From: Clostridia bacterium
GTDB lineage: Bacteria > Bacillota > Clostridia > Oscillospirales > RGIG5299
DNA length: 64,000 bases
Reading direction: 5' to 3'
Assembly (NCBI GenBank): GCA_017504945.1
Contig: JAFVQJ010000006.1
Span: 1-64,000, forward strand
The notes beneath the pieces are model-generated. The model had not been told where the DNA came from. It saw only the letters and a list, made by a program, of their open reading frames with translations, and made no database searches. Of the stretch, positions 1 through 64,000 are shown in pieces. A program made the translations under genes and the position numbers. Every line of letters starts with the position of its first letter. Position 1 is the stretch's first letter.

Positions 1-313
1 CCAAAAGAGGGGTAGATGCGAGCGAGGCGAAAGCCTTTGGTCTTGTGAGTTCTTGCCTTACGCATAAGAAATAGCAAAGGGAGCGAAGCGACTTTTGCAT
101 TTCGCTTAAGCGTAAGGCGTTTTGTACCCTTTTTATTCTCGTGAGCATAGGGGAGCCTTCCCCTTAAAAAGATTCTTTTCCCCCTTTTCTCATCTTTGAG
201 AAAAGGGGAGCCCCCGCGGCTTGAACGGGAAAAGAAAAGAAATGCCTCGCGGTCTTTTTGCGGCATTCAAATCCGTCGGCAACGCCGACACCGCAATTAT
301 TCTTTATTCATTA
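1..313. repeat. Non-coding region of nested inverted repeats
   Basis: No gene is visible here. The stretch is packed with self-complementary sequence. GCCTTACGC (55-63) pairs with GCGTAAGGC (110-118), with a smaller hairpin inside. AGGGGA (149-154) pairs with TCCCCT (159-164). CCCCTTTTCTCA (181-192) pairs perfectly with TGAGAAAAGGGG (197-208). GTCGGC/GCCGAC follows near 275-290. The AAGGGGAG words resemble the ends of the 16334-16721 element, so this may be part of a dispersed extragenic repeat. It continues off the window edge, so its full extent is unknown. The long plus-strand reading frame across 221-1006 is the shadow of glnS. Confidence 0.55.
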
Positions 314-346
314 AAAAATCCTCTTGCTTTTTGCAAGAGGATTTTT
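314..346 (-). terminator. Rho-independent terminator of the glnS-gltX-metG operon
   Basis: AAAAATCCTCTTGC and GCAAGAGGATTTTT form a perfect 14-bp stem with a TTTTT loop, ending four bases beyond the glnS stop codon in the direction of transcription. A-tracts and T-tracts flank both sides, so it could work in either direction. Only the minus-strand operon obviously needs it. Confidence 0.9.
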
Positions 347-349
347 ATT

Positions 350-2008
350 TTATTCCGGCTTATATCCGTCCTTAAGCGTTACGGTGCGGATAAATGCTCC
401 CGATTTTTTATCGGCTATGAAATAGCCCGTGCGGACAAACTGGAATCTCTCGCCGCCGTCTTTAAGAGCGTTTGCAAGCGAGGGCTCAACGTAGCCCTTT
501 ACCGTTACGAGCGAATTCTCGGTCAGGTATTTTTCAAAATCGTAGCCCTCCGCTATCTCGGAGGTGTTTTCGATATTGAAAAGAGGCTCGAGCAGGCTGA
601 AGGTCGCGGGAACGGCGTGGGAAGCCGATATCCAATGGATAGTTCCCTTTATCTTTCTGCCGTCGAAGGGATTGCCGTTTCCCGAAACGAGGTCTGCGGT
701 GCAGAGTATCTCGGTGATGACGCCGTTTTCGTCCTTTACGATATCATCGCATCTGACGATATAGCTGCCCATAAGTCTTACCTCCTTGCCAACGGTGAGG
801 CGCTGGAACTTGGGAGGCGGTACCTCGGCAAAATCGCTTCTGTCGATATAAAGCGTTTTCGTAAAGGGGATCTCGCGGTAATCGGTGTTTTCGTCCTGCG
901 GACGGTTGGGAACCTTGAAATATTCGGTTTTTCCCTCTTCGTAGTTGGTTACCGTTACCTTGACGGGATCGAGCACCGCTATTCTTCTTTCAGCCGTGCG
1001 GTTTAATTCGTCGCGCTGACAGTGGTCAAGCAATCTGTGATCGACGAGGCTCGAGGTCTTTGCAACGCCCGCGCGGCGTATGAAATCGTATATTGCGGTG
1101 GGGGTAAAGCCGCGGCGGCGAAGTCCCGAAAGGGTGGGCATTCTGGGATCGTCCCAGCCGGAAACGAATTTATCCTCAACGAGCTTGCGGAGATATCTCT
1201 TACTCATTACCACGTTTGTAACGTTAAGACGGGCAAACTCATACTGATGCGGCTTATTTGCAACGCCCGTGTTTTCAACCACCCAATCGTAGAGCGGACG
1301 GTGGTTTTCAAACTCGATGGAGCAGCAGGAGTGGGTTATGCCCTCGATAGCGTCCTGCAACGGATGGGCGTAGTCGTAAAGGGGATAGATGCACCACTTA
1401 TCGCCCTGACGGTGATGGTGCTTTCTCGTTATTCTGTATATCGCGGGGTCACGCATATTTATATTGGGCGACGCCATATCTATCTTGGCGCGAAGAGTCT
1501 TTTCGCCGTCCTTGTATTTGCCCGCTCTCATTTCCTCAAAAAGCTTTAAGTTCTCCTCTACGCTTCTGTTGCGGTAGGGGCTTTCCTTTCCGGGCTCGGT
1601 GAGCGTTCCGCGGTATTCCTTCATCTCGTCGGAGGAAAGGTCGCAGACGTACGCCTTGCCATCCTTTATGAGCTTTACGGCGTATTCGTAGCATTTCTCG
1701 AAATAGTCGGAGCCGAAAAAGACGTTTTTGGGTTCTTCACCCGTGAGCCAGCTTATATCCTCGTAGATGGACTCAACGTATTCGTTATCCTCCTTGGAGG
1801 GATTGGTATCGTCGTAGCGGAGATTGAAGCTTCCGCCGTAGCGCTTTGCGGCAAGGTAGTTTACAAATATTGCCTTTGCCGAGCCGATGTGAAGATAGCC
1901 GTTGGGCTCGGGCGGAAAGCGGGTCGCGACCTTATCTACTCTGCCCTCTTTGAGATCGGAGTCGATTATATCGGTTATAAAATGTGTAAAATTCTCTGCA
2001 TCAAACAT
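350..2008 (-). CDS. glnS: Glutaminyl-tRNA synthetase (GlnRS)
   Basis: Class I aminoacyl-tRNA synthetase that charges tRNA-Gln with glutamine in the cytoplasm. The 552-residue length is normal for bacterial GlnRS. Residues 31-46 hold the FPPEPNGYLHIGSAKAI signature with its HIGH-type motif, and the KMSKS-type loop reads VMSKR near residue 268. The GlnRS/eukaryotic-GluRS type anticodon-binding barrels fill the C-terminal half. It is the last gene of an aaRS operon, 11 nt after gltX, and ends at a strong terminator. A true GlnRS in a Clostridium suggests that Gln-tRNA can be made directly and not only through GatCAB; no gat genes lie in this window to test that. Identification is secure. Confidence 0.96.
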   Translation of the reverse strand: MFDAENFTHFITDIIDSDLKEGRVDKVATRFPPEPNGYLHIGSAKAIFVNYLAAKRYGGSFNLRYDDTNPSKEDNEYVESIYEDISWLTGEEPKNVFFGSDYFEKCYEYAVKLIKDGKAYVCDLSSDEMKEYRGTLTEPGKESPYRNRSVEENLKLFEEMRAGKYKDGEKTLRAKIDMASPNINMRDPAIYRITRKHHHRQGDKWCIYPLYDYAHPLQDAIEGITHSCCSIEFENHRPLYDWVVENTGVANKPHQYEFARLNVTNVVMSKRYLRKLVEDKFVSGWDDPRMPTLSGLRRRGFTPTAIYDFIRRAGVAKTSSLVDHRLLDHCQRDELNRTAERRIAVLDPVKVTVTNYEEGKTEYFKVPNRPQDENTDYREIPFTKTLYIDRSDFAEVPPPKFQRLTVGKEVRLMGSYIVRCDDIVKDENGVITEILCTADLVSGNGNPFDGRKIKGTIHWISASHAVPATFSLLEPLFNIENTSEIAEGYDFEKYLTENSLVTVKGYVEPSLANALKDGGERFQFVRTGYFIADKKSGAFIRTVTLKDGYKPE

Positions 2009-2019
2009 ATTTTTTGCCT

Positions 2020-3648
2020 CTATTCTGCGAGTAATCTTTTAATTACCGTTTCTTTGCCGAGTATCTTCATAACGGCGCACATATCGGGAGTGCTTTCTCT
2101 GCCCGTTACCGCCAGCCTGATGATAGCCGAAACGTCGCCCACGTGGCCCTTATATCCCGTGGGGTCGGCTTTATACTGCTTCGTGTCGGGGCAGTAGCCG
2201 TGACGGGCGGCAAGCGCCTTGATCTTTTCAAACCACTCGGTCTGCTCGTCGTTTTCCGACCAGACGGAAGCGTAATCGGCAAGGATCGCCCTTGCATCGG
2301 GGCTTTTGAGCTTTTCGCTTTCGGAGGGAACGAAATGCTCCTCGAAGAAATAAGATACGTAGGGGAAAACGTCCTTTAAGGTGGTGAGGTCCTTACGGGG
2401 CTTTTGGCCGCCTCTGCCTACCGAAACTATTGCTTCTATCTTTGCCCTGTCCTTCTCCATGAGGGTATAAAGCGCTTTATCGTGCTCGGGCGCCCAGCTA
2501 TCGAGAAGCGCCATCACCTCGGCGCCCGAAAGGCGTGAGAGATAGTTTCTCGAAACGTCGTTTAACTTATCCATATCGAAAAGACAGCCCGAAATGCTCA
2601 TCTTGGAAAGCTTAAGCTTGAATTCCGACGAGGGAAGGGTGGGATTTGCCCTTCTCCATTCCTCGAAGGAGGAGGAGAGAAGAGTCCACAAATATTCCTT
2701 TACAGCCTCTGCCGTATAGCCGTTTTCGGCGTAGTAGGTTACCGCTGCCTCGGGGTCCTTTCTCTTTGAGAGCTTTCTTTTGCCGCCGTTCTCGTTTTTC
2801 ATTATATGCGCCGTATGGGCAAACTGCGGACGCTTGAAGCCGAGCGCATAGAAAAGCTCGAGATGATAAGGAAGAGTGGAGAGCCACTCCTCGCCTCTTA
2901 CCACGACGGTTGTTCTCATCAGATGGTCGTCAACTGCGTGAGCAAAATGGTAGGTGGGGAGGCCGTCGGATTTGAGAAGCACGAAATCGTTATCGTTCTG
3001 GGGAACCAAAAGCTCGCCCTTTATCTCGTCCTTGAAGGCAACCGTTTTCGTCTTATCGCCTTCGGAGCGAAAGCGCACGATATAGGGCTTATTCTCGGCA
3101 AGGCGCTTTTCGATCTCCTCAAGGGGCAGATCTCTGCAAACGGCGTATTCGCCGTAATATCCGGGGTCCGCCTTTGCAACCGTCTGACGCTCGTGCTGTG
3201 CCTCAAGCTCCTCGGGAGTGCAAAAGCAGGGATATGCCCTCCCCTCGCTCATAAGCTTTTTGGCAAAAACGTGATATATCTCTTTTCTCTCGCTCTGGCG
3301 GTAGGGACCGTAGCTTCCCTTTTCACCGTCTGCGGTGGCTCCCTCGTCAAACTCTATTCCGAAGGAGGAGAAGGTGTTTATTATTCCCTCTATTGCGCCG
3401 TCAACAAGACGCTTCCGGTCGGTGTCCTCTATGCGAAGAAAGAAAACGCCGCCGCTCTGATGCGCCAAGTGGCTGTCAAGCAGAGCCTGATAAAGTCCTC
3501 CGAGGTGGATAAATCCGGTGGGACTCGGCGCAAATCTCGTTACCCTTGCGCCCTCGGGAAGCTCTCTTTTGGGGTATTTCTCCTCAAGCTCCTCGGGAGT
3601 GACGGTAACGTTTGGGAATATAAGCTCTGAAAGTTTTTTATAATCCAT
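2020..3648 (-). CDS. gltX: Glutamyl-tRNA synthetase (GluRS)
   Basis: Class I synthetase that attaches glutamate to tRNA-Glu. The nucleotide-binding signature RFAPSPTGFIHLGG lies near residues 38-51 and the KLSKRK loop near residue 290, followed by an alpha-helical anticodon-binding domain. At 542 residues it is about 50 longer than a typical bacterial GluRS (near 490), with extra sequence in the C-terminal half. It sits between metG (12 nt upstream) and glnS (11 nt downstream) and was probably transcribed with them from the promoter at 5656-5684. With glnS next to it, a discriminating GluRS would be expected, but the sequence alone cannot establish this. Confidence 0.96.
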   Translation of the reverse strand: MDYKKLSELIFPNVTVTPEELEEKYPKRELPEGARVTRFAPSPTGFIHLGGLYQALLDSHLAHQSGGVFFLRIEDTDRKRLVDGAIEGIINTFSSFGIEFDEGATADGEKGSYGPYRQSERKEIYHVFAKKLMSEGRAYPCFCTPEELEAQHERQTVAKADPGYYGEYAVCRDLPLEEIEKRLAENKPYIVRFRSEGDKTKTVAFKDEIKGELLVPQNDNDFVLLKSDGLPTYHFAHAVDDHLMRTTVVVRGEEWLSTLPYHLELFYALGFKRPQFAHTAHIMKNENGGKRKLSKRKDPEAAVTYYAENGYTAEAVKEYLWTLLSSSFEEWRRANPTLPSSEFKLKLSKMSISGCLFDMDKLNDVSRNYLSRLSGAEVMALLDSWAPEHDKALYTLMEKDRAKIEAIVSVGRGGQKPRKDLTTLKDVFPYVSYFFEEHFVPSESEKLKSPDARAILADYASVWSENDEQTEWFEKIKALAARHGYCPDTKQYKADPTGYKGHVGDVSAIIRLAVTGRESTPDMCAVMKILGKETVIKRLLAE

Positions 3649-3660
3649 AAATTTTCCTCT

Positions 3661-5589
3661 TTATCGAATTTCGCCGCCCGCTTCAACCGAATCGTCGAGC
3701 ATTATTACCTTTACGGTGTCGCCCGATTCTGCCGAAAGAAGCATTCCGCAGCTCTCTACGCCGCGAAGCTTTACGGGCATAAGGTTTACTATTGCGGCAA
3801 GAGTTTTGCCTATAAGCTCCTCGGGCTTATAGTATTTTGCAATGCCCGAAACTATCTGGCGGCGGCCCTCACCGTCGTCTACGATAAATTTAAGAAGCTT
3901 ATCGCTCTTCGGAACGGGCTCGCACTCGAGAACCTTAACGGCTCTTATCTCAAGCTTTTCAAAGGCGTCGATAGTTACCTGCTCCTTGTGAACAAGGGGC
4001 TTTCTTGCGGGTGCAAGCTTTGCCTGCGCCTCTGCGGTTATCTCGGCAATGGTCTTTTCCGCATCTATTCTCGGGAAGAGAGCCTCGCCCTTGGTTACGG
4101 CAGTGCCGACGTATTTATCGGTAAAGCAAAGATTATCCCATGAAAGCTCCGCCTCGGAGATTCCGAGCTGAAGCGCCATCTTGCTTGACGATTCGGGCAT
4201 AATGGGCTTGAGCATTATCGCCGCAAAGCGAAGGCACTCGTAAAGGTGATACATTACCGAGGCAAGCTCGCCTTTTTTGGCTTCGTCCTTCGCAAGCACC
4301 CACGGTGCAGTTTCGTCGATATACTTATTTGCTCTCGAAACGAGGCTCATCATGGTGGATACCGCGTTGGAAACGTAGTAGGAATCCATTTCCTTTTCAA
4401 CCTTTTTCACGGTGTCAAGCGCAAATTGCTCCAAAATTCCGTCGAAATCGGTCTTGCCCTCGGGAGCGGGAACGGCGCCGCCGAAATATTTTATTATCAT
4501 CGAGGTCGTTCTCGAAAGAAGATTTCCGAGGTCGTTTGCGAGGTCGGAGTTTATTCTGTTTATAAACAGCTCGTTGGTGTAGTTACCGTCCTGCCCCATG
4601 CTTATCTCGGAGAGGAGGTAATATCTTATTGCATCAACTCCGAAATATTTCGATAAAATTGCGGGGTCCACTACGTTGCCCTTCGATTTGCTCATCTTGC
4701 CGCCGTCGATAAGCAGCCAGCCGTGGCCGTAGACCTTTTTGGGAAGGGGCAGACCGAGTGCCATAAGCATAATGGGCCAATATATAGTGTGGAAGCGGAG
4801 GATATCCTTGCCGATAACGTGAACGTCGGCAGGCCAGAAGTCGTCAAAATCGTTATATTTTCCGTTTTGGTAGCCAAGCGCGGTGATGTAGTTTGAAAGG
4901 GCGTCGATCCAAACGTAGATGACGTGCTTCTCGTTTATCGGAACGGGTATGCCCCAGTCAAACGAGGTGCGGGAGATGCAGAGATCCTGAAGGCCGGGCT
5001 TTAGGAAGTTGTTTACCATTTCGTTTCTTCTGCTCTCGGGCTCGATGAAGTCGGGATGCTCCTCGATATATTTGAGAAGCTGATCGGCGTATTTGCTCAT
5101 CTTGAAGAAATAGGCTTCCTCTTTTGCGGGGTGGACCTCTCTTCCGCAGTCGGGGCATTTGCCGCCCACTGCCTGAGTTTCTGTCCAGAACGCCTCGCAG
5201 GGAGTGCAGTAAAGGCCCTCGTAGGAGCCGAGATATATGTCGCCCTGATCGTAAAGCTGCTTGAATATCTTCTGAACGGACTCGATATGGTAATCGTCGG
5301 TGGTTCTTATAAAGCGGTCGTAGCTTATATTCATAAGCGACCAGAGGTCCTTGATGGAGGCAACGATGCCATCGATATATTCAATGGGTTTTAAGCCCTT
5401 TTTCTCCGCTATCTGTTGGAGCTTCTCGCCGTGCTCGTCGGTTCCGGTGAGAAACATTACGTCAAAGCCCCGCATTCGCTTATACCTTGCTATCGCATCG
5501 GATACGACGGTGGTATAGGTATTGCCGATGTGAAGCTTATCGGACGGGTAATAAATGGGGGTCGTGATGTAGAATTTGTTTTTGTTCAC
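3661..5589 (-). CDS. metG: Methionyl-tRNA synthetase with C-terminal tRNA-binding domain
   Basis: Charges initiator and elongator tRNA-Met. The HIGN motif is at residues 20-23, a zinc knuckle follows as CTPC with a later CPDC (about residues 127-150), and KMSKS sits in GGKMSKSKGN near residue 300. The last ~105 residues are an EMAP/Trbp111-type OB fold for tRNA binding and dimer formation, fused as in many Firmicutes (642 residues in all). The start is GTG, chosen because it has a GAGAGGAG ribosome site upstream and gives the conserved start of the family. First gene of the metG-gltX-glnS operon. The short ~65-nt leader has no room for a T-box. Confidence 0.97.
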   Translation of the reverse strand: MNKNKFYITTPIYYPSDKLHIGNTYTTVVSDAIARYKRMRGFDVMFLTGTDEHGEKLQQIAEKKGLKPIEYIDGIVASIKDLWSLMNISYDRFIRTTDDYHIESVQKIFKQLYDQGDIYLGSYEGLYCTPCEAFWTETQAVGGKCPDCGREVHPAKEEAYFFKMSKYADQLLKYIEEHPDFIEPESRRNEMVNNFLKPGLQDLCISRTSFDWGIPVPINEKHVIYVWIDALSNYITALGYQNGKYNDFDDFWPADVHVIGKDILRFHTIYWPIMLMALGLPLPKKVYGHGWLLIDGGKMSKSKGNVVDPAILSKYFGVDAIRYYLLSEISMGQDGNYTNELFINRINSDLANDLGNLLSRTTSMIIKYFGGAVPAPEGKTDFDGILEQFALDTVKKVEKEMDSYYVSNAVSTMMSLVSRANKYIDETAPWVLAKDEAKKGELASVMYHLYECLRFAAIMLKPIMPESSSKMALQLGISEAELSWDNLCFTDKYVGTAVTKGEALFPRIDAEKTIAEITAEAQAKLAPARKPLVHKEQVTIDAFEKLEIRAVKVLECEPVPKSDKLLKFIVDDGEGRRQIVSGIAKYYKPEELIGKTLAAIVNLMPVKLRGVESCGMLLSAESGDTVKVIMLDDSVEAGGEIR

Positions 5590-5655
5590 AACAAATTCGC
5601 TCCTCTCGTGGTGTGATTTTATATTTGTGTATTACTTTACACAATATATTTTAAT

Positions 5656-5684
5656 AGTATATCACCATTTATTGCGTTTTTCAA
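5656..5684 (-). promoter_or_regulatory. Sigma-A promoter of the metG-gltX-glnS operon
   Basis: Read on the minus strand, TTGAAA (5679-5684) and TATACT (5656-5661) are separated by exactly 17 bp. Transcription would start about 60 nt before the metG GTG. It is divergent from the infC promoter about 60 bp away. Confidence 0.8.
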
Positions 5685-5744
5685 GAGTTTTCACCGTTTG
5701 CGCGGCATTTTTTAAAAAGAAAAAGGTTTTTTGTAAAAAAGGGC

Positions 5745-5773
5745 TTGACAAATTTGCGACTTTGGGGTAAAAT
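5745..5773 (+). promoter_or_regulatory. Sigma-A promoter of the infC-rpmI-rplT operon
   Basis: A consensus -35 TTGACA (5745-5750) is followed after 17 bp by TAAAAT (5768-5773). Initiation near 5780 gives a leader of about 150 nt before infC. Confidence 0.88.
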
Positions 5774-5779
5774 ATCTCC

Positions 5780-5932
5780 ACAACAAAGAAGAAGCCTCCG
5801 CTTCTCACCTTGTCGGCAAAGGAGCCGCGGGTCAATACTTTTATTCCGATAGGGGCATTTTGTCTGTGTCGGGCGTGGTATCGTGCGGAGCTTTTTCGTA
5901 CGATTTTTTTATTTTTCAGGAGGTGCTTTGCC
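5780..5932 (+). promoter_or_regulatory. infC leader, L20-leader-like, with transcription attenuator
   Basis: Structured 5' leader of the IF3-L35-L20 operon. AGAAGC (5790-5795) pairs with GCTTCT (5800-5805). A CCGAT/GTCGG stem follows near 5846-5871, and an intrinsic terminator lies at 5880-5916 immediately before the ribosome site. In low-GC Gram-positive bacteria the equivalent leader is bound by ribosomal protein L20, which promotes premature termination (Rfam L20 leader). The position, the terminator and the blocks around GGTCAATACTTTTATTCCGA fit that family. The assignment rests on resemblance and layout; no covariance search was run. Confidence 0.75.
5880..5916 (+). terminator. Attenuator hairpin in the infC leader
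   Basis: ATCGTGCG (5880-5887) pairs with CGTACGAT (5897-5904) through eight pairs including one G-U, with a nine-base loop, followed by a T-rich tract to 5916. It ends only a few bases before the AGGAGG of infC, so folding it would stop transcription before translation starts. Confidence 0.85.
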
Positions 5933-6466
5933 ATCAACAACAACAAAAAAGAGCATCTTATCAATGATGAGATCAAGGATAAGGAAGTCAGAGTTATCGG
6001 TAACGACGGTTCTCAGATGGGCATTATGAAGATAGCCGACGCTCTCGCAAAGGCAGACGAAGCGGGCTTGGATCTCGTTCGCATCTCGCCCAACGCCGTT
6101 CCCCCCGTTTGCAAAATAATGGATTACGGCAAGTTTTGCTTCGAGCAGATAAAAAAGCAAAAAGAAGCAAAAAAGAACCAGAAGGTCGTAGATATTAAGG
6201 AAATTCAGCTTTCCGTTAAGATCGACACTCACGATTTCGAAACAAAGAAAAATCACGCACTTAGGTTTTTAAAGGGCGGCGACAAGGTCAAGGTCTCGAT
6301 CCGCTTCAGAGGACGTGAAATGGCTCACACCGATCTCGGTGTTGAGGTCATCAACCGCTTCCTCGAGGGCTGTTCCGAGATAGGTGTGGTTGAAAAGCCC
6401 GCCAAGGTAGAGGGCAGAAACGCCATCGCCTTCCTCGCGCCGAAACCTGAAAACAAAAAGGCTTGA
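5933..6466 (+). CDS. infC: Translation initiation factor IF-3, ATC start codon
   Basis: IF-3 binds the 30S subunit, blocks premature 50S joining and checks the initiator codon-anticodon pair. The 177-residue product starts INNNKKEHLINDEIK and runs through the N-terminal domain, basic linker and C-terminal domain (KVKVSIRFRGREMAH). No ATG, GTG or TTG lies in frame at the expected place. The codon nine bases after AGGAGG is ATC (5933-5935), matching the known habit of infC genes of starting at AUU, AUC or AUA so that IF-3 represses its own synthesis. The longer frame back to 5810 runs through the terminator hairpin and is rejected. First gene of infC-rpmI-rplT. Confidence 0.93.
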   Translation: MNNNKKEHLINDEIKDKEVRVIGNDGSQMGIMKIADALAKADEAGLDLVRISPNAVPPVCKIMDYGKFCFEQIKKQKEAKKNQKVVDIKEIQLSVKIDTHDFETKKNHALRFLKGGDKVKVSIRFRGREMAHTDLGVEVINRFLEGCSEIGVVEKPAKVEGRNAIAFLAPKPENKKA

Positions 6467-6499
6467 ATAGAAGAAAATTACTGAGAGGAGTTAACCCCC

Positions 6500-6697
6500 A
6501 TGGCAAAACTTAAGACACACAGCGGTGCTAAAAAGCGCTTCAATCTTACCAAAAACGGCAAAGTTAAGAGAGCTCACGCTTTCAGACGTCATCTCCTTAA
6601 CGCAAAGACCACCAAGCGCAAGAGAAATCTCCGTCGCGGCGCTTATGCAGACGCGACCAACGAGAGCAACATCAAGTTGCTTATCCCTTACAAATAA
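6500..6697 (+). CDS. rpmI: Ribosomal protein bL35
   Basis: Large-subunit protein of 65 residues, very basic, with the family start [14 protein letters not shown] and the RHLL..K..KRKRNLR block. A GAGAGGAG ribosome site precedes the ATG. It lies 33 nt after infC and 25 nt before rplT in the standard order and shares their attenuated promoter. Confidence 0.97.
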
Positions 6698-6722
6698 GCG
6701 AAGCTAACAGGAGGAATTTATA

Positions 6723-7076
6723 ATGGCAAGAATTAAATACGGCGCTAATACCCGCAAGAGAAGAAAAAAGGTACTTAAGCTCGCAAAAGGCTATTACGGC
6801 GCAAAGAGCAAACAGTTCAGAACTGCCAACGAAGCAGTTATGAAATCTCTCGTTTATGCATATATCGGCAGAAAGCTTAAGAAAAGAGACTTCCGTTCTC
6901 TCTGGATCACCAGAATCTCTGCTGCTGCAAAGGCAAACGGCATGAACTACTCTACCTTTATCCACGGTCTTAAGACCGCGGGAATCGTTATCAACAGAAA
7001 GATCCTTGCTGATCTCGCAGTTAACGATAAGGCAGCTTTCGCAGCTCTCGTTGAAGCAGCAAAGGTAGCGAAATAA
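6723..7076 (+). CDS. rplT: Ribosomal protein bL20
   Basis: Assembly-critical 23S rRNA-binding protein (117 residues). A long basic N-terminal helix ([26 protein letters not shown]) leads into the globular domain with [10 protein letters not shown] and [12 protein letters not shown]. In Firmicutes L20 is also the repressor of its own operon, acting on the leader, which fits the attenuator at 5880-5916. The ribosome site AGGAGG is well placed. Last gene of the operon, with a strong terminator 16 nt after the stop. Confidence 0.97.
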
Positions 7077-7091
7077 GAGAATTAAATGATT

Positions 7092-7126
7092 AAAAAGACC
7101 GACGTTTCGTCGGTCTTTTTCTTTTT
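7092..7126 (+). terminator. Terminator of infC-rpmI-rplT
   Basis: AAAAAGACCGACG (7092-7104) and CGTCGGTCTTTTT (7108-7120) form a perfect 13-bp stem with a three-base loop, followed by CTTTTTT. Confidence 0.93.
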
Positions 7127-7141
7127 TGAAAAAAATTTTTC

Positions 7142-7170
7142 TTGACATAATTGCCTACACATTATATAAT
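7142..7170 (+). promoter_or_regulatory. Sigma-A promoter for the methyltransferase-dprA-topA-trmFO-plsX run
   Basis: Consensus TTGACA (7142-7147), a 17-bp spacer and consensus TATAAT (7165-7170), placed between the rplT terminator and the next gene. No other clear promoter or terminator is visible until the rpmH promoter at 13600, so this may drive five genes. Confidence 0.9.
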
Positions 7171-7214
7171 GGTTTTTAAATCTACGAAAAACACCGATTT
7201 TTGAGGTGATTTAA

Positions 7215-7958
7215 TTGTATTTGGAAATAACCTCGGCGCAGAACGAGAGGATCAAATCGGTAAAAAAGTCCATTGCCGAAGGCAAGGACAGCGGCGTTAT
7301 GCTAATCGAGGGCGAAAAGCCCGTGTGGGACGCCGTTTCAAACGGCATTGCTCCCGAATATATTTTTTCCTCGGAAAAAAGCGAGAGGGCAAATGCTCTT
7401 GCAAAGGACAATACCGTTTATCTCGTGCCGCCCTTTATTATGGAAAAAATTACCGATACCCGCACGCCGCAGTCGCTCTGTATGATAGCAAGGCGTCCCG
7501 AGCCTCCGAAGGAGCTTCACGGCGGACGTTATATTTTGTGCGAAAATATTCAGGACCCGAAAAATCTCGGCGCAATGATAAGGACCGCCGACGCCTTCGG
7601 TCTTAAGGGCATGCTTCTTTTGGGAAGCTCGGCAGACGAGTTTTCTCCCAAAACCACGAGAGGAGCAATGGGCTCGAATCTTTATCTGCCGATAAAAAGG
7701 ATCGACTACGCGGAGCTTTCGGCCCTTAAGGAGAGATTTACGGTTTGCGCCACCGTTCTTAACGAAAGGGCGGTGCCGCTTGGCAAAACGGAGCTTTCCG
7801 AAAATATGATAATTGCCATAGGCAACGAGGGCAACGGACTTTCGGACGAGCTTATCGCACTTTGCGACAAAAGCATTTACATTCCCATGAAGGGCAGAGC
7901 GCAGTCGCTTAACGCAGGCGTTGCCGCCGCCGTTATTATGTGGGAAATTTCGAAATAG
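7215..7958 (+). CDS. SpoU/TrmH-family RNA 2'-O-methyltransferase
   Basis: SAM-dependent methyltransferase of the SPOUT class, expected to methylate a ribose 2'-OH in rRNA or tRNA. The three knotted-domain motifs are clear: NIQDPKNLGAMIRTADAFG (about residues 110-128), IAIGNEGNGLS (about 194-204) and IPMKGRAQSLNAGVAAAV (about 218-235). The N-terminal ~90 residues look like the L30e-like substrate-binding domain. The 247-residue length fits the RlmB/TsnR-like branch, but the exact target cannot be read from sequence. The start is TTG, chosen for its GAGGTGAT ribosome site. Genes of this type commonly follow rplT in Firmicutes. Confidence 0.88.
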   Translation: MYLEITSAQNERIKSVKKSIAEGKDSGVMLIEGEKPVWDAVSNGIAPEYIFSSEKSERANALAKDNTVYLVPPFIMEKITDTRTPQSLCMIARRPEPPKELHGGRYILCENIQDPKNLGAMIRTADAFGLKGMLLLGSSADEFSPKTTRGAMGSNLYLPIKRIDYAELSALKERFTVCATVLNERAVPLGKTELSENMIIAIGNEGNGLSDELIALCDKSIYIPMKGRAQSLNAGVAAAVIMWEISK

Positions 7959-7969
7959 GGTGAGCTTTT

Positions 7970-9157
7970 ATGGACGAAGCGGTCTATGCTGTCTGGCTTT
8001 CGCTTGCGGGCGGAATATCCACCGTTAAAAATTCGCTTTGCGCAGGCTTTTTCAAATCGGCAAAGGATGCCTATGAGGCAGACGCCGAGCAGTATCTTGC
8101 GGCAGGCGTTCAAAGGAAGGATATCGAAGGGTATTTGAACAAGGATCTTACCGTAAGTGAAAATACCGTTATAAGATGTCGCGAAACGGGAATAAATATC
8201 GTTAGCTATTGGGACGAGACCTTTCCCGAAAAGCTTAAAAATATCGTGCCCGCACCGGTGGTGCTTTATTACAAGGGAGAGCTTCCCGACCCGAAGATGC
8301 TTACCGTTTCCTCTGTCGGAACGAGAAAGGGCACCCGTTACGGCGAAAAGGTAGCGTATAAAATGTGCAGGCTTCTTGCCGAAAGCGGCGTTACCGTTAT
8401 TTCGGGTATGGCAAAGGGTAACGACAGCTTCGCCCTTATGGGTGCGCTTGACGGCGGCAAGCCCGCATTTGCGGTGCTCGGCACAGGCGTTGATGTTATC
8501 TATCCGAGCGAAAACAAGGAGCTTTACAACAGAATTCTTGCCTCGGGCGGCGGAATAATAAGCGAATATCCTCCCGGAACCGGTCCTATAGCAAGAAATT
8601 TTCCCAAAAGAAACAGAATCATGGCAGGTCTTGCAAACGGCGTTCTGATAACCGAGGCGCCCAAATCGAGCGGCGCTCTCATTACCGCGTCATACGCTCT
8701 TGAATACGGCAAGGACCTCTTTGCATCGCCCGGCTCACTCTTTTCAAGAGAGAGCGACGGCGTGAATATGCTTATTCGCGACGGAAAGGCAAAGCCGGTT
8801 TTGAACCATCTCGATATTTTGGACGAATACGCCGGTCTTTACACTCTCACTCCCAAGGAGCAGAGCAATCCGCCCGTTCCGAAAAACAAGCTTGCGCCGA
8901 AGAAGTCGATATTTGCCAAAAAGCCCAAGGAAAGCGACGACGCACTTACCGACAAGACCTCCTTCGCACCTGCCGACACGGGCGACGAAAAATCCGACCT
9001 CGTGCTTGAGCTTCTTGCGGGCGGCGACCGACATATCTCCGAAATTGCGGAGATAACGGGAATTTCCGCCTCCGAGACCGCCTCTCTACTCACTATGCTC
9101 GAGCTTGACGGCAGAGTTACTCCCAAGGCGGGCGGCTATTTTACACGTATTATTTAA
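7970..9157 (+). CDS. dprA: DNA-processing protein DprA (Smf)
   Basis: Cytoplasmic protein that loads RecA onto incoming single-stranded DNA in transformation. The extended Rossmann domain has GTRKGTRYGEKVA, SGMAKGNDSFAL (a variant of SGxAxGID), GTGVDVIYPSEN, GGGIISEYPPG and NFPKRNRIMAGLANGVLITEAP (residues ~115-250). After a Lys/Pro-rich linker (~295-335) the C-terminal ~60 residues form a winged-helix DprA_WH domain. Length 395. It lies 11 nt after the methyltransferase and 34 nt before topA, the usual Firmicute pairing. No other competence genes lie in the window, so competence itself is not implied. Confidence 0.94.
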   Translation: MDEAVYAVWLSLAGGISTVKNSLCAGFFKSAKDAYEADAEQYLAAGVQRKDIEGYLNKDLTVSENTVIRCRETGINIVSYWDETFPEKLKNIVPAPVVLYYKGELPDPKMLTVSSVGTRKGTRYGEKVAYKMCRLLAESGVTVISGMAKGNDSFALMGALDGGKPAFAVLGTGVDVIYPSENKELYNRILASGGGIISEYPPGTGPIARNFPKRNRIMAGLANGVLITEAPKSSGALITASYALEYGKDLFASPGSLFSRESDGVNMLIRDGKAKPVLNHLDILDEYAGLYTLTPKEQSNPPVPKNKLAPKKSIFAKKPKESDDALTDKTSFAPADTGDEKSDLVLELLAGGDRHISEIAEITGISASETASLLTMLELDGRVTPKAGGYFTRII

Positions 9158-9191
9158 CCCTTTATATATTTCAGCAAAGGAAGATACCCGA

Positions 9192-11294
9192 ATGTCAAAA
9201 AAATTACTTATAGTTGAGTCCCCCGCAAAAGCCAAAACGATAAAGAAATATCTCGGCGACGGCTTCGAGGTAATTGCCTCGATGGGCCACGTGCGAGATC
9301 TTCCCGAAAAAACTCTCGCGATAGATATGAAGACCTTTAAGCCTCAATACGTAAATATGAAGGGCAAGGACGAGGTCATCAAAAAGCTGAAGGACGCCGC
9401 CCTGAAATCGGAGTCCGTTATTCTCGCAACCGACCCTGACCGCGAGGGTGAGGCGATCTCGTGGCATCTTGCCACCATTTTGGGTCTTGATATAACCGAG
9501 AACAACCGCGTTACCTTTAACGAGATAACAAAAAACGCGGTAAACGAGGGAATCAACAATCCCCGTCCCATAAATATGGACCTCGTTGACGCTCAGCAGG
9601 CTCGCCGCGTGCTTGACCGTCTGGTTGGCTATAAGCTGAGTCCTTTCCTTTGGAAAAAGGTAAAGAGGGGTCTTTCGGCAGGAAGAGTTCAGTCGGTAGT
9701 CAGCCGAATGATAGTCGACCGCGAGCGCGAGATAGAGGCTTTCGTTCCGAGCGAATATTGGAACATCTCGGCGCTTCTCGTTAAGGAAAACGCAAAGCGT
9801 CCCTTTGAGGCAAAATATTTCGGCAAGGGCGATAAAAAGGCAACCGTTGCAAACGAGGCTATGTCCAACGCCGTTATCAAGGAGCTTGAGAGCTCGGATT
9901 TTGTCGTAGCGGATATTGAAAAGAGCAAAAAGCAGCGTCTGCCCGCCCCTCCCTTTACCACCTCCACTCTCCAGCAGGACGCCTCGAGAAAGCTGAATTT
10001 CTCAAGCAAGACCACCATGAGAGTCGCGCAGGCTCTTTACGAGGGCGTTGATATAAAGGGGCACGGGCTTACCGGTCTTATAACCTACATGAGAACCGAC
10101 TCGCTTCGCATATCGGAGGACGCCATTGCCGCCGCGAGAGATTATATCGGTGCGGTCTACGGTGAGGGCGCAATGCCCAAGACTCCCAAGCGCTACAAAG
10201 CAAAAAGCGGTGCGCAGGACGCTCACGAGGCAATACGTCCCTCTTACGTCGATCTCACTCCCGCAGAGGTAAAGGACAGCCTTACCTCCGAGCAGTATAA
10301 GCTTTACAAGCTGATTTGGGAGCGCTTTATCGCAAGCCAGATGAAGCCCTGCGAATACGCCTGCGAGACCGTTATAATATCGGCGGGCGACCATATACTG
10401 AAAGCAAGCGATCAGAAGGTGGTAAATCCCGGCTTCACCGTTCTTTACGTTGAAGGAAGCGACGAGGAGGAAAACGAGTTTTCAAAGATACCCGAGCTTA
10501 CTCTCGGCGAAAAGCTCGTTCTCAAAAGTGTTTCCGGTGAGCAGAAGTTCACTCAGCCTCCCTCTCGCTACAACGAGGCAACTCTCGTTAAGGCTATGGA
10601 GGAAAACGGCATAGGACGTCCCTCCACCTACGTTCCCACCATCTCTACCGTTTTAGCAAGAGGCTATGTGGAGAAGGAAAAGAAAAATTACAAGGCTACC
10701 GAGCTCGGTACCGTTACCACCGACCTTATGAGAAGCTGCTTCCCCGATATTATCGACGTTAAATTTACCGCCGATATGGAGAAAAAGCTCGACTCGGTCG
10801 AGGACGGCAAAAACGAGTGGAACAAAGTAGTCAAGGATTTCTACAACCCCTTTGAAAAGTCGCTTACCAAGGCGGAAAGCGAGCTTAAGGGTCAGAAATT
10901 CAAGGTAAAGGAGGAGGAGAGCGAGGAGGTTTGCCCCAACTGCGGCAAAAACCTCGTTATTCGCGCGGGAAGATTCGGCAAGTTCCTTGCCTGCCCCGGA
11001 TATCCCTCCTGCCGCTTTACAAAGGCTATCGTTACCGAAACGGGCGGTCTTTGCCCCAAGTGCGGCGGCAATCTTATTGAGAGAAATACCAAGAGAGGCA
11101 AGAAGTTCTACGGCTGCGGAAATTATCCCAAATGCGATTTCGCATCGTGGGACGCTCCCTCGAAGGAAAAATGCCCCGTATGCTCCTCTACCCTCTTTAA
11201 AAAGACGGGGCAGCTCTACTGCGCCAAGGAGGGCTGCGGATACAGCGCGCCCTTGAAGAAAAAAGGGGCAAAAAGCGATGAAACGTCCGATTGA
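9192..11294 (+). CDS. topA: DNA topoisomerase I (type IA)
   Basis: Relaxes negative supercoils by single-strand passage. The 700-residue protein starts at [22 protein letters not shown] (TOPRIM), has the acidic metal site in [13 protein letters not shown] near residue 84 and the active-site tyrosine in [12 protein letters not shown] near residue 300. Three C-terminal zinc ribbons follow, each with two Cys pairs (CPNCGK, CPKCGG, CPVCSS starts). The ATG at 9192 is used because the conserved N-terminus begins there and AAGGAAG lies upstream; the frame is open back to 9105 but that part overlaps dprA. The 3' end overlaps trmFO by 17 nt. Confidence 0.97.
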
Positions 11295-12594
11295 GGTAAT
11301 CGGTGCGGGACTCGCGGGCGTTGAAGCCGCTTATGCGATAAGCAGGCTCGGCGTGCCCGTTATCCTGCGCGAGATGAAGCCGAAAAAATACACGCCCGCA
11401 CACAAAAGTCCTAATTTTGCAGAGCTCGTTTGCTCAAACTCGCTCCGCGCCGCAGGGCTTGCAAACGGTCCGGGAATGCTCAAGGCGGAGCTTCGCCTTA
11501 TGGGCTCTCTCGTTATGGAAGCGGCTGACGCCACTGCTGTTCCGGCAGGAGGCGCGCTTGCGGTCGACCGCGAGGGCTTTTCCGAATATATTACCGAAAA
11601 GATCAAAAACGATAAAAATATAACCGTAGTCAACGAGGAGGTAACCGAGCTTGACCCCGAGGTTATTACCGTCTGTGCCTCCGGTCCTCTTACGAGCGAG
11701 GCGCTTTCCGAAAGCATAAAGGCGCTTCTCGGAGATAACTACCTTTACTTTTTCGACGCCGCCGCGCCGATAGTAACACTCGAAAGCATTGATTTTGACA
11801 AGGCGTTTTTCGCCTCGCGCTACGGCAAGGGCGACGACGATTATATTAACTGCGCGATGAACAAGGAGGAGTATCTCGCCTTTTACGAGGCGCTCATCTC
11901 CGCCGAAACGGCGCATTTAAAGGAATTTGACGAAACCGAGTTAAAGGTATTCGAGGGCTGTATGCCCGTTGAGGAGATGGCGCGCCGCGGTGTTGACACT
12001 CTTAGGTTCGGAAATTTGAAGCCCGTTGGCATAACCGCCAAGGACGGTTCACTTCCCTACGCCGTCGTTCAGCTCCGTCAGGATAACGCCGCAAAGACCC
12101 TTTTCAATCTCGTTGGTTTTCAGACTCATCTTACCTTCGGTGAGCAAAAAAGAGTTTTTTCGATGATACCCGGTCTTGAAAACGCCGAGTTTGTGCGCTA
12201 CGGCGTTATGCACAGAAATACCTACATAAATTCTCCGAAGGTGCTCTCCCCCACCTACGCCTCGAAAAAATATCCGCGCCTTTTCTTTGCGGGGCAGATG
12301 ACGGGCGTTGAGGGGTATATCGAGTCTGCCGCATCGGGACTTTTTGCGGGAATAAACGCCGCAAGGCTCTATCTCGAAAGAGAGCCGCTTATCCTCTCCT
12401 CCCGCTCGGCTATCGGCGCGCTTGCAAACTATATAAGCGCCGAAAACGAGAGCTTCCAACCGATGAACATCAACTTCGGCATAGTTGAGGAATGCGGTCA
12501 GAAGATAAAAGGCAGAGCTAACCGAAAGGAATTCGTTGCCAAAAGAGGCATTGAATATATTGAAAATCTCATAAAGGAAGGCGAAATATTTTGA
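11278..12594 (+). CDS. trmFO: tRNA m5U54 methyltransferase TrmFO
   Basis: Folate- and FAD-dependent enzyme that makes ribothymidine at position 54 of tRNA, using methylenetetrahydrofolate as carbon donor. The N-terminal FAD-binding [17 protein letters not shown], the family block [13 protein letters not shown] and the C-terminal [18 protein letters not shown] are all present. The 438-residue length is typical. Its ATG lies inside the last codons of topA, so translation is probably coupled, and its stop overlaps the TTG start of plsX. The dprA-topA-trmFO order is a Firmicute hallmark. Both tRNA genes in this window carry T54 in their T-loops, the substrate base. Confidence 0.96.
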
Positions 12595-13592
12595 ATATTG
12601 CAATAGACGTTATGGGCGGCGACAAGGGCTCCTTTGAGCTTATTAAGGGTGCTCTCTCGGCTTCGGCAAAGGGCGGCTTTAAGGTAACTCTTTTCGGAAA
12701 CGAGGACGAGATAAGGGAAGCGGTCGCGCAGCTTGATATAAACGCCGATTACGAGATAAGAGATTGCAAGCAGGTAATTTCGATGTGCGACAATCCCTTA
12801 TGCGTTATAAAGGATAAAAAAGCAAGCTCAATGGCTATGGCGCTTTCCGCTGCCGCAAGCGGCGAGTGCGACGCCGTAGTTTCCACCGGAAACAGCGGCG
12901 CTCTTATAACAGGCGCCACCTTTATAGTTAAAAGAATAGCGGGCGTTAAGCGTCCCGCATTTGCTCCCGTGCTGCCCTCCGCATCCGGCGCCGTTATGCT
13001 TCTTGATGCAGGCGCAAACGTTGAGGTACGTCCCGAATTTTTATATCAGTTCGGCAAGATGGGCTCCGTTTATATGGAAAAGGTGCTTGGCAAAAAGGAT
13101 CCCAGAGTAGGTCTTATTTCAAACGGCAAGGAGGAGCAAAAGGGCACCGATCTTACCAAAGAGGCTCGCGCTCTTATGGAAAAGGCAGATTATAATTTTA
13201 TAGGATACATAGAGGGCAACGATATTATGACGGGCGGTTGCGACGTCGCCGTTACCGACGGCTATACCGGAAACGTGCTTCTCAAGTCGGTAGAGGGCAT
13301 GGGCAAGCTCGTTTCGGCAAAGGTAAAGGTCATGCTTACCGGAAATATCCTTCGCAAGATAGGCGCTCTCTTTATGTTAAAAGGAATTAAGACCTTTAAA
13401 AAGGAATTCGACGCAAAGCAGTACGGCGGCGCAATGATACTCGGCGCACGCGTTCCCGTTATAAAGGCTCACGGCAGTGCCGACAGCGGTCCCTTCGAAA
13501 CAGCCGTAATGCAGGCGGCAAAGGCGGCGGGCGAAGGAATATGCGACACCATCGCCGCGGCTTTTTCTTCGGAAACCGCAGAAGAAAAATAA
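12591..13592 (+). CDS. plsX: Phosphate acyltransferase PlsX
   Basis: Converts acyl-ACP and phosphate to acyl-phosphate, the first step of phosphatidic acid synthesis with PlsY. The product (333 residues) starts [14 protein letters not shown] and contains [20 protein letters not shown] and [11 protein letters not shown], all typical of the family. Translation starts at TTG, overlapping the trmFO stop by four bases. fabH/acpP-type neighbours often found with plsX are absent here; rpmH follows from its own promoter instead. Confidence 0.95.
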
Positions 13593-13599
13593 AAAACAC

Positions 13600-13629
13600 T
13601 TGACAAAACGGGTAATTATATTATATAAT
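13600..13629 (+). promoter_or_regulatory. Sigma-A promoter of rpmH-rnpA-yidD-yidC-jag
   Basis: TTGACA (13600-13605) and TATAAT (13624-13629) are both consensus, with an 18-bp spacer. The ~85-nt leader that follows contains A/T-rich self-complementary words and CCCG/CGGG just before the GGGGAGGTG ribosome site of rpmH. No DnaA boxes or dnaA gene are seen, although rpmH often lies at the origin. Confidence 0.9.
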
Positions 13630-13719
13630 ATTTCGTACCTGCGAAATCAGGTTTAAAAAACAATTTAACAAATTGCAAAATGCAATTTTGTTTTCCCGCA
13701 AAAACGGGGAGGTGTAATC

Positions 13720-13854
13720 ATGCTTAGAACATATCAGCCCAAGAAAAGACAGAGAGCGAAAGTACACGGCTTCCGCAAGAGAATGAGCACTGCTAACGGC
13801 AGAAAGGTGCTTGCAAGAAGAAGAGCAGCCGGCAGAGCAAGGCTTTCTCACTAA
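13720..13854 (+). CDS. rpmH: Ribosomal protein bL34
   Basis: A 44-residue, strongly basic large-subunit protein. The translation begins [14 protein letters not shown] and continues [21 protein letters not shown] to the end RARLSH, the complete L34 signature. The GGGGAGGTG ribosome site lies 5-6 nt before the ATG. First gene of the classic rpmH-rnpA-yidD-yidC-jag string. Confidence 0.97.
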
Positions 13855-13872
13855 CCTTACAGGTAATTTAAA

Positions 13873-14226
13873 ATGCGTTTCACTCCCATAACACGAAACA
13901 ACAGGTTTTTGTGGCTTTATCGCAAGGGTAAAAGCCGTGTGTCACCTTTTATCGTGATATACGCCGCAAAAAACCGCACGAAAACGGTCCGCATTGGCAT
14001 AACCGCAGGCAAAAAGCTTGGGTCTGCCGTTGTGAGAAACCGCTCGAAAAGGGTTATTCGGGAGGCGGTCTATCCGCTTTTTTGCCGTTTGCTTCCCTCG
14101 CACGACTATATCTTCGTTGCAAGAAGCAAGACGGCGGCGCTGAAATCGCACGAGCTTTCGAGGATCATCGAAAAAATGCTTTCGGAGGGCGGTCTTATTG
14201 AAAAAGATAATTCTGCTTCTTCTTAA
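13873..14226 (+). CDS. rnpA: Ribonuclease P protein component
   Basis: Basic cofactor of the RNase P ribozyme, which trims tRNA 5' ends. The 117-residue product has the N-terminal [11 protein letters not shown] element and the RNR motif [13 protein letters not shown] near residues 55-67. It lies 18 nt after rpmH, and its last 29 nt overlap yidD in another frame, as is common for this pair. Confidence 0.96.
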
Positions 14227-14443
14227 AGGCTATAAAAAATTCATATCGCCGCTTCTTCCGCCCAGTTGCAGGTTTTATCCGACCTGCTCGGAATACGCCA
14301 TGGAGGCCATTGGTCGTTATGGTGTGTTAAGGGGCGGATTTTTGGCTTTTAGGCGCATTTTGCGGTGTAATCCCTTTTGCAAAAGCGGTTATGATCCCGT
14401 GCCCGATCTCGAGCCCATTTTCAAAAAGAAAAAGAAAAAATAA
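14198..14443 (+). CDS. yidD: Membrane protein insertion efficiency factor YidD
   Basis: Small amphipathic protein thought to help YidC insert membrane proteins. The 81 residues hold the full family core: a hydrophobic start, then [23 protein letters not shown] and the [15 protein letters not shown] block. It starts at TTG inside rnpA with a GGAGGG site 11 nt upstream. The tail is lysine-rich. Confidence 0.94.
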
Positions 14444-14461
14444 ATACGAAAGGAAAAGATC

Positions 14462-15460
14462 ATGGATTTTATTTTAAGTTTACCCACAACCGCCTTTGCT
14501 TACATAATGAGATTTCTTTATTCTTTTTTAGGCAACTACGGTCTTTGTCTTATCGTTTTCACTATCATTATTAAACTTTTGCTTCTTCCGCTTGGCGTCA
14601 AGCAGCAGAAGAATTTGATGAAGCAGGCAATTCTTACTCCCAAAATGAATAAGATAAAGGAAAAGTATGCAAACGACCCCCAGAAGCAAAATGAGGAGAT
14701 GCAGCGTCTTCAGGCAGAAAGCGGCTTTTCTCCCATGGCAGGCTGCCTTCCCCTTCTCATTCAGCTTCCTATTATTATGTCACTTTACAGTGTTATTCGT
14801 CAGCCCCTTACTTGGGTATTTGGCATGCATTTAGAAAATTCAAACGATCTTGCCTACCTTTTCAATATGGTTGAAGAGGTTTCTGACAAAACCGAAGTCA
14901 TTGCACAAAATATGCAAATTGAAATTCTTTCAAAGCTCAACGGTCCTATAGAGCTCATTCCGCAGGCAGTACAAGATTGGCTAATGAAATATTACAACAC
15001 CACTCCTGCCGACTATGCCTTCGACAACACTATTTTGGGAATTGATCTCAGCGGTACTCCCTCACTTGCAGAGCCGAGTTTACTTTGGCTTATTCCCCTC
15101 TTTGCGCTTGCAGGTGCGCTTTTGCAGTCGTTTATCTCGCAGAAGTTCACTCTTAAGGCTTCAAAGACCCGTTCAAGCTCTATAATGGCTTATTCCACCT
15201 GCATTATCTCTCTTATCTTCGCATTTACCCTTCCCGCAGCTATCGGCTTCTATTGGGGGCTTTCCTCATTCTTGGGCTGCATTCAGACCTATTTCCTCGG
15301 CAAGAAATACGATCCCAACAAATATCTCGAGGAGCTTGAGGAGCAAAAGAGAAGCGAAAAAGAGCAGGCAAAGATAGACAAAAAGCTTCGCCGTCTTGAA
15401 AGACTTAAGGAGATTCAGGCCGAGCAGGAAGCTATCAAAGCCAAATACAGAAAGAAGTAA
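14462..15460 (+). CDS. yidC: Membrane protein insertase YidC/OxaA
   Basis: Inserts proteins into the cytoplasmic membrane, alone or with SecYEG. The 332-residue protein lacks the large periplasmic domain of Gram-negative YidC. Membrane segments are visible near residues 10-35, 85-115 (SGFSPMAGCLPLLIQLPIIMS) and three more at 195-285. The cytoplasmic coiled loop between the first two carries KQQKNLMKQ and KMNKIKEKY. An outward-facing insertion of ~70 residues follows the second segment. No lipobox is seen, unlike SpoIIIJ of Bacillus. The C-terminus is a long Lys/Glu-rich tail, as usual for ribosome contact. Between yidD and jag. Confidence 0.95.
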   Translation: MDFILSLPTTAFAYIMRFLYSFLGNYGLCLIVFTIIIKLLLLPLGVKQQKNLMKQAILTPKMNKIKEKYANDPQKQNEEMQRLQAESGFSPMAGCLPLLIQLPIIMSLYSVIRQPLTWVFGMHLENSNDLAYLFNMVEEVSDKTEVIAQNMQIEILSKLNGPIELIPQAVQDWLMKYYNTTPADYAFDNTILGIDLSGTPSLAEPSLLWLIPLFALAGALLQSFISQKFTLKASKTRSSSIMAYSTCIISLIFAFTLPAAIGFYWGLSSFLGCIQTYFLGKKYDPNKYLEELEEQKRSEKEQAKIDKKLRRLERLKEIQAEQEAIKAKYRKK

Positions 15461-15478
15461 GAGAAAGGACGTAACTTT

Positions 15479-16324
15479 ATGCTTTGTGAATATATTGCAA
15501 AGGGCAAAACGATAGACGACGCCGTTGCAAACGGTCTTGAAAAGATCGGTCTTGAACGCGACGACGTTTCGATAGAGGTTCTCGAAACTCCCGAAAAGGG
15601 ATTTTTCGGAATCGGTGCTTCGCCCGCAGTCGTCAAGCTCTCCTACGAGGGTATTGCTCCCGTTATCACCGAGGAGCCCGAAGTAGAGCAAAAGGTCGAC
15701 AAAAAAGCCGATAAAGCCGATAAAAAAGCTGAAAAGAAGGCTGAAAAGGCAGAGAAAAAGGCAAGCAAAAACAAAAAGGGCTTTAAGAAAGCCGAAAGCA
15801 GCACAGAGTTTGTTTCGGAGGTCATCAAGCTTATGGGCTACGAGGACCTTGATATCGAAGCAAGTGAGAGCGAAAACGGTCTTGACGTAACCGTAAGCGG
15901 TGAGGAAGCAGGCTCGCTTATCGGCCACAGAGGCGAAACGTTAAACGCTCTTCAGTATCTCGTAAGTCTTTTCGAGAACAGAGAAAACGAGGATTATTCA
16001 AAAATAAATCTCGATATTCTCGGATACAGAGAAAAGAGAAAGGTAACGCTTGAAAAGCTCGCAAGAAGAATGGCGATAACTGCGGTAAAGAGCCACAGAA
16101 ACATCTATCTCGATCCCATGCCCAACTACGAGAGAAAGATAATCCACGCCGCGCTTCAGGATTTTAACGGCGTTTCCACCTATTCCACCGGCGTTGAGCC
16201 CGCAAGAAAGGTCGTTATTGCTTATAGCGGCGGCAAGGGCGGCAAGCACCACGGCAAAAGAGGTAACGGCGGTTACCGTCACTCCGGCATAAACGCGCAG
16301 GGTGATGCCGAGGTTAAGGAATAA
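15479..16324 (+). CDS. jag: RNA-binding protein Jag/KhpB (Jag-N, KH, R3H domains)
   Basis: RNA-binding protein linked in Firmicutes to cell elongation and sporulation; it works with KhpA. Residues 1-55 form the Jag-N domain (KGKTIDDAVANGLEKIGL, GFFGIG). Residues ~75-100 are an almost pure Lys/Glu/Ala linker. The KH fold follows at ~105-175 with SGEEAGSLIGHRGETLNALQ, then the R3H domain at ~180-250, ending in a Gly/His/Lys-rich tail. Length 281. It lies 18 nt after yidC, its normal partner. No terminator directly follows except the hairpin-rich repeat beginning at 16334. Confidence 0.95.
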   Translation: MLCEYIAKGKTIDDAVANGLEKIGLERDDVSIEVLETPEKGFFGIGASPAVVKLSYEGIAPVITEEPEVEQKVDKKADKADKKAEKKAEKAEKKASKNKKGFKKAESSTEFVSEVIKLMGYEDLDIEASESENGLDVTVSGEEAGSLIGHRGETLNALQYLVSLFENRENEDYSKINLDILGYREKRKVTLEKLARRMAITAVKSHRNIYLDPMPNYERKIIHAALQDFNGVSTYSTGVEPARKVVIAYSGGKGGKHHGKRGNGGYRHSGINAQGDAEVKE

Positions 16325-16333
16325 TATAAAATC

Positions 16334-16721
16334 AAAAGCTCCCCTTTTAATGGGTGATGTCCTTATCGGAGAAATAAGATAGGGGTATGGGCGCAGCCCG
16401 ATGCATTTGTAAAACAAATGCGAAACTGGCAATAAATACAGAAAGAGAGAGTCATTCAGAAGCAAAATTCCGTAAGACTCTCTCTTTTTCTGCTGTCTAT
16501 GAGTGATATTCTTTGCTTTCGCAAAGAGTGATATTGCCCTTGCGGGCAGTGATATTGTTCGGCTACGCCTCACAGTGATATTCTATTCGCTCTAAAACTC
16601 GCGAAGCGAATACCACTCGGCGTAAGCCGAATATCACTGCGCAGCAATATCACTCGCCAAAGGCGAATAGAACCGGCGTGATACTCCGTTAAGAGTATCA
16701 CGCCAATTAAGGGGAGCTTTT
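16334..16721. repeat. Palindromic multi-hairpin repeat element with 13-bp terminal inverted repeats
   Basis: Non-coding element filling the space between jag and the convergent DUF4363 gene. The ends AAAAGCTCCCCTT (16334-16346) and AAGGGGAGCTTTT (16709-16721) are perfect inverted repeats. Inside, AGTGATATT occurs four times (16502, 16527, 16548, 16574), and its complement occurs twice as AATATCACT (16630, 16646) and once as AATACCACT (16609). Each copy is separated by a small hairpin, so the middle is an imperfect palindrome centred near 16590. Further stems: AGAGAGAGTC with GACTCTCTCT (16443-16494), GCATTTGT/ACAAATGC, and GGCGTGATACTC/GAGTATCACGCC. No transposase is encoded. It may double as a bidirectional terminator. 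Confidence 0.85.
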
Positions 16722-17102
16722 TTAAAGGATATTTTCAAGATAGGGGATCTCAGCATCGCGGATAAGCTTTATCGATTCGCGCGTTACCTCTATTTCGGAG
16801 AGGAACTGCTCCTTGGTGTCGGCGTTGCAGAGAGCCAAAAGTCTGTTTGAAGAGAAGATGACGTCGTCGACCTCGTTGTGCTGTATTACCGCAAAGAGAT
16901 ATTTCCCTACTGCGGAAAACTCCTCCTTGAAGCGCTCTACTTCGGCAGTTGCCTCTTCAAAATCGCCGTTTTTTGCTGCATCGGACGCCGATACGAGTAT
17001 CGCGTCGAGCCTTGAGGCGTTATCGGTTATATAAAAGAGGTTTAATGCCACGAAGGTGATTACCAATATAAAAAGCACGGCGGGAATTATTATATTTCTC
17101 AT
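16722..17102 (-). CDS. DUF4363-like membrane-anchored protein
   Basis: A 126-residue protein with one N-terminal membrane segment (residues ~4-24, IIIPAVLFILVITFVALNLF) and a helical remainder rich in Glu/Lys, matching the DUF4363 family as I know it. Function unknown. Its start overlaps the end of the DUF421 gene by four bases (ATGA), so the two are translationally coupled; the pair recurs in spore-forming Clostridia. The stop codon abuts the terminal inverted repeat of the 16334-16721 element exactly. Confidence 0.75.
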   Translation of the reverse strand: MRNIIIPAVLFILVITFVALNLFYITDNASRLDAILVSASDAAKNGDFEEATAEVERFKEEFSAVGKYLFAVIQHNEVDDVIFSSNRLLALCNADTKEQFLSEIEVTRESIKLIRDAEIPYLENIL

Positions 17103-17779
17103 TGTTTCTTCTCCTTTTTAACTATGAAGTAGCTGTTTTTCGCCTTGGATGTCATATAAAATACCTCTTTGGCGGAGCTGCAGCCGTTTTTTTGAAGAAT
17201 GCTTTTTAGCTGCTCTTTATCTATTCCTGCCTTAAGAAGCCCCTCCTTTTGTATTTCCCCGTCGCTTATCACGACGGCGGGGACCTTGCGCTCCTCTTTT
17301 TTGGCTTTCATGTTGTCCTTGCAAAGAGGCTCGTAGTCCTCCTTTAATACGATGCTCATCTGTCCGTTAGTTTCCATTACCGCCTCCGATACCGTTTCGA
17401 TATCGTAGCTTCCCAAAATACGCAGCTCCTCGGCAAGCTCGTCGAGTGAGAGCTTTATCTTTTTCATATTCTGTTGGTTTATTCTTCCGTTTTCGATTAT
17501 CGGCATGGGACGTCCGTTGAGTATCCGTCGAAGCCGTATGCTCTTAAGAACGACCGCCGACACGAAAAACTCTACTATTACAAGCACGAAAATGGGAATT
17601 ACCCCCGCAAGCAGCGGCTTTTGCATATCTTCCATGGGAAGCACCGCAAGCTCGGAGAGCATCAGGGTTATTACCAGCTCGGTGGGAGAGAGCTGTCCTA
17701 TCTGACGTTTACCCGTTACCCTTACCGCGAAAACGATTATTATATAAAGTATTACCGTTCTTATAACTGCAACTGCCAT
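17099..17779 (-). CDS. DUF421 (YetF/YcaP-family) membrane protein
   Basis: Integral membrane protein of 226 residues. Two or three N-terminal membrane helices (residues ~5-25 and 55-80) frame the family signature GKRQIGQLSPTELVITLMLSE. The cytoplasmic part has the NGRPMPIIENGRINQQNMKKIKLSLDEL block that defines DUF421 proteins. Biochemical role not established; homologues occur in spore-related and stress contexts. A GGAGGTAG ribosome site precedes the ATG. It is divergent from the glycosidase lipoprotein gene and followed by the DUF4363 gene. Confidence 0.85.
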   Translation of the reverse strand: MAVAVIRTVILYIIIVFAVRVTGKRQIGQLSPTELVITLMLSELAVLPMEDMQKPLLAGVIPIFVLVIVEFFVSAVVLKSIRLRRILNGRPMPIIENGRINQQNMKKIKLSLDELAEELRILGSYDIETVSEAVMETNGQMSIVLKEDYEPLCKDNMKAKKEERKVPAVVISDGEIQKEGLLKAGIDKEQLKSILQKNGCSSAKEVFYMTSKAKNSYFIVKKEKKQ

Positions 17780-17876
17780 TTTTTCTACCTCCGCAATTAT
17801 TTTACTACGGAGAGTATAAAATATTCGGAAATTTCATCTGCAATACCGTTTCATCAAGGCTTTTTTGCCCGCAGCC

Positions 17877-17904
17877 TTGACAAACAGATAAAAACATATA
17901 TAAT
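17877..17904 (+). promoter_or_regulatory. Sigma-A promoter of the lipoprotein glycosidase gene
   Basis: TTGACA (17877-17882), a 16-bp spacer and TATAAT (17899-17904), about 45 nt before the ATG. The divergent DUF421 gene must start in the same interval, but its own promoter is less clear. Confidence 0.8.
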
Positions 17905-17952
17905 AATAGTATATATTAAATTACGGCGAAAGACCGCACAACGGAGGTTTTT

Positions 17953-20208
17953 ATGAATTTTAACTTCAAATATGCAAAGCGCATTCTTTGCGCGATCCTC
18001 GCTTTACTGCTTGCGACCGTTTCACTGGCTTCATGCTCGCCCGGAATCGGCTCTAATAACTCGTTTTTGAAGCTGGTTGCAAACGGCAGCTCCGGCTACG
18101 TGATCCAATTCGCTTCCGATACGGGTAAAATTCCCGCCCACTCCTTCAAAGAGGTTATTAAGCGCGCTACCGGCGCCGAGCTGGAGATAGCTCCTTCTTC
18201 CGCAGATACGGAGCTTGTTATTGACTTTGCCGACGGCGACGCCGAGCAGCTTGGCAACTACGGCTACGAGATCGCCGTAAGCGGCACTCGTCTTACACTG
18301 AAGGCCGCTACCCTCGCAGGATTTGATATGGCAATCACCCGTCTTTTGGCCGACTGCGCCGACGGAAAGACCCTTAAAGTCCCCAACGACTACGCCGTAA
18401 CCGAAAGTCTTAACTGGGAAAGCAACTACGTTCTCGATGGCGACGATTTCAATTCCGACTACACAGACGGTATCTTTTACAACGATAAGAACGATTCCGT
18501 TGCCTACGTTTCAAACGCTATGTGGCATATGTTCGGTCTTGTTGACGACGGACAGGGTCTTGTCTATCGTTTCGGAAACGAGCCCACCTGGTATGAATGG
18601 ATGTCGGAAAAGATGATGTGGAGCGGCAACACCGGCTACATCAATGAGTTAAAGGGTAAGCTACTCTCCTTCCCGCAGGTATCCACGGGCTATATGTGGT
18701 CATGGGGCACCTACCCCTACTGGCAGGTCGGCGACTGCTATTCCATTCACTATGACGGCACCTTCCGCTATATTGCCGCCGTTTACGACGTCATCTCCTG
18801 GGAGGGCAACACCGACTTCTTATATCTCACCGACAACGATACCGCAGGCGGTCAGTATGCCTCTATCGACGCATCAAACGGTCGCACCGTGCTGGATAAG
18901 GTCGAGGCCTGCATGAGCTATATTCTCAACTACCTCCACGGCAAGGACGGATATATCCTCCTCACCGAGGAATCCACCTATCTCAACGACGACGGCTCCG
19001 AGCGCTTCGACTACGTCATAGACACGGGCAAAAACTGTTGGAACAATACGGGCAAGGACGGCGCCAGCGCCTCCAACTACTGGGACAATCTTCCCTTCGG
19101 CGGCTACGACGGATATTCCAATGCCCTGTTCTATAACGCTCTCCACTCTATGGCAGGTATCTACCGTATGCTTGGCGGTGAAAACGTTGCCAAGGCCAAG
19201 GAGCTGGAGTCACTTGCCGAAACCGTTAAAACCAAATTCAACGAGCTCTACTGGTCAGAGAGCACAGGCCGCTACATTGCCTGTATCGACTCCGACGGCC
19301 GTAAGGTTGATTACGGTCTGACCTTCCACAACTTCGAGATAATGAAATACGGCCTTGCAGACGCTGCCAAGGCAAAATCCATCTTCGACTGGATAGACGG
19401 CGACCGTGTTATCAGCGGAGAGGATCGCACCGGAGCGGATATTCTCTCCTACGGTCAGGCCATTCAGAAGGCAATCACCCGCCAACAGCTCGAGGAGCTT
19501 GAGGCCAAAGGTCTTCGTCTGGCTGCCGTTACCAACACCATTTCCATCAACAACCTCGAGAACAAAAAGCTGCGCGTAGCATGGTGGCACGGTCCCGCAG
19601 CCATCAACGTCTGGAGTAACGCCTCTTACGGACGTCATCTCGAAAACGGCGGTTACATCTTCTACCCCGTATTCTATGAGCTTATGGCCCGTACCGAATA
19701 CGAGGGCGCCCAGTCCACGACCGACCGTCTGGCAGATATCGCCAAGGTCTATGAATACAACCGTCTGGTATCGGATCTTACGGCAAAAGGAGGCGGTAGC
19801 TGGTTGGAAGGACTGAACGGAGAATTTCCCGAAAGCGGTCTGGTTCCCGCAACCTACACCTACAGTCTGGTAGGCATTACCGCCGAGCACGACGGATTGC
19901 ATATCGCACCCACCTTCAACAACGTCTATGAGTTTATGGGAGTCCGTCAGGTCAGATATAACGGCAAAAGCTACGATATCAGGGTCAACCGCGATGCCTC
20001 CTGCGTTATCACCGCAACCGACGGAGCGGTTGATATGACTCTCAAATACACCCCCGAGCGTTTCTCTGATATGCTCTACACCGTTACCGTCATAAATTCC
20101 GACGGAACTACCGTTTCTAACGTTATATCCCCCGTAAACGGCGTTGTGACCGCAGAATTAAGCTATGAAGGCGTAACCTCCGTAACTATCGTTCCCGTTA
20201 TTGCATAA
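17953..20208 (+). CDS. Lipoprotein of the six-hairpin glycosidase type, specificity unknown
   Basis: Secreted, lipid-anchored protein of 751 residues: a signal sequence ends in the lipobox LASC (cysteine near residue 28). Residues ~35-155 resemble the small alpha/beta domain placed before many glycoside hydrolases (GH20b/GH67N type). Residues ~160-600 look like an (alpha/alpha)6 barrel (WSWGTYPYWQVGD, WDNLPFGGYDGYSNALFYNAL). The C-terminal ~120 residues resemble the beta-sandwich that closes GH65/GH94/GH78-type enzymes (GLHIAPTFNNVYEFMGVRQVRYNG). I cannot name a family or catalytic residues. A GGAGG site precedes the ATG. It stands alone, with its own promoter and terminator, and seems richer in GCC, CTG and AAC codons than its neighbours, a possible sign of transfer. 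Confidence 0.65.
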   Translation: MNFNFKYAKRILCAILALLLATVSLASCSPGIGSNNSFLKLVANGSSGYVIQFASDTGKIPAHSFKEVIKRATGAELEIAPSSADTELVIDFADGDAEQLGNYGYEIAVSGTRLTLKAATLAGFDMAITRLLADCADGKTLKVPNDYAVTESLNWESNYVLDGDDFNSDYTDGIFYNDKNDSVAYVSNAMWHMFGLVDDGQGLVYRFGNEPTWYEWMSEKMMWSGNTGYINELKGKLLSFPQVSTGYMWSWGTYPYWQVGDCYSIHYDGTFRYIAAVYDVISWEGNTDFLYLTDNDTAGGQYASIDASNGRTVLDKVEACMSYILNYLHGKDGYILLTEESTYLNDDGSERFDYVIDTGKNCWNNTGKDGASASNYWDNLPFGGYDGYSNALFYNALHSMAGIYRMLGGENVAKAKELESLAETVKTKFNELYWSESTGRYIACIDSDGRKVDYGLTFHNFEIMKYGLADAAKAKSIFDWIDGDRVISGEDRTGADILSYGQAIQKAITRQQLEELEAKGLRLAAVTNTISINNLENKKLRVAWWHGPAAINVWSNASYGRHLENGGYIFYPVFYELMARTEYEGAQSTTDRLADIAKVYEYNRLVSDLTAKGGGSWLEGLNGEFPESGLVPATYTYSLVGITAEHDGLHIAPTFNNVYEFMGVRQVRYNGKSYDIRVNRDASCVITATDGAVDMTLKYTPERFSDMLYTVTVINSDGTTVSNVISPVNGVVTAELSYEGVTSVTIVPVIA

Positions 20209-20256
20209 GACCGTTTTTTACGCTTTCGCGATTACAGACATAACGAAGATATAATT

Positions 20257-20294
20257 AAAAGCTCCCACCCGTGAGGGGTGGGAGCTTTGTTTTA
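20257..20294. terminator. Bidirectional terminator between the glycosidase gene and murC
   Basis: AAAGCTCCCACCC and GGGTGGGAGCTTT form a 13-bp stem with a short GTGAG loop between two convergent genes. T-tracts follow on the plus side (TTTGTTTTATTT) and A-tracts lie on the other, so it can serve both. Confidence 0.9.
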
Positions 20295-21641
20295 TTTGAG
20301 ATATTCCCAAACCTTATAGACATCGCCTGCGCCGACGGTGAGTATTACCGTTTTGCCTCTTATTTTTGCCTTCGCCTTTGCCGCCGCCTCCTCAAAGCTC
20401 TCTGCCGTTTCGGAGCCGGGAACGAGAGAAGCGATATCCTTTGAGGAGATATTATAGATATCCTTTTCCCTTGCGGCGTAGATGGGAAGTATTATCGCGT
20501 GGTCTGCAAGCTTAAGGCTTGCGGCAAAGTCGTGCAACAACGCCGCCGTGCGAGTGTAGGTATGCGACTGGAAAACGGCGATAACAGTGTCGTAATTGCC
20601 GGCGCGCGCCATTTTCAAGGTGGCGTTTAGCTCGGTGGGGTGGTGGGCGAAATCGTCGATCACCGTGAGGTCGTCCTTCTTGAAAACGAGCTCATAGCGG
20701 CGTTTGGGAGAGATAAAGTCGCCCGCGACCTCTGCCGCCGCCTTTAAGTCAAGTCCGAAGCCGTAAATTACGCCGAACGCCGCAAGCGAATCGAGTACGT
20801 TATGCTCGCCGCCTACCGAGAGGCGCACCTCTATCGGCTCGTTATCCTTCACTTTGAGGGTATAGCTTGCGCCGCCGTCGCCTATCTTCATATTTTCGGC
20901 GAAGATATCGCAATCATCGGTAAATCCGAAGGTGATGGGATTTTTAAATTTGTTTTCCGAAAGGAGCTTTTTTATTCCCTCATCGTTCTTATTGACTACC
21001 GTAAAGCCGCCCTCTCTTACCTTTTGAGAAAAGGAAACGAAGGAGCTCTCGAGCTGCGAGTAGCTCTTGAAATAGTCGGGATGGTCAAGCTCGATATTTA
21101 AAATTACCGCACAGTTCGGACGGAAATTCAAAAATGCATCGTAATACTCGCACGCCTCGTAGATAAAGTAATCGCTCTTTCCCAAAACGAAGTTGGAATC
21201 GGTGCATTGCATCTTGCCGCCGACCATAACGGTGGGATCAAGTCCCATTGAGAGAAATATAGTTGAAACGAGCGAGGTCGTGGTGGTCTTTCCGTGGGTT
21301 CCCGCAACGGCAACGGTCTTTTTATATCCGTCGCCGATAATGCCCAAAAGCTCGGCGCGCTCAAGCACCTTAAGACCGTTTTTTCGGGCATAGACAAGCT
21401 CGGGGTTTTGCTCCCCTACCGCGCGGGTATATATTACCGTTTGTGCATTTCCCACATTTTTTTCATTATGTCCGATAAAAGTTTTGATATTTTCTTGATT
21501 TTTAAACAAATATGTGGTATCATTATTATCGGACCCGGATATCATGTGACCGTTCTCGGCGAGAAACAGCGCCAGAGCGCTCATTGACGCACCGCCGATC
21601 CCTATGAAATGAATTTTATCAGACAAATCAATGTTGAACAT
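20292..21641 (-). CDS. murC: UDP-N-acetylmuramate--L-alanine ligase
   Basis: Cytoplasmic ATP-dependent ligase that adds the first amino acid, L-Ala, to UDP-MurNAc. The 449-residue protein has the N-terminal nucleotide-binding HFIGIGGASMSALA, the Mur-ligase P-loop AVAGTHGKTTTTSL (residues ~109-122) and the C-terminal DDFAHHPTE motif (~315). It stands alone, divergent from spoVG, with its own promoter at 21677-21705 and a GAGGTG site before the ATG. The product feeds the same peptidoglycan route as MurA at 62432. Confidence 0.97.
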   Translation of the reverse strand: MFNIDLSDKIHFIGIGGASMSALALFLAENGHMISGSDNNDTTYLFKNQENIKTFIGHNEKNVGNAQTVIYTRAVGEQNPELVYARKNGLKVLERAELLGIIGDGYKKTVAVAGTHGKTTTTSLVSTIFLSMGLDPTVMVGGKMQCTDSNFVLGKSDYFIYEACEYYDAFLNFRPNCAVILNIELDHPDYFKSYSQLESSFVSFSQKVREGGFTVVNKNDEGIKKLLSENKFKNPITFGFTDDCDIFAENMKIGDGGASYTLKVKDNEPIEVRLSVGGEHNVLDSLAAFGVIYGFGLDLKAAAEVAGDFISPKRRYELVFKKDDLTVIDDFAHHPTELNATLKMARAGNYDTVIAVFQSHTYTRTAALLHDFAASLKLADHAIILPIYAAREKDIYNISSKDIASLVPGSETAESFEEAAAKAKAKIRGKTVILTVGAGDVYKVWEYLK

Positions 21642-21676
21642 TAGCCGGCACCTCTTTTTTTACTTGCTCCGTATAT

Positions 21677-21705
21677 ATTATATTGCAAAACGGAGAAAAA
21701 GTAAA
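21677..21705 (-). promoter_or_regulatory. Sigma-A promoter of murC
   Basis: On the minus strand TTTACT (21700-21705) and TATAAT (21677-21682) are spaced by 17 bp, about 35 nt before the murC ATG. Confidence 0.8.
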
Positions 21706-21744
21706 CATCCCAAGCGAAAAAATGCGCTTTTTGAGGTGACTATT

Positions 21745-22050
21745 ATGACTGTTACAGACGTTAAGATCCGAAAAGTCAGCGTCGATGACAAAATGAAGGC
21801 TATTGTCTCCGTTACTCTCGACAATGAACTTGCAATTCACGATTTAAAAATTATCAAGGGTCAGGACAGATTTTTTATCGCTATGCCCAGCAGAAAAACG
21901 CCTGACGGACGCTATGTCGACATTGTGCATCCCATTTCAAAAGATCTCAGAGATAAGATTGAGAAGGAAGTTCTCAAGACTTATGAAGAAGCTTTATCAT
22001 CTATCGATAGCGCAAATGATACTATCGATTCTGCCGCGGACGTAAAATAA
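21745..22050 (+). CDS. spoVG: SpoVG family RNA-binding regulator
   Basis: Small nucleic-acid-binding regulator, first known from stage V sporulation and septation control. The 101 residues begin MTVTDVKIRKV and contain AIVSVTLDNELAIHDLKII, FIAMPSRKTPDGRYVDIVHPI, the family core. The ATG at 21745 follows GAGGTGAC; the frame stays open upstream to 21631, but that part crosses the murC promoter and matches nothing. Divergent from murC. A sigma-H promoter would be expected for this gene, but I could not identify one with confidence. Confidence 0.95.
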   Translation: MTVTDVKIRKVSVDDKMKAIVSVTLDNELAIHDLKIIKGQDRFFIAMPSRKTPDGRYVDIVHPISKDLRDKIEKEVLKTYEEALSSIDSANDTIDSAADVK

Positions 22051-22331
22051 TCCGATGCCGTGCTAATTTCAGCGATGTGCCTGATCGGATCGCCGCAGTT
22101 TCCGTGTCTTTAATTTTCGTCTAACTATATATTTCTGTTTCAACTCTGCAAAGTGTTATCTTTGTAGGGTGTGATTTCTATTATCTTTTTTGTTTTGCAC
22201 GCATTTATCACGTTCATTTTAAGTCAAAAAACGGCTTTTGATGATATATTTCTCCGATTTTTTCGGAGTTTGCCTTTCGGGCATTGCGGGTTTTCCCGTT
22301 TTTTATTCTATTTTAAGGAGTGACAGAAAGT
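22051..22331 (+). promoter_or_regulatory. Leader region of rny with serial hairpins
   Basis: No gene. TCCGAT at the start can pair with ATCGGA about 30 nt later. Just before rny come three small stems in a row: CTCCGA/TCGGAG (22252-22268), TGCC/GGCA (22271-22283) and CGGG/CCCG (22287-22298). The last is followed by TTTTTTATTCTATTTT and then the AAGGAG site of rny. This resembles a terminator-bearing leader. No convincing promoter was found in the region. Confidence 0.4.
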
Positions 22332-23885
22332 ATGGATCCTATTTTGGCGGTTATTTTAATTATCGCCGCAGCTTTTTTAGCATTATTTATCGGCGTTTTC
22401 GTCGGTATCCAATACAGAAAAAAAGTTGCCGAATCCAAAAAAGGTCTTGCGGAGGATGAAGCAAAGAGAATCATCAACGAGGCAATAAAGCTTGCCGAAA
22501 GCAAGAAAAAGGAGTCTCTTATTGAGGCAAAGGAAGAAATTTTGAGATCGCGTCAGGATGCTGACAGAGAGATCAAGGAGCGCAGAAGCGAGCTTCAGCG
22601 TCAGGAGAGCTGGGTGCAGAAAAAAGAAGAGCAGATCGACAAGCGCGCCGAGCAGATGGACGTTAAGGAGGCTCAGCTCCAAAACAAAATAAAGGAAAAC
22701 GAAGCGTTGCAGGTCGAGCTTGCCGACATCAAAAAGAGCCAGCTCGGTATGCTTGAAAAAATCAGCGGTCTTACCGTTGAACAGGCGAAGCAGCAGCTTC
22801 TCACAAGTCTTGAAAGCGAGATTAGGCACGAATCTGCCGTTATTATCAAAAACGTCGAGCAGGAGACCAAGGACAACTCCGAAAAGCTCGCGAGAGAGAT
22901 AATAACCACCGCTATTCAGCGCGTTGCGTCGGATCACGTTTCGGAGGCTACCGTTTCCGTCGTTTCCCTTCCCAACGATGAAATGAAGGGCAGAATAATA
23001 GGCAGAGAGGGCAGAAATATCCGCACCATCGAGCAGATGACGGGTGTTGACCTTATTATCGACGATACTCCCGAGGCTATTACCATTTCGAGCTTCGATC
23101 CCGTCAGAAAGGAGATCGCACGCCTTACTCTTGAAAGACTCGTCGTTGACGGACGTATCCACCCCGCACGAATCGAGGAGACAGTTGAAAAATGCCGCCG
23201 CGACGTTGAGGCTTCTATCAAGCAGGCGGGCGAATCGGCAGTTTTCGAGGCGGGTATTCACGGAATTCATCCCGAGCTTATTAAAATTCTCGGCAGACTT
23301 AAATACCGCACCAGCTACGGTCAGAACGTTTTGGACCACTCTCTCGAGGTCGCTTACATTGCCGCTATGATGGCTTCCGAGCTCGGTCTTGATCCCACTC
23401 AGGCAAAGCGCGCAGGTCTTTTGCACGATATAGGCAAGGCGCTTGACAGCGAGCTTGAGGGCTCTCACATCGAGATAGGCGTTGAGACCGCGAAGAAATA
23501 CAAGGAATCCAACGACATTATCCACGCCATTCAGGCGCACCACGGCGACGTTGAGGCAAAGACCATTACCGCTTGTCTTGTTCAGGCGGCAGACGCCGTT
23601 TCTGCGGCACGTCCCGGCGCAAGACGAGAGAACATCGAGTCTTACATCAAGCGTCTTGAAAAGCTTGAGGAGCTTGCAAACTCCTTCAACGGCGTTGACA
23701 AATGCTTTGCAATTCAGGCAGGCAGAGAAATTCGCGTTATGGTCAAGCCCGAGGTCGTTAAGGACGACGAGCTTGTTTTGCTCGCAAGAGAAATGGCAAA
23801 GAAAATTGAAAACGAGCTTGATTATCCCGGTCAGATAAAATTGAATCTTGTCCGCGAATCGCGCGCGGTTGACTTTGCAAAATAA
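22332..23885 (+). CDS. rny: Ribonuclease Y
   Basis: Membrane-tethered endoribonuclease that starts mRNA decay in Firmicutes. The 517-residue protein begins [25 protein letters not shown] (membrane anchor), continues as a long charged coiled coil (~30-190), then a KH domain ([19 protein letters not shown], ~210-228) and the HD phosphohydrolase domain with [10 protein letters not shown] near residue 365. The ATG at 22332 is preferred over the GTG at 22320, which overlaps the AAGGAG ribosome site. Monocistronic, closed by the hairpin at 23893-23919. The long open frame on the opposite strand (22383-23963) is a shadow. Confidence 0.97.
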
Positions 23886-23892
23886 ACGATTT

Positions 23893-23925
23893 ATGCCGCA
23901 GTGTCCTTCACTGCGGCATATTTTA
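23893..23925 (+). terminator. Terminator of rny
   Basis: ATGCCGCAGTG (23893-23903) and CACTGCGGCAT (23909-23919) form an 11-bp stem with a five-base loop, followed by ATTTTAT. The next gene begins 16 nt beyond, so some readthrough may supply it. Confidence 0.8.
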
Positions 23926-23940
23926 TAAGAGGTGTAAATT

Positions 23941-24876
23941 ATGGAGATGCTTTCTCTTATCATACCTTGCTACAACGAGGAGCAGGTGCTTCCGATACTC
24001 TACGAGGAGTTAAAAAAAGTTGCCTCCGAAATGAAGGATAACTCATTTGAGTTTATCTTCGTAAACGACGGCAGCCGTGACAATACTCTTTCTGTAATAA
24101 AGGGCTTTGAGGACGACAGCAGGGTTAAATACATTTCCTTTTCGCGCAATTTCGGCAAGGAGGCGGCTATCCTTGCAGGGCTTGACGCCGCCGAGGGCGA
24201 CTACGTTGCGGTGATGGACGCCGATATGCAGGATCCTCCCTCGATGCTTCCCGAAATGATTGCCGCAATTAAGGAGCAAGGCGCCGACTCTGCCGCAACA
24301 AGACGTATTTCCCGCACCGGCGAGCCGCCGATAAGAAGCTTTTTTGCAAATCTTTTTTATAAGATCCTCAATAAGACGAGCGGTCTTAACGTTATGGGCG
24401 GCTCGAGAGATTTTCGCTTGATGAAAAAGGAAATGGTAGACGCCGTGAGGGAGCTTCCCGAGACCGATCGCTTTTCAAAGGGTCTTTACGAGTGGGTAGG
24501 CTTTAAGACGGTGTGGCTCGAATACAAAAACGTCGAGCGCGCGGCGGGCGTTACCAAGTGGTCGTTTATAAAGCTCTTTAAATATGCTGTAAACGGCATC
24601 GTTTCATTTACCACAGCGCCTCTGAAGCTTGCAACGCTTCTCGGTATTCTTTCCGTTGCCGCCGCGGCGGTGTGGACGGTAGTGGATATCGTTCGCGCAA
24701 CGCTTTACGGAAGCTGGATAGTGGGGCTTGACCCCGTTATTATCGCGGTTTTGGCGGTTGGCGGAATTATAATGCTGCTTCTCGGCATTATCGGGCAGTA
24801 TCTCTCGCACATCTTTAACGAGGTCAAGGGCAGACCCGAATACATCGTTAAGGAAAGCAACGTTTACAAAAAGTAA
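23941..24876 (+). CDS. Family 2 glycosyltransferase, GtrB/DPM1-like, membrane-anchored
   Basis: Probably transfers a sugar from a nucleotide donor to a polyprenyl phosphate on the cytoplasmic face of the membrane. The GT-A fold occupies residues 1-225 with SLIIPCYNEEQVLP, FVNDGSRDNT, the metal-binding MDADMQDPP (DAD near residue 91) and a late RAAGVTKWS block typical of GtrB/CsbB/YkcC proteins. Two membrane helices follow (~232-255 and 265-288). Length 311. It has its own GAGGTG site and is flanked by terminators. No partner flippase (GtrA) lies adjacent, so the lipid-linked sugar and its acceptor are unknown. Confidence 0.88.
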   Translation: MEMLSLIIPCYNEEQVLPILYEELKKVASEMKDNSFEFIFVNDGSRDNTLSVIKGFEDDSRVKYISFSRNFGKEAAILAGLDAAEGDYVAVMDADMQDPPSMLPEMIAAIKEQGADSAATRRISRTGEPPIRSFFANLFYKILNKTSGLNVMGGSRDFRLMKKEMVDAVRELPETDRFSKGLYEWVGFKTVWLEYKNVERAAGVTKWSFIKLFKYAVNGIVSFTTAPLKLATLLGILSVAAAAVWTVVDIVRATLYGSWIVGLDPVIIAVLAVGGIIMLLLGIIGQYLSHIFNEVKGRPEYIVKESNVYKK

Positions 24877-24910
24877 AATAAAACACCCGAAGCTCTCGGG
24901 TGTTTTATTT
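24876..24910. terminator. Bidirectional terminator
   Basis: AAATAAAACACCCGA (24876-24890) and TCGGGTGTTTTATTT (24896-24910) form a perfect 15-bp stem. It lies between the convergent glycosyltransferase and lipoprotein genes and overlaps the stop codon of the former. Confidence 0.92.
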
Positions 24911-24912
24911 TT

Positions 24913-27900
24913 TTATTTTACCGCTTCGTTATTTATTTCGGTTATATTCGCCGTAAGCGAAGCCGAGCCGTAGGACTGGACGAAGAAGGTGAGATATGCG
25001 CTGTCGGGAAGGAGTGCGGCACCGTTTTTAATTATTATGCGCGCGCCGTTTGCCGTCAGTGCAAGGTCGTTTCCGTTTACCGAAAACGAAAGCTCGATAT
25101 CAATGACCGTTGGCATTTGATCGCCCTTTGAAATTGCGGTGGGGCGTTTCAGTATTACCGCCGAGCCGAGCTCGCCCTTTGCTCTTGCCTGCATCGAAAC
25201 TCCCGTTTCGGTGAAGAAAAAGCTTATTGAGAGAGCGTCCTTTGAGTCGGTCTTGCCGTACCACTCCTGTGCATCGGACGACATTGCGGTGGGCGCGTCC
25301 TTCGAAAGCTCCAACGTGAAGTTGCGGCTCTTGTTTGTTTCAAGGGAGGCGTCACATATAAGGGTGATCTTTGCGGAAAGTCCGTTTACCGCCGTTTTTT
25401 CCTTCGATACTACGCCGACGTTGCTGAACCAGCCGCCCGAAAACGCCTCAAGACAAAGCGCACCGTTATTGCCGTAAGCCGCTGCCGCTTCGGTAGGACG
25501 GTTTATATCTCCGAACTCGGCGTAGTTAAGCGCCTCAAAATCCTCAAAGGGAAGCTTCTGGGGAGCCTTGGGAGCGCTTATAACACCTGCGGCGCTATAA
25601 TTCGCATAGCTTTCAAGGGGAGCAAAGCTGCTTGAAACGTTGGTGCCGTTATCGTGATAGACGTTTGCGGCGAAAATTATCTCGCTGTTTTTACCGTAAA
25701 ACAGCAGCTCGCCGATGCCTGCAGTGTAGGGGAAAAGGTTTCCCTTTACCGAAACGTTTTTGCCGTCAACGACGTTTATCGCCGTTTTCTTACATCTGAA
25801 GAACCAGTTATCGACTATTTCTATATTGCTTCCGCCCTCTGTCTTGACCGAGTTTATATGCTCGGTCATTACGTTTGCGCAGAGCTTAAAATCCTCGCAG
25901 TTTTTGAGGAGGGCGCCGTAGGTGTTTGCCGAGGTGACGTAGCTTCCCTCAAACATTCCGTTTTTGACATTTTCAAAATAAAGCGTTGCCTCAAAGCCAC
26001 CTATTGCAAAGTCGTAGCCCGACGCCGAGTAGAAAAACTCCTCAACGTTTTTGACCGACAAGTTTTTCTGGTTCTCTACCGAGCAGAAATTCAGGAAATT
26101 GTAGTTTTTAGCACGGCTTCCGTCAGACTTTTTGCCGTCGATATCCATAGTGTATTCCGAAACGGAAAGGGTAAGGCTTCGAAGTCCCGTTACGTTATCG
26201 GTCGCCTTGAAGATATAGGGGCGCTTACTGTTGGTTACGTAAAGGTCGGAAAGCTCTACGCCGCCAAAAAGGCTTGAAATATCGGCTACCGTGGCGAAAT
26301 AATTTGCAAATACGTCGGATATCCTTACGCTTGCCGATGAGGCTGAGCTTGCCGCGACCAAGGTGGAGTTCTTGCTGTTTCCGTCTGCCGAAAGGGCAAG
26401 GAGAGAAAAGCTGTCGTTATCCGCCGCGCCGTTTAAAGCAAAGTAATTTATCTTGTTAATACATTTGAGAAACGTTTTGTTGTGGCCCTCGCCTACGATT
26501 GAAATGCTTGTTCCGCCATCAACGCTTACCGATTTTGTGAAAAGATATTTGCCTTCAAAAAGGCGAAGCGTTTTGGCTCCCGAAGAAATTGCAAGGGATA
26601 TTGCCGCAGCGCAATCCCTTCCCGAACCGACCTCGGCGCCGAACCACTCGGAGAGAACGTAATCGGCATTTTTAAGGCTTACCCTTCCCTCAAATATTTT
26701 GGTGGGTGCCAAATAGGAGACGTCGCTTGACAAAAGAGTAAGCGTTTTGCCCTCTTTTATCTCGAGCAGTGCGCCCGAAAGCATTGCAAGTGTTATATTC
26801 TCGGGAAGCGTTATATCCTCCTCTAAGAGATAGCTTCCCGCTTCGACTATTATCATTCCGCCCGACTTCAAACGGCTCACAGCCGCTTTAAAGGCCTCGG
26901 AAACGGTGTTGTTTTCCAAAAGCTCGGAAAGCAACACGGTTTTTTCGTTTTTAGTAGGGAGATTTATTACAATGTCCTGCTTATAAATCAATTCGGTGGT
27001 TGCCTTTTTGCCTTCTCCGATCACGTCGGAGTGGCTCGGAAGGTCGCCCGCCTCTTCATTTTTATCAAATACCGCAAACTCATCGGTTGAGAAATTCTTC
27101 GAAGGCTCAAAAGGGGCTTTGCAGAAATTCTCGGTTACCGTTACGCCGCGGTTTACGCCGTATGCCGCTATCGGAATATCGGAGCAAAGGTAGTTTTCTC
27201 TTACCGAAACGCCGATATTTGAATAGATCGCAATATCCTTTTCATTGCTATAAAGCAGGTTCTCGCTTATTGCGGTCCAATTACTGCCCTTGACAGATAT
27301 CGCGTCCTTCGTTCCGGTTATAACGTTTTTATTGAAATATATGGCGTGGGTGCAGTCTGACACCTCTACGCCGTTTTTGCCGTTATTGGAGCCTATCATC
27401 TCGGTTTCGGTGATATGGGGGAACTGGATAGTTTCCATATAGACAAACGCCTTGCCGCTTCCGCCCTCAAAGCGACAGCCGTTTATATAGTTGGTGTCGC
27501 CGCCCGAGGCGGAAAGCCAGATATCGTAATCGGTCATATCCTTGGTCTGACAGTTGGATATCTGAATTCCCGTGGTACGCACGCCGCCGCCGACTACTCT
27601 TATGAGAGTGCCGCATTTTTCGGCGTAATTGCCGGAAAAGTAGATAAACATGGTGTCGTCGCCTATTTCAAAGACGTTTCCGCTTACGTTTTCGGCGCTA
27701 TTGTAAAGTATGCTCGACATTCCCGCCTTATTGGCAAAAAGACCGCGCGAGAGGTTTTTAAAGGTGCAGTTTGAGAGGTAGACCTGCTTCATAAGGTAGA
27801 GTGCTTCGCCCGTGCCGTCGCCCTCAAACGAGAGGTTTTCAAAGTAGTAGCCGTTTGCGCCGTTTGCTTCCACTCTGTTTTCAAAGGCGGTGATGCCGCC

Positions 27901-28524
27901 GTGTATTTTTATAACCGTTTTATCCTTGCCGCGAACGGAAAGCGCGCTTCCCGACAGATCCATTGCAGACGCGTCGACGTTTACGGGGGAATATATGTCG
28001 TAAACGCCGCTTTCAAGGTAGAGGTTGCCGTTTGAGGCAAAAAGCGCCTTTTGGATAGCGGCGCTGTCGTCGGCTCCGTCGTTTTTCACGGCGCCGAACC
28101 ACTCTGCCTTTACCGAAACGTAAGGCGAGAAGGAGTGAGCCTTGCCTGCGCCGTCGAATATCTTGCTCTCGGGTGCCTCGAATACGAGGCTTTTTATTTT
28201 AAGCTCTGCATTTTCGGAAATATCGAAAACGGCGTTTTCTGCCATTATTACCGATATTTCTCTCGGTATCTCGGCAGTTGCTTCTATTTTATATCTGCCC
28301 ACGGGGAAATAAAGCACCGTTCCCAACTTACCGCAAGCCGCTGCCGCCGACGAAAGAGCGGCGGAGATATCGCTTTTCCCGCTGTTATCGGCTCCGAAGG
28401 AGATTATGCTTTTCATATTTTTAAGCGGCAAGGTACCGTAAGACTGCGCACAGCCCGCCGCGAGAGGCAGCATCAGCGCCGCGCACAATATAAGGCACGC
28501 TGCTTTTACAATATTTTTTCTCAT
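24913..28524 (-). CDS. Surface lipoprotein with two pectate-lyase-like beta-helix regions (paralogue 2)
   Basis: Exported lipoprotein of 1203 residues; the signal peptide ends in LAAGC (cysteine near residue 25). Two halves repeat the same plan: a start like that of the Pectate_lyase_3 family (GADNSGKSDISAAL, GTVLYFPVGRY), the block EWFGA then D..AI, and a long right-handed beta-helix (~130-480 and ~610-990). The last ~190 residues form a separate jelly-roll-like domain (NFTLELSKDAPT, SFSVNGNDLALTANGARI). This suggests binding or cleavage of a polysaccharide at the cell surface; no catalytic residues can be named. It has the same length as the gene at 28612 and clear similarity throughout, so the pair is a tandem duplication. 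Own promoter. Confidence 0.72.
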   Translation of the reverse strand: MRKNIVKAACLILCAALMLPLAAGCAQSYGTLPLKNMKSIISFGADNSGKSDISAALSSAAAACGKLGTVLYFPVGRYKIEATAEIPREISVIMAENAVFDISENAELKIKSLVFEAPESKIFDGAGKAHSFSPYVSVKAEWFGAVKNDGADDSAAIQKALFASNGNLYLESGVYDIYSPVNVDASAMDLSGSALSVRGKDKTVIKIHGGITAFENRVEANGANGYYFENLSFEGDGTGEALYLMKQVYLSNCTFKNLSRGLFANKAGMSSILYNSAENVSGNVFEIGDDTMFIYFSGNYAEKCGTLIRVVGGGVRTTGIQISNCQTKDMTDYDIWLSASGGDTNYINGCRFEGGSGKAFVYMETIQFPHITETEMIGSNNGKNGVEVSDCTHAIYFNKNVITGTKDAISVKGSNWTAISENLLYSNEKDIAIYSNIGVSVRENYLCSDIPIAAYGVNRGVTVTENFCKAPFEPSKNFSTDEFAVFDKNEEAGDLPSHSDVIGEGKKATTELIYKQDIVINLPTKNEKTVLLSELLENNTVSEAFKAAVSRLKSGGMIIVEAGSYLLEEDITLPENITLAMLSGALLEIKEGKTLTLLSSDVSYLAPTKIFEGRVSLKNADYVLSEWFGAEVGSGRDCAAAISLAISSGAKTLRLFEGKYLFTKSVSVDGGTSISIVGEGHNKTFLKCINKINYFALNGAADNDSFSLLALSADGNSKNSTLVAASSASSASVRISDVFANYFATVADISSLFGGVELSDLYVTNSKRPYIFKATDNVTGLRSLTLSVSEYTMDIDGKKSDGSRAKNYNFLNFCSVENQKNLSVKNVEEFFYSASGYDFAIGGFEATLYFENVKNGMFEGSYVTSANTYGALLKNCEDFKLCANVMTEHINSVKTEGGSNIEIVDNWFFRCKKTAINVVDGKNVSVKGNLFPYTAGIGELLFYGKNSEIIFAANVYHDNGTNVSSSFAPLESYANYSAAGVISAPKAPQKLPFEDFEALNYAEFGDINRPTEAAAAYGNNGALCLEAFSGGWFSNVGVVSKEKTAVNGLSAKITLICDASLETNKSRNFTLELSKDAPTAMSSDAQEWYGKTDSKDALSISFFFTETGVSMQARAKGELGSAVILKRPTAISKGDQMPTVIDIELSFSVNGNDLALTANGARIIIKNGAALLPDSAYLTFFVQSYGSASLTANITEINNEAVK

Positions 28525-28545
28525 TTCATTTCCCCCTTTATATTT

Positions 28546-28574
28546 ATTATATAATATATTTCCTTTCTTTTCAA
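28546..28574 (-). promoter_or_regulatory. Sigma-A promoter of the 24913-28524 lipoprotein gene
   Basis: On the minus strand TTGAAA (28569-28574) and TATAAT (28546-28551) are 17 bp apart, 20-odd bases before the ATG with its AAGGGGG site. The -35 box touches the terminator of the upstream paralogue, so the two genes are insulated but tightly packed. Confidence 0.83.
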
Positions 28575-28575
28575 T

Positions 28576-28606
28576 AAAAAAAGCGGACTTTTCAAGTCCG
28601 CTTTTT
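28576..28606 (-). terminator. Terminator of the 28612-32223 lipoprotein gene
   Basis: AAAAAAGCGGACTT and AAGTCCGCTTTTT pair around a TTC loop, directly downstream of the gene and upstream of the next promoter. Confidence 0.9.
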
Positions 28607-28611
28607 ACCGT

Positions 28612-31600
28612 TTATTTTATTTCTTCGCCGTTTAAGGAGTGAATTTCAACGTCCATTGCCGCCGCGCCGAAGCAAGATGTGGTGCAGGAGAAGTAAACCT
28701 CACTTGCCAAAAGTTCTGCGCCGTTTGTAACAGTTGCCGAAACGTCGTTAACCTTTATGATAAGATCCTTTCCGCTTACCTCAAAGGTGATATCAAGATC
28801 AAACTCCTCCGGTTGAGCGTCGCCGCTGTAAATTACAATGTCGCGCTTTTCGTGGCTTGCCTGCTTTACGCCGCCCTTTGATTTAATTCTCATTGCAACG
28901 CCGTTTTCCAGGTAGTGGAAGGATATTGCAATGGAGTTTTTGGAGTCGGTAACCATTGAGGTTATCTTTGTGGGGCTTTCCTCCGAAAGCTCAATGGTGA
29001 AGTTTCTGCCGGTATTTACCTCGGTGTAAACGTCACGCAATAAGGTTGCCTTTAAATTAAAGCCTGCAACGGAAATTTTGTTAACCGACGTCATACCTGC
29101 GGTGCCGAACCAACCACCCGTAAAGTTATCCATTATAACGTCTGTGCCGCTCTTGTAAATAACGCCCGAGCGTGAATCGTCAACGGTATCGCCGTTATAA
29201 GTGGTAAGAAGTGCCTTGAATTCGGTAAGGTCGAGTCTGTCGGGAACGGTATTTACGGTTGCGGTTATTGCCTTTTCGAAGTTGCCCGTGCCGCTTATTT
29301 CCTTATCGTTGTAGTCAATTGCGTTTATAGCGGTATCGTAAAGGTTTGCAATAAGGGTAATATCCTCGCTTCCCTCATTTGAAATGAAGAGGTTATTTTC
29401 GCCGCCGATAGTTACAACGGGGTTTCCTATAATTGTAACGCCCTCGTTATTTATAAGCTGATTTGATATGCCCTTGGTATTGTAATACCAGTTATCCTGA
29501 AGAATAACGTTTTTGCTGTTTTCAACAACAACCGCGTCTACAAGCGAGTGGATCTCATTGCCCAAAAGGGTGAAGTTTTCGCAATCTCTTATAATTACGC
29601 CGTGCTTGTTTGCCGAGGTGATATAGGTTGTTTCAAAGATGCCGTCCTTAATATTTTCAAAGGTAAGGGTTGCATCGAATTTACCAACCGCAGAGTCGTA
29701 GCCCGCCGCAGAGTAAAGCACGTCCTCAACGTTTTTCATAACGAGGTTTTTCTGGCTCATAACGGAGCAGAAGTTTACGTAAACGTGATTTTTGGAGCGG
29801 CTGCCGTCGGGCTTTTTGCCGTCGATATATACCGTATGCTCACTCATGCCAACGGTGAGGCTTCTGAGTCCGTAAACGTTGTCGGTGGCGTTGATGAAAT
29901 AGCCGTTGTTTACGTTTCCTATATAGAAGTCGGCTATCTCTACCCTGCCGCTTATATTTTCGGTCTTGATAAGATAATCGTAGTTATTTCCGAAGAAGTC
30001 GCCCGCTTTTAAGTAGGCAACGGTATTCGGTTCCTTGGCGACATAATCTATAAAGCTTGCGCTTTTCGCATCGCCGTCACCGGAGATGGCGGCTATCGAG
30101 AAGCTATCGTTTTCGGAGACGTTTTGGGCAGAAAATACCGTTATATCGCCCGAAGAGTTCAGCTTGGTTATATTGTGGCCCTCGCCGAGCATCTCGATCT
30201 TCGTGCCTGCGGGGATATCGACGGAGGTGGTAAACAAATAGCTTCCGCGGGCAAAGCGAAGGGTGGCTGCGCCCGTGGCTATCGCCTTTTCAACGGCGGG
30301 AGCGCTGTCCTTTGCCGAAGAGCCGTTTAATGCGCCGAACCACTCGGAAAGAATATATTTTGCATTTGCCATCTTAACGCTTCCGTCAAATATCTCCATG
30401 GGAGTTAAATAGCTTACGTCGGAGGAGAGAATTTCAAGCGTCTTTCCTTTTGCAACCGTTATCTTTGCATTGGGAAGCACTGCAAGAACAATGTTTTCGG
30501 GAAGAGTAATATCCTCGTTAAGGGTATATTCACCCGCGTCAACAATTATCATTCCGCCGTCTTTAAGAGCTTCTGCCGCGCTCTTTAAAGCTGCGGTGAA
30601 ATCGGTTTCGGCGTTAATGAGATTTGAAACCGAAACGGTGTTTTCGTCGCTTCTCGGAAGTCTTGCCGATATCTCGGTTCTTTCAATGAAATCGGTGTCA
30701 ATGCTCTTTTCACCGGTGAGAATTCTCTCGCGCGAAGGCTCGGCGGTATCGAGTTTGTTGTTCTCTGCCGTCATAAAATCGTCGGAATAATTTGCAAGAT
30801 GAGCGGCGCCGTCCTTTTTATAGCTGTTATTCGCAATTGAAATTCTGTGGTTCTGACCGAGCATTTTAACGGGAGTATCGGAATAGAGCCAGTTGGAATG
30901 GACGGAATAGCCGTTTGCCGAGTAAAGCGCTATATCGGTTTCGTTGTTTTTAAGGAAATTTTCCGAAACCGAGCCGTAGCTGCTTCCCGCAATTACAACT
31001 GCATTTTCGGTGCCGCTTATCATATTCTGGTTTACAACTGCGCTGTGGCTGTCGCCCTCAAACACAATGCCCGATTTGCCGTTATTGGCGCCTATTATTT
31101 CGTTTTCGGAAACGTGGGTGTGAAGCACCTGAGCGATCTTTATAAACGCCTTTCCCGTGCCGCCCTCGAAGCGACAACCGTCAACGAAGTTGGTGTCACC
31201 GCCCGCGGCATAAAGATCGATGTCATAACCGGTCATATCCTTGGTGCTGCAGTTTGTAATCTGAATACCGGTGCATCTTGCGCCGCCGCCTCTTACCTTA
31301 ACCAAGGTGCCGCAGCTTTCGGCATAGTTTCCGTAGAAATAGATAAACATCGTATCGTCGCCTATTTCAAAGACGCTGTCGGTGATATTTTCGGCGGTGT
31401 TGTAAAGGAAGCTGCTCATTCCCGCCTTGTTGGCGTAAAGTCCGCGAGTGAGGTTTTTGAAGGTGCAGTTTGCAATATAGACCTGATGCATAAGATAGAT
31501 AGCCTCGCCCGTGCCGTTACCCTCGAAAACAAGGTCCTCAAAGAAATAGCTCGAAACGCCGACGCCCTCGTTTCTGTTTTCAAAGGCGGTAATGCCGTCT

Positions 31601-32223
31601 TTTACCTTTATAACGGTTTTGCCCTTCTGGCTTCCGCGAATTGCTATTGCACTTCCGCCGCCTGCACCGAGCTCCTCAAAATCAACGGGAGTATCAATAT
31701 TATAGGTGCCCTCGGAAAGATAAATCGAGCCGCCTGCGGCATAAATTGCCTTTTTTATTGCCTCGCTGTCGTCCTTATTGTCGTCTGCTCTTGCGCCAAA
31801 CCACTCGGGACGCACCGAAACGTAGGAGCTCATATTTTTAACAAGCCCCGCACCTGTAAATATCTTCTCGTTCGGCGCCTCGAAAACAAGGCTTTTAATG
31901 GAAAGCTCTGCGTCCTCTGCAATATCGAATACGGCGCCCTCGGCGACGTAAACCGATACGTTTCGGGGAATCGTGGTGTAGTCGGACACCTTATATCTTC
32001 CCTTTGGGAAATAAAGCACCGAGCCGCTTTCGAGGCACTTCTCGACCGCTTCGTCAAGCGCATCGGTGATATTTTTCTTGCCGCTTTTATCTACGCCTGC
32101 CGACAAAACGCTTATAAGGTTTTTAATCGGCGGTGCCTTTTGCGTTACGCAGCCTGCAAGCGACGGCATCAAAAGCGCTACCGAGAGAGAAACGGTAATT
32201 ACTCTTAGCAAAAACTTTAACAT
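28612..32223 (-). CDS. Surface lipoprotein with two pectate-lyase-like beta-helix regions (paralogue 1)
   Basis: Exported lipoprotein of 1203 residues, lipobox LAGC near residue 25. The architecture matches the 24913 gene: signal peptide, beta-helix half 1 (GVDKSGKKNITDAL, LYFPKGRY, EWFGARADDNKDD), beta-helix half 2 (from ~520 with GGMIIVDAGEY and EWFGALNG), then the jelly-roll-like C-terminal domain (NFTIELSEESPT, TFEVSGKDLIIKVND). The ATG at 32223 follows a GGGAGGAAG site and gives the signal peptide at once; an in-frame extension to 32355 is rejected because it crosses A/T-rich promoter sequence. Possible roles are surface polysaccharide binding or lyase activity; no carbohydrate-transport genes adjoin. 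Confidence 0.72.
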   Translation of the reverse strand: MLKFLLRVITVSLSVALLMPSLAGCVTQKAPPIKNLISVLSAGVDKSGKKNITDALDEAVEKCLESGSVLYFPKGRYKVSDYTTIPRNVSVYVAEGAVFDIAEDAELSIKSLVFEAPNEKIFTGAGLVKNMSSYVSVRPEWFGARADDNKDDSEAIKKAIYAAGGSIYLSEGTYNIDTPVDFEELGAGGGSAIAIRGSQKGKTVIKVKDGITAFENRNEGVGVSSYFFEDLVFEGNGTGEAIYLMHQVYIANCTFKNLTRGLYANKAGMSSFLYNTAENITDSVFEIGDDTMFIYFYGNYAESCGTLVKVRGGGARCTGIQITNCSTKDMTGYDIDLYAAGGDTNFVDGCRFEGGTGKAFIKIAQVLHTHVSENEIIGANNGKSGIVFEGDSHSAVVNQNMISGTENAVVIAGSSYGSVSENFLKNNETDIALYSANGYSVHSNWLYSDTPVKMLGQNHRISIANNSYKKDGAAHLANYSDDFMTAENNKLDTAEPSRERILTGEKSIDTDFIERTEISARLPRSDENTVSVSNLINAETDFTAALKSAAEALKDGGMIIVDAGEYTLNEDITLPENIVLAVLPNAKITVAKGKTLEILSSDVSYLTPMEIFDGSVKMANAKYILSEWFGALNGSSAKDSAPAVEKAIATGAATLRFARGSYLFTTSVDIPAGTKIEMLGEGHNITKLNSSGDITVFSAQNVSENDSFSIAAISGDGDAKSASFIDYVAKEPNTVAYLKAGDFFGNNYDYLIKTENISGRVEIADFYIGNVNNGYFINATDNVYGLRSLTVGMSEHTVYIDGKKPDGSRSKNHVYVNFCSVMSQKNLVMKNVEDVLYSAAGYDSAVGKFDATLTFENIKDGIFETTYITSANKHGVIIRDCENFTLLGNEIHSLVDAVVVENSKNVILQDNWYYNTKGISNQLINNEGVTIIGNPVVTIGGENNLFISNEGSEDITLIANLYDTAINAIDYNDKEISGTGNFEKAITATVNTVPDRLDLTEFKALLTTYNGDTVDDSRSGVIYKSGTDVIMDNFTGGWFGTAGMTSVNKISVAGFNLKATLLRDVYTEVNTGRNFTIELSEESPTKITSMVTDSKNSIAISFHYLENGVAMRIKSKGGVKQASHEKRDIVIYSGDAQPEEFDLDITFEVSGKDLIIKVNDVSATVTNGAELLASEVYFSCTTSCFGAAAMDVEIHSLNGEEIK

Positions 32224-32433
32224 GGATCTTCCTCCCAAAAAATATTTTAATTTATTGTAGTATATATATGTCAACGCCTTTTTAATTTTTTGCGAAAAAA
32301 TATAAATATTCAAAAATCGTTTATTCAGTATAACAAAACGCGGCAAACAAATCAACCGCTATTTTCGTTATTTACCAAACACAGCAATTTTAGCACAGCT
32401 TAAGCTGCCGTGTAAAGTAAAATCAAATCAGCT

Positions 32434-32982
32434 TTATGTAAAATCAGGTCGGATTTCAAGCACTAAAACGTCGCGCAGTCTGCCGCCGTAGAGGTATTCG
32501 TTACATTTATAGCAGTAAAACCCTCTTTGCTCGCAGTTTCGGTGACTGTAAATGTTATAAGGCGATACCGTTGCCCAAAGCGACGTGGCACCGTTTTCCC
32601 TCGCCTTCTGCTTGGCAAGCTCGATAAAGGCCTGCTGAAGTCCGAAGCCGCGATATTCGGGATGGACGAAGACCGAGTCGAAGGTAGCGCATTTTTCAGG
32701 GTCGAAGCCGTATTTTTTGCCGACGCTTCTGTCGCAGTCGCGGTTAAGGACGGTGAGAGAAAAGGCAACGAGTCTGTCGCCGTCGTAGGCGCCGATGATA
32801 AAGTCCATATCTGCCGACTCGGTTATCTCATCAGCCGTTATTTCAACGAACCATTCCTTATTTGCTATTGCGTTTACCACCTCGCGCTGAAGCGACAGGA
32901 TATTTTCACGCTCGGAGAGCGCGGTTTTACGAATAGACAGCGTTTTGCCGTTTTTACTTACCGTTTTTAATATTTCGCTCAT
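32434..32982 (-). CDS. GNAT-family N-acetyltransferase
   Basis: Acetyl-CoA-dependent acetyltransferase of 182 residues, substrate unknown. The GNAT core is recognisable: a beta-strand ending DSVFVHPEYRGFGLQQAFIELAKQKA (motif A, with the pyrophosphate-binding R-G-x-G-L variant, ~105-130) and a late SHRNCEQRGFYCYK segment (motif B). The amino-terminal ~60 residues are typical of acetyltransferases acting on small molecules. Monogenic, with a promoter at 33009-33038. The C-terminal residues are cysteine-poor and unremarkable. Confidence 0.85.
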   Translation of the reverse strand: MSEILKTVSKNGKTLSIRKTALSERENILSLQREVVNAIANKEWFVEITADEITESADMDFIIGAYDGDRLVAFSLTVLNRDCDRSVGKKYGFDPEKCATFDSVFVHPEYRGFGLQQAFIELAKQKARENGATSLWATVSPYNIYSHRNCEQRGFYCYKCNEYLYGGRLRDVLVLEIRPDFT

Positions 32983-33008
32983 TTTATCACTCCGTATACA
33001 GTGATTTT

Positions 33009-33038
33009 ATTATAGCATAAGCCAAACGGCAAAAGCAA
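33009..33038 (-). promoter_or_regulatory. Sigma-A promoter of the acetyltransferase gene
   Basis: TTGCTT (33033-33038) and TATAAT (33009-33014) on the minus strand, 18-bp spacer, about 27 nt before the ATG. It lies immediately beyond the distal terminator of the tRNA-Ala repeat region. Confidence 0.7.
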
Positions 33039-33074
33039 GCGGATATTGAAAAGTTGTTTAATTCTTTGATTCGC

Positions 33075-33114
33075 AAAACAATGAGACCACCCAAAAGGGT
33101 GGTCTCATTGTTTT
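33075..33114 (-). terminator. Distal terminator, second copy of the tRNA-Ala tail terminator
   Basis: An 18-bp perfect stem with an AAAA loop (33075-33092 and 33097-33114). It has the same size and position relative to the duplicated tRNA tail as the stem at 33265-33304, and differs from it by paired substitutions in the outer half. Confidence 0.85.
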
Positions 33115-33264
33115 GGTGGACCCAAGGGGGATTTCTCGCGCTCGCTTTGCTTCGCTTGGGCGAATTCGAAACAGTTCCCCGAACTGTTTCTCCGTCGCAT
33201 CTGCTCCCTTTCGCTCCCATCTGCTCCCATTCGCAGTTCGATCCCCCTTCTTTTTGCTTCGCAA
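33114..33264 (-). repeat. tRNA-linked repeat element, copy A (at tRNA-Ala)
   Basis: Parts in plus coordinates. 33114-33132 is an exact 19-bp copy of the tRNA-Ala 3' end (CCA to T-loop). 33155-33235 is an 81-nt core. 33236-33249 (GTTCGATCCCCCTT) is the tRNA T-loop and T-stem in inverted orientation. The core contains GAAACAGTTC and GAACTGTTTC (33169-33178 and 33181-33190), a 10-bp hairpin. It aligns without gaps to 58927-59007 downstream of tRNA-Arg, with 70 of 81 positions identical by hand count. No credible protein is encoded. The short minus-strand frame WEQM..CDGETV.. is conserved between copies but has no start or ribosome site of note. Confidence 0.85.
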
Positions 33265-33303
33265 AAAATAATAAGACCACCCAAAAGGGTGGTCTTATTA
33301 TTT

Positions 33304-33304
<1 letters not shown>
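33265..33304 (-). terminator. Terminator directly after tRNA-Ala
   Basis: An 18-bp perfect stem with an AAAA loop (33265-33282 and 33287-33304) beginning at the last A of the tRNA CCA, followed on the minus strand by a T-run. It closes the ribosomal protein supercluster transcript. Confidence 0.92.
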
Positions 33305-33379
<75 letters not shown>

Positions 33380-33461
33380 GTGTCGGACCTTGCTTTTGCA
33401 AGGCCCGTTTAACGGTTATTGAAACTCGGGGTATCTTATACCCTCGCGACTTTCAATAGTC

Positions 33462-33803
33462 TTATATCAATTCAATGATCGCCATCTCGGCTGCGTCGCC
33501 GCGACGGGGACCTGTCTTGATTATGCGGGTGTAGCCACCGTTACGCTCTGCATACTGGGGTGCTATCTCCTCAAAAAGCTTCTTAACGACGCTTTCCTTG
33601 GTGATATAACTTAAAGCCTGACGGCGTGCCGCTAAAGTGTTTTTCTTTCCGAGCGTTATCATCTTCTCTGCAACGCTGCGGACTTCCTTTGCTCTGGTCT
33701 CAGTGGTCTCGATTCTGCCGTTTTCAAGCAAATACGTTACCATTGCACGGAGCATTGCTATTCTTGAGGCAGTAGGTCTGCCTAATTTTCTTGTGCCGGG
33801 CAT
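33462..33803 (-). CDS. rplQ: Ribosomal protein bL17
   Basis: Large-subunit protein of 113 residues at the end of the alpha operon. It carries the family start [42 protein letters not shown] (continuing with EKMITLGKK) and the C-terminal [21 protein letters not shown]. It lies 24 nt after rpoA. The downstream stretch 33380-33461 holds two hairpins on the minus strand (TATTGAAA/TTTCAATA around GGGTAT/ATACCC, and CCTTGC/GCAAGG) before tRNA-Ala. Confidence 0.97.
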
Positions 33804-33827
33804 GTTAATATCCTCCTTTTGCTCGAA

Positions 33828-34778
33828 TTATTCTTCGTCGTCCTGAAGTTTCAAGCCGAGTGAATCGAGCTTGTTGATGACTTCGTCGAGCGATTTCTTA
33901 CCGAGATTACGCACCTTCATCATGTCGTCGGTGGTCTTGGCTACAAGATCCTCAACAGTGTTGATGCCTGCTCTCTTAAGACAGTTGAAGGAACGAACTG
34001 AAAGTTCGAGCTCCTCAATAGTCATTTCAAATATCTTTTCCTTGCGAGTCTCTTTGGGTGTCGTCCATACGCCTGCCTGAAGTGCATCGGCGGAAAGATC
34101 AATAAAGAGTCCGAGATGCTCGCTCATAACCTTTGCAGCCATACTTACCGCATCCTGCGCGGCAATGGTGCCGTCGGTCCAGACCTCTAAAATAAGCTTA
34201 TCGTAGTCGGTTATCTGGCCTACACGGGTGTTTTCAACGGTGTAGTTTACCTTTAATACGGGAGTATATATCGAGTCGACCGATATAAGTCCGATTATCT
34301 GATGACCGTTCTGCTTATTCTTTTCTGCGGGCACGTAGCCTCTGCCGTGATCAAGTGTGATCTCCATAAAGAGCTTACCGTCCTCGTTAAGAGAGGCGAT
34401 GTAAAGATCTTTGTTGATTATCTCAACGTCGGAATCGCATTTGATATCGCCGGCAGTAACGACGCCTTCGCCCTCTGCCTGGATATAAACTACCTTGGGT
34501 CCGTCGCTGTAAAGCTTTGCACGGATTCCCTTGATGTTCAGGATAATTTCGGTAACGTCTTCTTTAACGCCTTCGATAGTTGAGAATTCGTGCTGAATTC
34601 CGTCTATCTTAACGCTTGTTGCTGCAACGCCAGGTAATATTGACAATAATACTCTTCTGAGTGAGTTTCCGAGTGTTATGCCATAGCCACGCTCCAACGG
34701 CTCTAATACGATCTTCGCATAGCGACCGTCTTCTGACATATCTTCCACCGCTATATTCGGCTTCGTGATCTCTATCAT
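33828..34778 (-). CDS. rpoA: RNA polymerase alpha subunit
   Basis: Alpha subunit that nucleates RNA polymerase assembly and contacts UP elements and activators. The N-terminal domain (residues 1-~230) has [26 protein letters not shown], and the C-terminal domain (from ~250) has the two helix-hairpin-helix motifs with [22 protein letters not shown] and [13 protein letters not shown]. Length 316, normal. It lies between rpsD (53 nt upstream) and rplQ in the standard alpha-operon order. Confidence 0.98.
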
Positions 34779-34831
34779 AATTACCCTCCTGATTTAATTT
34801 TATTGGTTCCCTGAAAGCAACGGTGCGAGAA

Positions 34832-35458
34832 TTACTTGGAGTAAAGCTCGACGATCATATGCTCTGCTACGGGGAGATCGATATCTTCTCTTGCGGCGAG
34901 GGTGATGACCTTTGCGACCTTGTTCTCAAAGTCAACGTCGAGCCACTTCGGAACGGGACGTCCTGCGTTTTTCTCGAGTATTGCCTTGATCTTCTCGCTT
35001 GAAAGGCTCTTCTCCTTGATGGCGATCACGTCGCCTGCCTTAACAAGATAAGAGGGAATATTTACCTTGCTGCCGTTTACGGTGAAATGACCGTGACGTA
35101 CGAGCTGACGAGCCTCGGGTCTCGACATTGCGAAACCTGCTCTGTAAACGACGTTGTCGAGTCTGCTCTCAAGGATCTGGAGCAAATTCTCACCGGTGAT
35201 GCCGGATTTCTTAACAGCCATTTCGTAGTATTTTGCGAACTGGCTCTCAAGTACGCCGTAAAATCTTCTTGCCTTCTGCTTCTCTCTGAGCTGAGTGCCG
35301 TATTCAGAGATCTTCTTTCTGCCCTGACCGTGCTGGCCGGGTGCGTAAGCTCTCTTATTCATGGCGCATTTCTCAGAATAGCATCTTTCGCCTTTTAAAA
35401 ATAATTTCTGGTTCTCACGTCTGCAAAGACGGCAGACGGAATCGGTATATCTTGCCAT
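34832..35458 (-). CDS. rpsD: Ribosomal protein uS4, zinc-binding form
   Basis: Primary 16S rRNA-binding protein (208 residues). The N-terminus has CRLC and a second cysteine pair in RCYSEKC, so this is the zinc-binding (C+) paralogue. The S4 RNA-binding fold follows at ~97-160 ([28 protein letters not shown]). In several bacteria S4 represses the alpha operon. It lies 17 nt after rpsK, with a ribosome site overlapping that gap. Confidence 0.97.
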
Positions 35459-35475
35459 TAGTCATCGCACCTCCG

Positions 35476-35874
35476 TTATACTCTTCTTCTTTTGGGCGGT
35501 CTGCAACCGTTGTGGGGAATGGGGGTAACGTCTTTGATCATGTTGATCTCGAGTCCTGCCGTCTGAAGCGCTCTGATAGCTGCTTCTCTTCCCTGACCGG
35601 GGCCGCGAACGTAAACCTCTACGCTCTTAAGGCCGTGCTCCATTGCTGCCTTTGCTGCAGTTTCTGCTGCAAGCTGTGCTGCGAAGGGAGTGGATTTTCT
35701 TGAGCCTCTGAATCCGAGTCCGCCGGCCGATGCCCACGAAAGAGCGTTGCCGTCTACGTCGGTGATAGTTACGATCGTGTTGTTGAAGGTGGACTGGATA
35801 TGAGCTGCGCCTCTTTCAATGTTCTTGCGCTCTCTTCTCTTCCTGGTAACCGCCTTTTTTGCGTTCTGAGCCAT
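35476..35874 (-). CDS. rpsK: Ribosomal protein uS11
   Basis: Platform protein of the 30S subunit, 132 residues, with [21 protein letters not shown] and a C-terminal [17 protein letters not shown]. An RKRRERKN basic start contacts rRNA. It lies 16 nt after rpsM in the alpha operon. Confidence 0.98.
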
Positions 35875-35890
35875 TTATCCTATCCTCCTA

Positions 35891-36259
35891 TTACTTCTTC
35901 TTGTTAGCAATGGTCTTCTTAGGACCTTTTCTCGTTCTTGCATTGGTCTTGCTTCTCTGTCCTCTGACAGGCAAGCCCTTTCTGTGTCTTGTGCCTCTGT
36001 AGCACTGGATCTCAACAAGTCTCTTTATGTCGAGGGAAACGTCTCTTCTGAGGTCGCCTTCAACGATGAAGTTCTTGTCGATGTAATCTCTGATCAACGC
36101 GTTTTCGTCGTCGGTGAGATCTTTAACTCTTGTGTCGGGGTTGATTCCCGTTGCTGCAAGCAGCTCTTTTGATTTGTTGATGCCTATACCGTAAATGTAG
36201 GTAAGACCGATTTCAATTCTTTTCTCCTTCGGGAGATCGATACCTGCTATACGTGCCAT
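35891..36259 (-). CDS. rpsM: Ribosomal protein uS13
   Basis: 30S head protein of 122 residues contacting the P-site tRNA and the 50S bridge. It carries [31 protein letters not shown] and the basic tail [18 protein letters not shown]. It follows rpmJ by 15 nt and starts the rpsM-rpsK-rpsD-rpoA-rplQ block. Confidence 0.98.
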
Positions 36260-36274
36260 TTAACACACCTCCGT

Positions 36275-36388
36275 TCAGCCTTGCTTCTGCTTGTGCTTTT
36301 TGTTTTCGCAGATTACCATCACTGCGCCCTTGCGCCTGATGACCTTGCATTTCTCACACATTGGTTTTACCGAGGAACGTACCTTCAT
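36275..36388 (-). CDS. rpmJ: Ribosomal protein bL36, zinc-binding form
   Basis: A 37-residue protein. The minus-strand translation starts [21 protein letters not shown], continues with AVMVICEN and ends KKHKQKQG. The zinc ligands C-x2-C, C and H are all present, marking the C+ type. It lies between infA and rpsM as usual. Too small for most gene searches but clear by signature and position. Confidence 0.97.
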
Positions 36389-36411
36389 TGTGATTCATCC
36401 TTTCGACGCGC

Positions 36412-36630
36412 TTACTTTGAGCGCCATGTTATTCTGCCTTTTGTAAGATCGTAGGGTGACATTTCAACCGTGACCTTATCTCCGGGCAGTATGCGTATAT
36501 AATTCATTCTGAGTTTGCCCGATATATGCGCAAGTATCTTGTGCTTATTCGGGAGTTCTACTACGAACATTGCGTTCGGCAACGATTCTACTACCGTGCC
36601 TTCAAATTCAATAACATCATCTTTTGACAT
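36412..36630 (-). CDS. infA: Translation initiation factor IF-1
   Basis: An OB-fold factor of 72 residues that occupies the 30S A site during initiation. It reads [28 protein letters not shown] with [19 protein letters not shown] and ends [11 protein letters not shown], a complete match to the family. It lies 23 nt after the KOW gene and 23 nt before rpmJ. Confidence 0.98.
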
Positions 36631-36653
36631 TTTTTCGCCTCATCCCTTCACAG

Positions 36654-36953
36654 TCAGTTATCTTCGGCTTTGCCGTAGCCGTCGTAATCGTCGCAGAAGC
36701 CGAGCTGTCTTAACGACTTTCTTATCTCGGCGTCGTAGATGAGCTCACTTGATATGAGCTTCTCTCTTACGCGAGTGTCGGGTCTTGCTATAAAAACGAC
36801 GTGCTTTAGTTTTTTCTTTTTGGGATCGTCAATTTTACGAACCATTCCGTCGGCTATCATTACGAATTCGCCTTCGGCTTTTACCGCATAAAAATAGCGT
36901 TGTTTATCTCTTCCGTATTCGGATCGGACTATGTCGCCTGTTTTTATTTCCAT
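36654..36953 (-). CDS. KOW-domain RNA-binding protein (L14e/L6e/L27e-like)
   Basis: A small protein of 99 residues often found between map and infA in Clostridia. Residues ~3-40 form a KOW motif (KTGDIVRSEYGRDKQRYFYAVKA) and ~50-85 a basic region (KKKKLKHVVFIARPDTRVREK). It is presumed to bind rRNA and may assist the ribosome, but its function is not established. The ATG at 36953 has a GAGG site 5 nt upstream. A GTG at 36968 overlapping the map stop (GTGA) is also possible and would add MSEVK. Confidence 0.82.
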   Translation of the reverse strand: MEIKTGDIVRSEYGRDKQRYFYAVKAEGEFVMIADGMVRKIDDPKKKKLKHVVFIARPDTRVREKLISSELIYDAEIRKSLRQLGFCDDYDGYGKAEDN

Positions 36954-36964
36954 TTTTACCTCGC

Positions 36965-37711
36965 TCACAGCTTAGTGAGCAGCTCCGGTTCGCCGTCGGT
37001 TATAAGGACCGTGTTTTCGTAATGCGCCGAGTAGCCGCCGAGGGCGGGGACAACAGTCCATCCGTTTGCAAGGATCTTTACGTCCTCACATCTCTCGTTT
37101 ACCATCGGCTCGACTGCAAGGGTCATACCCTTTTGAAGTCTTACCCCTCTGCCTGCGGTTCCGTAGTTCGGAACCGAGGGATCCTCGTGGAGCTCGTAAC
37201 CGACTCCGTGTCCGACGTACTTCTTTACAACAAAGAAGCCCGCTTTCTCAATATGCTCCTGTATAGCTGCCGAAACGTCGCCCAAGCGGTTGCCTGCCTT
37301 CATGTTGGCAAGTCCCTTGTAGAAGCTCTCCTTCGTTACCTCGTAGAGTTTCTTTGCGATTTCGGGGGAATGCTCTGTGACAAAGGTGTCTGCCATATCG
37401 GTGTGCATACCTTTATAGCAAGCGCCGACATCAACGGTTACGATGTCGCCTGTTTCGATCTTTCGTCCGTCGGGAATACCGTGGATCAGTTCATCGTTCA
37501 CAGAGATACAGGCGCTGCCGGGAAATCCGGCATATCCGAGAAATGACGGTTTCGCACCGTGAGACAGGATATAGTCGTGAATTATCTTGTCGAGCTCTGC
37601 AGTGGTTATGCCCGGCTTACAGGCACGTCTTGCAGCCTCCATCGCACCCGCGGTTATTCTGCCGCTTATGCGCATCAATTCAATATCCCTCTCAGTTTTG
37701 ATAACGATCAT
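36965..37711 (-). CDS. map: Methionine aminopeptidase, type I
   Basis: Removes the initiator methionine from new proteins, with two metal ions. The 248-residue protein has the pita-bread fold ligands: DVGACYKGMHTDMADTF (Asp pair, ~93-110), YVGHGVGYELHEDP (His, ~167-180), LAVEPM (Glu, ~205) and a final Glu in SAHYENTVLIT. It starts one base after the adk stop, so the two are probably coupled. Confidence 0.98.
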   Translation of the reverse strand: MIVIKTERDIELMRISGRITAGAMEAARRACKPGITTAELDKIIHDYILSHGAKPSFLGYAGFPGSACISVNDELIHGIPDGRKIETGDIVTVDVGACYKGMHTDMADTFVTEHSPEIAKKLYEVTKESFYKGLANMKAGNRLGDVSAAIQEHIEKAGFFVVKKYVGHGVGYELHEDPSVPNYGTAGRGVRLQKGMTLAVEPMVNERCEDVKILANGWTVVPALGGYSAHYENTVLITDGEPELLTKL

Positions 37712-37712
37712 T

Positions 37713-38345
37713 TCAAGCCTCTAATACTTTGTTTACCGCTTTTACGGTGTCCTCTACCTTTTCGCAACCGAACACTATGCTCAAAATTCCTTTTTTAACG
37801 TAGTAATCCTTGAGCGGCTCGGTCTCGTTATGGTAGACCTCTAAGCGATTCTTGACTGTTTCAATTTTGTCATCGGGGCGGATAGACAGCTCGCAGCCGC
37901 AATCGTCACAGATATTTTCCGCCTTGGGAGCGTTATACTCTATGTGATAGCTCTTACCGCAGGAGCGGCAGACGCGGCGACCTGTCATTCTGTCTAAAAT
38001 ATCCTCATCGGATACCTCGATGCTTATTACCTTATCGATTGATATGTTCTCTTCTTCGAGAAATTTCGCCTGGCTTATTTTTCGGGGAAAACCGTCGAGT
38101 ATAAAACCGTTTGCACAGTCCTGCTCGTTCAGTCTTGCACGCACCATGTCGTTTACGAGGGAATCGGGAAGAAGGTTTCCTTCGTTGATTATCCTCTTGG
38201 CAGCTTCTCCGAGGGCTGAGCCCTTGTCGATCTCTCTTCTGATGATATTGCCGGTTGAAATTACCGGAATACCAAGCTTTTCAGAGATGTTTGCCGCCTG
38301 CGTGCCTTTTCCTGCGCCGGGCGCGCCTAACAATATTAGTCTCAT
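37713..38345 (-). CDS. adk: Adenylate kinase, zinc-LID form
   Basis: Interconverts ATP+AMP and 2 ADP. The P-loop GAPGAGKGTQAA is at residues 7-18, and the LID domain has two Cys pairs (CRSC and CDDC, ~125-148), so it binds zinc as in many Gram-positive bacteria. The ATG at 38345 follows GAGAGG and gives 210 residues; a frame extension of eight residues to 38369 is less likely. A hairpin (38375-38400) separates it from secY. Confidence 0.97.
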   Translation of the reverse strand: MRLILLGAPGAGKGTQAANISEKLGIPVISTGNIIRREIDKGSALGEAAKRIINEGNLLPDSLVNDMVRARLNEQDCANGFILDGFPRKISQAKFLEEENISIDKVISIEVSDEDILDRMTGRRVCRSCGKSYHIEYNAPKAENICDDCGCELSIRPDDKIETVKNRLEVYHNETEPLKDYYVKKGILSIVFGCEKVEDTVKAVNKVLEA

Positions 38346-38374
38346 ACTGTACCTCTCATTTTCAGACAACCCAC

Positions 38375-38400
38375 GCGGACACCGCTAAAGCGGTATCCGC
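38375..38400 (-). other. Intercistronic hairpin between secY and adk
   Basis: On the minus strand GCGGATACCGC and GCGGTGTCCGC pair as an 11-bp stem (one G-U) around TTTA. There is no T-run, so it is not a standard terminator. It may stabilise or process the mRNA between secY and adk, or damp readthrough. Confidence 0.6.
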
Positions 38401-38428
38401 AGTTGCGGGTCTGTTCCGAATTAAGCTC

Positions 38429-39715
38429 TTATTCCAAGAAGCCCTTGTAGTGACGCATAAGCATCTGTGACTCAAGCTGCTTCAGGGTCTCCAAGATTAC
38501 GCCTACGACGATTATGATAGACGTACCGCCGAGTGCAACCTGTATCTGAGTGCCCATCTGATAGAAGATAGGAACGATTGCAATGAAGGCAAGACATGCA
38601 GCGCCGACGATGGTGATCTTATTGAGAACACGCTTGATGTAATCGGCAGTGGGAGCGCCGGGGCGCAAGCCGAATACGAAGCCGCCGTTTTTCTGAATGT
38701 TGTTTGCCATCTCAACAGGATTGTACTGGACTGAGACATAGAAAAAGTTGAATGCAATAATAAGTATGAAATATACTACTGCATAAGCCCAAGAAGCATG
38801 TCCGAAATAGGTGTTTACGCCGTTGGCGAACTCACTATTGGGGAAGAAGCTTGCTATAAGGCTTGGCATCGAAACGAATGCCGATGCGAAGATTATCGGT
38901 AAAACGCCCGACATGGTGACCTTCAAGGGAAGGAAGGTCGACTGACCGCCGTACATTTTTCTTCCGACTACCTTCTTGGCGTACTGCACGGGAATTCTTC
39001 TTTCACCGTCGTTCATTGCTACGATAAGAACTATCATAACTGCGAAGATGAGAAGAATGATAACGCCCCATGCAAGCTTGGTCTGTGCTGCTCGGAAGAT
39101 CTGAACAACGAAGGTGGGGAACTGAGTTGCGATAGATACGAAAAGTATTATCGAAATGCCGTTACCTATACCCTTCTGATTGATCCTCTCGCCGAGCCAC
39201 ATAACCATCGCGGAGCCTGCAGTGAAGCTCGCTACGATAACGACTGCAACGAAGAACTTGTTGTAATCGCCGGTTTCGAGTGCGCCGTAATTGTCGAGGA
39301 TGAAGAAGTAGCCGATAGCTTCAACGATACCGAGCACTATACTTACGCATCTGGTTATCATTGATATCTTCTTTCTGCCCTCTTCTCCTTCCTTCTGCAA
39401 TCTCTCAAGTGCGGGGATCGCATAGGTGAGGAGCTGGATTATGATCGAAGCGTTGATGTAAGGGGATACCGACATCGCAAACAGCGATGCTCTTTGCATA
39501 CCGCCGCCCGAAAGTAAGTTAAGATATCCGAACATGGAGTTCGCAAGAGTTTCCTCGCTTGTAAGCGAGAACATGCTCTTAAGCGTTTCCGCATTCATGA
39601 AGGGAACGGTGATTACCGAACCGATCTCAAAAATGAGGATGATGAAAAGAGTATATAAAATCTTTTTTCTGAGGTCGGGTATCTTAAACGCGTTTTTAAC
39701 GGGATCGAGTATCAC
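38429..39715 (-). CDS. secY: Preprotein translocase subunit SecY
   Basis: Channel subunit of SecYEG in the cytoplasmic membrane. The 428 residues hold ten membrane helices, with the conserved MSVSPYINASIIIQLL, WLGERINQKGIGNGISI and QYNPVEMANNIQKNGGFVFGLRPG blocks. The start is GTG, one base after the rplO stop, with its ribosome site (GGAGGTGA) inside rplO. Normal position between rplO and adk. Confidence 0.98.
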   Translation of the reverse strand: MILDPVKNAFKIPDLRKKILYTLFIILIFEIGSVITVPFMNAETLKSMFSLTSEETLANSMFGYLNLLSGGGMQRASLFAMSVSPYINASIIIQLLTYAIPALERLQKEGEEGRKKISMITRCVSIVLGIVEAIGYFFILDNYGALETGDYNKFFVAVVIVASFTAGSAMVMWLGERINQKGIGNGISIILFVSIATQFPTFVVQIFRAAQTKLAWGVIILLIFAVMIVLIVAMNDGERRIPVQYAKKVVGRKMYGGQSTFLPLKVTMSGVLPIIFASAFVSMPSLIASFFPNSEFANGVNTYFGHASWAYAVVYFILIIAFNFFYVSVQYNPVEMANNIQKNGGFVFGLRPGAPTADYIKRVLNKITIVGAACLAFIAIVPIFYQMGTQIQVALGGTSIIIVVGVILETLKQLESQMLMRHYKGFLE

Positions 39716-39716
39716 C

Positions 39717-40154
39717 TCAGATCACCTCCGCCTTACCGCCTGCTGCTTCGATCTTCTCCTTTGCAGTTGCTGTGAATTTTGCAGCTTTTACTGCAACGGC
39801 TTTGGTGAGCTCACCTTTGCCGAGTACCTTAAGGCCGTCGCCTGCGCGGCTGATAACGCCTGCTGCGATCAATGCCTCTGCGGTTACTTCATTACCGTTA
39901 AATCTTGCCAGATCGGAAAGATTGATAACTACGTAGTCTTTTGCAAAATGATTGTGGAAGCCACGCTTCGGAAGTCTTCTGGTAATGGGCATCTGTCCAC
40001 CCTCGAAGCCTCTTCTTACGCCGCCGCCTGAACGTGCGTTCTGACCCTTATGGCCCTTACCGCCCGTCTTGCCGTTACCGGATCCGGGACCTCTGCCCTT
40101 TCTCTTGGCTTCGGTCTTTGCTCCGATTGCCGGTGCTAACTCATTGAGTTTCAT
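39717..40154 (-). CDS. rplO: Ribosomal protein uL15
   Basis: Late-assembly large-subunit protein (145 residues) with the Gly-rich basic N-terminus [22 protein letters not shown] and the core [17 protein letters not shown]. It follows the unusually long rpmD by 28 nt and couples to secY. Confidence 0.97.
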
Positions 40155-40182
40155 TTAATATGACACCTCCTAAGTGTTGACG

Positions 40183-40719
40183 TTACTTAGATTCAGTCTC
40201 TGCTGCTGCAGCTTTTTTGGTTGCGGGCTTCTTTGCGGGAGCCTTCTTGGGAGCTGCTTCGCCGTCTGCTTTTGCTGCAGCTTTCTTTGCGGGAGCTTTT
40301 TTGGGAGCTGCCTCGCCGTCTGCTTTTGCTGCAGTCTTCTTGGCTGCGGGCTTCTTTGCGGGAGCCTCTGCCTTTACTTCTTCAGTCTTTACTTCTTCTG
40401 CCTTTACTTCCTCGGCTGCGGGAGCTTCAACTGCTGCCTCTGCCTTGGGAGCTGCCTTCTTGGTTGCCTTCTTCTTGGGAGCTGCTGCGGGCTTTACGGT
40501 AACGGTGCCAACGTATGCAGCCTTTGCCTCTTTAAGCTCGCCTTCGGTTACCTTGAGCATAAAGCCGATCTTTTTGATCTTACCCTGAGTGCAATCGTTA
40601 TCGGGCTGAACGGTGAAGTCGCCGGGTCTTTTAAGACCTAAGGATTTCGCGGTTGCGATCTGATCCTGTTTTCTGCCGATAAGGCTTTTGGTGAGTTCGA
40701 TAGTAAGCATTTTAGCCAT
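40183..40719 (-). CDS. rpmD: Ribosomal protein uL30 with long Ala/Lys/Glu-rich C-terminal tail
   Basis: Residues 1-~60 are an L30 domain (LTIELTKSLIGRKQDQIATAKSLGLKRPGDF and KKIGFMLKVTEGE). A normal bacterial L30 is about 60 residues; this one has 178. Residues ~75-178 are low-complexity sequence of Ala, Lys, Pro and Glu: an acidic stretch (EEVKAEEVKTEEVKAE, ~103-118) followed by basic AKK/PKK repeats, in which ADGEAAPKKAPAKK occurs twice. Such tails recall histone H1-like or AlgP-like proteins. There is no frameshift: the tail is continuous, with one stop at 40183. AAGGAGG precedes the ATG. Its position between rpsE and rplO is normal. Confidence 0.93.
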   Translation of the reverse strand: MAKMLTIELTKSLIGRKQDQIATAKSLGLKRPGDFTVQPDNDCTQGKIKKIGFMLKVTEGELKEAKAAYVGTVTVKPAAAPKKKATKKAAPKAEAAVEAPAAEEVKAEEVKTEEVKAEAPAKKPAAKKTAAKADGEAAPKKAPAKKAAAKADGEAAPKKAPAKKPATKKAAAAETESK

Positions 40720-40733
40720 CTTTCAAGTCCTCC

Positions 40734-41234
40734 TTATGCACGGGTTACTGCTTCAACAGAGATACCTCTGGTTGCTGCAACCTGCTCAACGTTACGAAGG
40801 CTCTTAAGACCGTTGAATACTGCGGTAACGACATTCTTGGGGTTTCTCGATTTGAGAGCCTTGGTTCTGATGTCCTTGATACCTGCCATTTCCAAAACGG
40901 CTCTTACTGCGCCGCCGGCGATGATACCGGTACCGGGAGCAGCGGGCTTCATGATAACCATGGATGCGCCGTATTTGCCTATTACCTCGTGAGGAATAGT
41001 GGTGCCCTTCATGGATACTTTGATAAGATTCTTCTTTGCGTCTTCAATACCCTTTTTGATAGCCTCGGGAACCTCAGACGATTTTCCCAAGCCGAAGCCG
41101 ACGATTCCGTCTTCGTTGCCGACAACAACGAGTGCTGCGAACTTGAAGATACGGCCGCCCTTTACGGTCTTGGATACTCTGTTTATAACAACGAGCTTCT
41201 CTTTGAGATCAAGAGTTGATGCGTCTATAATCAT
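40734..41234 (-). CDS. rpsE: Ribosomal protein uS5
   Basis: 30S protein (166 residues) acting in decoding accuracy. The double-stranded RNA-binding N-terminal domain has [21 protein letters not shown], and the C-terminal domain has [21 protein letters not shown]. It lies 14 nt before rpmD and 11 nt after rplR. Confidence 0.98.
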
Positions 41235-41245
41235 GGTCTTCCTCC

Positions 41246-41602
41246 TCAGAATTTGAGACCGCCCTCACGGGCGCCTTCTGCCAATTCTTTGACTCTGCCG
41301 TGGTAAAGGTAGCCGCCGCGGTCGAAAACAACGTTTTCGATCTTTGCTTCCAAAGCCTTCTTGGCAATTACTATGCCGAGCTGCTTTGCAGCTTCCTTGT
41401 TGCCGCCGTAACCGTCTACGTCCTTGAGGGTAGATGCGGAAACGAGGGTAACACCCTTTACGTCGTCAATGATCTGGGCATATATGTGGCGATCGGAGCG
41501 GAAGACATTAAGACGGGGGCATTCTGCTGTGCCGCTGATTTTTCCGCGAACACGGGTGTGTCTCTTGGTTCTTTCAGCTTTTCTGTTGATCTGTTTAACC
41601 AT
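41246..41602 (-). CDS. rplR: Ribosomal protein uL18
   Basis: 5S rRNA-binding protein of 118 residues. Signatures: [36 protein letters not shown] and [24 protein letters not shown]. It lies 16 nt after rplF. Confidence 0.98.
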
Positions 41603-41618
41603 TTGTCTTCAATCCTCC

Positions 41619-42167
41619 TTATTTCTTCGAGCTCTTGCCGGCCTTGCCTTCTTTGAGGTGTACTACCTCTCCGGCATATCTGATGCCTTTGCCGTGATAG
41701 GGCTCGGGCGGTCTGATCTTTCTGACAACTGCGGCGCACTCGCCAACAGCCTGCTTGTCAATGCCGGTGATTACGAGCTGGTTAGGCTGGGGAACGTCAA
41801 TTTTTACAAGATCGGTATCGCTTACGATTACCGGATGTGAAAATCCGATGGTAAGAGTTACGTCTTTGCCGCTCTTTGCAGCTCTGTAACCAACACCAAC
41901 GATCTCAAGGTTTTTGGTATAACCCACTGTAACACCCTCGATCATATTCTTGATAAGGGTTCTGGTGAGACCGTGTGCCGATCTCTTCTCTTTCTCGTCG
42001 CCGTCGCGGGTGACAATTACCTGTCCGTCTTCGACTTTAACAGATACGAGGTTCATAAGCTCTCTCTCGAGAGTGCCCTTGGGGCCTTTTACGGTAATTT
42101 TGGAACCGTTAAGTGTTACCTCGACGCCTGCGGGGATCGCAACGGGCATTCTTCCGATTCGTGACAT
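41619..42167 (-). CDS. rplF: Ribosomal protein uL6
   Basis: Two-domain 23S rRNA-binding protein (182 residues) near the sarcin-ricin loop. It begins MSRIGRMPVAIPAGVEV, has TVGYTKNLEIVGVGYRA in the middle and ends with PEPYHGKGIRYAGEVVHLKEGK. It lies 15 nt after rpsH. Confidence 0.98.
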   Translation of the reverse strand: MSRIGRMPVAIPAGVEVTLNGSKITVKGPKGTLERELMNLVSVKVEDGQVIVTRDGDEKEKRSAHGLTRTLIKNMIEGVTVGYTKNLEIVGVGYRAAKSGKDVTLTIGFSHPVIVSDTDLVKIDVPQPNQLVITGIDKQAVGECAAVVRKIRPPEPYHGKGIRYAGEVVHLKEGKAGKSSKK

Positions 42168-42182
42168 CTTAACTTACCTCCA

Positions 42183-42581
42183 TTACCAAATGAAAGCGAG
42201 CACTTCGCCGCCAACATTTGCTTTTCTTGCTGCTTTGTCAGTCATAATACCCTTTGAGGTGGATACGAGGGCAATTCCGAGGCCTCTCATAACCTTGGGC
42301 ATATTCTCACAGTTAGCGTAGACTCTCAAGCCGGGCTTCGAAACTCTTTTGAGGCCGGTGATGGCTCTCTCTTTGTTTGCGCCGTACTTTAAGTCTATGG
42401 TGATGATTCCCTGACGGTTATCATCGGTTATTTCATAATTTTTAATATAGCCTTCGTTCTTGAGAATCTCGGCAATCGCTTTCTTCATGTTTGAAGCGGG
42501 AACTTCAACCTTGTCATGCTTTGCAGCGTTTGCGTTTCTGATTCTGGTGAGCATATCAGCTATGGGATCTGTGCAGTACAT
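42183..42581 (-). CDS. rpsH: Ribosomal protein uS8
   Basis: Central 16S rRNA-binding protein (132 residues). The N-terminus is [28 protein letters not shown], and the C-terminal signature is [21 protein letters not shown]. In E. coli S8 represses the spc operon. It lies 20 nt after rpsN. Confidence 0.98.
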
Positions 42582-42601
42582 ATTCCATACCTACCTTTCC
42601 G

Positions 42602-42787
42602 TTACCAGCTTGCCTTTTTTACGCCCGGAATCTCGCCCTTGTAGGCAAGGTTGCGGAAGCAAATACGACAAATACCGTACTTTCTGAGATATGCATGCGG
42701 TCTGCCGCAGATCTGGCATCTGTTATATTCCCTTGTGGAGAACTTCTGGGCTTTCTGCTGCTTATTTTTAAGAGATGTTTTAGCCAT
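42602..42787 (-). CDS. rpsN: Ribosomal protein uS14, type Z (zinc-binding)
   Basis: A 61-residue protein with two cysteine pairs (CQIC and CRIC), the short zinc form usual in Firmicutes. It includes [20 protein letters not shown] and ends GVKKASW. The gene lies in its standard place between rplE (12 nt) and rpsH. Confidence 0.97.
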
Positions 42788-42799
42788 TAAAATTCCTCC

Positions 42800-43339
42800 T
42801 TACTTCGCAAAGGGAGCGCCCATAAGGGAAAGGAGCTCTCTTGCCTCTTCGTCGTTCTTCGCGGTGGTGACGATAGCTATGTCCATTCCGCGGATCTTAT
42901 CGATCTTATCGTACTCGATCTCGGGGAATATAAGCTGCTCTTTGATACCGAGCGCGTAGTTGCCGCGACCGTCAAACGCGTTGGGGTTGATACCCTTGAA
43001 GTCTCTTACTCGGGGAAGTGATACCGAGAAGAGCTTCTCGAGGAACTCGTACATTCTTTCGCCGCGAAGGGTTACTTTAACGCCGATGTTCATGCCCTGA
43101 CGGAGCTTGAAGTTTGCAACTGATTTTCTTGCTTTGGTGATTACCGGATTCTGACCGGTGATAGCTCTGAGGTCGGTTCTGACGCTTTCGAGAACTTTTT
43201 CGTTTTCTCTTGCTTCACCGCAACCGACGTTGATAACTACCTTTTCGATTTTCGGAATCTGCATTACGCTTTTGTATGAAAACTTTTTCATCAAAGCGGG
43301 AGCAACTTCCGACTTGTACATTTCATTAAGTCTTGTCAT
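42800..43339 (-). CDS. rplE: Ribosomal protein uL5
   Basis: 5S rRNA-binding protein (179 residues) at the central protuberance. It contains [36 protein letters not shown] and [20 protein letters not shown]. The ATG at 43339 has a strong AAGGAGG site; the upstream in-frame extension to 43402 overlaps rplX and is rejected. Confidence 0.97.
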
Positions 43340-43352
43340 TTTGCTTCCCTCC

Positions 43353-43721
43353 TTAGAAAGTTTCCTTACAGATCTTGCAAACGCGGACGGTCTTGCCGTC
43401 AACAGTTGCGTGGCCTACCTTAGTGGGCTTGTTGCACTTGGGGCAAACGAGCATAACCTTAGATGCATAGATAGCACCCTCGGCCTTCAAAATTCCGCCT
43501 GCCTGACCCTGCTTGCGGGGTTTGACGTGCTTCGTTTTGATGTTTGCGCCTTCAACTATTATCTTGCCCTCAGCAGGTGCAACCTCCAAAACCTTTCTCT
43601 TCTTGAGAACGTTCTCGAGAACTGCGCGCTTGCCTTCAGCGGTCTTTTTGCTCTCTTTTTTGTCTGCCGATACCTGGGAGCCGGAGATGACGACTACTGT
43701 ATCGCCCTTTTTAATATTCAT
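43353..43721 (-). CDS. rplX: Ribosomal protein uL24 with an insertion in the KOW motif
   Basis: Assembly-initiating 23S rRNA-binding protein, 122 residues instead of about 103. The start [14 protein letters not shown] is normal, but where other bacteria have KDKGK next to KVLxVxP, this protein has about 20 extra charged residues (positions ~15-37: [22 protein letters not shown]) before KVLEVAP. The rest is standard: [31 protein letters not shown], and two Cys pairs (CPKC, CKIC) forming a zinc ribbon seen in other Clostridia. It lies 14 nt after rplN. No frameshift is needed to explain it. Confidence 0.95.
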
Positions 43722-43735
43722 TTCTTCCGACCTCC

Positions 43736-44104
43736 TTATATTACTTCGGGTGCGAGGGACATGATCTTGGTGAATTCCTTCTCACGGAGCTCTCTTGCTA
43801 CCGGGCCAAAGATACGGGTTCCTCTGGGGTTTTTATCTTCTTTGATGATAACTGCTGCGTTATCGTCGAATCTGATGTGTGAGCCGTCGGCTCTTTTGAT
43901 GGTGTGAACTGTGCGGACTACGACCGCCTTAACAACCTCGCCTTTTTTTGCGGTGCCGCCGGGAGCTGCCTTCTTTACCGATGCGACGATAATGTCGCCG
44001 ATTCCGGCATATCTCTTGCGGGTGCCACCGAGGACTTTGATGCACATAAGCTCCTTGGCGCCGGTGTTATCAGCCACTCTGAGTAATGTCTGCTGCTGTA
44101 CCAC
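43736..44104 (-). CDS. rplN: Ribosomal protein uL14
   Basis: Beta-barrel protein of 122 residues at the subunit interface. It matches the family throughout: [40 protein letters not shown] and [29 protein letters not shown]. It lies 27 nt after rpsQ. Confidence 0.98.
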
Positions 44105-44131
44105 GGTTAATTCCTCCTGTTCCTCGTTGGC

Positions 44132-44389
44132 TTATTTTGCGCTCTCGACGATTCTTACAAGGCGCCATCTCTTATCCTTGGACAAGGGTCTGGTTTCCAT
44201 AACCTCTACCTTATCGCCGATGTGGCACTCGTTGTTTTCGTCGTGAGCCTTGAGTTTATAAGTGGTCTTCATAGCCTTTTTGAAAAGAGGATGGCTTGTA
44301 ACGTCCTCGATTGCTACGACGATGGTCTTGTCCATCTTGTCGCTGACTACTTTACCGATAAGTGTTCTTCTCATTGAAGTTCTTTCCAT
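44132..44389 (-). CDS. rpsQ: Ribosomal protein uS17
   Basis: OB-fold 16S rRNA-binding protein, 85 residues, with [22 protein letters not shown], the block [30 protein letters not shown] and a short tail. It lies 27 nt after rpmC. Confidence 0.97.
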
Positions 44390-44416
44390 GACTGTTCTCC
44401 TTTCTCGGAACCGGCA

Positions 44417-44617
44417 TTACGCCTGCTCCTTAGCTTCCTTTTCGTGAAGGATAGTCTTGGCGCGTGCGATATCTCTGCGTACGCTTACAAGCTTGTTTGC
44501 ATTCTCGAGCTGATTGGTTGCATGCTGGAAGCGGAGATTAAAAAGCTCTTCTTTAAGGGCTGCGATCTTCTTGTTGAGATCTGCAACGCTCATTTCTCTG
44601 AATTCATTGGCTTTCAT
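44417..44617 (-). CDS. rpmC: Ribosomal protein uL29
   Basis: Two-helix protein at the nascent-chain exit site, 66 residues. It reads [43 protein letters not shown] in segments typical of the family, with [10 protein letters not shown]. Its ATG overlaps the rplP stop by one base (TAATG), showing coupling. Confidence 0.97.
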
Positions 44618-45045
44618 TAGTCTTTACCTCCGTCAATGTCTTCTCTCTTAACGAATTTGCACTTTACGGGAAGCTTGTAGGATGCAAGACGGAATGCCTC
44701 TCTTGCCTGCTCCTCGGAAACGTCTGCCATTTCGAAAAGAATTCTGTTGGGCTTTACTACTGCTACCCAGTACTCAGGCGAGCCTTTACCTGAACCCATT
44801 CGGGTCTCGGCGGGCTTCTGGGTTACGGGCTTATCGGGGAATATTTTGATCCAAACGCGGCCGCCTCTTTTGATGTATCTGGTTAAGGAGATACGGGCTG
44901 CCTCGATCTGATTTGCGGTGATCCATGCGGGCTCAAGAGCCATCAAGCCGAATTCACCCTGCGATACGGTGTTGCCGCGAGCAGCTTTACCGGTCAGACG
45001 ACCTCTCTGGGTCTTTCTGAACTTAACTCTTTTGGGCATTAACAT
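44617..45045 (-). CDS. rplP: Ribosomal protein uL16
   Basis: A-site tRNA-contacting protein (142 residues). It begins [19 protein letters not shown] and contains [23 protein letters not shown] and [19 protein letters not shown]. The first ATG overlaps the rpsC stop (TGATG); starting there rather than at the third codon matches the MLxPKR pattern of the family. Confidence 0.97.
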
Positions 45046-45725
45046 CAGCGAACAGCTCCTTCCTTAGCAACTTTGGGCGACTTCTTTGCTGCGGGCAAAA
45101 CCTCGCCTTTGTAGATCCAGATCTTAACGCCGAGCTTGCCGTAGGTGGTTGCTGCCTCTGCGAAGCCGTAATCAATGTCGGCGCGGAGAGTCTGCAGCGG
45201 TACGGTGCCCTCGTAGTAACGCTCGGTACGTGCTATCTCAGCGCCGCCCAAACGTCCGCTTACCTGGGTCTTTATTCCCTTTGCGCCGGCTCTCATAGTT
45301 CTCTGAATGGACTGCTTGAGTGCGCGACGGAAGGAAACTCTCTTCTCGAGCTGTGCAGCGATGTTTTCTGCAACGAGCTGAGCGTTTAAATCAACCTGAT
45401 TCTGTCTGATCTCGACGCAATTAAGGAGAACCGGCTTGCCGATAAGAGCCTCAACTGCTTTCTTGTGCTTCTCGATCTCAGCACCGCCCTTACCGATAAG
45501 GATACCGGGTTTTGCGCAGTGAACGGTGATCTTGATCTTGGTGTTGCTTCTCTCGATGTCGATCTTTGCTACGCCTGCTGCATAAAGGGTGGATTTAAGA
45601 TAATTTCTGATTTTGTAGTCTTCGCCGATGTTCTTGGAGAACTCGTCTTTGTTAACGAACCATCTGGAGTTCCAGTCTTTGATAACGCCAACGCGAAGGC
45701 CGTGAGGATTAACTTTGTGTCCCAT
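45045..45725 (-). CDS. rpsC: Ribosomal protein uS3
   Basis: mRNA-entry-tunnel protein with a KH domain, 226 residues. It starts [23 protein letters not shown], has the KH core [23 protein letters not shown] and the C-terminal domain [31 protein letters not shown]. The ATG at 45725 follows GGAGGAAG; the frame runs open to 45761 but overlaps rplV. Confidence 0.97.
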
Positions 45726-45738
45726 TTTCTTCCTCCAC

Positions 45739-46071
45739 TTATTCTTTCTCTCTGAGAACAACGGTAAGATGCGAAGTTCTCTTCAAAATTCTGTTTGCGC
45801 TGCCTTTTGCTCTCGGCATAATTCTCTTAAGAGTGGGGCCGGGGCAAACGAAGCACTCTGCAACGTAAAGCTTGGTTCCGTCCATTTCCTTGACGGAAGC
45901 GTTTGCTGCTGCCGACTTGAGAAGCTTCTCAAGAAGGGGGCTAGCTGCTTTGGGAACGTTTCTTACGATTGCGATTGCTTCAGTGATATCTTTACCTCTG
46001 ATGAGGTCCATGACGATCTTCACCTTGCGGGGAGAGATGCGTGCATATCTGAGTATAGCTGTTGCTTCCAT
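45739..46071 (-). CDS. rplV: Ribosomal protein uL22
   Basis: Protein of 110 residues that lines the peptide exit tunnel. It has [24 protein letters not shown] and the extended loop region [34 protein letters not shown]. It lies 14 nt after rpsS. Confidence 0.97.
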
Positions 46072-46085
46072 TTCGCTTCTCCTCC

Positions 46086-46370
46086 TTATTTCTTACCGGT
46101 GTTGGTGGTCTTGTTTCCCGCGTGACCCTTGAAGGTGCGAGTGGGAGCGAACTCACCGAGCTTATGTCCGACCATGTCCTCGGTAACGTATACCGGAACG
46201 TGCTTTCTTCCGTCATGTACGGCAAAGGTGTGGCCGACAAACTCGGGGAATATTGTAGATGCTCTGGACCAGGTCTTTACAACTCTTTTTTCGCCGTTCT
46301 TGTTCATCTCTTCTACTTTCTTGTAAAGTGAAGCTGCAACAAAGGGGCCTTTTTTGATGCTTCTGCTCAT
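46086..46370 (-). CDS. rpsS: Ribosomal protein uS19
   Basis: 30S head protein, 94 residues: [66 protein letters not shown] in family order, split here only by its natural motifs. It follows rplB by 20 nt. Confidence 0.98.
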
Positions 46371-46390
46371 GTATATTCCTCCTTCTCGGC

Positions 46391-47224
46391 TTATCTGCCG
46401 TTTCTCCTCTTGACAATGAATTTATTGGATCTTGCCTTCTTGGAGCGGGTCTTGTAACCGAGTGCGGGCTTGCCCCACGGGGTTACAGGTCCGGGACGGC
46501 CAATGGGTGACTTACCTTCACCACCACCGTGCGGGTGGTCGTTCGGGTTCATAACAGAACCTCTGACGGTAGGACGGATACCAAGATGACGGATCTTTCC
46601 GGCTTTGCCGTATGCAACGTTCTCGTGGTCGCCGTTGCCGACGGTTCCGATGGTTGCTTTGCAATCGATTCTAACAAGTCTTACTTCGCCGGAGGGAAGT
46701 CTTACCTGTGCGTATTTGCCTTCTTTAGCCATAAGCTGAGCTGCCATACCTGCCGAACGAACGAGGACTGCTCCTGCGCCGGGGTTGAGCTCTATGTTAT
46801 GGATGACAGTACCAACCGGAATAGCGGAAAGGGGCAAGCAGTTGCCGGGCTTAATGTCAGCCTTTTCGCTGCTGATTACCTTATCGCCTACCGAGAGGCC
46901 TACGGGGCAAAGGATGTATGCTTTCTCTCCGTCCTCATACTGAATGAGGCAGATGTTAGCACTTCTGTTGGGGTCGTACTCGATGGTGAGTACGGTTGCG
47001 AACATATCGAGCTTTCTTCTCTTGAAGTCGATAATTCTGTACTTCTGACGGTTGCCGCCGCCCTTATGACGAACGGTTATTCTTCCGTAGCTGTTTCTTC
47101 CTGCGTGCTTTTTCTTGACGGCAAGAAGGCTTTTTTCGGGCTTATTGGTGGTGATCTCCTCGTAGGTGAGGGTCTGCATTATTCTTCTGCCCGGAGTAGT
47201 GGGTTTATATGCTTTAGTAGGCAT
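46391..47224 (-). CDS. rplB: Ribosomal protein uL2
   Basis: Peptidyl-transferase-centre assembly protein (277 residues). Key marks: [16 protein letters not shown] near the start, [23 protein letters not shown], and the catalytic-site region [33 protein letters not shown] near the C-terminus, with the conserved histidine. It lies 13 nt after rplW. Confidence 0.98.
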
Positions 47225-47237
47225 CTTCTTTACTCCT

Positions 47238-47528
47238 TTACATCAAGCTGTCAAAGAACGCAATGGTCTTTGAATCTGCGGTAAGGGTTACGACGGCTTT
47301 CTTCCAGCTCTTGGTTCTGCCCATCGACATGCCCTGTCTCTTGTTTTTGCCGCGCTTGTTAATGGTGTTGACTTTCTTAACCTTAACTTCGAATATTTCT
47401 TCGACGGCCTTTTTGATCATGGTCTTGTCTGCTGCTTTAGCAACTTCAAAGGTATATTTCTTGTCGGCGATTATTCCCATGCTTTTCTCGGTGATAATCG
47501 GACGGATGATTATATCTCTTGCTTCCAT
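47238..47528 (-). CDS. rplW: Ribosomal protein uL23
   Basis: Exit-site protein and chaperone docking point, 96 residues, with [28 protein letters not shown] and [29 protein letters not shown]. It overlaps rplD by one base (TAATG). Confidence 0.97.
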
Positions 47529-48151
47529 TATGCATATACCTCCTCGAGTTTTGCAACTGCATCCTTGGAGATGACAAGTGCCTCGTGGTTGAGAAGCTCG
47601 TAGGTGTTAAGAGAGGTTGCGGTGCTGGTTACAACGCCTGCAATGTTCTTTGCGCTTCTTACTACCTTCTCGTCGGCTGCTGCGGTTACGATGATAGCCT
47701 TGCCGTTTACGCCGAGAGCCTTGAGCATTTCAACAACAGTCTTGGTCTTGTATTCGGCAACTGCGATGTCGTCGATTACGTAGATGCTGTTTGCGTTAAC
47801 TTTTTCAGTGAGTGCCGACTTGATAGCCGCCAATCTGATCTTCTTGTTTACCTTGAAGCCGTAATCTCTGGGCTTCGGAGCGAATACGATACCGCCGTGA
47901 GTCCACTGAGGAGATCTGATGGATCCCTGTCTTGCACGTCCGGTGCCTTTCTGTCTCCAGGGTTTCTTGCCACCGCCGGAAACCTCGCTTCTGGTGAGAG
48001 CAGACTGAGTGCCCTGACGCTGATTTGCAAGATATGCCGTTACAGTGGTGTGAAGTGCGGATTTGTTAACCTCTGCTGCGAAAAGAGCGTCGGAAAGAGC
48101 AATTTCGCCTACAGCCTCGCCCTTCATGTTGAATAATTTAATATTAGGCAT
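47528..48151 (-). CDS. rplD: Ribosomal protein uL4
   Basis: Exit-tunnel protein (207 residues). It has MPNIKLFNMKGEAVGEIALSD and the tunnel loop GTQSALTRSEVSGGGKKPWRQKGTGRARQGSIRSPQWTHGG, then the globular domain. In E. coli L4 represses the S10 operon; whether it acts on the leader at 49218-49527 here is unknown. It lies 18 nt after rplC. Confidence 0.97.
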   Translation of the reverse strand: MPNIKLFNMKGEAVGEIALSDALFAAEVNKSALHTTVTAYLANQRQGTQSALTRSEVSGGGKKPWRQKGTGRARQGSIRSPQWTHGGIVFAPKPRDYGFKVNKKIRLAAIKSALTEKVNANSIYVIDDIAVAEYKTKTVVEMLKALGVNGKAIIVTAAADEKVVRSAKNIAGVVTSTATSLNTYELLNHEALVISKDAVAKLEEVYA

Positions 48152-48169
48152 GGTGTATCCTCCTTCCCC

Positions 48170-48796
48170 TTACGCTTTGATTTTCTTTACTGATACGATG
48201 CCGTTCCTTGCGCCGGGAACTGCACCCTTAACAGCGATGATGTTTGCTTCGGTATCGATCTTGACGATAACAAGATTCTTTACCGTTACCTGCTCGTTAC
48301 CGAGCTGGCCGGGCATTACCTTGCCCTTGAATACTCTCGAAGGAGAGGAGTTAGCGCCCATGGAGCCCTGACCTCTGTGATAGCCCGAACCGTGTGCGGA
48401 AGGACCTCTGTGAGTGCCCCATCTCTTGATAGTGCCGCTGTATCCCTTACCCTTTGAGGTACCGGTTACGTCGATGACGTCGCCTACTGCGAAGATTCCG
48501 GCTTCAACGGTATCGCCTACGTTCATGTCTGCGCCGTTGTCAAGCTTGAATTCCTTGAGATACTTCTTGTATGCTACCTTCATTTTATCGAAGGCACCCT
48601 TTGCGGGCTTTACGACTTTCTTCTCGCTGATATCCTTGTATCCGAGAACGACGGCGTCGTATCCGTCCTTTTCAGCGGTTTTCTTTCCCGCTACAACGCA
48701 GGGACCGGCTTCGATGAGAGTTACCGGAACTACGTTGCCCTCTTCGGTGAAGATCTGGGTCATACCGATCTTTCTTCCGATGATTGCTTTGACCAT
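48170..48796 (-). CDS. rplC: Ribosomal protein uL3
   Basis: Early-assembly 23S-binding protein, 208 residues: MVKAIIGRKIGMTQIFTEEGNVVPVTLIEAGP, then GTSKGKGYSGTIKRWGTHRGPSAHGSGYHRGQGSMGA (extended loop with the conserved Gln near residue 148). AAGGAGG precedes the ATG. A 109-nt structured gap separates it from rpsJ. Confidence 0.97.
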   Translation of the reverse strand: MVKAIIGRKIGMTQIFTEEGNVVPVTLIEAGPCVVAGKKTAEKDGYDAVVLGYKDISEKKVVKPAKGAFDKMKVAYKKYLKEFKLDNGADMNVGDTVEAGIFAVGDVIDVTGTSKGKGYSGTIKRWGTHRGPSAHGSGYHRGQGSMGANSSPSRVFKGKVMPGQLGNEQVTVKNLVIVKIDTEANIIAVKGAVPGARNGIVSVKKIKA

Positions 48797-48905
48797 TGTT
48801 TTTTCCTCCTTGCAGTTATTGGTTGGCGTTTCGCCAACGTGACCACATTTCTGTGGGATGTTTGCCTCGGTGTATCTTACCTATTATAATGTAAGCGATG
48901 CGTTA
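48797..48905 (-). other. Hairpin-rich gap between rpsJ and rplC
   Basis: Three small stems in a row on the minus strand: CTTAC/GTAAG, CCACA/TGTGG and TTGGCG/CGCCAA, the last 15-20 nt before the rplC ribosome site. Most gaps in this cluster are under 30 nt, so 109 nt of paired sequence is notable. No T-run follows any stem. It may be an mRNA processing or translational control site for rplC. Confidence 0.45.
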
Positions 48906-49217
48906 TCAGAGCTTGAGCTCGATCTCGACACCGGCGGGCAATTCAAGACCTGTGAGTGCCTCTACGGTTTTTGCCGACGGCTTTGCGATGTCGATAAGTC
49001 TCTTATGAGTGCGAAGCTCGAACTGCTCGCGGCTGTCCTTATACTTGTGGACTGCTCTTAAGATTGTAACGACTTCTTTTTTGGTGGGCAACGGAATCGG
49101 ACCCGATACCTTTGCGCCGGTTCTTTTTGCCGTCTCAACGATCTTCTCGGCCGCCTGGTCGATAAGAGTGTGATCGTAGGACTTGAGTCTTATGCGGATT
49201 TTTTCTTTTACTGCCAT
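48906..49217 (-). CDS. rpsJ: Ribosomal protein uS10
   Basis: First protein of the S10 cluster (103 residues) and transcription antitermination partner of NusB (NusE). It reads [48 protein letters not shown] in family segments and ends with [10 protein letters not shown]. The ATG at 49217 follows AGGAGG; an open extension to 49286 lies in the leader and is rejected. Confidence 0.98.
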
Positions 49218-49527
49218 TTTTACGCCTCCTAAATTTCTCTTTTTGAGATATTTCATTGACCTATTCGCAGGCTTTCTTGTGTACACCGTTCCGTGCGTTT
49301 TTTGTCTTTACACAATAAAACCGATTTTTTCCCTATGAAAAAATCGGAGCAACTAACACATCAATTAAAGAACGCGGCTCAAAGATGGCCCGCTTTTAAT
49401 CTGTGTACCGATTGCCTGCCGCCCGACGTCTTGCATCGGACTTACTCCGCGGAAAAACCCGAAAAGGTGCAGTAAATACCTTGTCGGCAACCTCCCGCAT
49501 CAACGCATTATTCAGTCATGCCGAAAC
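49218..49527 (-). promoter_or_regulatory. Long leader of the S10-spc-alpha supercluster
   Basis: About 300 nt of untranslated leader between the promoter at 49528-49556 and rpsJ. On the minus strand it holds a G-rich block (GGGAGGTTGCCGACAAGG, 49476-49493), CCGCGGAGTAAGTCCGATG and ACGTCGGGCGGCAGGC (49420-49455), and then a terminator-like hairpin at 49321-49347. From memory, similar words precede rpsJ in other gut Clostridia, which suggests a conserved ribosomal-protein-responsive leader. The ligand is unknown. No reading frame with a credible ribosome site is seen. Confidence 0.6.
49317..49347 (-). terminator. Terminator-like hairpin in the rpsJ leader
   Basis: CCGATTTTTTC and GAAAAAATCGG form an 11-bp stem (49321-49331, 49337-49347). 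On the minus strand it is followed by TTTTATT, about 100 nt before rpsJ, so it fits an attenuator of the ribosomal supercluster. Confidence 0.75.
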
Positions 49528-49556
49528 ATTATACACTATATTTTCAAAAAAAGCAA
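49528..49556 (-). promoter_or_regulatory. Sigma-A promoter of the S10-spc-alpha supercluster
   Basis: On the minus strand TTGCTT (49551-49556) and consensus TATAAT (49528-49533) are 17 bp apart, within very A/T-rich sequence (49534-49640) that may include UP-element-like tracts. It is the only good promoter seen between here and tRNA-Ala. Confidence 0.72.
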
Positions 49557-49639
49557 TACCTTTTTACAAAAAAATTATATTTTTTTCATTTTTTATTTTT
49601 TTGACGAAAACGGTGTTTTTTATAATGTTTATTATATAT

Positions 49640-49672
49640 AAGAAGGAAAAGGCTCAGCGCCTTTTCCTTCTT
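49640..49672 (-). terminator. Terminator overlapping the end of the XRE gene
   Basis: AAGAAGGAAAAGGC (49640-49653) and GCCTTTTCCTTCTT (49659-49672) form a perfect 14-bp stem whose loop contains the stop codon of the XRE gene. The last five codons (RRKRR) therefore double as one arm of the hairpin. The sequence beyond on the minus strand is ATATATAATAAA, a weak T-run. Confidence 0.75.
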
Positions 49673-50289
49673 ATTGCAACCATTATTGAAATAGCAAGCG
49701 TTAAGGCTATGCCTGCCGCCGAGATGAGAAAAAACATTGTTTCGGAATATGCGATGCCGAGAATTACAAGAGTAAGAAGGGCAAGGCGCACGGCGGTGAG
49801 CGTTATCAGCGGTTTTCGGAGAAACAAGCCGAGAAGTCCGAAAAACGCCGTTCCGAATATCAAAGCAAAGCCCGTTAAAAGATAGACCGCCGTGAGAGGC
49901 GTTGGAATATCACCGATCTGCCAGATGTTGCTGTCGGCGAAGCACAATAGCCACGCCGCTGCCGAAAGCGGCACTGCTACCGACGCCGACAGAAATATTC
50001 TTTTCCCTCTGTCTGTTTTCTCGTTGCTTTCAAGTAGCAGCATGAGGTTTTCCTCTGCCTTTTTCTCGGCGTTTTCGGTTATTCTCTCTCCCGCAAGCAG
50101 CTCATTTACCGTAACGCCCAAGATCTCGCAAAGCGGCAGCATGAGCGACACCTCGGGAAGTCCCCTTCCCGTCTCCCATTTCGATACCGTTTTATTGCTG
50201 ATAGAGAGCTTTTCCGCAAGCTCGTTTTGAGTGAGACCGAGTCGTTTTCTTTCCGTTGCAATAAAATCTCCGATTTTTACCTGATCCAT
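49654..50289 (-). CDS. XRE-family regulator with membrane domain
   Basis: A DNA-binding regulator of 211 residues tied to the membrane. Residues ~6-62 are a Cro/CI-type helix-turn-helix (IATERKRLGLTQNELAEKLSISNKTVSKWETGRGLPE). After a short linker come four or so membrane helices (~98-118, 128-155, 160-180, 182-205), ending in RRKRR. Membrane XRE proteins of this kind may sense a signal in the membrane, but no ligand or target is known. Own promoter at 50314-50342, GGAGG site. Confidence 0.85.
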   Translation of the reverse strand: MDQVKIGDFIATERKRLGLTQNELAEKLSISNKTVSKWETGRGLPEVSLMLPLCEILGVTVNELLAGERITENAEKKAEENLMLLLESNEKTDRGKRIFLSASVAVPLSAAAWLLCFADSNIWQIGDIPTPLTAVYLLTGFALIFGTAFFGLLGLFLRKPLITLTAVRLALLTLVILGIAYSETMFFLISAAGIALTLAISIMVAIRRKRR

Positions 50290-50313
50290 AAAAATTCCTC
50301 CTTTGGTGCCCTC

Positions 50314-50342
50314 ATTATACTTTTTTGTTTTAAAAAAGTAAA
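50314..50342 (-). promoter_or_regulatory. Sigma-A promoter of the XRE gene
   Basis: TTTACT (50337-50342) and TATAAT (50314-50319) on the minus strand with a 17-bp spacer, 25 nt before the ATG. Confidence 0.8.
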
Positions 50343-50364
50343 CCCACGCTCCGTAGAATCATAT

Positions 50365-50395
50365 AAAAAAGCTTCCGCAAGGGAAGCCTTTTTTT
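50365..50395 (-). terminator. Terminator after the 50394 gene
   Basis: On the minus strand AAGGCTTCC and GGAAGC with TTTTTT form a stem around CTTGC, beginning at the stop codon of the upstream gene. One base bulges. Confidence 0.82.
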
Positions 50396-50912
50396 ACATA
50401 AATTTTCTCGTTACCGTGTAGCCGCAATCTCTTATCGCGCCACGGTATTCGGAATAGCTTATCATCTGATGTCTTATAACGTCGGCGTCGGCCTCTCCCG
50501 GCATATCGACGGTAAGGACGTCGAGGCTGTCAAAGTGAACTGTACGGTCAATTCTCGCGTCGCCGTAAACGCCGCCCTCGATAACGATGTGGCGGTATCC
50601 GGCAGGGATAGTTACCTCTATCGGTGCCTCGCTGTAAGGTAGGGCGAACAGCTTGCCGTCGACATAGAGTCTGCCCATCATTGCCCCTGCAGGACGTCCG
50701 CCGTTTATAAATATCTTCGCGGTAGGTGCCGAAGCCGTAGGACGCGAAAACGCCGCAGGAGAAGGTGTGGGCGGAGCGGAAGGAGTCTCAGGTTCGCTTT
50801 CGGAGTTCGAAGCGGGTTTCCCCTTTATCTTTTTAACGATCAACACGATCACTGCAATTATCGCTCCGATAACTGCCGCAATAAACAGGTATCTCCAAAT
50901 AGGGTTTGGCAT
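50394..50912 (-). CDS. Single-span membrane protein with Pro-rich linker, function unknown
   Basis: I do not recognise this 172-residue protein. Residues ~7-28 are one membrane helix (YLFIAAVIGAIIAVIVLIV) followed by KKIKGK, so the N-terminus is probably outside only if the topology rule is broken; the positive charges point to the rest being cytoplasmic. Residues ~34-62 are Ser/Pro/Thr-rich (PETPSAPPTPSP). The remaining ~110 residues look like beta-structure (AKIFINGGRPAGAMMGRLYVDGKLFALPYSEAPIEVTIPAG), reminiscent of a PEGA-like fold that presents a small extension. It starts 32 nt after RidA and may share its promoter. Confidence 0.7.
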   Translation of the reverse strand: MPNPIWRYLFIAAVIGAIIAVIVLIVKKIKGKPASNSESEPETPSAPPTPSPAAFSRPTASAPTAKIFINGGRPAGAMMGRLYVDGKLFALPYSEAPIEVTIPAGYRHIVIEGGVYGDARIDRTVHFDSLDVLTVDMPGEADADVIRHQMISYSEYRGAIRDCGYTVTRKFM

Positions 50913-50944
50913 AGTTTAAAACCTCCGTATTTTATTTTTTGCGG

Positions 50945-51316
50945 TTATTTTTCCGCAATTACCTCGATCTCAACGAGAACGCCCTTAGGAAGCGCCTTTA
51001 CCGCAACGCAGGAGCGTGCGGGCTTGGAAACGAAATATTCCGAATAGACCTCGTTGAATGCGGCAAAGTCTGCCATATCGCTTAAAAAGCAGGTCGTTTT
51101 TACTACCTTTTCAAACGAGCTGCCCGCCGCCGAAAGCACTGCCTCGAGGTTTTTGCAAACGCGGTGAGTCTGCTCCTTTATTTCGTTGCCGACCGTTTCG
51201 CCGCTTACGGGATCAAGCGGGATCTGTCCCGACGTGAATATGAGATCTCCCACCTGCTTTGCCTGCGAATAGGGGCCTATTGCCTTGGGTGCATTTTCGG
51301 TTGTAACAGTTATCAT
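50945..51316 (-). CDS. RidA-family imine deaminase
   Basis: Small trimeric enzyme (123 residues) that hydrolyses reactive enamines and imines such as 2-aminoacrylate from PLP enzymes. It has [28 protein letters not shown] at the N-terminus, [21 protein letters not shown] in the middle and the substrate-binding Arg in [23 protein letters not shown]. Own promoter at 51350-51378. Confidence 0.95.
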
Positions 51317-51349
51317 TTAAACCATCTCCGTTTCGGTTTGATTGATTTT

Positions 51350-51378
51350 ATTATAGCATAGACGTGAAATGATTGCAA
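51350..51378 (-). promoter_or_regulatory. Sigma-A promoter of the RidA gene
   Basis: TTGCAA (51373-51378) and TATAAT (51350-51355) on the minus strand, 17-bp spacer, about 33 nt before the ATG. Confidence 0.8.
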
Positions 51379-51390
51379 GAACGAAAAGCA

Positions 51391-51424
51391 AAAAGGGCAC
51401 CGTAAGCTTTCGGTGCCCTTTGCA
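51391..51424 (-). terminator. Terminator of the EamA-GH36-surface protein operon
   Basis: AAAGGGCACCG (51392-51402) and CGGTGCCCTTT (51411-51421) form an 11-bp stem. On the minus strand it lies just after the 51437 gene and is followed by TTTTGCTTTTCG. Confidence 0.88.
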
Positions 51425-51436
51425 TTTTTTTTGGCT

Positions 51437-52339
51437 TTACGCCTTTTTCTTTTTGATGAATATAAATGCTGCTGCCATAAGAGCAACGATCATTGCGCCT
51501 GCGATAGCAACTACTTCGATGTCTGCGGGACCTGCGGGTGCGCCAGCTGATGCAGTGAAGCTGTTGGCGGCAGAACCGTTGATGGTTTTTATCGTAAGAT
51601 TGGTGTTTGCTCCGCCGAAACCGGAAGCGAGGAATGAAAGGTATGCCTTGCCGTCGGAGTCAAGAACTGCCGATTTTGCAAAGGAAACGCCAGTGTCTTC
51701 GCCGTTAATGAGGATCTTAACGGTGTCGCCGCTTACGACGAACTTAAGAGTCATATCGGTGTTGTCATCCCAATTTCCCGTGCAGTTTGCGAAGGGAACG
51801 TTTATTGCGGAAATCCATCCGCCGAAGAGAGTCCAGCTCCAGTTGTCAACGCCGCCGTCAAGCGCAAAGGTCGCAGCCGCGCCTGTTGCATTTGTGTAAT
51901 TGAGACCGTTTGCCGCGCCTGCCATCGGGTTTTTTGAGGTGTCAGCTGCATTGAAAGGAACGAAATCGGTGGGCTTGTCTGCCGAAAGATTAACAGAGAA
52001 ATAAGAGGTGAGGTATCCGTCGGTCTTTCCGGGGAGACCGGGAGCGTTGAAAAGATTTTCGGGCTTTAATACTATTTCAAGACCGTCAACGGCTATCTTT
52101 GAGTTATAAACAACGGAAGCCTTAGAATAGTTGGAATGGGGAGTGGGTGCGGAATTATCAAGAAAGATGTAGCCATTGGCATCGACAGTTGCTTCGCCGG
52201 CGCCTTCCTGAATTCCGCCGCCGTCAACACAACTATTGACGATCTCGGTCCAGCTTGAAGCAAGCGATGCCGCAGAGCCTGAAACCGCAAGTGCGAGAAT
52301 AAGGGTAAGGGTAAGTGCAATGGAGATGATCTTTTTCAT
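51437..52339 (-). CDS. Exported jelly-roll-like protein with C-terminal membrane anchor
   Basis: Secreted protein of 300 residues: signal peptide (1-24), a single beta-rich domain (~30-255), a short SAGAPAGPAD linker, a membrane helix (~275-294) and a KKKKA tail. The domain matches the C-terminal domain of the two 1203-residue lipoproteins (IAVDGLEIVLKPE, FSVNLSADKPT, KFVVSGDTVKILINGEDTGV, AYLSFLASGFGG), so it is probably a stand-alone carbohydrate-binding or lectin-like module. The anchor is nearly identical to that of the GH36 enzyme upstream, and the two genes share a ~38-bp identical 3' end. It starts 31 nt after the GH36 gene in one operon. Confidence 0.72.
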   Translation of the reverse strand: MKKIISIALTLTLILALAVSGSAASLASSWTEIVNSCVDGGGIQEGAGEATVDANGYIFLDNSAPTPHSNYSKASVVYNSKIAVDGLEIVLKPENLFNAPGLPGKTDGYLTSYFSVNLSADKPTDFVPFNAADTSKNPMAGAANGLNYTNATGAAATFALDGGVDNWSWTLFGGWISAINVPFANCTGNWDDNTDMTLKFVVSGDTVKILINGEDTGVSFAKSAVLDSDGKAYLSFLASGFGGANTNLTIKTINGSAANSFTASAGAPAGPADIEVVAIAGAMIVALMAAAFIFIKKKKA

Positions 52340-52370
52340 TTTTGGGTAATCCTTTCTTTATTTTTTGGCT

Positions 52371-55300
52371 TTACGCCTTTTTCTTTTTGATGAATATAAA
52401 TGCTGCGGCGGCTGCAAGAGCAACAACGCCTGCCGAAACGGCTGCAATGAATCCGAAGTTTGTGCCGTTTGTATTGGGAACTACGGAAGTATCAAGAGTG
52501 CGAGTCGCTGCATTCCAGCTGAAGGTGTATTCGCCGTAGAAATCAATACCGTAGCCGGTTTTCGCACTTCCGTCAACGGTAAGCTCGAAGTCGTTTGCAA
52601 GGGTTATTCCAGAGCTTTCGGGAATATAGAAGTCAACGAAGTTGTTTACGAGGTCGTATTTCAAAACAGCACCCTCTATTTCCGAAAGCTTTTTGCCGTT
52701 TATCAAGAAAATATCGTAGTACTTTGCTTCAAGATCGACAATCGGATCCGCTCCCTTTGCAACTGCGATATTGACAAGCGATTTGCTCAAGTGGAGAGAG
52801 AATCTCATATTGCCGTTTTCGGTTGCAAAGAGGTCGATTACGGTGTTAGTCTTGTTTTTCTTTTCGGAGTGAGAAGCATTTAACGTTACCTTCACACTTG
52901 AAACGTCGGTGCGGTTACCCTCTTTGATCCAGATGATCTCCGAGCTTTCAGCGGAGGGAAGAGTTACGTCGATACCGTTGTAAAGAAGATCAAAGCCTTT
53001 TACAACCATCGAATATCCCGCATCCTCAAAGGTGAGAACATAGTTCTTTGAGGGGTCAAGTCCCTTAAGCTTTATATTTTCGGTTGCGTCGCACTCTGCG
53101 CGGCGGAATACGAGAGCATAACCGCTTTGCTTATCCTCGGAGAAATATTCGTAGGCGCACCAGTCGGTTTCATCATATGACCACTCGGTGAGAGCATAGT
53201 AATCGTCGTAGATATATTCGTCGGTTCTCTCTTTTTCGTCCTGCCACTGTCTTGCAACGTCCCAATCGGGATTATTGGCGGGGTTAGTGGTGTATGCCGC
53301 CCAAGGAGTCATGGAGCTTCTCAAACGGTACTTTGTAAAGGCGTTGTTGTCAATAGATCCGAGCATTACTCCGTTATAGGGGAGCCATTGCATAAGGCTT
53401 AAGGTCTGCGACTGAAGTCTTGCGCTGTCATCGGAGAAATAACCGTAGAAGTCGATCCTGTGAAGGGAGTTTGCACGGGTCATCGTTTCGAGGTCAAGAC
53501 GGTTACCGCCCGATGCACAGGTGTCTATGAAAAGACCGGGGAAATGATCGCGAAGTCCGTCCCAAAGGTCGTATCTGCCCTGAACGTAGAGGTTTTCAAA
53601 GATACCGCTTCTTTCGGGATTTGCCTTATGGATGTTTATCCAGTCAACACCTGGAAGGTAGTTCATATCCTCGCGGTAGATGGATATTCCGCCCGCCTCC
53701 ATTGCCTTGATGATCCTTGTCTTTAGGAACTCAACGGCGTCGGGGTTGGTCATATCCATAAGATTGAGGTTCGAGCTTGTTGCATAGCCCTCGATTATCC
53801 AATCGGGATTCAAGGTGGTGCCGTCGATCTCGCCCTTGGGCGCCGTGGTTTTGTTATAGGTGGTTGTTTCGGGAGCAAACCAAAGCATCGTCTTCATATT
53901 GTAAAGAGCCGCTTTTTCGCTTATCGATTTGAGCGCTGTGGGGAATCTGTTGAGGTCCGCCTGCCAGAAGGAGAAATCGGTGTGCCAGAGAGCGTCCATC
54001 CACCAGTAATCAAGCTTGATGCCGTTGTTTATATAGGCTTCCATCGTTGCAATTTGCTGTGCCTCGGTGGCGCTTCCCATTTCACCGGTAAACTGACCCG
54101 TATAAACTGCGGTAACAGGCTGCATAAGCTCGTTATTTTCATCTCTTACCGAAATGCAATCGATCATAAAACGGCGCCATACGTTTACCGAGCGGTCGTA
54201 ATCTCTGCCCTCGTAGTAAACCGAAGCAACGAGCGGGCTTCTTATTTCCTCGCCGGGCTTAAGATAGCCGTTTAATTCCTTCTGATATGCGCGGAAGTTG
54301 ACGTTGCCGTTTCCGTCGGGAGTAAAGCTCGATGCCCAGTTGCCCGTCCAGCCTATTGCAAGATAGGTGCCGCCGTCGCCGTACATAAAGTTGTAATAGG
54401 GCCATGCGGTTTCGGTGCTTCTGCCCGTGCTTTCGGCAAACTGAACGGCGGAATTTACCGCTATCTCTTTTGGCGTGTAATAGGAGCCACAGCCGCCCAT
54501 AGTATAAATATAGGGATTTTCGCCCTCAAAAATTATGTCTGCGCTGTAAAATTCGGTTATTGCGGGAGAATTTGCGTTTGAGGTATTTTTAACGTAGACA
54601 GTCCACGAAAGAGCTGCGTTGTCCTTGTAGTAATCAAGGAGCAAGGTAAATCTAAGACCTGCCTCGTGGTCGTAGATATAGGTCGCGGTCTCCTTCTTTT
54701 TGGCGCTGTCTTTTACAAAATCCGTCTTTGATACGAAGGTAAAGCCTTCACCGAAGCCGCTGTATTTCTTGCCGCCTATTTTTACAGAGAAGGGGAATTT
54801 CGTCATATCTGAGATATACGCCGCCAAGATGCCCTGCACCTTTTCCTTCTCGGTCTTGCTTGTTTTTGTTGATATATATTCCATTCCGCTGTTGCCCTCC
54901 GTTTTCGAAAGTAAGTCTGCTCCGCTTGCAGTGAAGTTTATGCTCATTGAAACTATACCGGTTTGCATTTCGCTTCCTACATAAACGGTTCCGACGCCCT
55001 CACTGTAAAAATCAAGACTTCCGTTACCCGCAACTGTTATGAGATACTCCCCTGCGGGAAGAACCTTAAAGAGATTAAATGCTGCCTTGCCGTCCTTTAC
55101 TTCGCTTTCCAGAGTTGCGATGGGAGCCATGCCGAGCGTTTTCTTTACGGAGTAATCAAAGCTGTAGATAGATATTTTGACTTTTCCTTTTGCATTGGTC
55201 TTTAAAGTAACGCCTACAAAATCCTCAACGGTCTTAAGCTGAACGAAAAGGTTTTTCATTTCGAGCTTTTTGGTTGTCTTTAAGCCCTCGTAAAGGCTTT

Positions 55301-56591
55301 CACCCTCTCTTGTTAAAGTGTCTTTATCCTTAACAAGCATCGGGTCGCACCAGTTTACCACGGCATTTGTGTTTTTGCCGTCGTAGTTGCCTACGCGGAG
55401 AGTGAGGGTCTTTGCTCCCTCGGGGATATCTGCGGTCACGTAATTTATTTCACCGTATTTTACCTCGCCGGAGGAATAGATAACCTTATCGTCGGCTAAA
55501 ACTATAAGCTCTGCCGTTCCCTTGGTGCCTGCGTTTGCGGTGGTGGAAATTCCCGCAACCGCACTGAAATATTTATAATTTCCGCCTTCGATATTGAAAA
55601 CTATATCCTTATATGATTCCTCTGCCGCTCCGCTTGCAGGCATTATTGCAAAGCCGTTTTTCGAGGTGTGGCTTCCTACCGAAAGAGCTTTTCCGTCGGC
55701 GTTTTTATCTCTTACTGCCTCGGTATCGTTTGCAAAGCGAACACCGTTTAAGAGCGCAATATCTCCGCCGCGGGTGTAGGTTATTGTGTCGCTGCCCGTT
55801 TCGGTTCCACCGATATATCCCCTTACGCTTATCTCGTATTTATGTGCGGTAAGGCCCGAAATATCAACGCTGAAGGTACCGTCGTCAACCGCGATTTCTT
55901 CGCTTACTGCAGTGCCGTTTACAAATACCTTGACCTTTTCAGCGGTCGAGATACCGCTTACCGTTACGTCGGTTGCAAGGGCAAGGTAATATTCCTTATA
56001 TATATCCGACGCCGCAGGCGAAGTAATAATTACCGCACCGCCCGATTTTTCCTTTAAAAATGCCGCCTCGCCCCAGCAGCCTGAGTCGCCGCCGTAGCTG
56101 TCGCCGCCGTCGGTCTGCTTTAAGGTAAGGGTTTTAACGCCCGAAAGGTCGATATCCACCAACGCGGCGTCTTTGCCATCGTCCTTTTTAACAATGCCCG
56201 AATTCCATACCTCTACGCCGTCGGCAATTACGATAAATTCCATTGCACCATAGCCAACACTTTCGGGACCTACGTATGCTCTGAAGCGGTCAAATCCGGC
56301 GCCCTCGATGTCGTAGGTCAAGATAAACGGCTCGTCTGCTCGCGGGTGGCACATAATGCCTTTTTCGAAAACCTGACCGTTTACGTCAAGCGGGTTTCCC
56401 TGATAATCTTTATCGTACCAAGGCTTTCCCTTTCCGCCGTCCTCAATAACACACTCGGTGAAATTAAGCTCGTCGAGATATACGGCATAATATTCCTTTT
56501 CCGCACCGAATACGAGCGAAAAAGCCGAAAATGCCGATAAAACGAGAGCTACCGTGAGCATCATTGCCATTGCCTTTTGCAACTTTTTCAT
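52371..56591 (-). CDS. Membrane-anchored GH36-like alpha-galactosidase with NPCBM domains
   Basis: A 1406-residue surface glycoside hydrolase. Order: signal peptide (1-29); NPCBM domain (~35-180); Ig-like domain (~190-275); second NPCBM-type domain (~280-425); GH36 N-terminal beta-sandwich; catalytic barrel (~880-1180); C-terminal beta-domain; stalk; membrane helix (~1380-1402) and KKKKA tail. Catalytic candidates are the Asp of REDMN (~975, nucleophile) and the Asp of HRIDF (~1047, acid/base), the latter after CASGGNRLDL as in the GH36 signature. Alpha-galactosidase or a related alpha-GalNAc-active specificity is likely but not proven. It lies between the EamA gene (24 nt) and the 51437 gene in an operon, presumably under the adjacent LacI regulator. 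Confidence 0.85.
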   Translation of the reverse strand: MKKLQKAMAMMLTVALVLSAFSAFSLVFGAEKEYYAVYLDELNFTECVIEDGGKGKPWYDKDYQGNPLDVNGQVFEKGIMCHPRADEPFILTYDIEGAGFDRFRAYVGPESVGYGAMEFIVIADGVEVWNSGIVKKDDGKDAALVDIDLSGVKTLTLKQTDGGDSYGGDSGCWGEAAFLKEKSGGAVIITSPAASDIYKEYYLALATDVTVSGISTAEKVKVFVNGTAVSEEIAVDDGTFSVDISGLTAHKYEISVRGYIGGTETGSDTITYTRGGDIALLNGVRFANDTEAVRDKNADGKALSVGSHTSKNGFAIMPASGAAEESYKDIVFNIEGGNYKYFSAVAGISTTANAGTKGTAELIVLADDKVIYSSGEVKYGEINYVTADIPEGAKTLTLRVGNYDGKNTNAVVNWCDPMLVKDKDTLTREGESLYEGLKTTKKLEMKNLFVQLKTVEDFVGVTLKTNAKGKVKISIYSFDYSVKKTLGMAPIATLESEVKDGKAAFNLFKVLPAGEYLITVAGNGSLDFYSEGVGTVYVGSEMQTGIVSMSINFTASGADLLSKTEGNSGMEYISTKTSKTEKEKVQGILAAYISDMTKFPFSVKIGGKKYSGFGEGFTFVSKTDFVKDSAKKKETATYIYDHEAGLRFTLLLDYYKDNAALSWTVYVKNTSNANSPAITEFYSADIIFEGENPYIYTMGGCGSYYTPKEIAVNSAVQFAESTGRSTETAWPYYNFMYGDGGTYLAIGWTGNWASSFTPDGNGNVNFRAYQKELNGYLKPGEEIRSPLVASVYYEGRDYDRSVNVWRRFMIDCISVRDENNELMQPVTAVYTGQFTGEMGSATEAQQIATMEAYINNGIKLDYWWMDALWHTDFSFWQADLNRFPTALKSISEKAALYNMKTMLWFAPETTTYNKTTAPKGEIDGTTLNPDWIIEGYATSSNLNLMDMTNPDAVEFLKTRIIKAMEAGGISIYREDMNYLPGVDWINIHKANPERSGIFENLYVQGRYDLWDGLRDHFPGLFIDTCASGGNRLDLETMTRANSLHRIDFYGYFSDDSARLQSQTLSLMQWLPYNGVMLGSIDNNAFTKYRLRSSMTPWAAYTTNPANNPDWDVARQWQDEKERTDEYIYDDYYALTEWSYDETDWCAYEYFSEDKQSGYALVFRRAECDATENIKLKGLDPSKNYVLTFEDAGYSMVVKGFDLLYNGIDVTLPSAESSEIIWIKEGNRTDVSSVKVTLNASHSEKKNKTNTVIDLFATENGNMRFSLHLSKSLVNIAVAKGADPIVDLEAKYYDIFLINGKKLSEIEGAVLKYDLVNNFVDFYIPESSGITLANDFELTVDGSAKTGYGIDFYGEYTFSWNAATRTLDTSVVPNTNGTNFGFIAAVSAGVVALAAAAAFIFIKKKKA

Positions 56592-56615
56592 TTTCTTTCC
56601 TCCAAATAATATTTT

Positions 56616-57509
56616 TTATGAGAATGGATTACATAAAAATACGACTGATATTATGCCAAGCACTACGCCGAGCCATTGCTTTTTGGTAAGATGCTCTTTA
56701 AAAGCGATTACCGCGGTAACGGTTGCAATCACAAGTCCGCCTCCGTTTACTATGGGGAAAAAGACAGCGCTTTCCATTACACCCGAAAGATAGAGGTTCA
56801 GTTTATTGTTAACCGCAACACACAAGCCGCCGATAAGCATTACCGCAAGAATTGTAACCGCATCCTTATTTAAAGCAAAGGGCTTTTTCGGCTTTTCAAC
56901 TTCACGGCTTTTTATTATTACGGCGAATACCGCGCAAAAAATTGCCGATGAAATAAATGCCGTTATTAAAAACCCGTTTAACTCCAATCGGTAATCAGAA
57001 CTTTGATGTACCTTCTGCATTACTCCTATGGCACCGGTTGCCAAAAAGGTTATTACCGAAAGAACAAGCCATTTGAGATTTGCCTTTTTTTCGTTTTGGT
57101 TACTGTTTGCGGCAAAGACAAAGCTTGCAAGCATAAAGAGTATTCCCACGATTTGTGCCCAATGCAGCTGTTCATTATAAAACAAAACACCCGTCATTGC
57201 CGAAATCACCGTTGCAAACGATATTATTACGGTTGTATATGACATCGGTCCGCACCTGAGCGCCGCTATATTGCATATTCCCTGAAGTGCGGTTACCGCC
57301 CCGAAGGCAATACCCAAAATCAGAGAAAAGACTGACAAACCGCCAAAGCCGCCCCACAAAAGAAGCACCGCCGCAGCTGTGATACAGCCGACAGCATTGA
57401 AGAAAAATCCGCCGTAAAGTCCGTTGTTTTTACCGGAATAATATTTCTTGGTTACGTTTGCGAAAAGCGCCGCAAACAGCGATATTATTAATGTTATTGC
57501 ATTTTCCAT
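56616..57509 (-). CDS. EamA/DMT-family transporter
   Basis: Integral membrane protein of 297 residues with ten predicted helices in two repeats, the drug/metabolite transporter plan. FGAVTALQGICNIAALRCGPMSYTTVIISFATVISAMTGVLFYNEQL and a second repeat ending GLVIATVTAVIAFKEHLTKKQWLGVVLGIISVVFL carry the EamA-type strand-turn features. Substrate unknown; its position next to a GH36 enzyme and LacI gene suggests a sugar or a metabolite of sugar use, though this family is not a usual sugar importer. Own promoter at 57542-57570; probably transcribed with the two downstream genes. Confidence 0.85.
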   Translation of the reverse strand: MENAITLIISLFAALFANVTKKYYSGKNNGLYGGFFFNAVGCITAAAVLLLWGGFGGLSVFSLILGIAFGAVTALQGICNIAALRCGPMSYTTVIISFATVISAMTGVLFYNEQLHWAQIVGILFMLASFVFAANSNQNEKKANLKWLVLSVITFLATGAIGVMQKVHQSSDYRLELNGFLITAFISSAIFCAVFAVIIKSREVEKPKKPFALNKDAVTILAVMLIGGLCVAVNNKLNLYLSGVMESAVFFPIVNGGGLVIATVTAVIAFKEHLTKKQWLGVVLGIISVVFLCNPFS

Positions 57510-57541
57510 TCAAGCACGCCTTGCTGAAAATTATATTAATG

Positions 57542-57570
57542 ATTATAACAATTAAATCTCTCTGCTTCAA
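57542..57570 (-). promoter_or_regulatory. Sigma-A promoter of the EamA-GH36 operon
   Basis: TTGAAG (57565-57570) and TATAAT (57542-57547) on the minus strand, 17-bp spacer. The palindrome TTGAATTCAA lies about 20 bp upstream of the -35 (near 57587-57596) and could be an operator; it lacks the central CG usual for LacI operators, so this is only a candidate. Confidence 0.75.
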
Positions 57571-57612
57571 TAATTTCGTTATGTTTTTGAATTCAATTTT
57601 ATACTTTTGAAT

Positions 57613-57651
57613 AATAAAACGGATAACGTTTTTTACCGTTATCCGTTTTAT
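57613..57651 (-). terminator. Terminator of the LacI-family gene
   Basis: AAAACGGATAACG and CGTTATCCGTTTT form a perfect 13-bp stem around a TTTTTTAC loop, ending at the LacI stop codon and insulating the next promoter. Confidence 0.9.
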
Positions 57652-57652
57652 T

Positions 57653-58669
57653 TCAGATATAATATTTTACATTATTCCTTAAGATCACTTTGGGACGGAT
57701 TATATTTTCCCGAAACTCCTTCGATACTCCCCGTAGATGCAATATGCGTCTTGCGACATATTCTATAGCGGTTCGCATTTGCTTTTGGTTATTTTGTGAA
57801 ATTATTACCGATAGCTTTCCTTCGGCAAGTGCCCTGATATTGTCCTTTGTGGCATCTACCGCAATAATTCCCACATCACTTCTGCCGTTTTTTGAAAGAG
57901 CGTCGTACGCTGCAAGTGCCAATGAGGTCGATACAAACAGCACCTTTATATCGGGATTTTTCTTAATCATTATTTCAGTGCTTTCATATATCATTTTATA
58001 ACTGTCGTCAGTGTAATAAACCTCCTTTACAACAAATCCGAAATGCTGTGCTCCTGCACGAAATCCACGGATATTTTCGTTATGTATTCCTTGTGTGCTC
58101 AAACCGCTTATAATTCCTGCTTCATTGTTTTTGCCGGTGATCAAATATGCAATATCGGCAGCACATTCGCCCAATTCATACGCGTCAATCATAACGTTAA
58201 AGACATTTTCGAAATACTCCGAAATAGCCGCAACCGTTGAAACCGGAATCTTATCGGCAAGCTTCTCTATATCCTCTATCAATATTCTGTCAGTTGATAC
58301 CGGATAATAAACCACGCCGTCGTATTCCTCTGCAAAGTGTTTTCCGTCGAATTTGCTTTCATAAGAATATTTTAACGGTACGAGTTCTATATTGCAGATA
58401 CCGTATTTTTCCTTTGCCTGTAAAATGCCCTCCTCCAGAACCTCGACAAGCTGAAGCGGACGCTCGGGATAAATTACCGCTATACGCTTGCACTCCTCGG
58501 TAGCAAGGGTATTGTCAACATTCAGATAATATCCTATTTCCCTTGCCTTTTCTTCTATATATTTTCGCGTTTCTTCGCTTATAGTCTTATTTCCGCTTAC
58601 CGCCTTCGATACCGTTGATACCGAGTATCCGCAGGCCTTTGCCAAATCGTAAACGGTTACCTTTTTCAT
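57653..58669 (-). CDS. LacI-family transcriptional regulator
   Basis: Sugar-responsive DNA-binding regulator of 338 residues. The N-terminal helix-turn-helix and hinge read MKKVTVYDLAKACGYSVSTVSKAVSGNKTISEETR, followed by a periplasmic-binding-protein-like core (~60-338) with GVVYYP, AGIISG, FRAGAQHFGF and GIIAVDATKDNIRALAEGKLSVIISQNNQKQMRTA. The ATG at 58669 has an AGGTGA site; GTG codons at 58672 and 58678 are alternatives. It is adjacent to the EamA-GH36 operon on the same strand and probably controls it. Confidence 0.92.
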   Translation of the reverse strand: MKKVTVYDLAKACGYSVSTVSKAVSGNKTISEETRKYIEEKAREIGYYLNVDNTLATEECKRIAVIYPERPLQLVEVLEEGILQAKEKYGICNIELVPLKYSYESKFDGKHFAEEYDGVVYYPVSTDRILIEDIEKLADKIPVSTVAAISEYFENVFNVMIDAYELGECAADIAYLITGKNNEAGIISGLSTQGIHNENIRGFRAGAQHFGFVVKEVYYTDDSYKMIYESTEIMIKKNPDIKVLFVSTSLALAAYDALSKNGRSDVGIIAVDATKDNIRALAEGKLSVIISQNNQKQMRTAIEYVARRILHLRGVSKEFRENIIRPKVILRNNVKYYI

Positions 58670-58689
58670 CACGCTCACCTCGCTTTTTT

Positions 58690-58718
58690 ATTATAACAAA
58701 TTTTCAGCAGCTTGTAAA
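58690..58718 (-). promoter_or_regulatory. Sigma-A promoter of the LacI-family gene
   Basis: TTTACA (58713-58718) and TATAAT (58690-58695) on the minus strand, 17-bp spacer, about 20 nt before the ATG. Confidence 0.85.
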
Positions 58719-58742
58719 CAGTATTGTTGCGGTGCCGATATA

Positions 58743-58835
58743 ATATCCGTTCCTTCATATGCCACAGGTATATATCATCTGCGAAGCAGATATCATAGCG
58801 TTAGCTATATCACCCGTTCTGCAAGGAACGGATAT
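58743..58835. repeat. Small inverted-repeat element with internal hairpins
   Basis: ATATCCGTTCCTT (58743-58755) and AAGGAACGGATAT (58823-58835) are perfect 13-bp inverted repeats. Between them lie ATCTGC/GCAGAT (58778-58792) and ATAGC/GCTAT (58795-58808), linked by TATCA words. The plan, hairpins joined by GATAT or ATATC words, recalls the larger element at 16334-16721. Non-coding. Confidence 0.6.
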
Positions 58836-58841
58836 CATTGT

Positions 58842-58879
58842 AAAAACGCACCTTTGTCGTTAGACAAAAGTGCGTTTTT
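58842..58879 (-). terminator. Distal terminator of the tRNA-Arg repeat region
   Basis: AAAAACGCACCTTTGTC (58842-58858) and GACAAAAGTGCGTTTTT (58863-58879) form a 17-position stem with one mismatch. It sits next to the duplicated tRNA-Arg tail, as its counterpart does at the tRNA-Ala locus. Confidence 0.85.
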
Positions 58880-58882
58880 TAT

Positions 58883-59034
58883 TGGCCTGCCGTAAGGGAT
58901 TATATCGCAGTCGCGCACAGCGCTCCCTTGGGTGAATTCGAAACAGTCCACCGGACTGTTTCTCCGTCGCATCCGCTCGCCTTCTCTCGCATCTGCTCCC
59001 ATTCACGGTTCAAATCCCTTACATCTATAATAAA
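58883..59034 (-). repeat. tRNA-linked repeat element, copy B (at tRNA-Arg)
   Basis: Parts in plus coordinates. 58883-58901 is an exact 19-bp copy of the tRNA-Arg 3' end. 58927-59007 is the 81-nt core shared with 33155-33235. 59007-59022 (GGTTCAAATCCCTTAC) is the tRNA T-loop and T-stem in inverted orientation. The core hairpin is GAAACAGTCC/GGACTGTTTC, a T-A to C-G paired change relative to copy A. The tRNA-derived arms match tRNA-Arg and not tRNA-Ala. The direct copies of the tRNA tail are 183 bp apart (190 bp at tRNA-Ala). No convincing protein is encoded. Confidence 0.85.
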
Positions 59035-59035
59035 A

Positions 59036-59062
59036 CCGCACCTCGAAGGAGGTGCGGCTTCT
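59036..59062 (-). terminator. Terminator after tRNA-Arg
   Basis: CCGCACCTC (59036-59044) and GAGGTGCGG (59049-59057) form a 9-bp stem around GAAG, followed on the minus strand by TTTTATTATAG. It closes the pgcA-tRNA-Arg transcript. Confidence 0.85.
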
Positions 59063-59065
59063 ATT

Positions 59066-59142
59066 TGGCCTGCCGTAAGGGATTTGAACCCCTGTCCTTT
59101 GGAATCGGAATCCAACGCTCTATCCAGCTGGGCTAACGGCAG
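59066..59142 (-). tRNA. tRNA-Arg (anticodon CCG)
   Basis: A 77-nt cloverleaf with encoded CCA. The acceptor stem is CTGCCGT with ACGGCAG, the anticodon stem TTGGA/TCCAA with loop TTCCGAT, and the T-arm AGGGG-TTCAAAT-CCCTT. The D-stem has one C-A mismatch. Anticodon CCG reads CGG arginine codons. Its 5' end is only 8 nt after the pgcA stop codon, leaving no room for a promoter, so it must be cut from the operon mRNA. Confidence 0.95.
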
Positions 59143-59150
59143 TTGAGTAT

Positions 59151-60875
59151 TCAATCGGCTATAATGCCGTTTATCGCGTTACTCAGTTTTTCGGTTTTTA
59201 AAATGCACTCGGCTTCGTCATTGCCGCAAACGAGGTAGTAGACCTTTACCTTCGGCTCGGTTCCCGACGGACGAACGCAGACGGCGGAGCCGTCCTTTAA
59301 GAAAAATTTCAAAACGTTTGAGCTTTCCATATTCGTAGGCTCGGTATTGCCCGTTTCAAGCTCGGTTATAATTCCGCTTTTAAAGTCGGCTGTTTTTTCA
59401 ATTTTTATGCCGCCGAGCTCGGTTATCTCTCCGCGAAGCTCGCTCATCAGGCGCCTCGTTTTTTCGGGACCGTCGATGCCCTTCATCATTATATTATCGG
59501 TCTTTTCAAAATAGCAGCCGTATTCATTATATATTGAATCGAGCACGTCAAAAAGGGTCTTGCCCTGCGACTTATAGTAAGCCGCTGCCTCCGACACCAT
59601 CATGGCGGCGCCTACCGAGTCCTTATCGCGCACGTAGTCGCCTATCATATAGCCGAAGCTCTCCTCGAAGCCAAAAAGAAAATCGACCTTTCCCTGCCAC
59701 TCGTCTATCTTTTCGGCAATGAATTTAAAGCCGGTGAAGGTAGATGCAAACTCAAGACCGTTTTTCTTTGCTATCTTTTCGGCAAGCGGAGTTGAAACTA
59801 TGGTGGATATTGCGCCGCTTTTCTTAAGCAGCTCTCCCCTTGCCTTTTTTGCCTCTATCATATAATTCAGAAGCAGCACGCCCATTTGGTTACCGCTTAT
59901 TACCTTATATTCGCCGTTTTTCTTTGCCATTACGCCTATTCTGTCGGCGTCGGGGTCGGTAGCGATGAGAAGGTCTGCTTTGTTTCCCTCTTTTTTCGCA
60001 ACCTCAAGCGCCAAATTAAATGCCGCGGGATTTTCGGGGTTTGGGGACGGTGCGGTGGGAAAATTGCCGTCGGGTATCATCTGCTCGGGCACTGCTTGGT
60101 ATTTTACCGAAAGAGCGTCGAGAATATATGGAACGGCACGTCTGCCCGCGCCGTGAAGGGGTGTGTAAACGACAGAAAGCTCGGTTTTTTCGGTGGCGTC
60201 GCGGTTTATTCGGCGTACAAGCAGCTCGTTACAGAATTCTCTTTCCAAGCCGTTATCCAAGACCGTTATCATACCGCTTTCAATAAGCTCCTCTGCCGGT
60301 CTTGAAATGCAGTCGGTGAAGATATCGAGCTTTTTCAGCTCTGCGGCAACGACAGCCGCCTCGTCGGGCGGGAGCTGTGCGCCGTTTGACCAGTAGACCT
60401 TATAGCCGTTATATTCAACAGGATTATGGCTTGCCGTTATATTTATTCCCGCCGTGGCGCCGAGCCTTCTTATTGCGTAAGAGAGAACCGGAGTGGGAGT
60501 AAGCTCGTTGAAAATATACACCTTTATTCCGTTTGAGGCGAGCACCGCCGCCGCCTCGAAGCCGAATTCTCTTGAATTCAAGCGGCAGTCGTAGGCAATG
60601 ACCACGCCCTTTTCCATTGCCTCCTTGCCCTCTCTGATAACGAGGCTTGCGAGTGCTTTGGTGGTGTATTTTACGGTGTAGACGTTCAGTCTTGCAAGGC
60701 CTGCGCCCATAATGCCGCGCTGACCTGCCGTGCCGAACTCCATAGGCGCCAAAAAGCGCATTTTGAGCTCGTCCTCATTATTTGCAACAGATAAAAGCTC
60801 CGCCTTGGTCTTTTCGTCAACGTAGGGAGAATTTATCCATTTTTGATAGTTTTCTCTGTAACCGACGTCAGCCAT
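59151..60875 (-). CDS. pgcA: Phosphoglucomutase (alpha-D-phosphohexomutase)
   Basis: Interconverts glucose 6-phosphate and glucose 1-phosphate (or mannose phosphates), supplying sugar nucleotides for envelope glycans. The 574-residue protein has FGTAGQRGIMGAG, the phosphoserine loop ITASHNPVEYNGYKVY (Ser near residue 145), the metal loop ATDPDADRIG (~300) and the C-terminal FLKDGSAVCVRPSGTEPKVK. It closely follows the plan of Bacillus PgcA (about 580 residues). The ATG at 60875 overlaps the TSCPD gene by eight bases; an extension to 60905 is rejected. tRNA-Arg follows 8 nt after the stop. Confidence 0.92.
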   Translation of the reverse strand: MADVGYRENYQKWINSPYVDEKTKAELLSVANNEDELKMRFLAPMEFGTAGQRGIMGAGLARLNVYTVKYTTKALASLVIREGKEAMEKGVVIAYDCRLNSREFGFEAAAVLASNGIKVYIFNELTPTPVLSYAIRRLGATAGINITASHNPVEYNGYKVYWSNGAQLPPDEAAVVAAELKKLDIFTDCISRPAEELIESGMITVLDNGLEREFCNELLVRRINRDATEKTELSVVYTPLHGAGRRAVPYILDALSVKYQAVPEQMIPDGNFPTAPSPNPENPAAFNLALEVAKKEGNKADLLIATDPDADRIGVMAKKNGEYKVISGNQMGVLLLNYMIEAKKARGELLKKSGAISTIVSTPLAEKIAKKNGLEFASTFTGFKFIAEKIDEWQGKVDFLFGFEESFGYMIGDYVRDKDSVGAAMMVSEAAAYYKSQGKTLFDVLDSIYNEYGCYFEKTDNIMMKGIDGPEKTRRLMSELRGEITELGGIKIEKTADFKSGIITELETGNTEPTNMESSNVLKFFLKDGSAVCVRPSGTEPKVKVYYLVCGNDEAECILKTEKLSNAINGIIAD

Positions 60876-61119
60876 TTTTCTCAATCTCCTTAAGTGCCTT
60901 TGCAAGCTCTGCGGGGCATGAGGTATCGCGGAAGCCGCATTTTATTCCCTCAAGGCGCTCGATAACGTCGGATATCTTCATACCTCTTACGAGCTGTGAG
61001 ATACCCGTGGTATTGCCGTTACAGCCACCCGTCATTTTAACGTCGGTTATAACGCCGTTTTCCGTTTTTATTCTCATTTCGCGGGTGCAAACGCCCTTCG
61101 GTCTGTAAATATATTCCAT
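60868..61119 (-). CDS. TSCPD-domain protein (TIGR03905-like)
   Basis: An 83-residue protein with the ending TSCPAELAKAL that names the TSCPD domain, also found at the C-terminus of some ribonucleotide reductases. Also present are the GGCNGNTTGISQLVRGM block and several cysteines (C11, C33, C61, C68), which may bind metal. Function unknown. It lies 7 nt after rlmH and overlaps pgcA, so it belongs to the same operon. Confidence 0.85.
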   Translation of the reverse strand: MEYIYRPKGVCTREMRIKTENGVITDVKMTGGCNGNTTGISQLVRGMKISDVIERLEGIKCGFRDTSCPAELAKALKEIEKNG

Positions 61120-61126
61120 ATTTCAC

Positions 61127-61606
61127 CTATTTATGATACTTTCCGTTATTCATTATAGAAAAGGCTCGGTAAAGCTGCTCCGACACCATTACTCTCGCAA
61201 GCCGGTGGGGGAAGGTCATCTTCGACATTGAAAGACAAAGCGCCGACCTTTGCTTTACCTCGTTATGAAGCCCGTGCGACGAGCCGATTATAAAGGATAT
61301 ACTGCCGTTTCCGCAGTTTCCGAATTTCTCTATTTCGGCGGCAAGCTCTTCGGAGGAGAGCTGCTTCCCCTCAATGCAAAGGGCAACCGCCGCGCTTTGC
61401 TCCGATGCCTTTAAAATTTCCTTCGACTCTGCAAAAAGCGCCGCTTCTATTTCCTTTTCGCTCGGGTTTTCGGGCAAAAAGGCTTCCTTTAATTCAATTA
61501 TTTCGAATTTGCAATAAGCCTTTAATCGCTTTGCATATTCGGCTACCGCGTCGGTGAGATATTTTTCCTTCAGTTTCCCCACCGCAATAAGCTTTATATT
61601 GAACAT
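61127..61606 (-). CDS. rlmH: 23S rRNA pseudouridine-1915 N3-methyltransferase
   Basis: SPOUT methyltransferase acting on the 70S ribosome at 23S helix 69. The 159 residues include LIAVGKLKEKYLTDAVAEYAKRL at the start, ALCIEGKQLSSEELA, FIIGSSHGLHNEV (SAM-binding knot) and the C-terminal SKMTFPHRLARVMVSEQLYRAFSIMNNGKYHK, split by its natural motifs. The ATG directly follows the walJ TAA stop with no gap. Confidence 0.97.
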   Translation of the reverse strand: MFNIKLIAVGKLKEKYLTDAVAEYAKRLKAYCKFEIIELKEAFLPENPSEKEIEAALFAESKEILKASEQSAAVALCIEGKQLSSEELAAEIEKFGNCGNGSISFIIGSSHGLHNEVKQRSALCLSMSKMTFPHRLARVMVSEQLYRAFSIMNNGKYHK

Positions 61607-62419
61607 TTAAATTATTATCCTTTCGGACGGCGTATATCTCGGTGCGGCGGCAAGCAGAAGGTCTGCCTTTTCTCCTACCGTGTGGCAAACGGTTGCACCG
61701 AGGGAGATAAGCGCATCTCTTGATTTTGAAAGCGCCGTATCGGGCGTGTTGTTTTCCTTTGAAAGATGCGCAAGCATTATTTTCTTTGCCTTTCTTCTTG
61801 CAAGCACCGACACCGCCTCGGCACAGTCGGTATTTGAAAGGTGGCCGTATTTTGAGCTGATCCTGCGCTTTAAATATTCGGGATATCTGCTGTTTTGAAG
61901 CATTATCTCGTCGTAATTCGATTCGATGACCACGGCGTCGGCATCCTTTGCCGCCGATGCAAATTCGCCCGTCAGGTAACCCATGTCGGTTGCGACGACG
62001 AGCCTTTTACCCTCCGCCTCAACAACGTAGCCCGAGCAGCTCACCGAATCGTGCGGGAGCGGAAAGGGCGTTACGCAAAGTGCGCCGTTTTTTGCGCTCG
62101 AATAGTTTTCAAGCTCGAAAACGAGGTCGTTTGAAAGGCTTTTCGTGTGGCTTCGTATTTCGGCGGCAGTGGCTCCGTTTGCAAAAACGGGAATTTTATA
62201 ATTTTTAGCCACCACGTCGAGCGCCGAGATATGATCGGAATGCTCGTGAGTGATAAATATTGCCGAAATATCTCTTACCGATATCGAAAGCGACGACAGC
62301 GCGTTGAGTATCGCCTTGCAGTTTCTGCCTGCGTCGATAAGTATGTACTGCCCGTCGCACCCGACGAGACAGCAGTTTCCCTCACTGCCGCTGTATAAGG
62401 TTTGAAAAAAGAAGGACAT
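61607..62419 (-). CDS. walJ: MBL-fold hydrolase WalJ/YycJ
   Basis: Metallo-beta-lactamase-fold protein of 270 residues, related to YycJ of Bacillus, where it has been linked to DNA repair and cell-wall regulation. The metal site is FITHEHSDHISAL (~57-69), then DMGYL and a late MLAHLS. The start SGSEGNCCLVGCDGQYILIDAG is typical. The walJ-rlmH neighbourhood is conserved in Firmicutes, here without the walRK genes. Confidence 0.88.
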   Translation of the reverse strand: MSFFFQTLYSGSEGNCCLVGCDGQYILIDAGRNCKAILNALSSLSISVRDISAIFITHEHSDHISALDVVAKNYKIPVFANGATAAEIRSHTKSLSNDLVFELENYSSAKNGALCVTPFPLPHDSVSCSGYVVEAEGKRLVVATDMGYLTGEFASAAKDADAVVIESNYDEIMLQNSRYPEYLKRRISSKYGHLSNTDCAEAVSVLARRKAKKIMLAHLSKENNTPDTALSKSRDALISLGATVCHTVGEKADLLLAAAPRYTPSERIII

Positions 62420-62431
62420 CTTATATCTCCG

Positions 62432-63706
62432 TTAAATTGCGGGCTCGTTAAAGCTCTCTTTTGATATTTCGGCACCGAGTGAGCGAAGCTTTCCGACTAT
62501 ATCCTCATAGCCTCGTTCAACAAGCATGATATTATCTATTTCGGTAACGCCCTCGGCGGCAAGTCCCGCAAGGATAACTGCGGCACCCGCGCGAAGATCG
62601 CAGGCGGTAACAGATGCGCCGTGAAGCGACGGCACGCCCTTTACCGTGGCAACTCTGCCCTCAACGGAAATATCGGCGCCCATTTTCTTAAGCTCCTCGG
62701 TATAGCGGAAGCGGTTTTCCCAAACGCTTTCGGTAACTATGCTCGTTCCCTCGGCAAGAGAGAGCATTGCCGTTATCTGCGGCTGAAGGTAGGTGGGAAA
62801 GCCGGGGTAATAAATAGCCGTTACCTTCAGCTTGCTAATAGGTCTTTTGCCTACTACTCTTATAGCCTCGTCAAGCTCGGTTACCTCCATGCCCGCCTCA
62901 ATAAGCTTTGAGGTGAGCGACTCCATATGCTTGGGGATTATGTTGCTTACCGTTACGTCGCCTCCCGTGATGGCGGCGGCTATCATAAAGGTGCCTGCCT
63001 CTATCTGATCGGGAATTATCGAATAGGTAACGCCGATGAGCGAGCTTACGCCCTTTATCTTTATGGTATCGGTGCCCGCACCGCGGACCGATGCTCCCAT
63101 GGAGTTTAAGAAGTTTGCAAGGTCAACGATGTGCGGCTCTCTTGCGGCGTTTTCTATCATCGTGGTGCCCTCGGCTCTTACCGCCGCAAGCATTATGTTG
63201 ATGGTTGCGCCGACAGATGCCTTATCGAGATATACCGTTGCGCCCTTCAAGCCGTCGGGCACCTCTGCCTTGATGATACCGTTTTCAATGTTTATTACCG
63301 CACCGAGAGCCTCAAGCCCCTTTATATGAAGGTCGATGGGACGGACGCCGAAGTTACAGCCGCCCGGCATTTCAACCTCTACCTTGCCGTATTTTCCGAG
63401 CATTGCTCCGAGAAGATAATAGGAGCCGCGAAGACGGCGGCAGATATCGTTGGGCGACGCGGTGGTATATATCCTCGAGGACTCTATCTCAACGGTAGTG
63501 CGGTCAATGGTCCTTACCTCCGCGCCCATTTTGTAAAGTATCTCTATCATAAGAGAAACGTCTCTTATCTCGGGGATATTTTCAATTCGGCATTCGCCGT
63601 CAGAAAGTATCGTTGCGGCAAGAATGGGGAGCGCCGCATTTTTTGCGCCGCTCACCGCTACCTCTCCGAAAAGAGGTCTTCCTCCGTTAATAATATACTT
63701 TTCCAT
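62432..63706 (-). CDS. murA: UDP-N-acetylglucosamine 1-carboxyvinyltransferase (MurA)
   Basis: First committed step of peptidoglycan synthesis: transfer of enolpyruvate from PEP to UDP-GlcNAc. The 424-residue protein has GGRPLFGEVAVSGAKNAALPILAA at the N-terminus and the active-site cysteine in PGGCNFGVRPIDLHIKGLEALGA (~115), so it should be fosfomycin-sensitive in type. It lies 39 nt after alaS and 12 nt before walJ. The ribosome site before its ATG is weak. Confidence 0.96.
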   Translation of the reverse strand: MEKYIINGGRPLFGEVAVSGAKNAALPILAATILSDGECRIENIPEIRDVSLMIEILYKMGAEVRTIDRTTVEIESSRIYTTASPNDICRRLRGSYYLLGAMLGKYGKVEVEMPGGCNFGVRPIDLHIKGLEALGAVINIENGIIKAEVPDGLKGATVYLDKASVGATINIMLAAVRAEGTTMIENAAREPHIVDLANFLNSMGASVRGAGTDTIKIKGVSSLIGVTYSIIPDQIEAGTFMIAAAITGGDVTVSNIIPKHMESLTSKLIEAGMEVTELDEAIRVVGKRPISKLKVTAIYYPGFPTYLQPQITAMLSLAEGTSIVTESVWENRFRYTEELKKMGADISVEGRVATVKGVPSLHGASVTACDLRAGAAVILAGLAAEGVTEIDNIMLVERGYEDIVGKLRSLGAEISKESFNEPAI

Positions 63707-63745
63707 TGTTATACCCGTAAAGCCCGTGGGCTTCCTTTCAGTATG

Positions 63746-64000
63746 TTAGGAGAGTAGTTTCTTTGCTTCGGCAAGGGCTACGGAAATCTTGGCAATATCG
63801 CCGACGCCCGCAACTGCGGAATCGGGTCTGCCGCCGCCCTTGCCGCCCGTTACCTGTGCGGTAGCGGAAACGGTCTTGCCCGCGTGACGGCCTGCCTTAA
63901 CGGCTTCGGCGCCGCAAGCGGCAACGAGGTTTGCCTTACCGTCCTTCTCGCAGGCAATAATTGCCGCGGCGAAGGGCTTTCTCTCTTTTATTCTGTCGCC
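63746..64000 (-). CDS. alaS: Alanyl-tRNA synthetase, C-terminal fragment (cut by window edge)
   Basis: The last 84 residues of AlaRS; the gene continues beyond 64000. The translation contains FAAAIIACEKDGKANLVAACG and HAGKTVSATAQVTGGKGGGRPDSAVAG near the end, the DHHA1/C-Ala domain signature, and ends AEAKKLLS at TAA (63746-63748). This is the part that binds the tRNA elbow. Downstream murA starts 39 nt later on the same strand. The catalytic domains are not in view. Confidence 0.9.
   Translation of the reverse strand, partial: GDRIKERKPFAAAIIACEKDGKANLVAACGAEAVKAGRHAGKTVSATAQVTGGKGGGRPDSAVAGVGDIAKISVALAEAKKLLS

Follow-up and report, generated by a model that had tools for sequence, protein, structure and literature searches.

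How can one short, gene-less sequence stand behind several different tRNA genes and carry, at each of them, pieces of that particular tRNA? The question is raised by a locus following tRNA-Arg(CCG) in the genome of a Clostridia bacterium (Bacillota; Oscillospirales; RGIG5299). The window, that is, the whole stretch of DNA analyzed, comprises 64 000 nucleotides (GenBank assembly GCA_017504945.1, contig JAFVQJ010000006.1, positions 1 to 64 000 of the forward strand). The 3' ends of tRNA genes are classic docking sites of mobile DNA, and the familiar users of these sites carry an integrase fitted to one of them. An earlier note, made from the letters of the window, had described behind tRNA-Arg(CCG) a copy of the tRNA tail, a core common to a second locus at tRNA-Ala and an inverted copy of the T-arm; it proposed that the arms are acquired locally or kept in step with the host tRNA and that the core is the mobile or conserved part. 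From the comparisons presented below, the element looks like an undescribed mobile cassette using tRNA ends as docking sites.

Anatomy of the units at tRNA-Arg and tRNA-Ala

Read in the sense of the tRNA, on the minus strand, the Arg locus displays the tRNA ending in CCA, a terminator, the inverted T-arm copy (hereafter antiT), the core, the direct tail copy, a second terminator and a Gut-1 repeat (Table 1). The 19-bp tail copy and the 16-nt inverted T-arm copy announced by the earlier note are both exact, and the former belongs to a direct repeat of 20 out of 20 nucleotides (58882-58901 and 59065-59084) made of the 19-nt tail copy and one T. In predicted folds, the antiT pairs with the tail copy, and the apical hairpin of the core has a perfect 10-bp stem. 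The proximal terminator bears no similarity to the distal one. With blastn, the core match starts at position 58924 of the window, and the copies in the same genome are 79-86% identical; the copy at tRNA-Ala (33152-33239), with which a common core had been claimed, stands at 86% and its locus repeats the architecture, tail copy and antiT included. There, a 53-nt direct repeat holds the terminator as well as the tail copy. The Ala core also contains an imperfect 20-nt tandem repeat (33195-33234). Rfam returned chance-level matches only over 58860-59065, none at the gathering score.

Chance, held to be very unlikely in the earlier note, is excluded by the expectation of 0 hairpin matches in shuffled sequences and by the matches of 4-8 nt reached at the element-less tRNAs of the same genome. 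Beyond what had been noticed earlier, the core is a hairpin, terminators are present on both sides, the element lies on the 3' side of the tRNA, and the architecture is repeated at further tRNA genes and at the tmRNA gene.

Table 1. Coordinates in the window of the features forming the Arg and Ala units
Feature	Position	Strand	Evidence
Host tRNA-Arg(CCG)	59066..59142	(-)	ARAGORN and Rfam; copied segment is T-loop to CCA, positions 58-76
Proximal terminator hairpin of Arg unit, directly 3' of tRNA	59033..59060	(-)	12-bp inverted repeat
antiT of Arg unit (inverted T-arm copy)	59007..59022	(-)	16/16 complementary to 59075-59090; predicted folds
Core of Arg unit	58902..59006	(-)	Common to copies at Ala(CGC), tmRNA and Glu; blastn identity 79-86%; clusters
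Apical hairpin of Arg core, GAAACAGTCC-GGT-GGACTGTTTC	58940..58962	(-)	0 expected in shuffles; covariation in related elements
Tail copy, direct repeat of tRNA positions 58-76 with CCA	58883..58901	(-)	19/19 versus 59066-59084
Distal terminator of Arg unit, 3' of tail copy	58842..58879	(-)	17-bp inverted repeat
Gut-1 (RF01706) repeat beside Arg element	58767..58840	(-)	Rfam, 51.5 bits; 53 matches in genome
Host tRNA-Ala(CGC)	33304..33379	(-)	ARAGORN and Rfam
Terminator hairpin of Ala unit	33265..33303	(-)	18-bp inverted repeat
antiT of Ala unit	33236..33249	(-)	14/14 complementary to 33314-33327
Core of Ala unit	33133..33235	(-)	86% identity to Arg core
Apical hairpin of Ala core, GAAACAGTTC-GGG-GAACTGTTTC	33168..33190	(-)	0 expected in shuffles; predicted folds
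Tail copy of tRNA-Ala positions 58-76	33114..33132	(-)	Inside 53-nt direct repeat with 33270-33322
Distal terminator of Ala unit, near copy of the unit's own terminator	33080..33109	(-)	Direct repeat, 94%

Other copies in the same genome

The genome to which the window belongs amounts to 1.38 Mb and is 86% complete. Searching it with the core uncovered further copies at the tmRNA gene, at tRNA-Glu (in tandem) and at one place without tRNA. The 400 bp following 28 tRNA and tmRNA genes were also checked for any tail or antiT copy. Full elements were present at Met, Arg(ACG), Ala(CGC), Glu, Arg(CCG) and tmRNA; Ala(GGC) is followed by an element whose tail match is interrupted, and Gln (two) and Gly by remnants; the other tRNAs among these 28 genes possessed no tail or antiT copy above background, defined by best matches of 4-8 nt in element-less tRNAs and a single 11-nt match due to a neighboring tRNA. 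The earlier note predicted that further copies would have arms matching other tRNAs and ending at the T-loop. With elements found at Met, Glu, Ala(GGC), Arg(ACG) and tmRNA, this prediction therefore holds in its own genome.

At the tmRNA gene, the units form an array in which three exact tail copies are joined to TTCTCGC (contig C21, positions 1208, 5544 and 7372). The genes lying between them encode a DUF5677 protein, a small lipoprotein-like protein, an SGNH hydrolase and a truncated SDR. The units at C21:1208 and C21:5544 are core-deleted, their tail and first 15 core bases abutting gene fragments, one of which is a truncated short-chain dehydrogenase.

Gut-1 (RF01706), an sRNA entry in Rfam, constitutes a dispersed repeat of this genome with 53 matches. 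Several copies are located ~40 bp 3' of tRNA genes or directly after the distal terminators of elements (in the window, 58767-58840; elsewhere, C26:539-613, C31:10339-10415, C19:14559-14631, C16:2177-2250 and C4:84888-84962). Gut-1 also follows a tRNA-Trp element at locus L166.

Distribution across Clostridia

A pattern composed of the antiT, a short gap and the hairpin was scanned over ~85 000 species genomes and matched at least 119 stretches. The record titles that were read are of the Clostridia/Bacillota type, mostly metagenome-assembled genomes (MAGs) from animal guts, with one Roseovarius exception; this match (L159), which has neither tRNA nor arms, was taken as chance. In the first 80 loci, 61 of 89 matches are located less than 120 bp 3' of a tRNA gene on the same strand, and most of the remaining ones are near the end of the locus or belong to later units of an array. 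The isotypes concerned include Ser, Tyr, Gln, Lys, Arg, Pro, Leu, Thr, Trp, Ala, Met and Glu. Among units nearest to the tRNA, the tail copy ends at position 76 (CCA) in 40 loci, the large majority, and starts mostly at 54-61, and the antiT spans ~54 to 63-71. The expected arms are thus encountered at many isotypes in other Clostridia as well. Direct tail copies are common within 100-250 bp; inverted tail copies, looked for in the pattern loci, were absent, all copies being direct.

The element is widespread in uncultured gut Clostridia and more general than the earlier note saw. Its occurrence is patchy, with ~4 full elements at ~30 related tRNA-Arg genes. No Rfam family covers the elements of five other loci, the viral contigs of IMG/VR provided 3 pattern matches only, no annotated phage or plasmid matched the window element, and we found no description of such an element in the open-access literature.

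Structure of the hairpin core

The sequence of the apical hairpin varies and its shape is kept, as illustrated by AAACAGTCC-GGT-GGACTGTTT, AAATTGCC-GGT-GGCAATTT and GACGCGCC-GGT-GGCGCGTC. The internal loop below it is asymmetric, with GTTAAG or GTAAAG facing TA in one class and AGTGAA facing GA in another, and the outer stem below this loop covaries freely. For 17 class-I sequences, which were themselves extracted by pairing, two-sided changes affect 10 of 14 pairs and 99% of the cells pair, more than in any shuffle or slid register. More weight is therefore given to a test using unpaired letters, whose rows were chosen only by the letters of the internal loop and by A/T runs: Watson-Crick pairs make up 81% of the outer stem, versus 41% when partners are swapped and 23-35% when they are slid. 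The antiT and the tail are predicted to close the single-strand structure, with fold z-scores of -1.7 to -3.7. By these alignments, the core is a covarying hairpin whose internal loops are conserved.

For a blind search of 398 genomes of the phylum, a covariance model was built from the 39-nt hairpin region, devoid of arms. The four genomes with the best full-length hits (G563, G043, G000 and G494; E<1e-7) all hold tRNA-flanking elements with an antiT, at tRNA-Met, tRNA-Thr, tRNA-Met and tRNA-Arg, respectively. Three of them are outside the training set, two come from other classes and one consists of a single contig. The weaker matches of the model include dispersed hairpins without tRNAs.

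Arms follow the local tRNA and cores do not

The tail was that of the local tRNA in 70 of 70 loci, versus 0-1 of 70 for the tail of a random other isotype; these loci having been chosen for the presence of both arms, the isotype swap is the informative part. Beyond position 58, the match of the antiT stem extends on average over 7.1 nt with the local tRNA and over 3.2 nt with other isotypes. A separate comparison of the antiT with the tail and with the host tRNA used elements whose detection rule already demanded a tRNA match, and it does not discriminate between the two. A search independent of the host relied on antiT-tail complementarity and CCA only. It delivered 58 elements carrying the tail of their host with 0-2 mismatches and nine others, all but one of which are spurious or off-register matches or have decayed tails. 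The exception belongs to G494, the single-contig genome from another class, where Leu-type arms stand beside tRNA-Arg(TCT). Both arms agree with each other and not with the host tRNA, and the tRNAs of G494 itself offer no exact match to them. Arms can therefore travel with the element, albeit rarely. The proposal that they are local or kept in step with the host tRNA is supported by the 70 loci (0-1 after the swap) and fails for this one element; foreign arms beside another tRNA, which the earlier note had held to speak against it, were thus met once, as opposed to 58 host-matching elements.

The core classes each span several isotypes, according to a coarse clustering whose borders are rough because the shared hairpin helps single linkage. 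Cores are also swapped: at a tRNA-Ser (L198) two tandem units have the same arms and different core classes, and in G001, a sister species within the genus, the orthologous tRNA-Arg(CCG), with the same upstream gene (56% identical protein), is followed by a different core. Such comparisons suggest that the core moves.

Arrays, cargo genes and a 5S rRNA array

Tandem arrays of units occur in the window's genome and at other loci. At L104 the units are parted by a gene whose protein matches the candidate defense family PDC-S02 (E=1.8e-30). Further cargo includes a 424-aa protein with an endonuclease-like C-terminal part (L122), a SAV1803-type protein (L162) and a GNAT acetyltransferase (L153), a sample too small to call the cargo mainly defense.

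The complete genome G686 harbors, downstream of an intact 5S gene, tandem units of ~320 bp made of 5S rRNA pieces (L358, 920-2350). These units carry inserted ACAGTCC-type hairpins and each ends with the 5S 3' part and a terminator. This array may follow the same principle at another RNA gene.

Search for a recombinase

Neither a motif scan of 80 loci nor phmmer over ~155 loci detected a consistent integrase or recombinase beside the arrays, and the cargo genes examined comprised no recombinases and no tycheposon markers (tyrosine recombinase, replication and packaging genes). The only tyrosine recombinase found in the window's genome is encoded on another contig (C14:60984-61817). XerA-type models match it best, below their cut-off, and integron integrase models are far below cut-off; within the order, the distribution of its relatives is patchy, with several copies per genome in some cases. 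This protein was rejected as a dedicated enzyme, as it does not co-localize with the elements. Its co-occurrence with the element is weak, at 22/54 versus 56/193 genomes (p=0.07), and a match at E<=1e-25 is present in only 7 of 49 element-bearing genomes.

Phage integrases were discarded as the general enzyme, being found beside the element at L107 and L335 only. At L107, the prophage is lodged within the tRNA gene, upstream of an element array already present; positions 1-1600 of this locus contain a partial tRNA-Met followed by two near-identical units. At L335, a prophage-type integrase adjoins a tRNA that already has an element downstream. Large serine recombinase genes are carried by two element-bearing IMG/VR contigs (L334, 4220-5791; L333, 1080-2672), the one on L334 ending just before the antiT of the unit.

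A cassette model and its alternatives

That the elements are small gene-less cassettes of ~100-200 bp docking at tRNA and tmRNA 3' ends is a reading to which we give an even chance. In the sense of the tRNA, a unit would consist of the tail (58-76), the terminator, an optional cargo gene, the antiT and the hairpin core. Recombination at the T-loop (~54-58) would join the 5' part of the tRNA to the incoming tail, so that the tRNA would stay intact; the old tail would be left behind the core, and repeated events would generate head-to-tail arrays. A tail extending from the T-loop to CCA is the usual mark of tRNA-regenerating integration at the 3' end. Simple integration at the T-loop leaves unexplained, however, the association of one core with the arms of many tRNAs. 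The lack of a recombinase in or consistently near the units, the duplicated terminator of some loci and the presence of the hairpin away from tRNAs, including the 5S rRNA array, also speak against the model, and neither circles nor excision events were observed. On a single strand, the duplex of the antiT-tail stem would represent half of the T-arm site of the tRNA, topped by the core in the form of a branched hairpin. The antiT copy would make sense if the unit were recognized in folded form, because antiT and tail would form this half-site duplex. The site could accordingly be used as a folded single strand, like the attC of integrons or the attP of CTX phage, by a recombinase supplied in trans; in terms of integron cassettes, the antiT would correspond to R'', the tail to R' and the hairpin to the inner arms. 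We are doubtful about the full version of this idea, an integron-like cassette system with tRNA and tmRNA 3' ends as docks, T-arm-rebuilding hairpins as cassette sites and a putative recombinase.

An unlikely alternative invokes a MITE-like core whose insertion sites are sequences able to form hairpins (T-arm plus terminator, or terminators) and whose insertion duplicates the target, the arms being made locally and needing no specialized element. The duplicated segment takes in the terminator in ~17-24 of 65 loci, about a quarter to a third, and in some of them continues across the antiT up to the start of the core, a pattern also compatible with target duplication or unequal crossing-over. 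Among the hairpin copies away from tRNAs, those of three genomes (L257, L258 and L260) are enclosed by direct repeats, 26-28 nt in length, of a hairpin resembling a terminator. Such flanking repeats are nevertheless restricted to 3 of 35 dispersed hairpin copies; in most loci the proximal and distal terminators are unrelated and the tails identical, and the duplication ends at CCA, where a blind duplication would not stop. The antiT copy is also left unexplained. Core exchange at T-loop boundaries, or target duplication, could explain the changed arms and the duplicated terminators.

The elements might instead be remnants or satellites of integrase elements, namely attL/attR scars of phages and islands at tRNA 3' ends that were passively spread. 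Sites of this kind are usually recognized by direct repeats of tRNA 3' ends; prophage integrase genes adjoin elements at L107 and L335, and the viral contigs L334 and L333 bear both elements and large serine recombinases. A covarying core common to several isotypes and classes would not be expected of scars, though, nor would an inverted T-arm copy; the L107 prophage lies inside a tRNA whose downstream array was already in place, and the 3 matches in IMG/VR and the absence of the window element from annotated phages and plasmids make this origin improbable. Least probable is a host structured RNA located 3' of tRNAs, its tandem copies arising by homologous recombination and its arms being equalized by gene conversion or selection. 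It would account for the conserved, covarying secondary structure with internal loops, for the constant position and orientation after tRNAs and for the better folding of the tRNA-sense strand (47 of 64). An RNA agrees poorly with patchy presence, with different cores at orthologous tRNAs, with a terminator preceding each unit and with the failure of any Rfam family to fit. The outer stems display no excess of G-T over A-C overall (26 versus 29 in a symmetric count); in class II stems, G-T occurs 9 times and A-C 0 times, mostly at one repeated position.

Comparison with known systems

Integron cassettes are arranged head-to-tail, some without genes, and each is terminated by an imperfect inverted repeat that has extrahelical bases; the sites of one genome resemble each other and the cargo differs. 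The units described here are likewise assembled in head-to-tail arrays and bounded by a foldable imperfect inverted repeat with an asymmetric internal loop. Contrary to integrons, they dock at tRNA and tmRNA genes and not at an attI beside intI, with many docking sites per genome, their arms are T-arm sequence (GTTC[GA]A...) and not GTTRRRY/RYYYAAC boxes, each unit includes a terminator, and no intI-type integrase was found next to the arrays. With the islands, ICEs and tycheposons that integrate into tRNA genes, they share the direct repeat of the tRNA 3' end, the regenerated tRNA and cargo that may be defense-like; they differ by a size of 100-200 bp, the lack of an integrase, the inverted T-arm copy and the conserved hairpin core. 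REP and MITE-like repeats are similarly short, non-coding, palindromic and dispersed, but the present elements have a fixed place and orientation after tRNA genes, and inverted arms that vary with the host tRNA instead of fixed terminal repeats. Kilobase-sized Vibrio elements with their own recombinases have in common a possible one-strand recombination, whereas size and enzymes differ.

In CTX phage and other elements exploiting host Xer recombinases (IMEX; cited in PMC9345347), a folded single strand rebuilds a host recombination site, on which the host enzyme acts. A folded strand rebuilding a host site is what we propose for the present elements too; their target would be a tRNA gene and not dif, and they carry no phage or plasmid genes.

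At a dozen different tRNAs, one thus meets units devoid of genes that have a structured core in common, nearly always bear the sequence of the local tRNA and can keep cargo genes apart in arrays. Should they be mobile, they would give uncultured Clostridia a widespread means of shuffling small genes, and the question would arise of which enzyme recombines at the universal T-loop and leaves tRNAs intact. They also account for a class of repeats at contig ends in many MAGs. The open-access sources searched yielded no described family to which the element could be assigned. Although it lacks defining features of both, having no integrase and no core boxes, the element resembles tRNA-targeted integration on the one hand and integron cassettes on the other.
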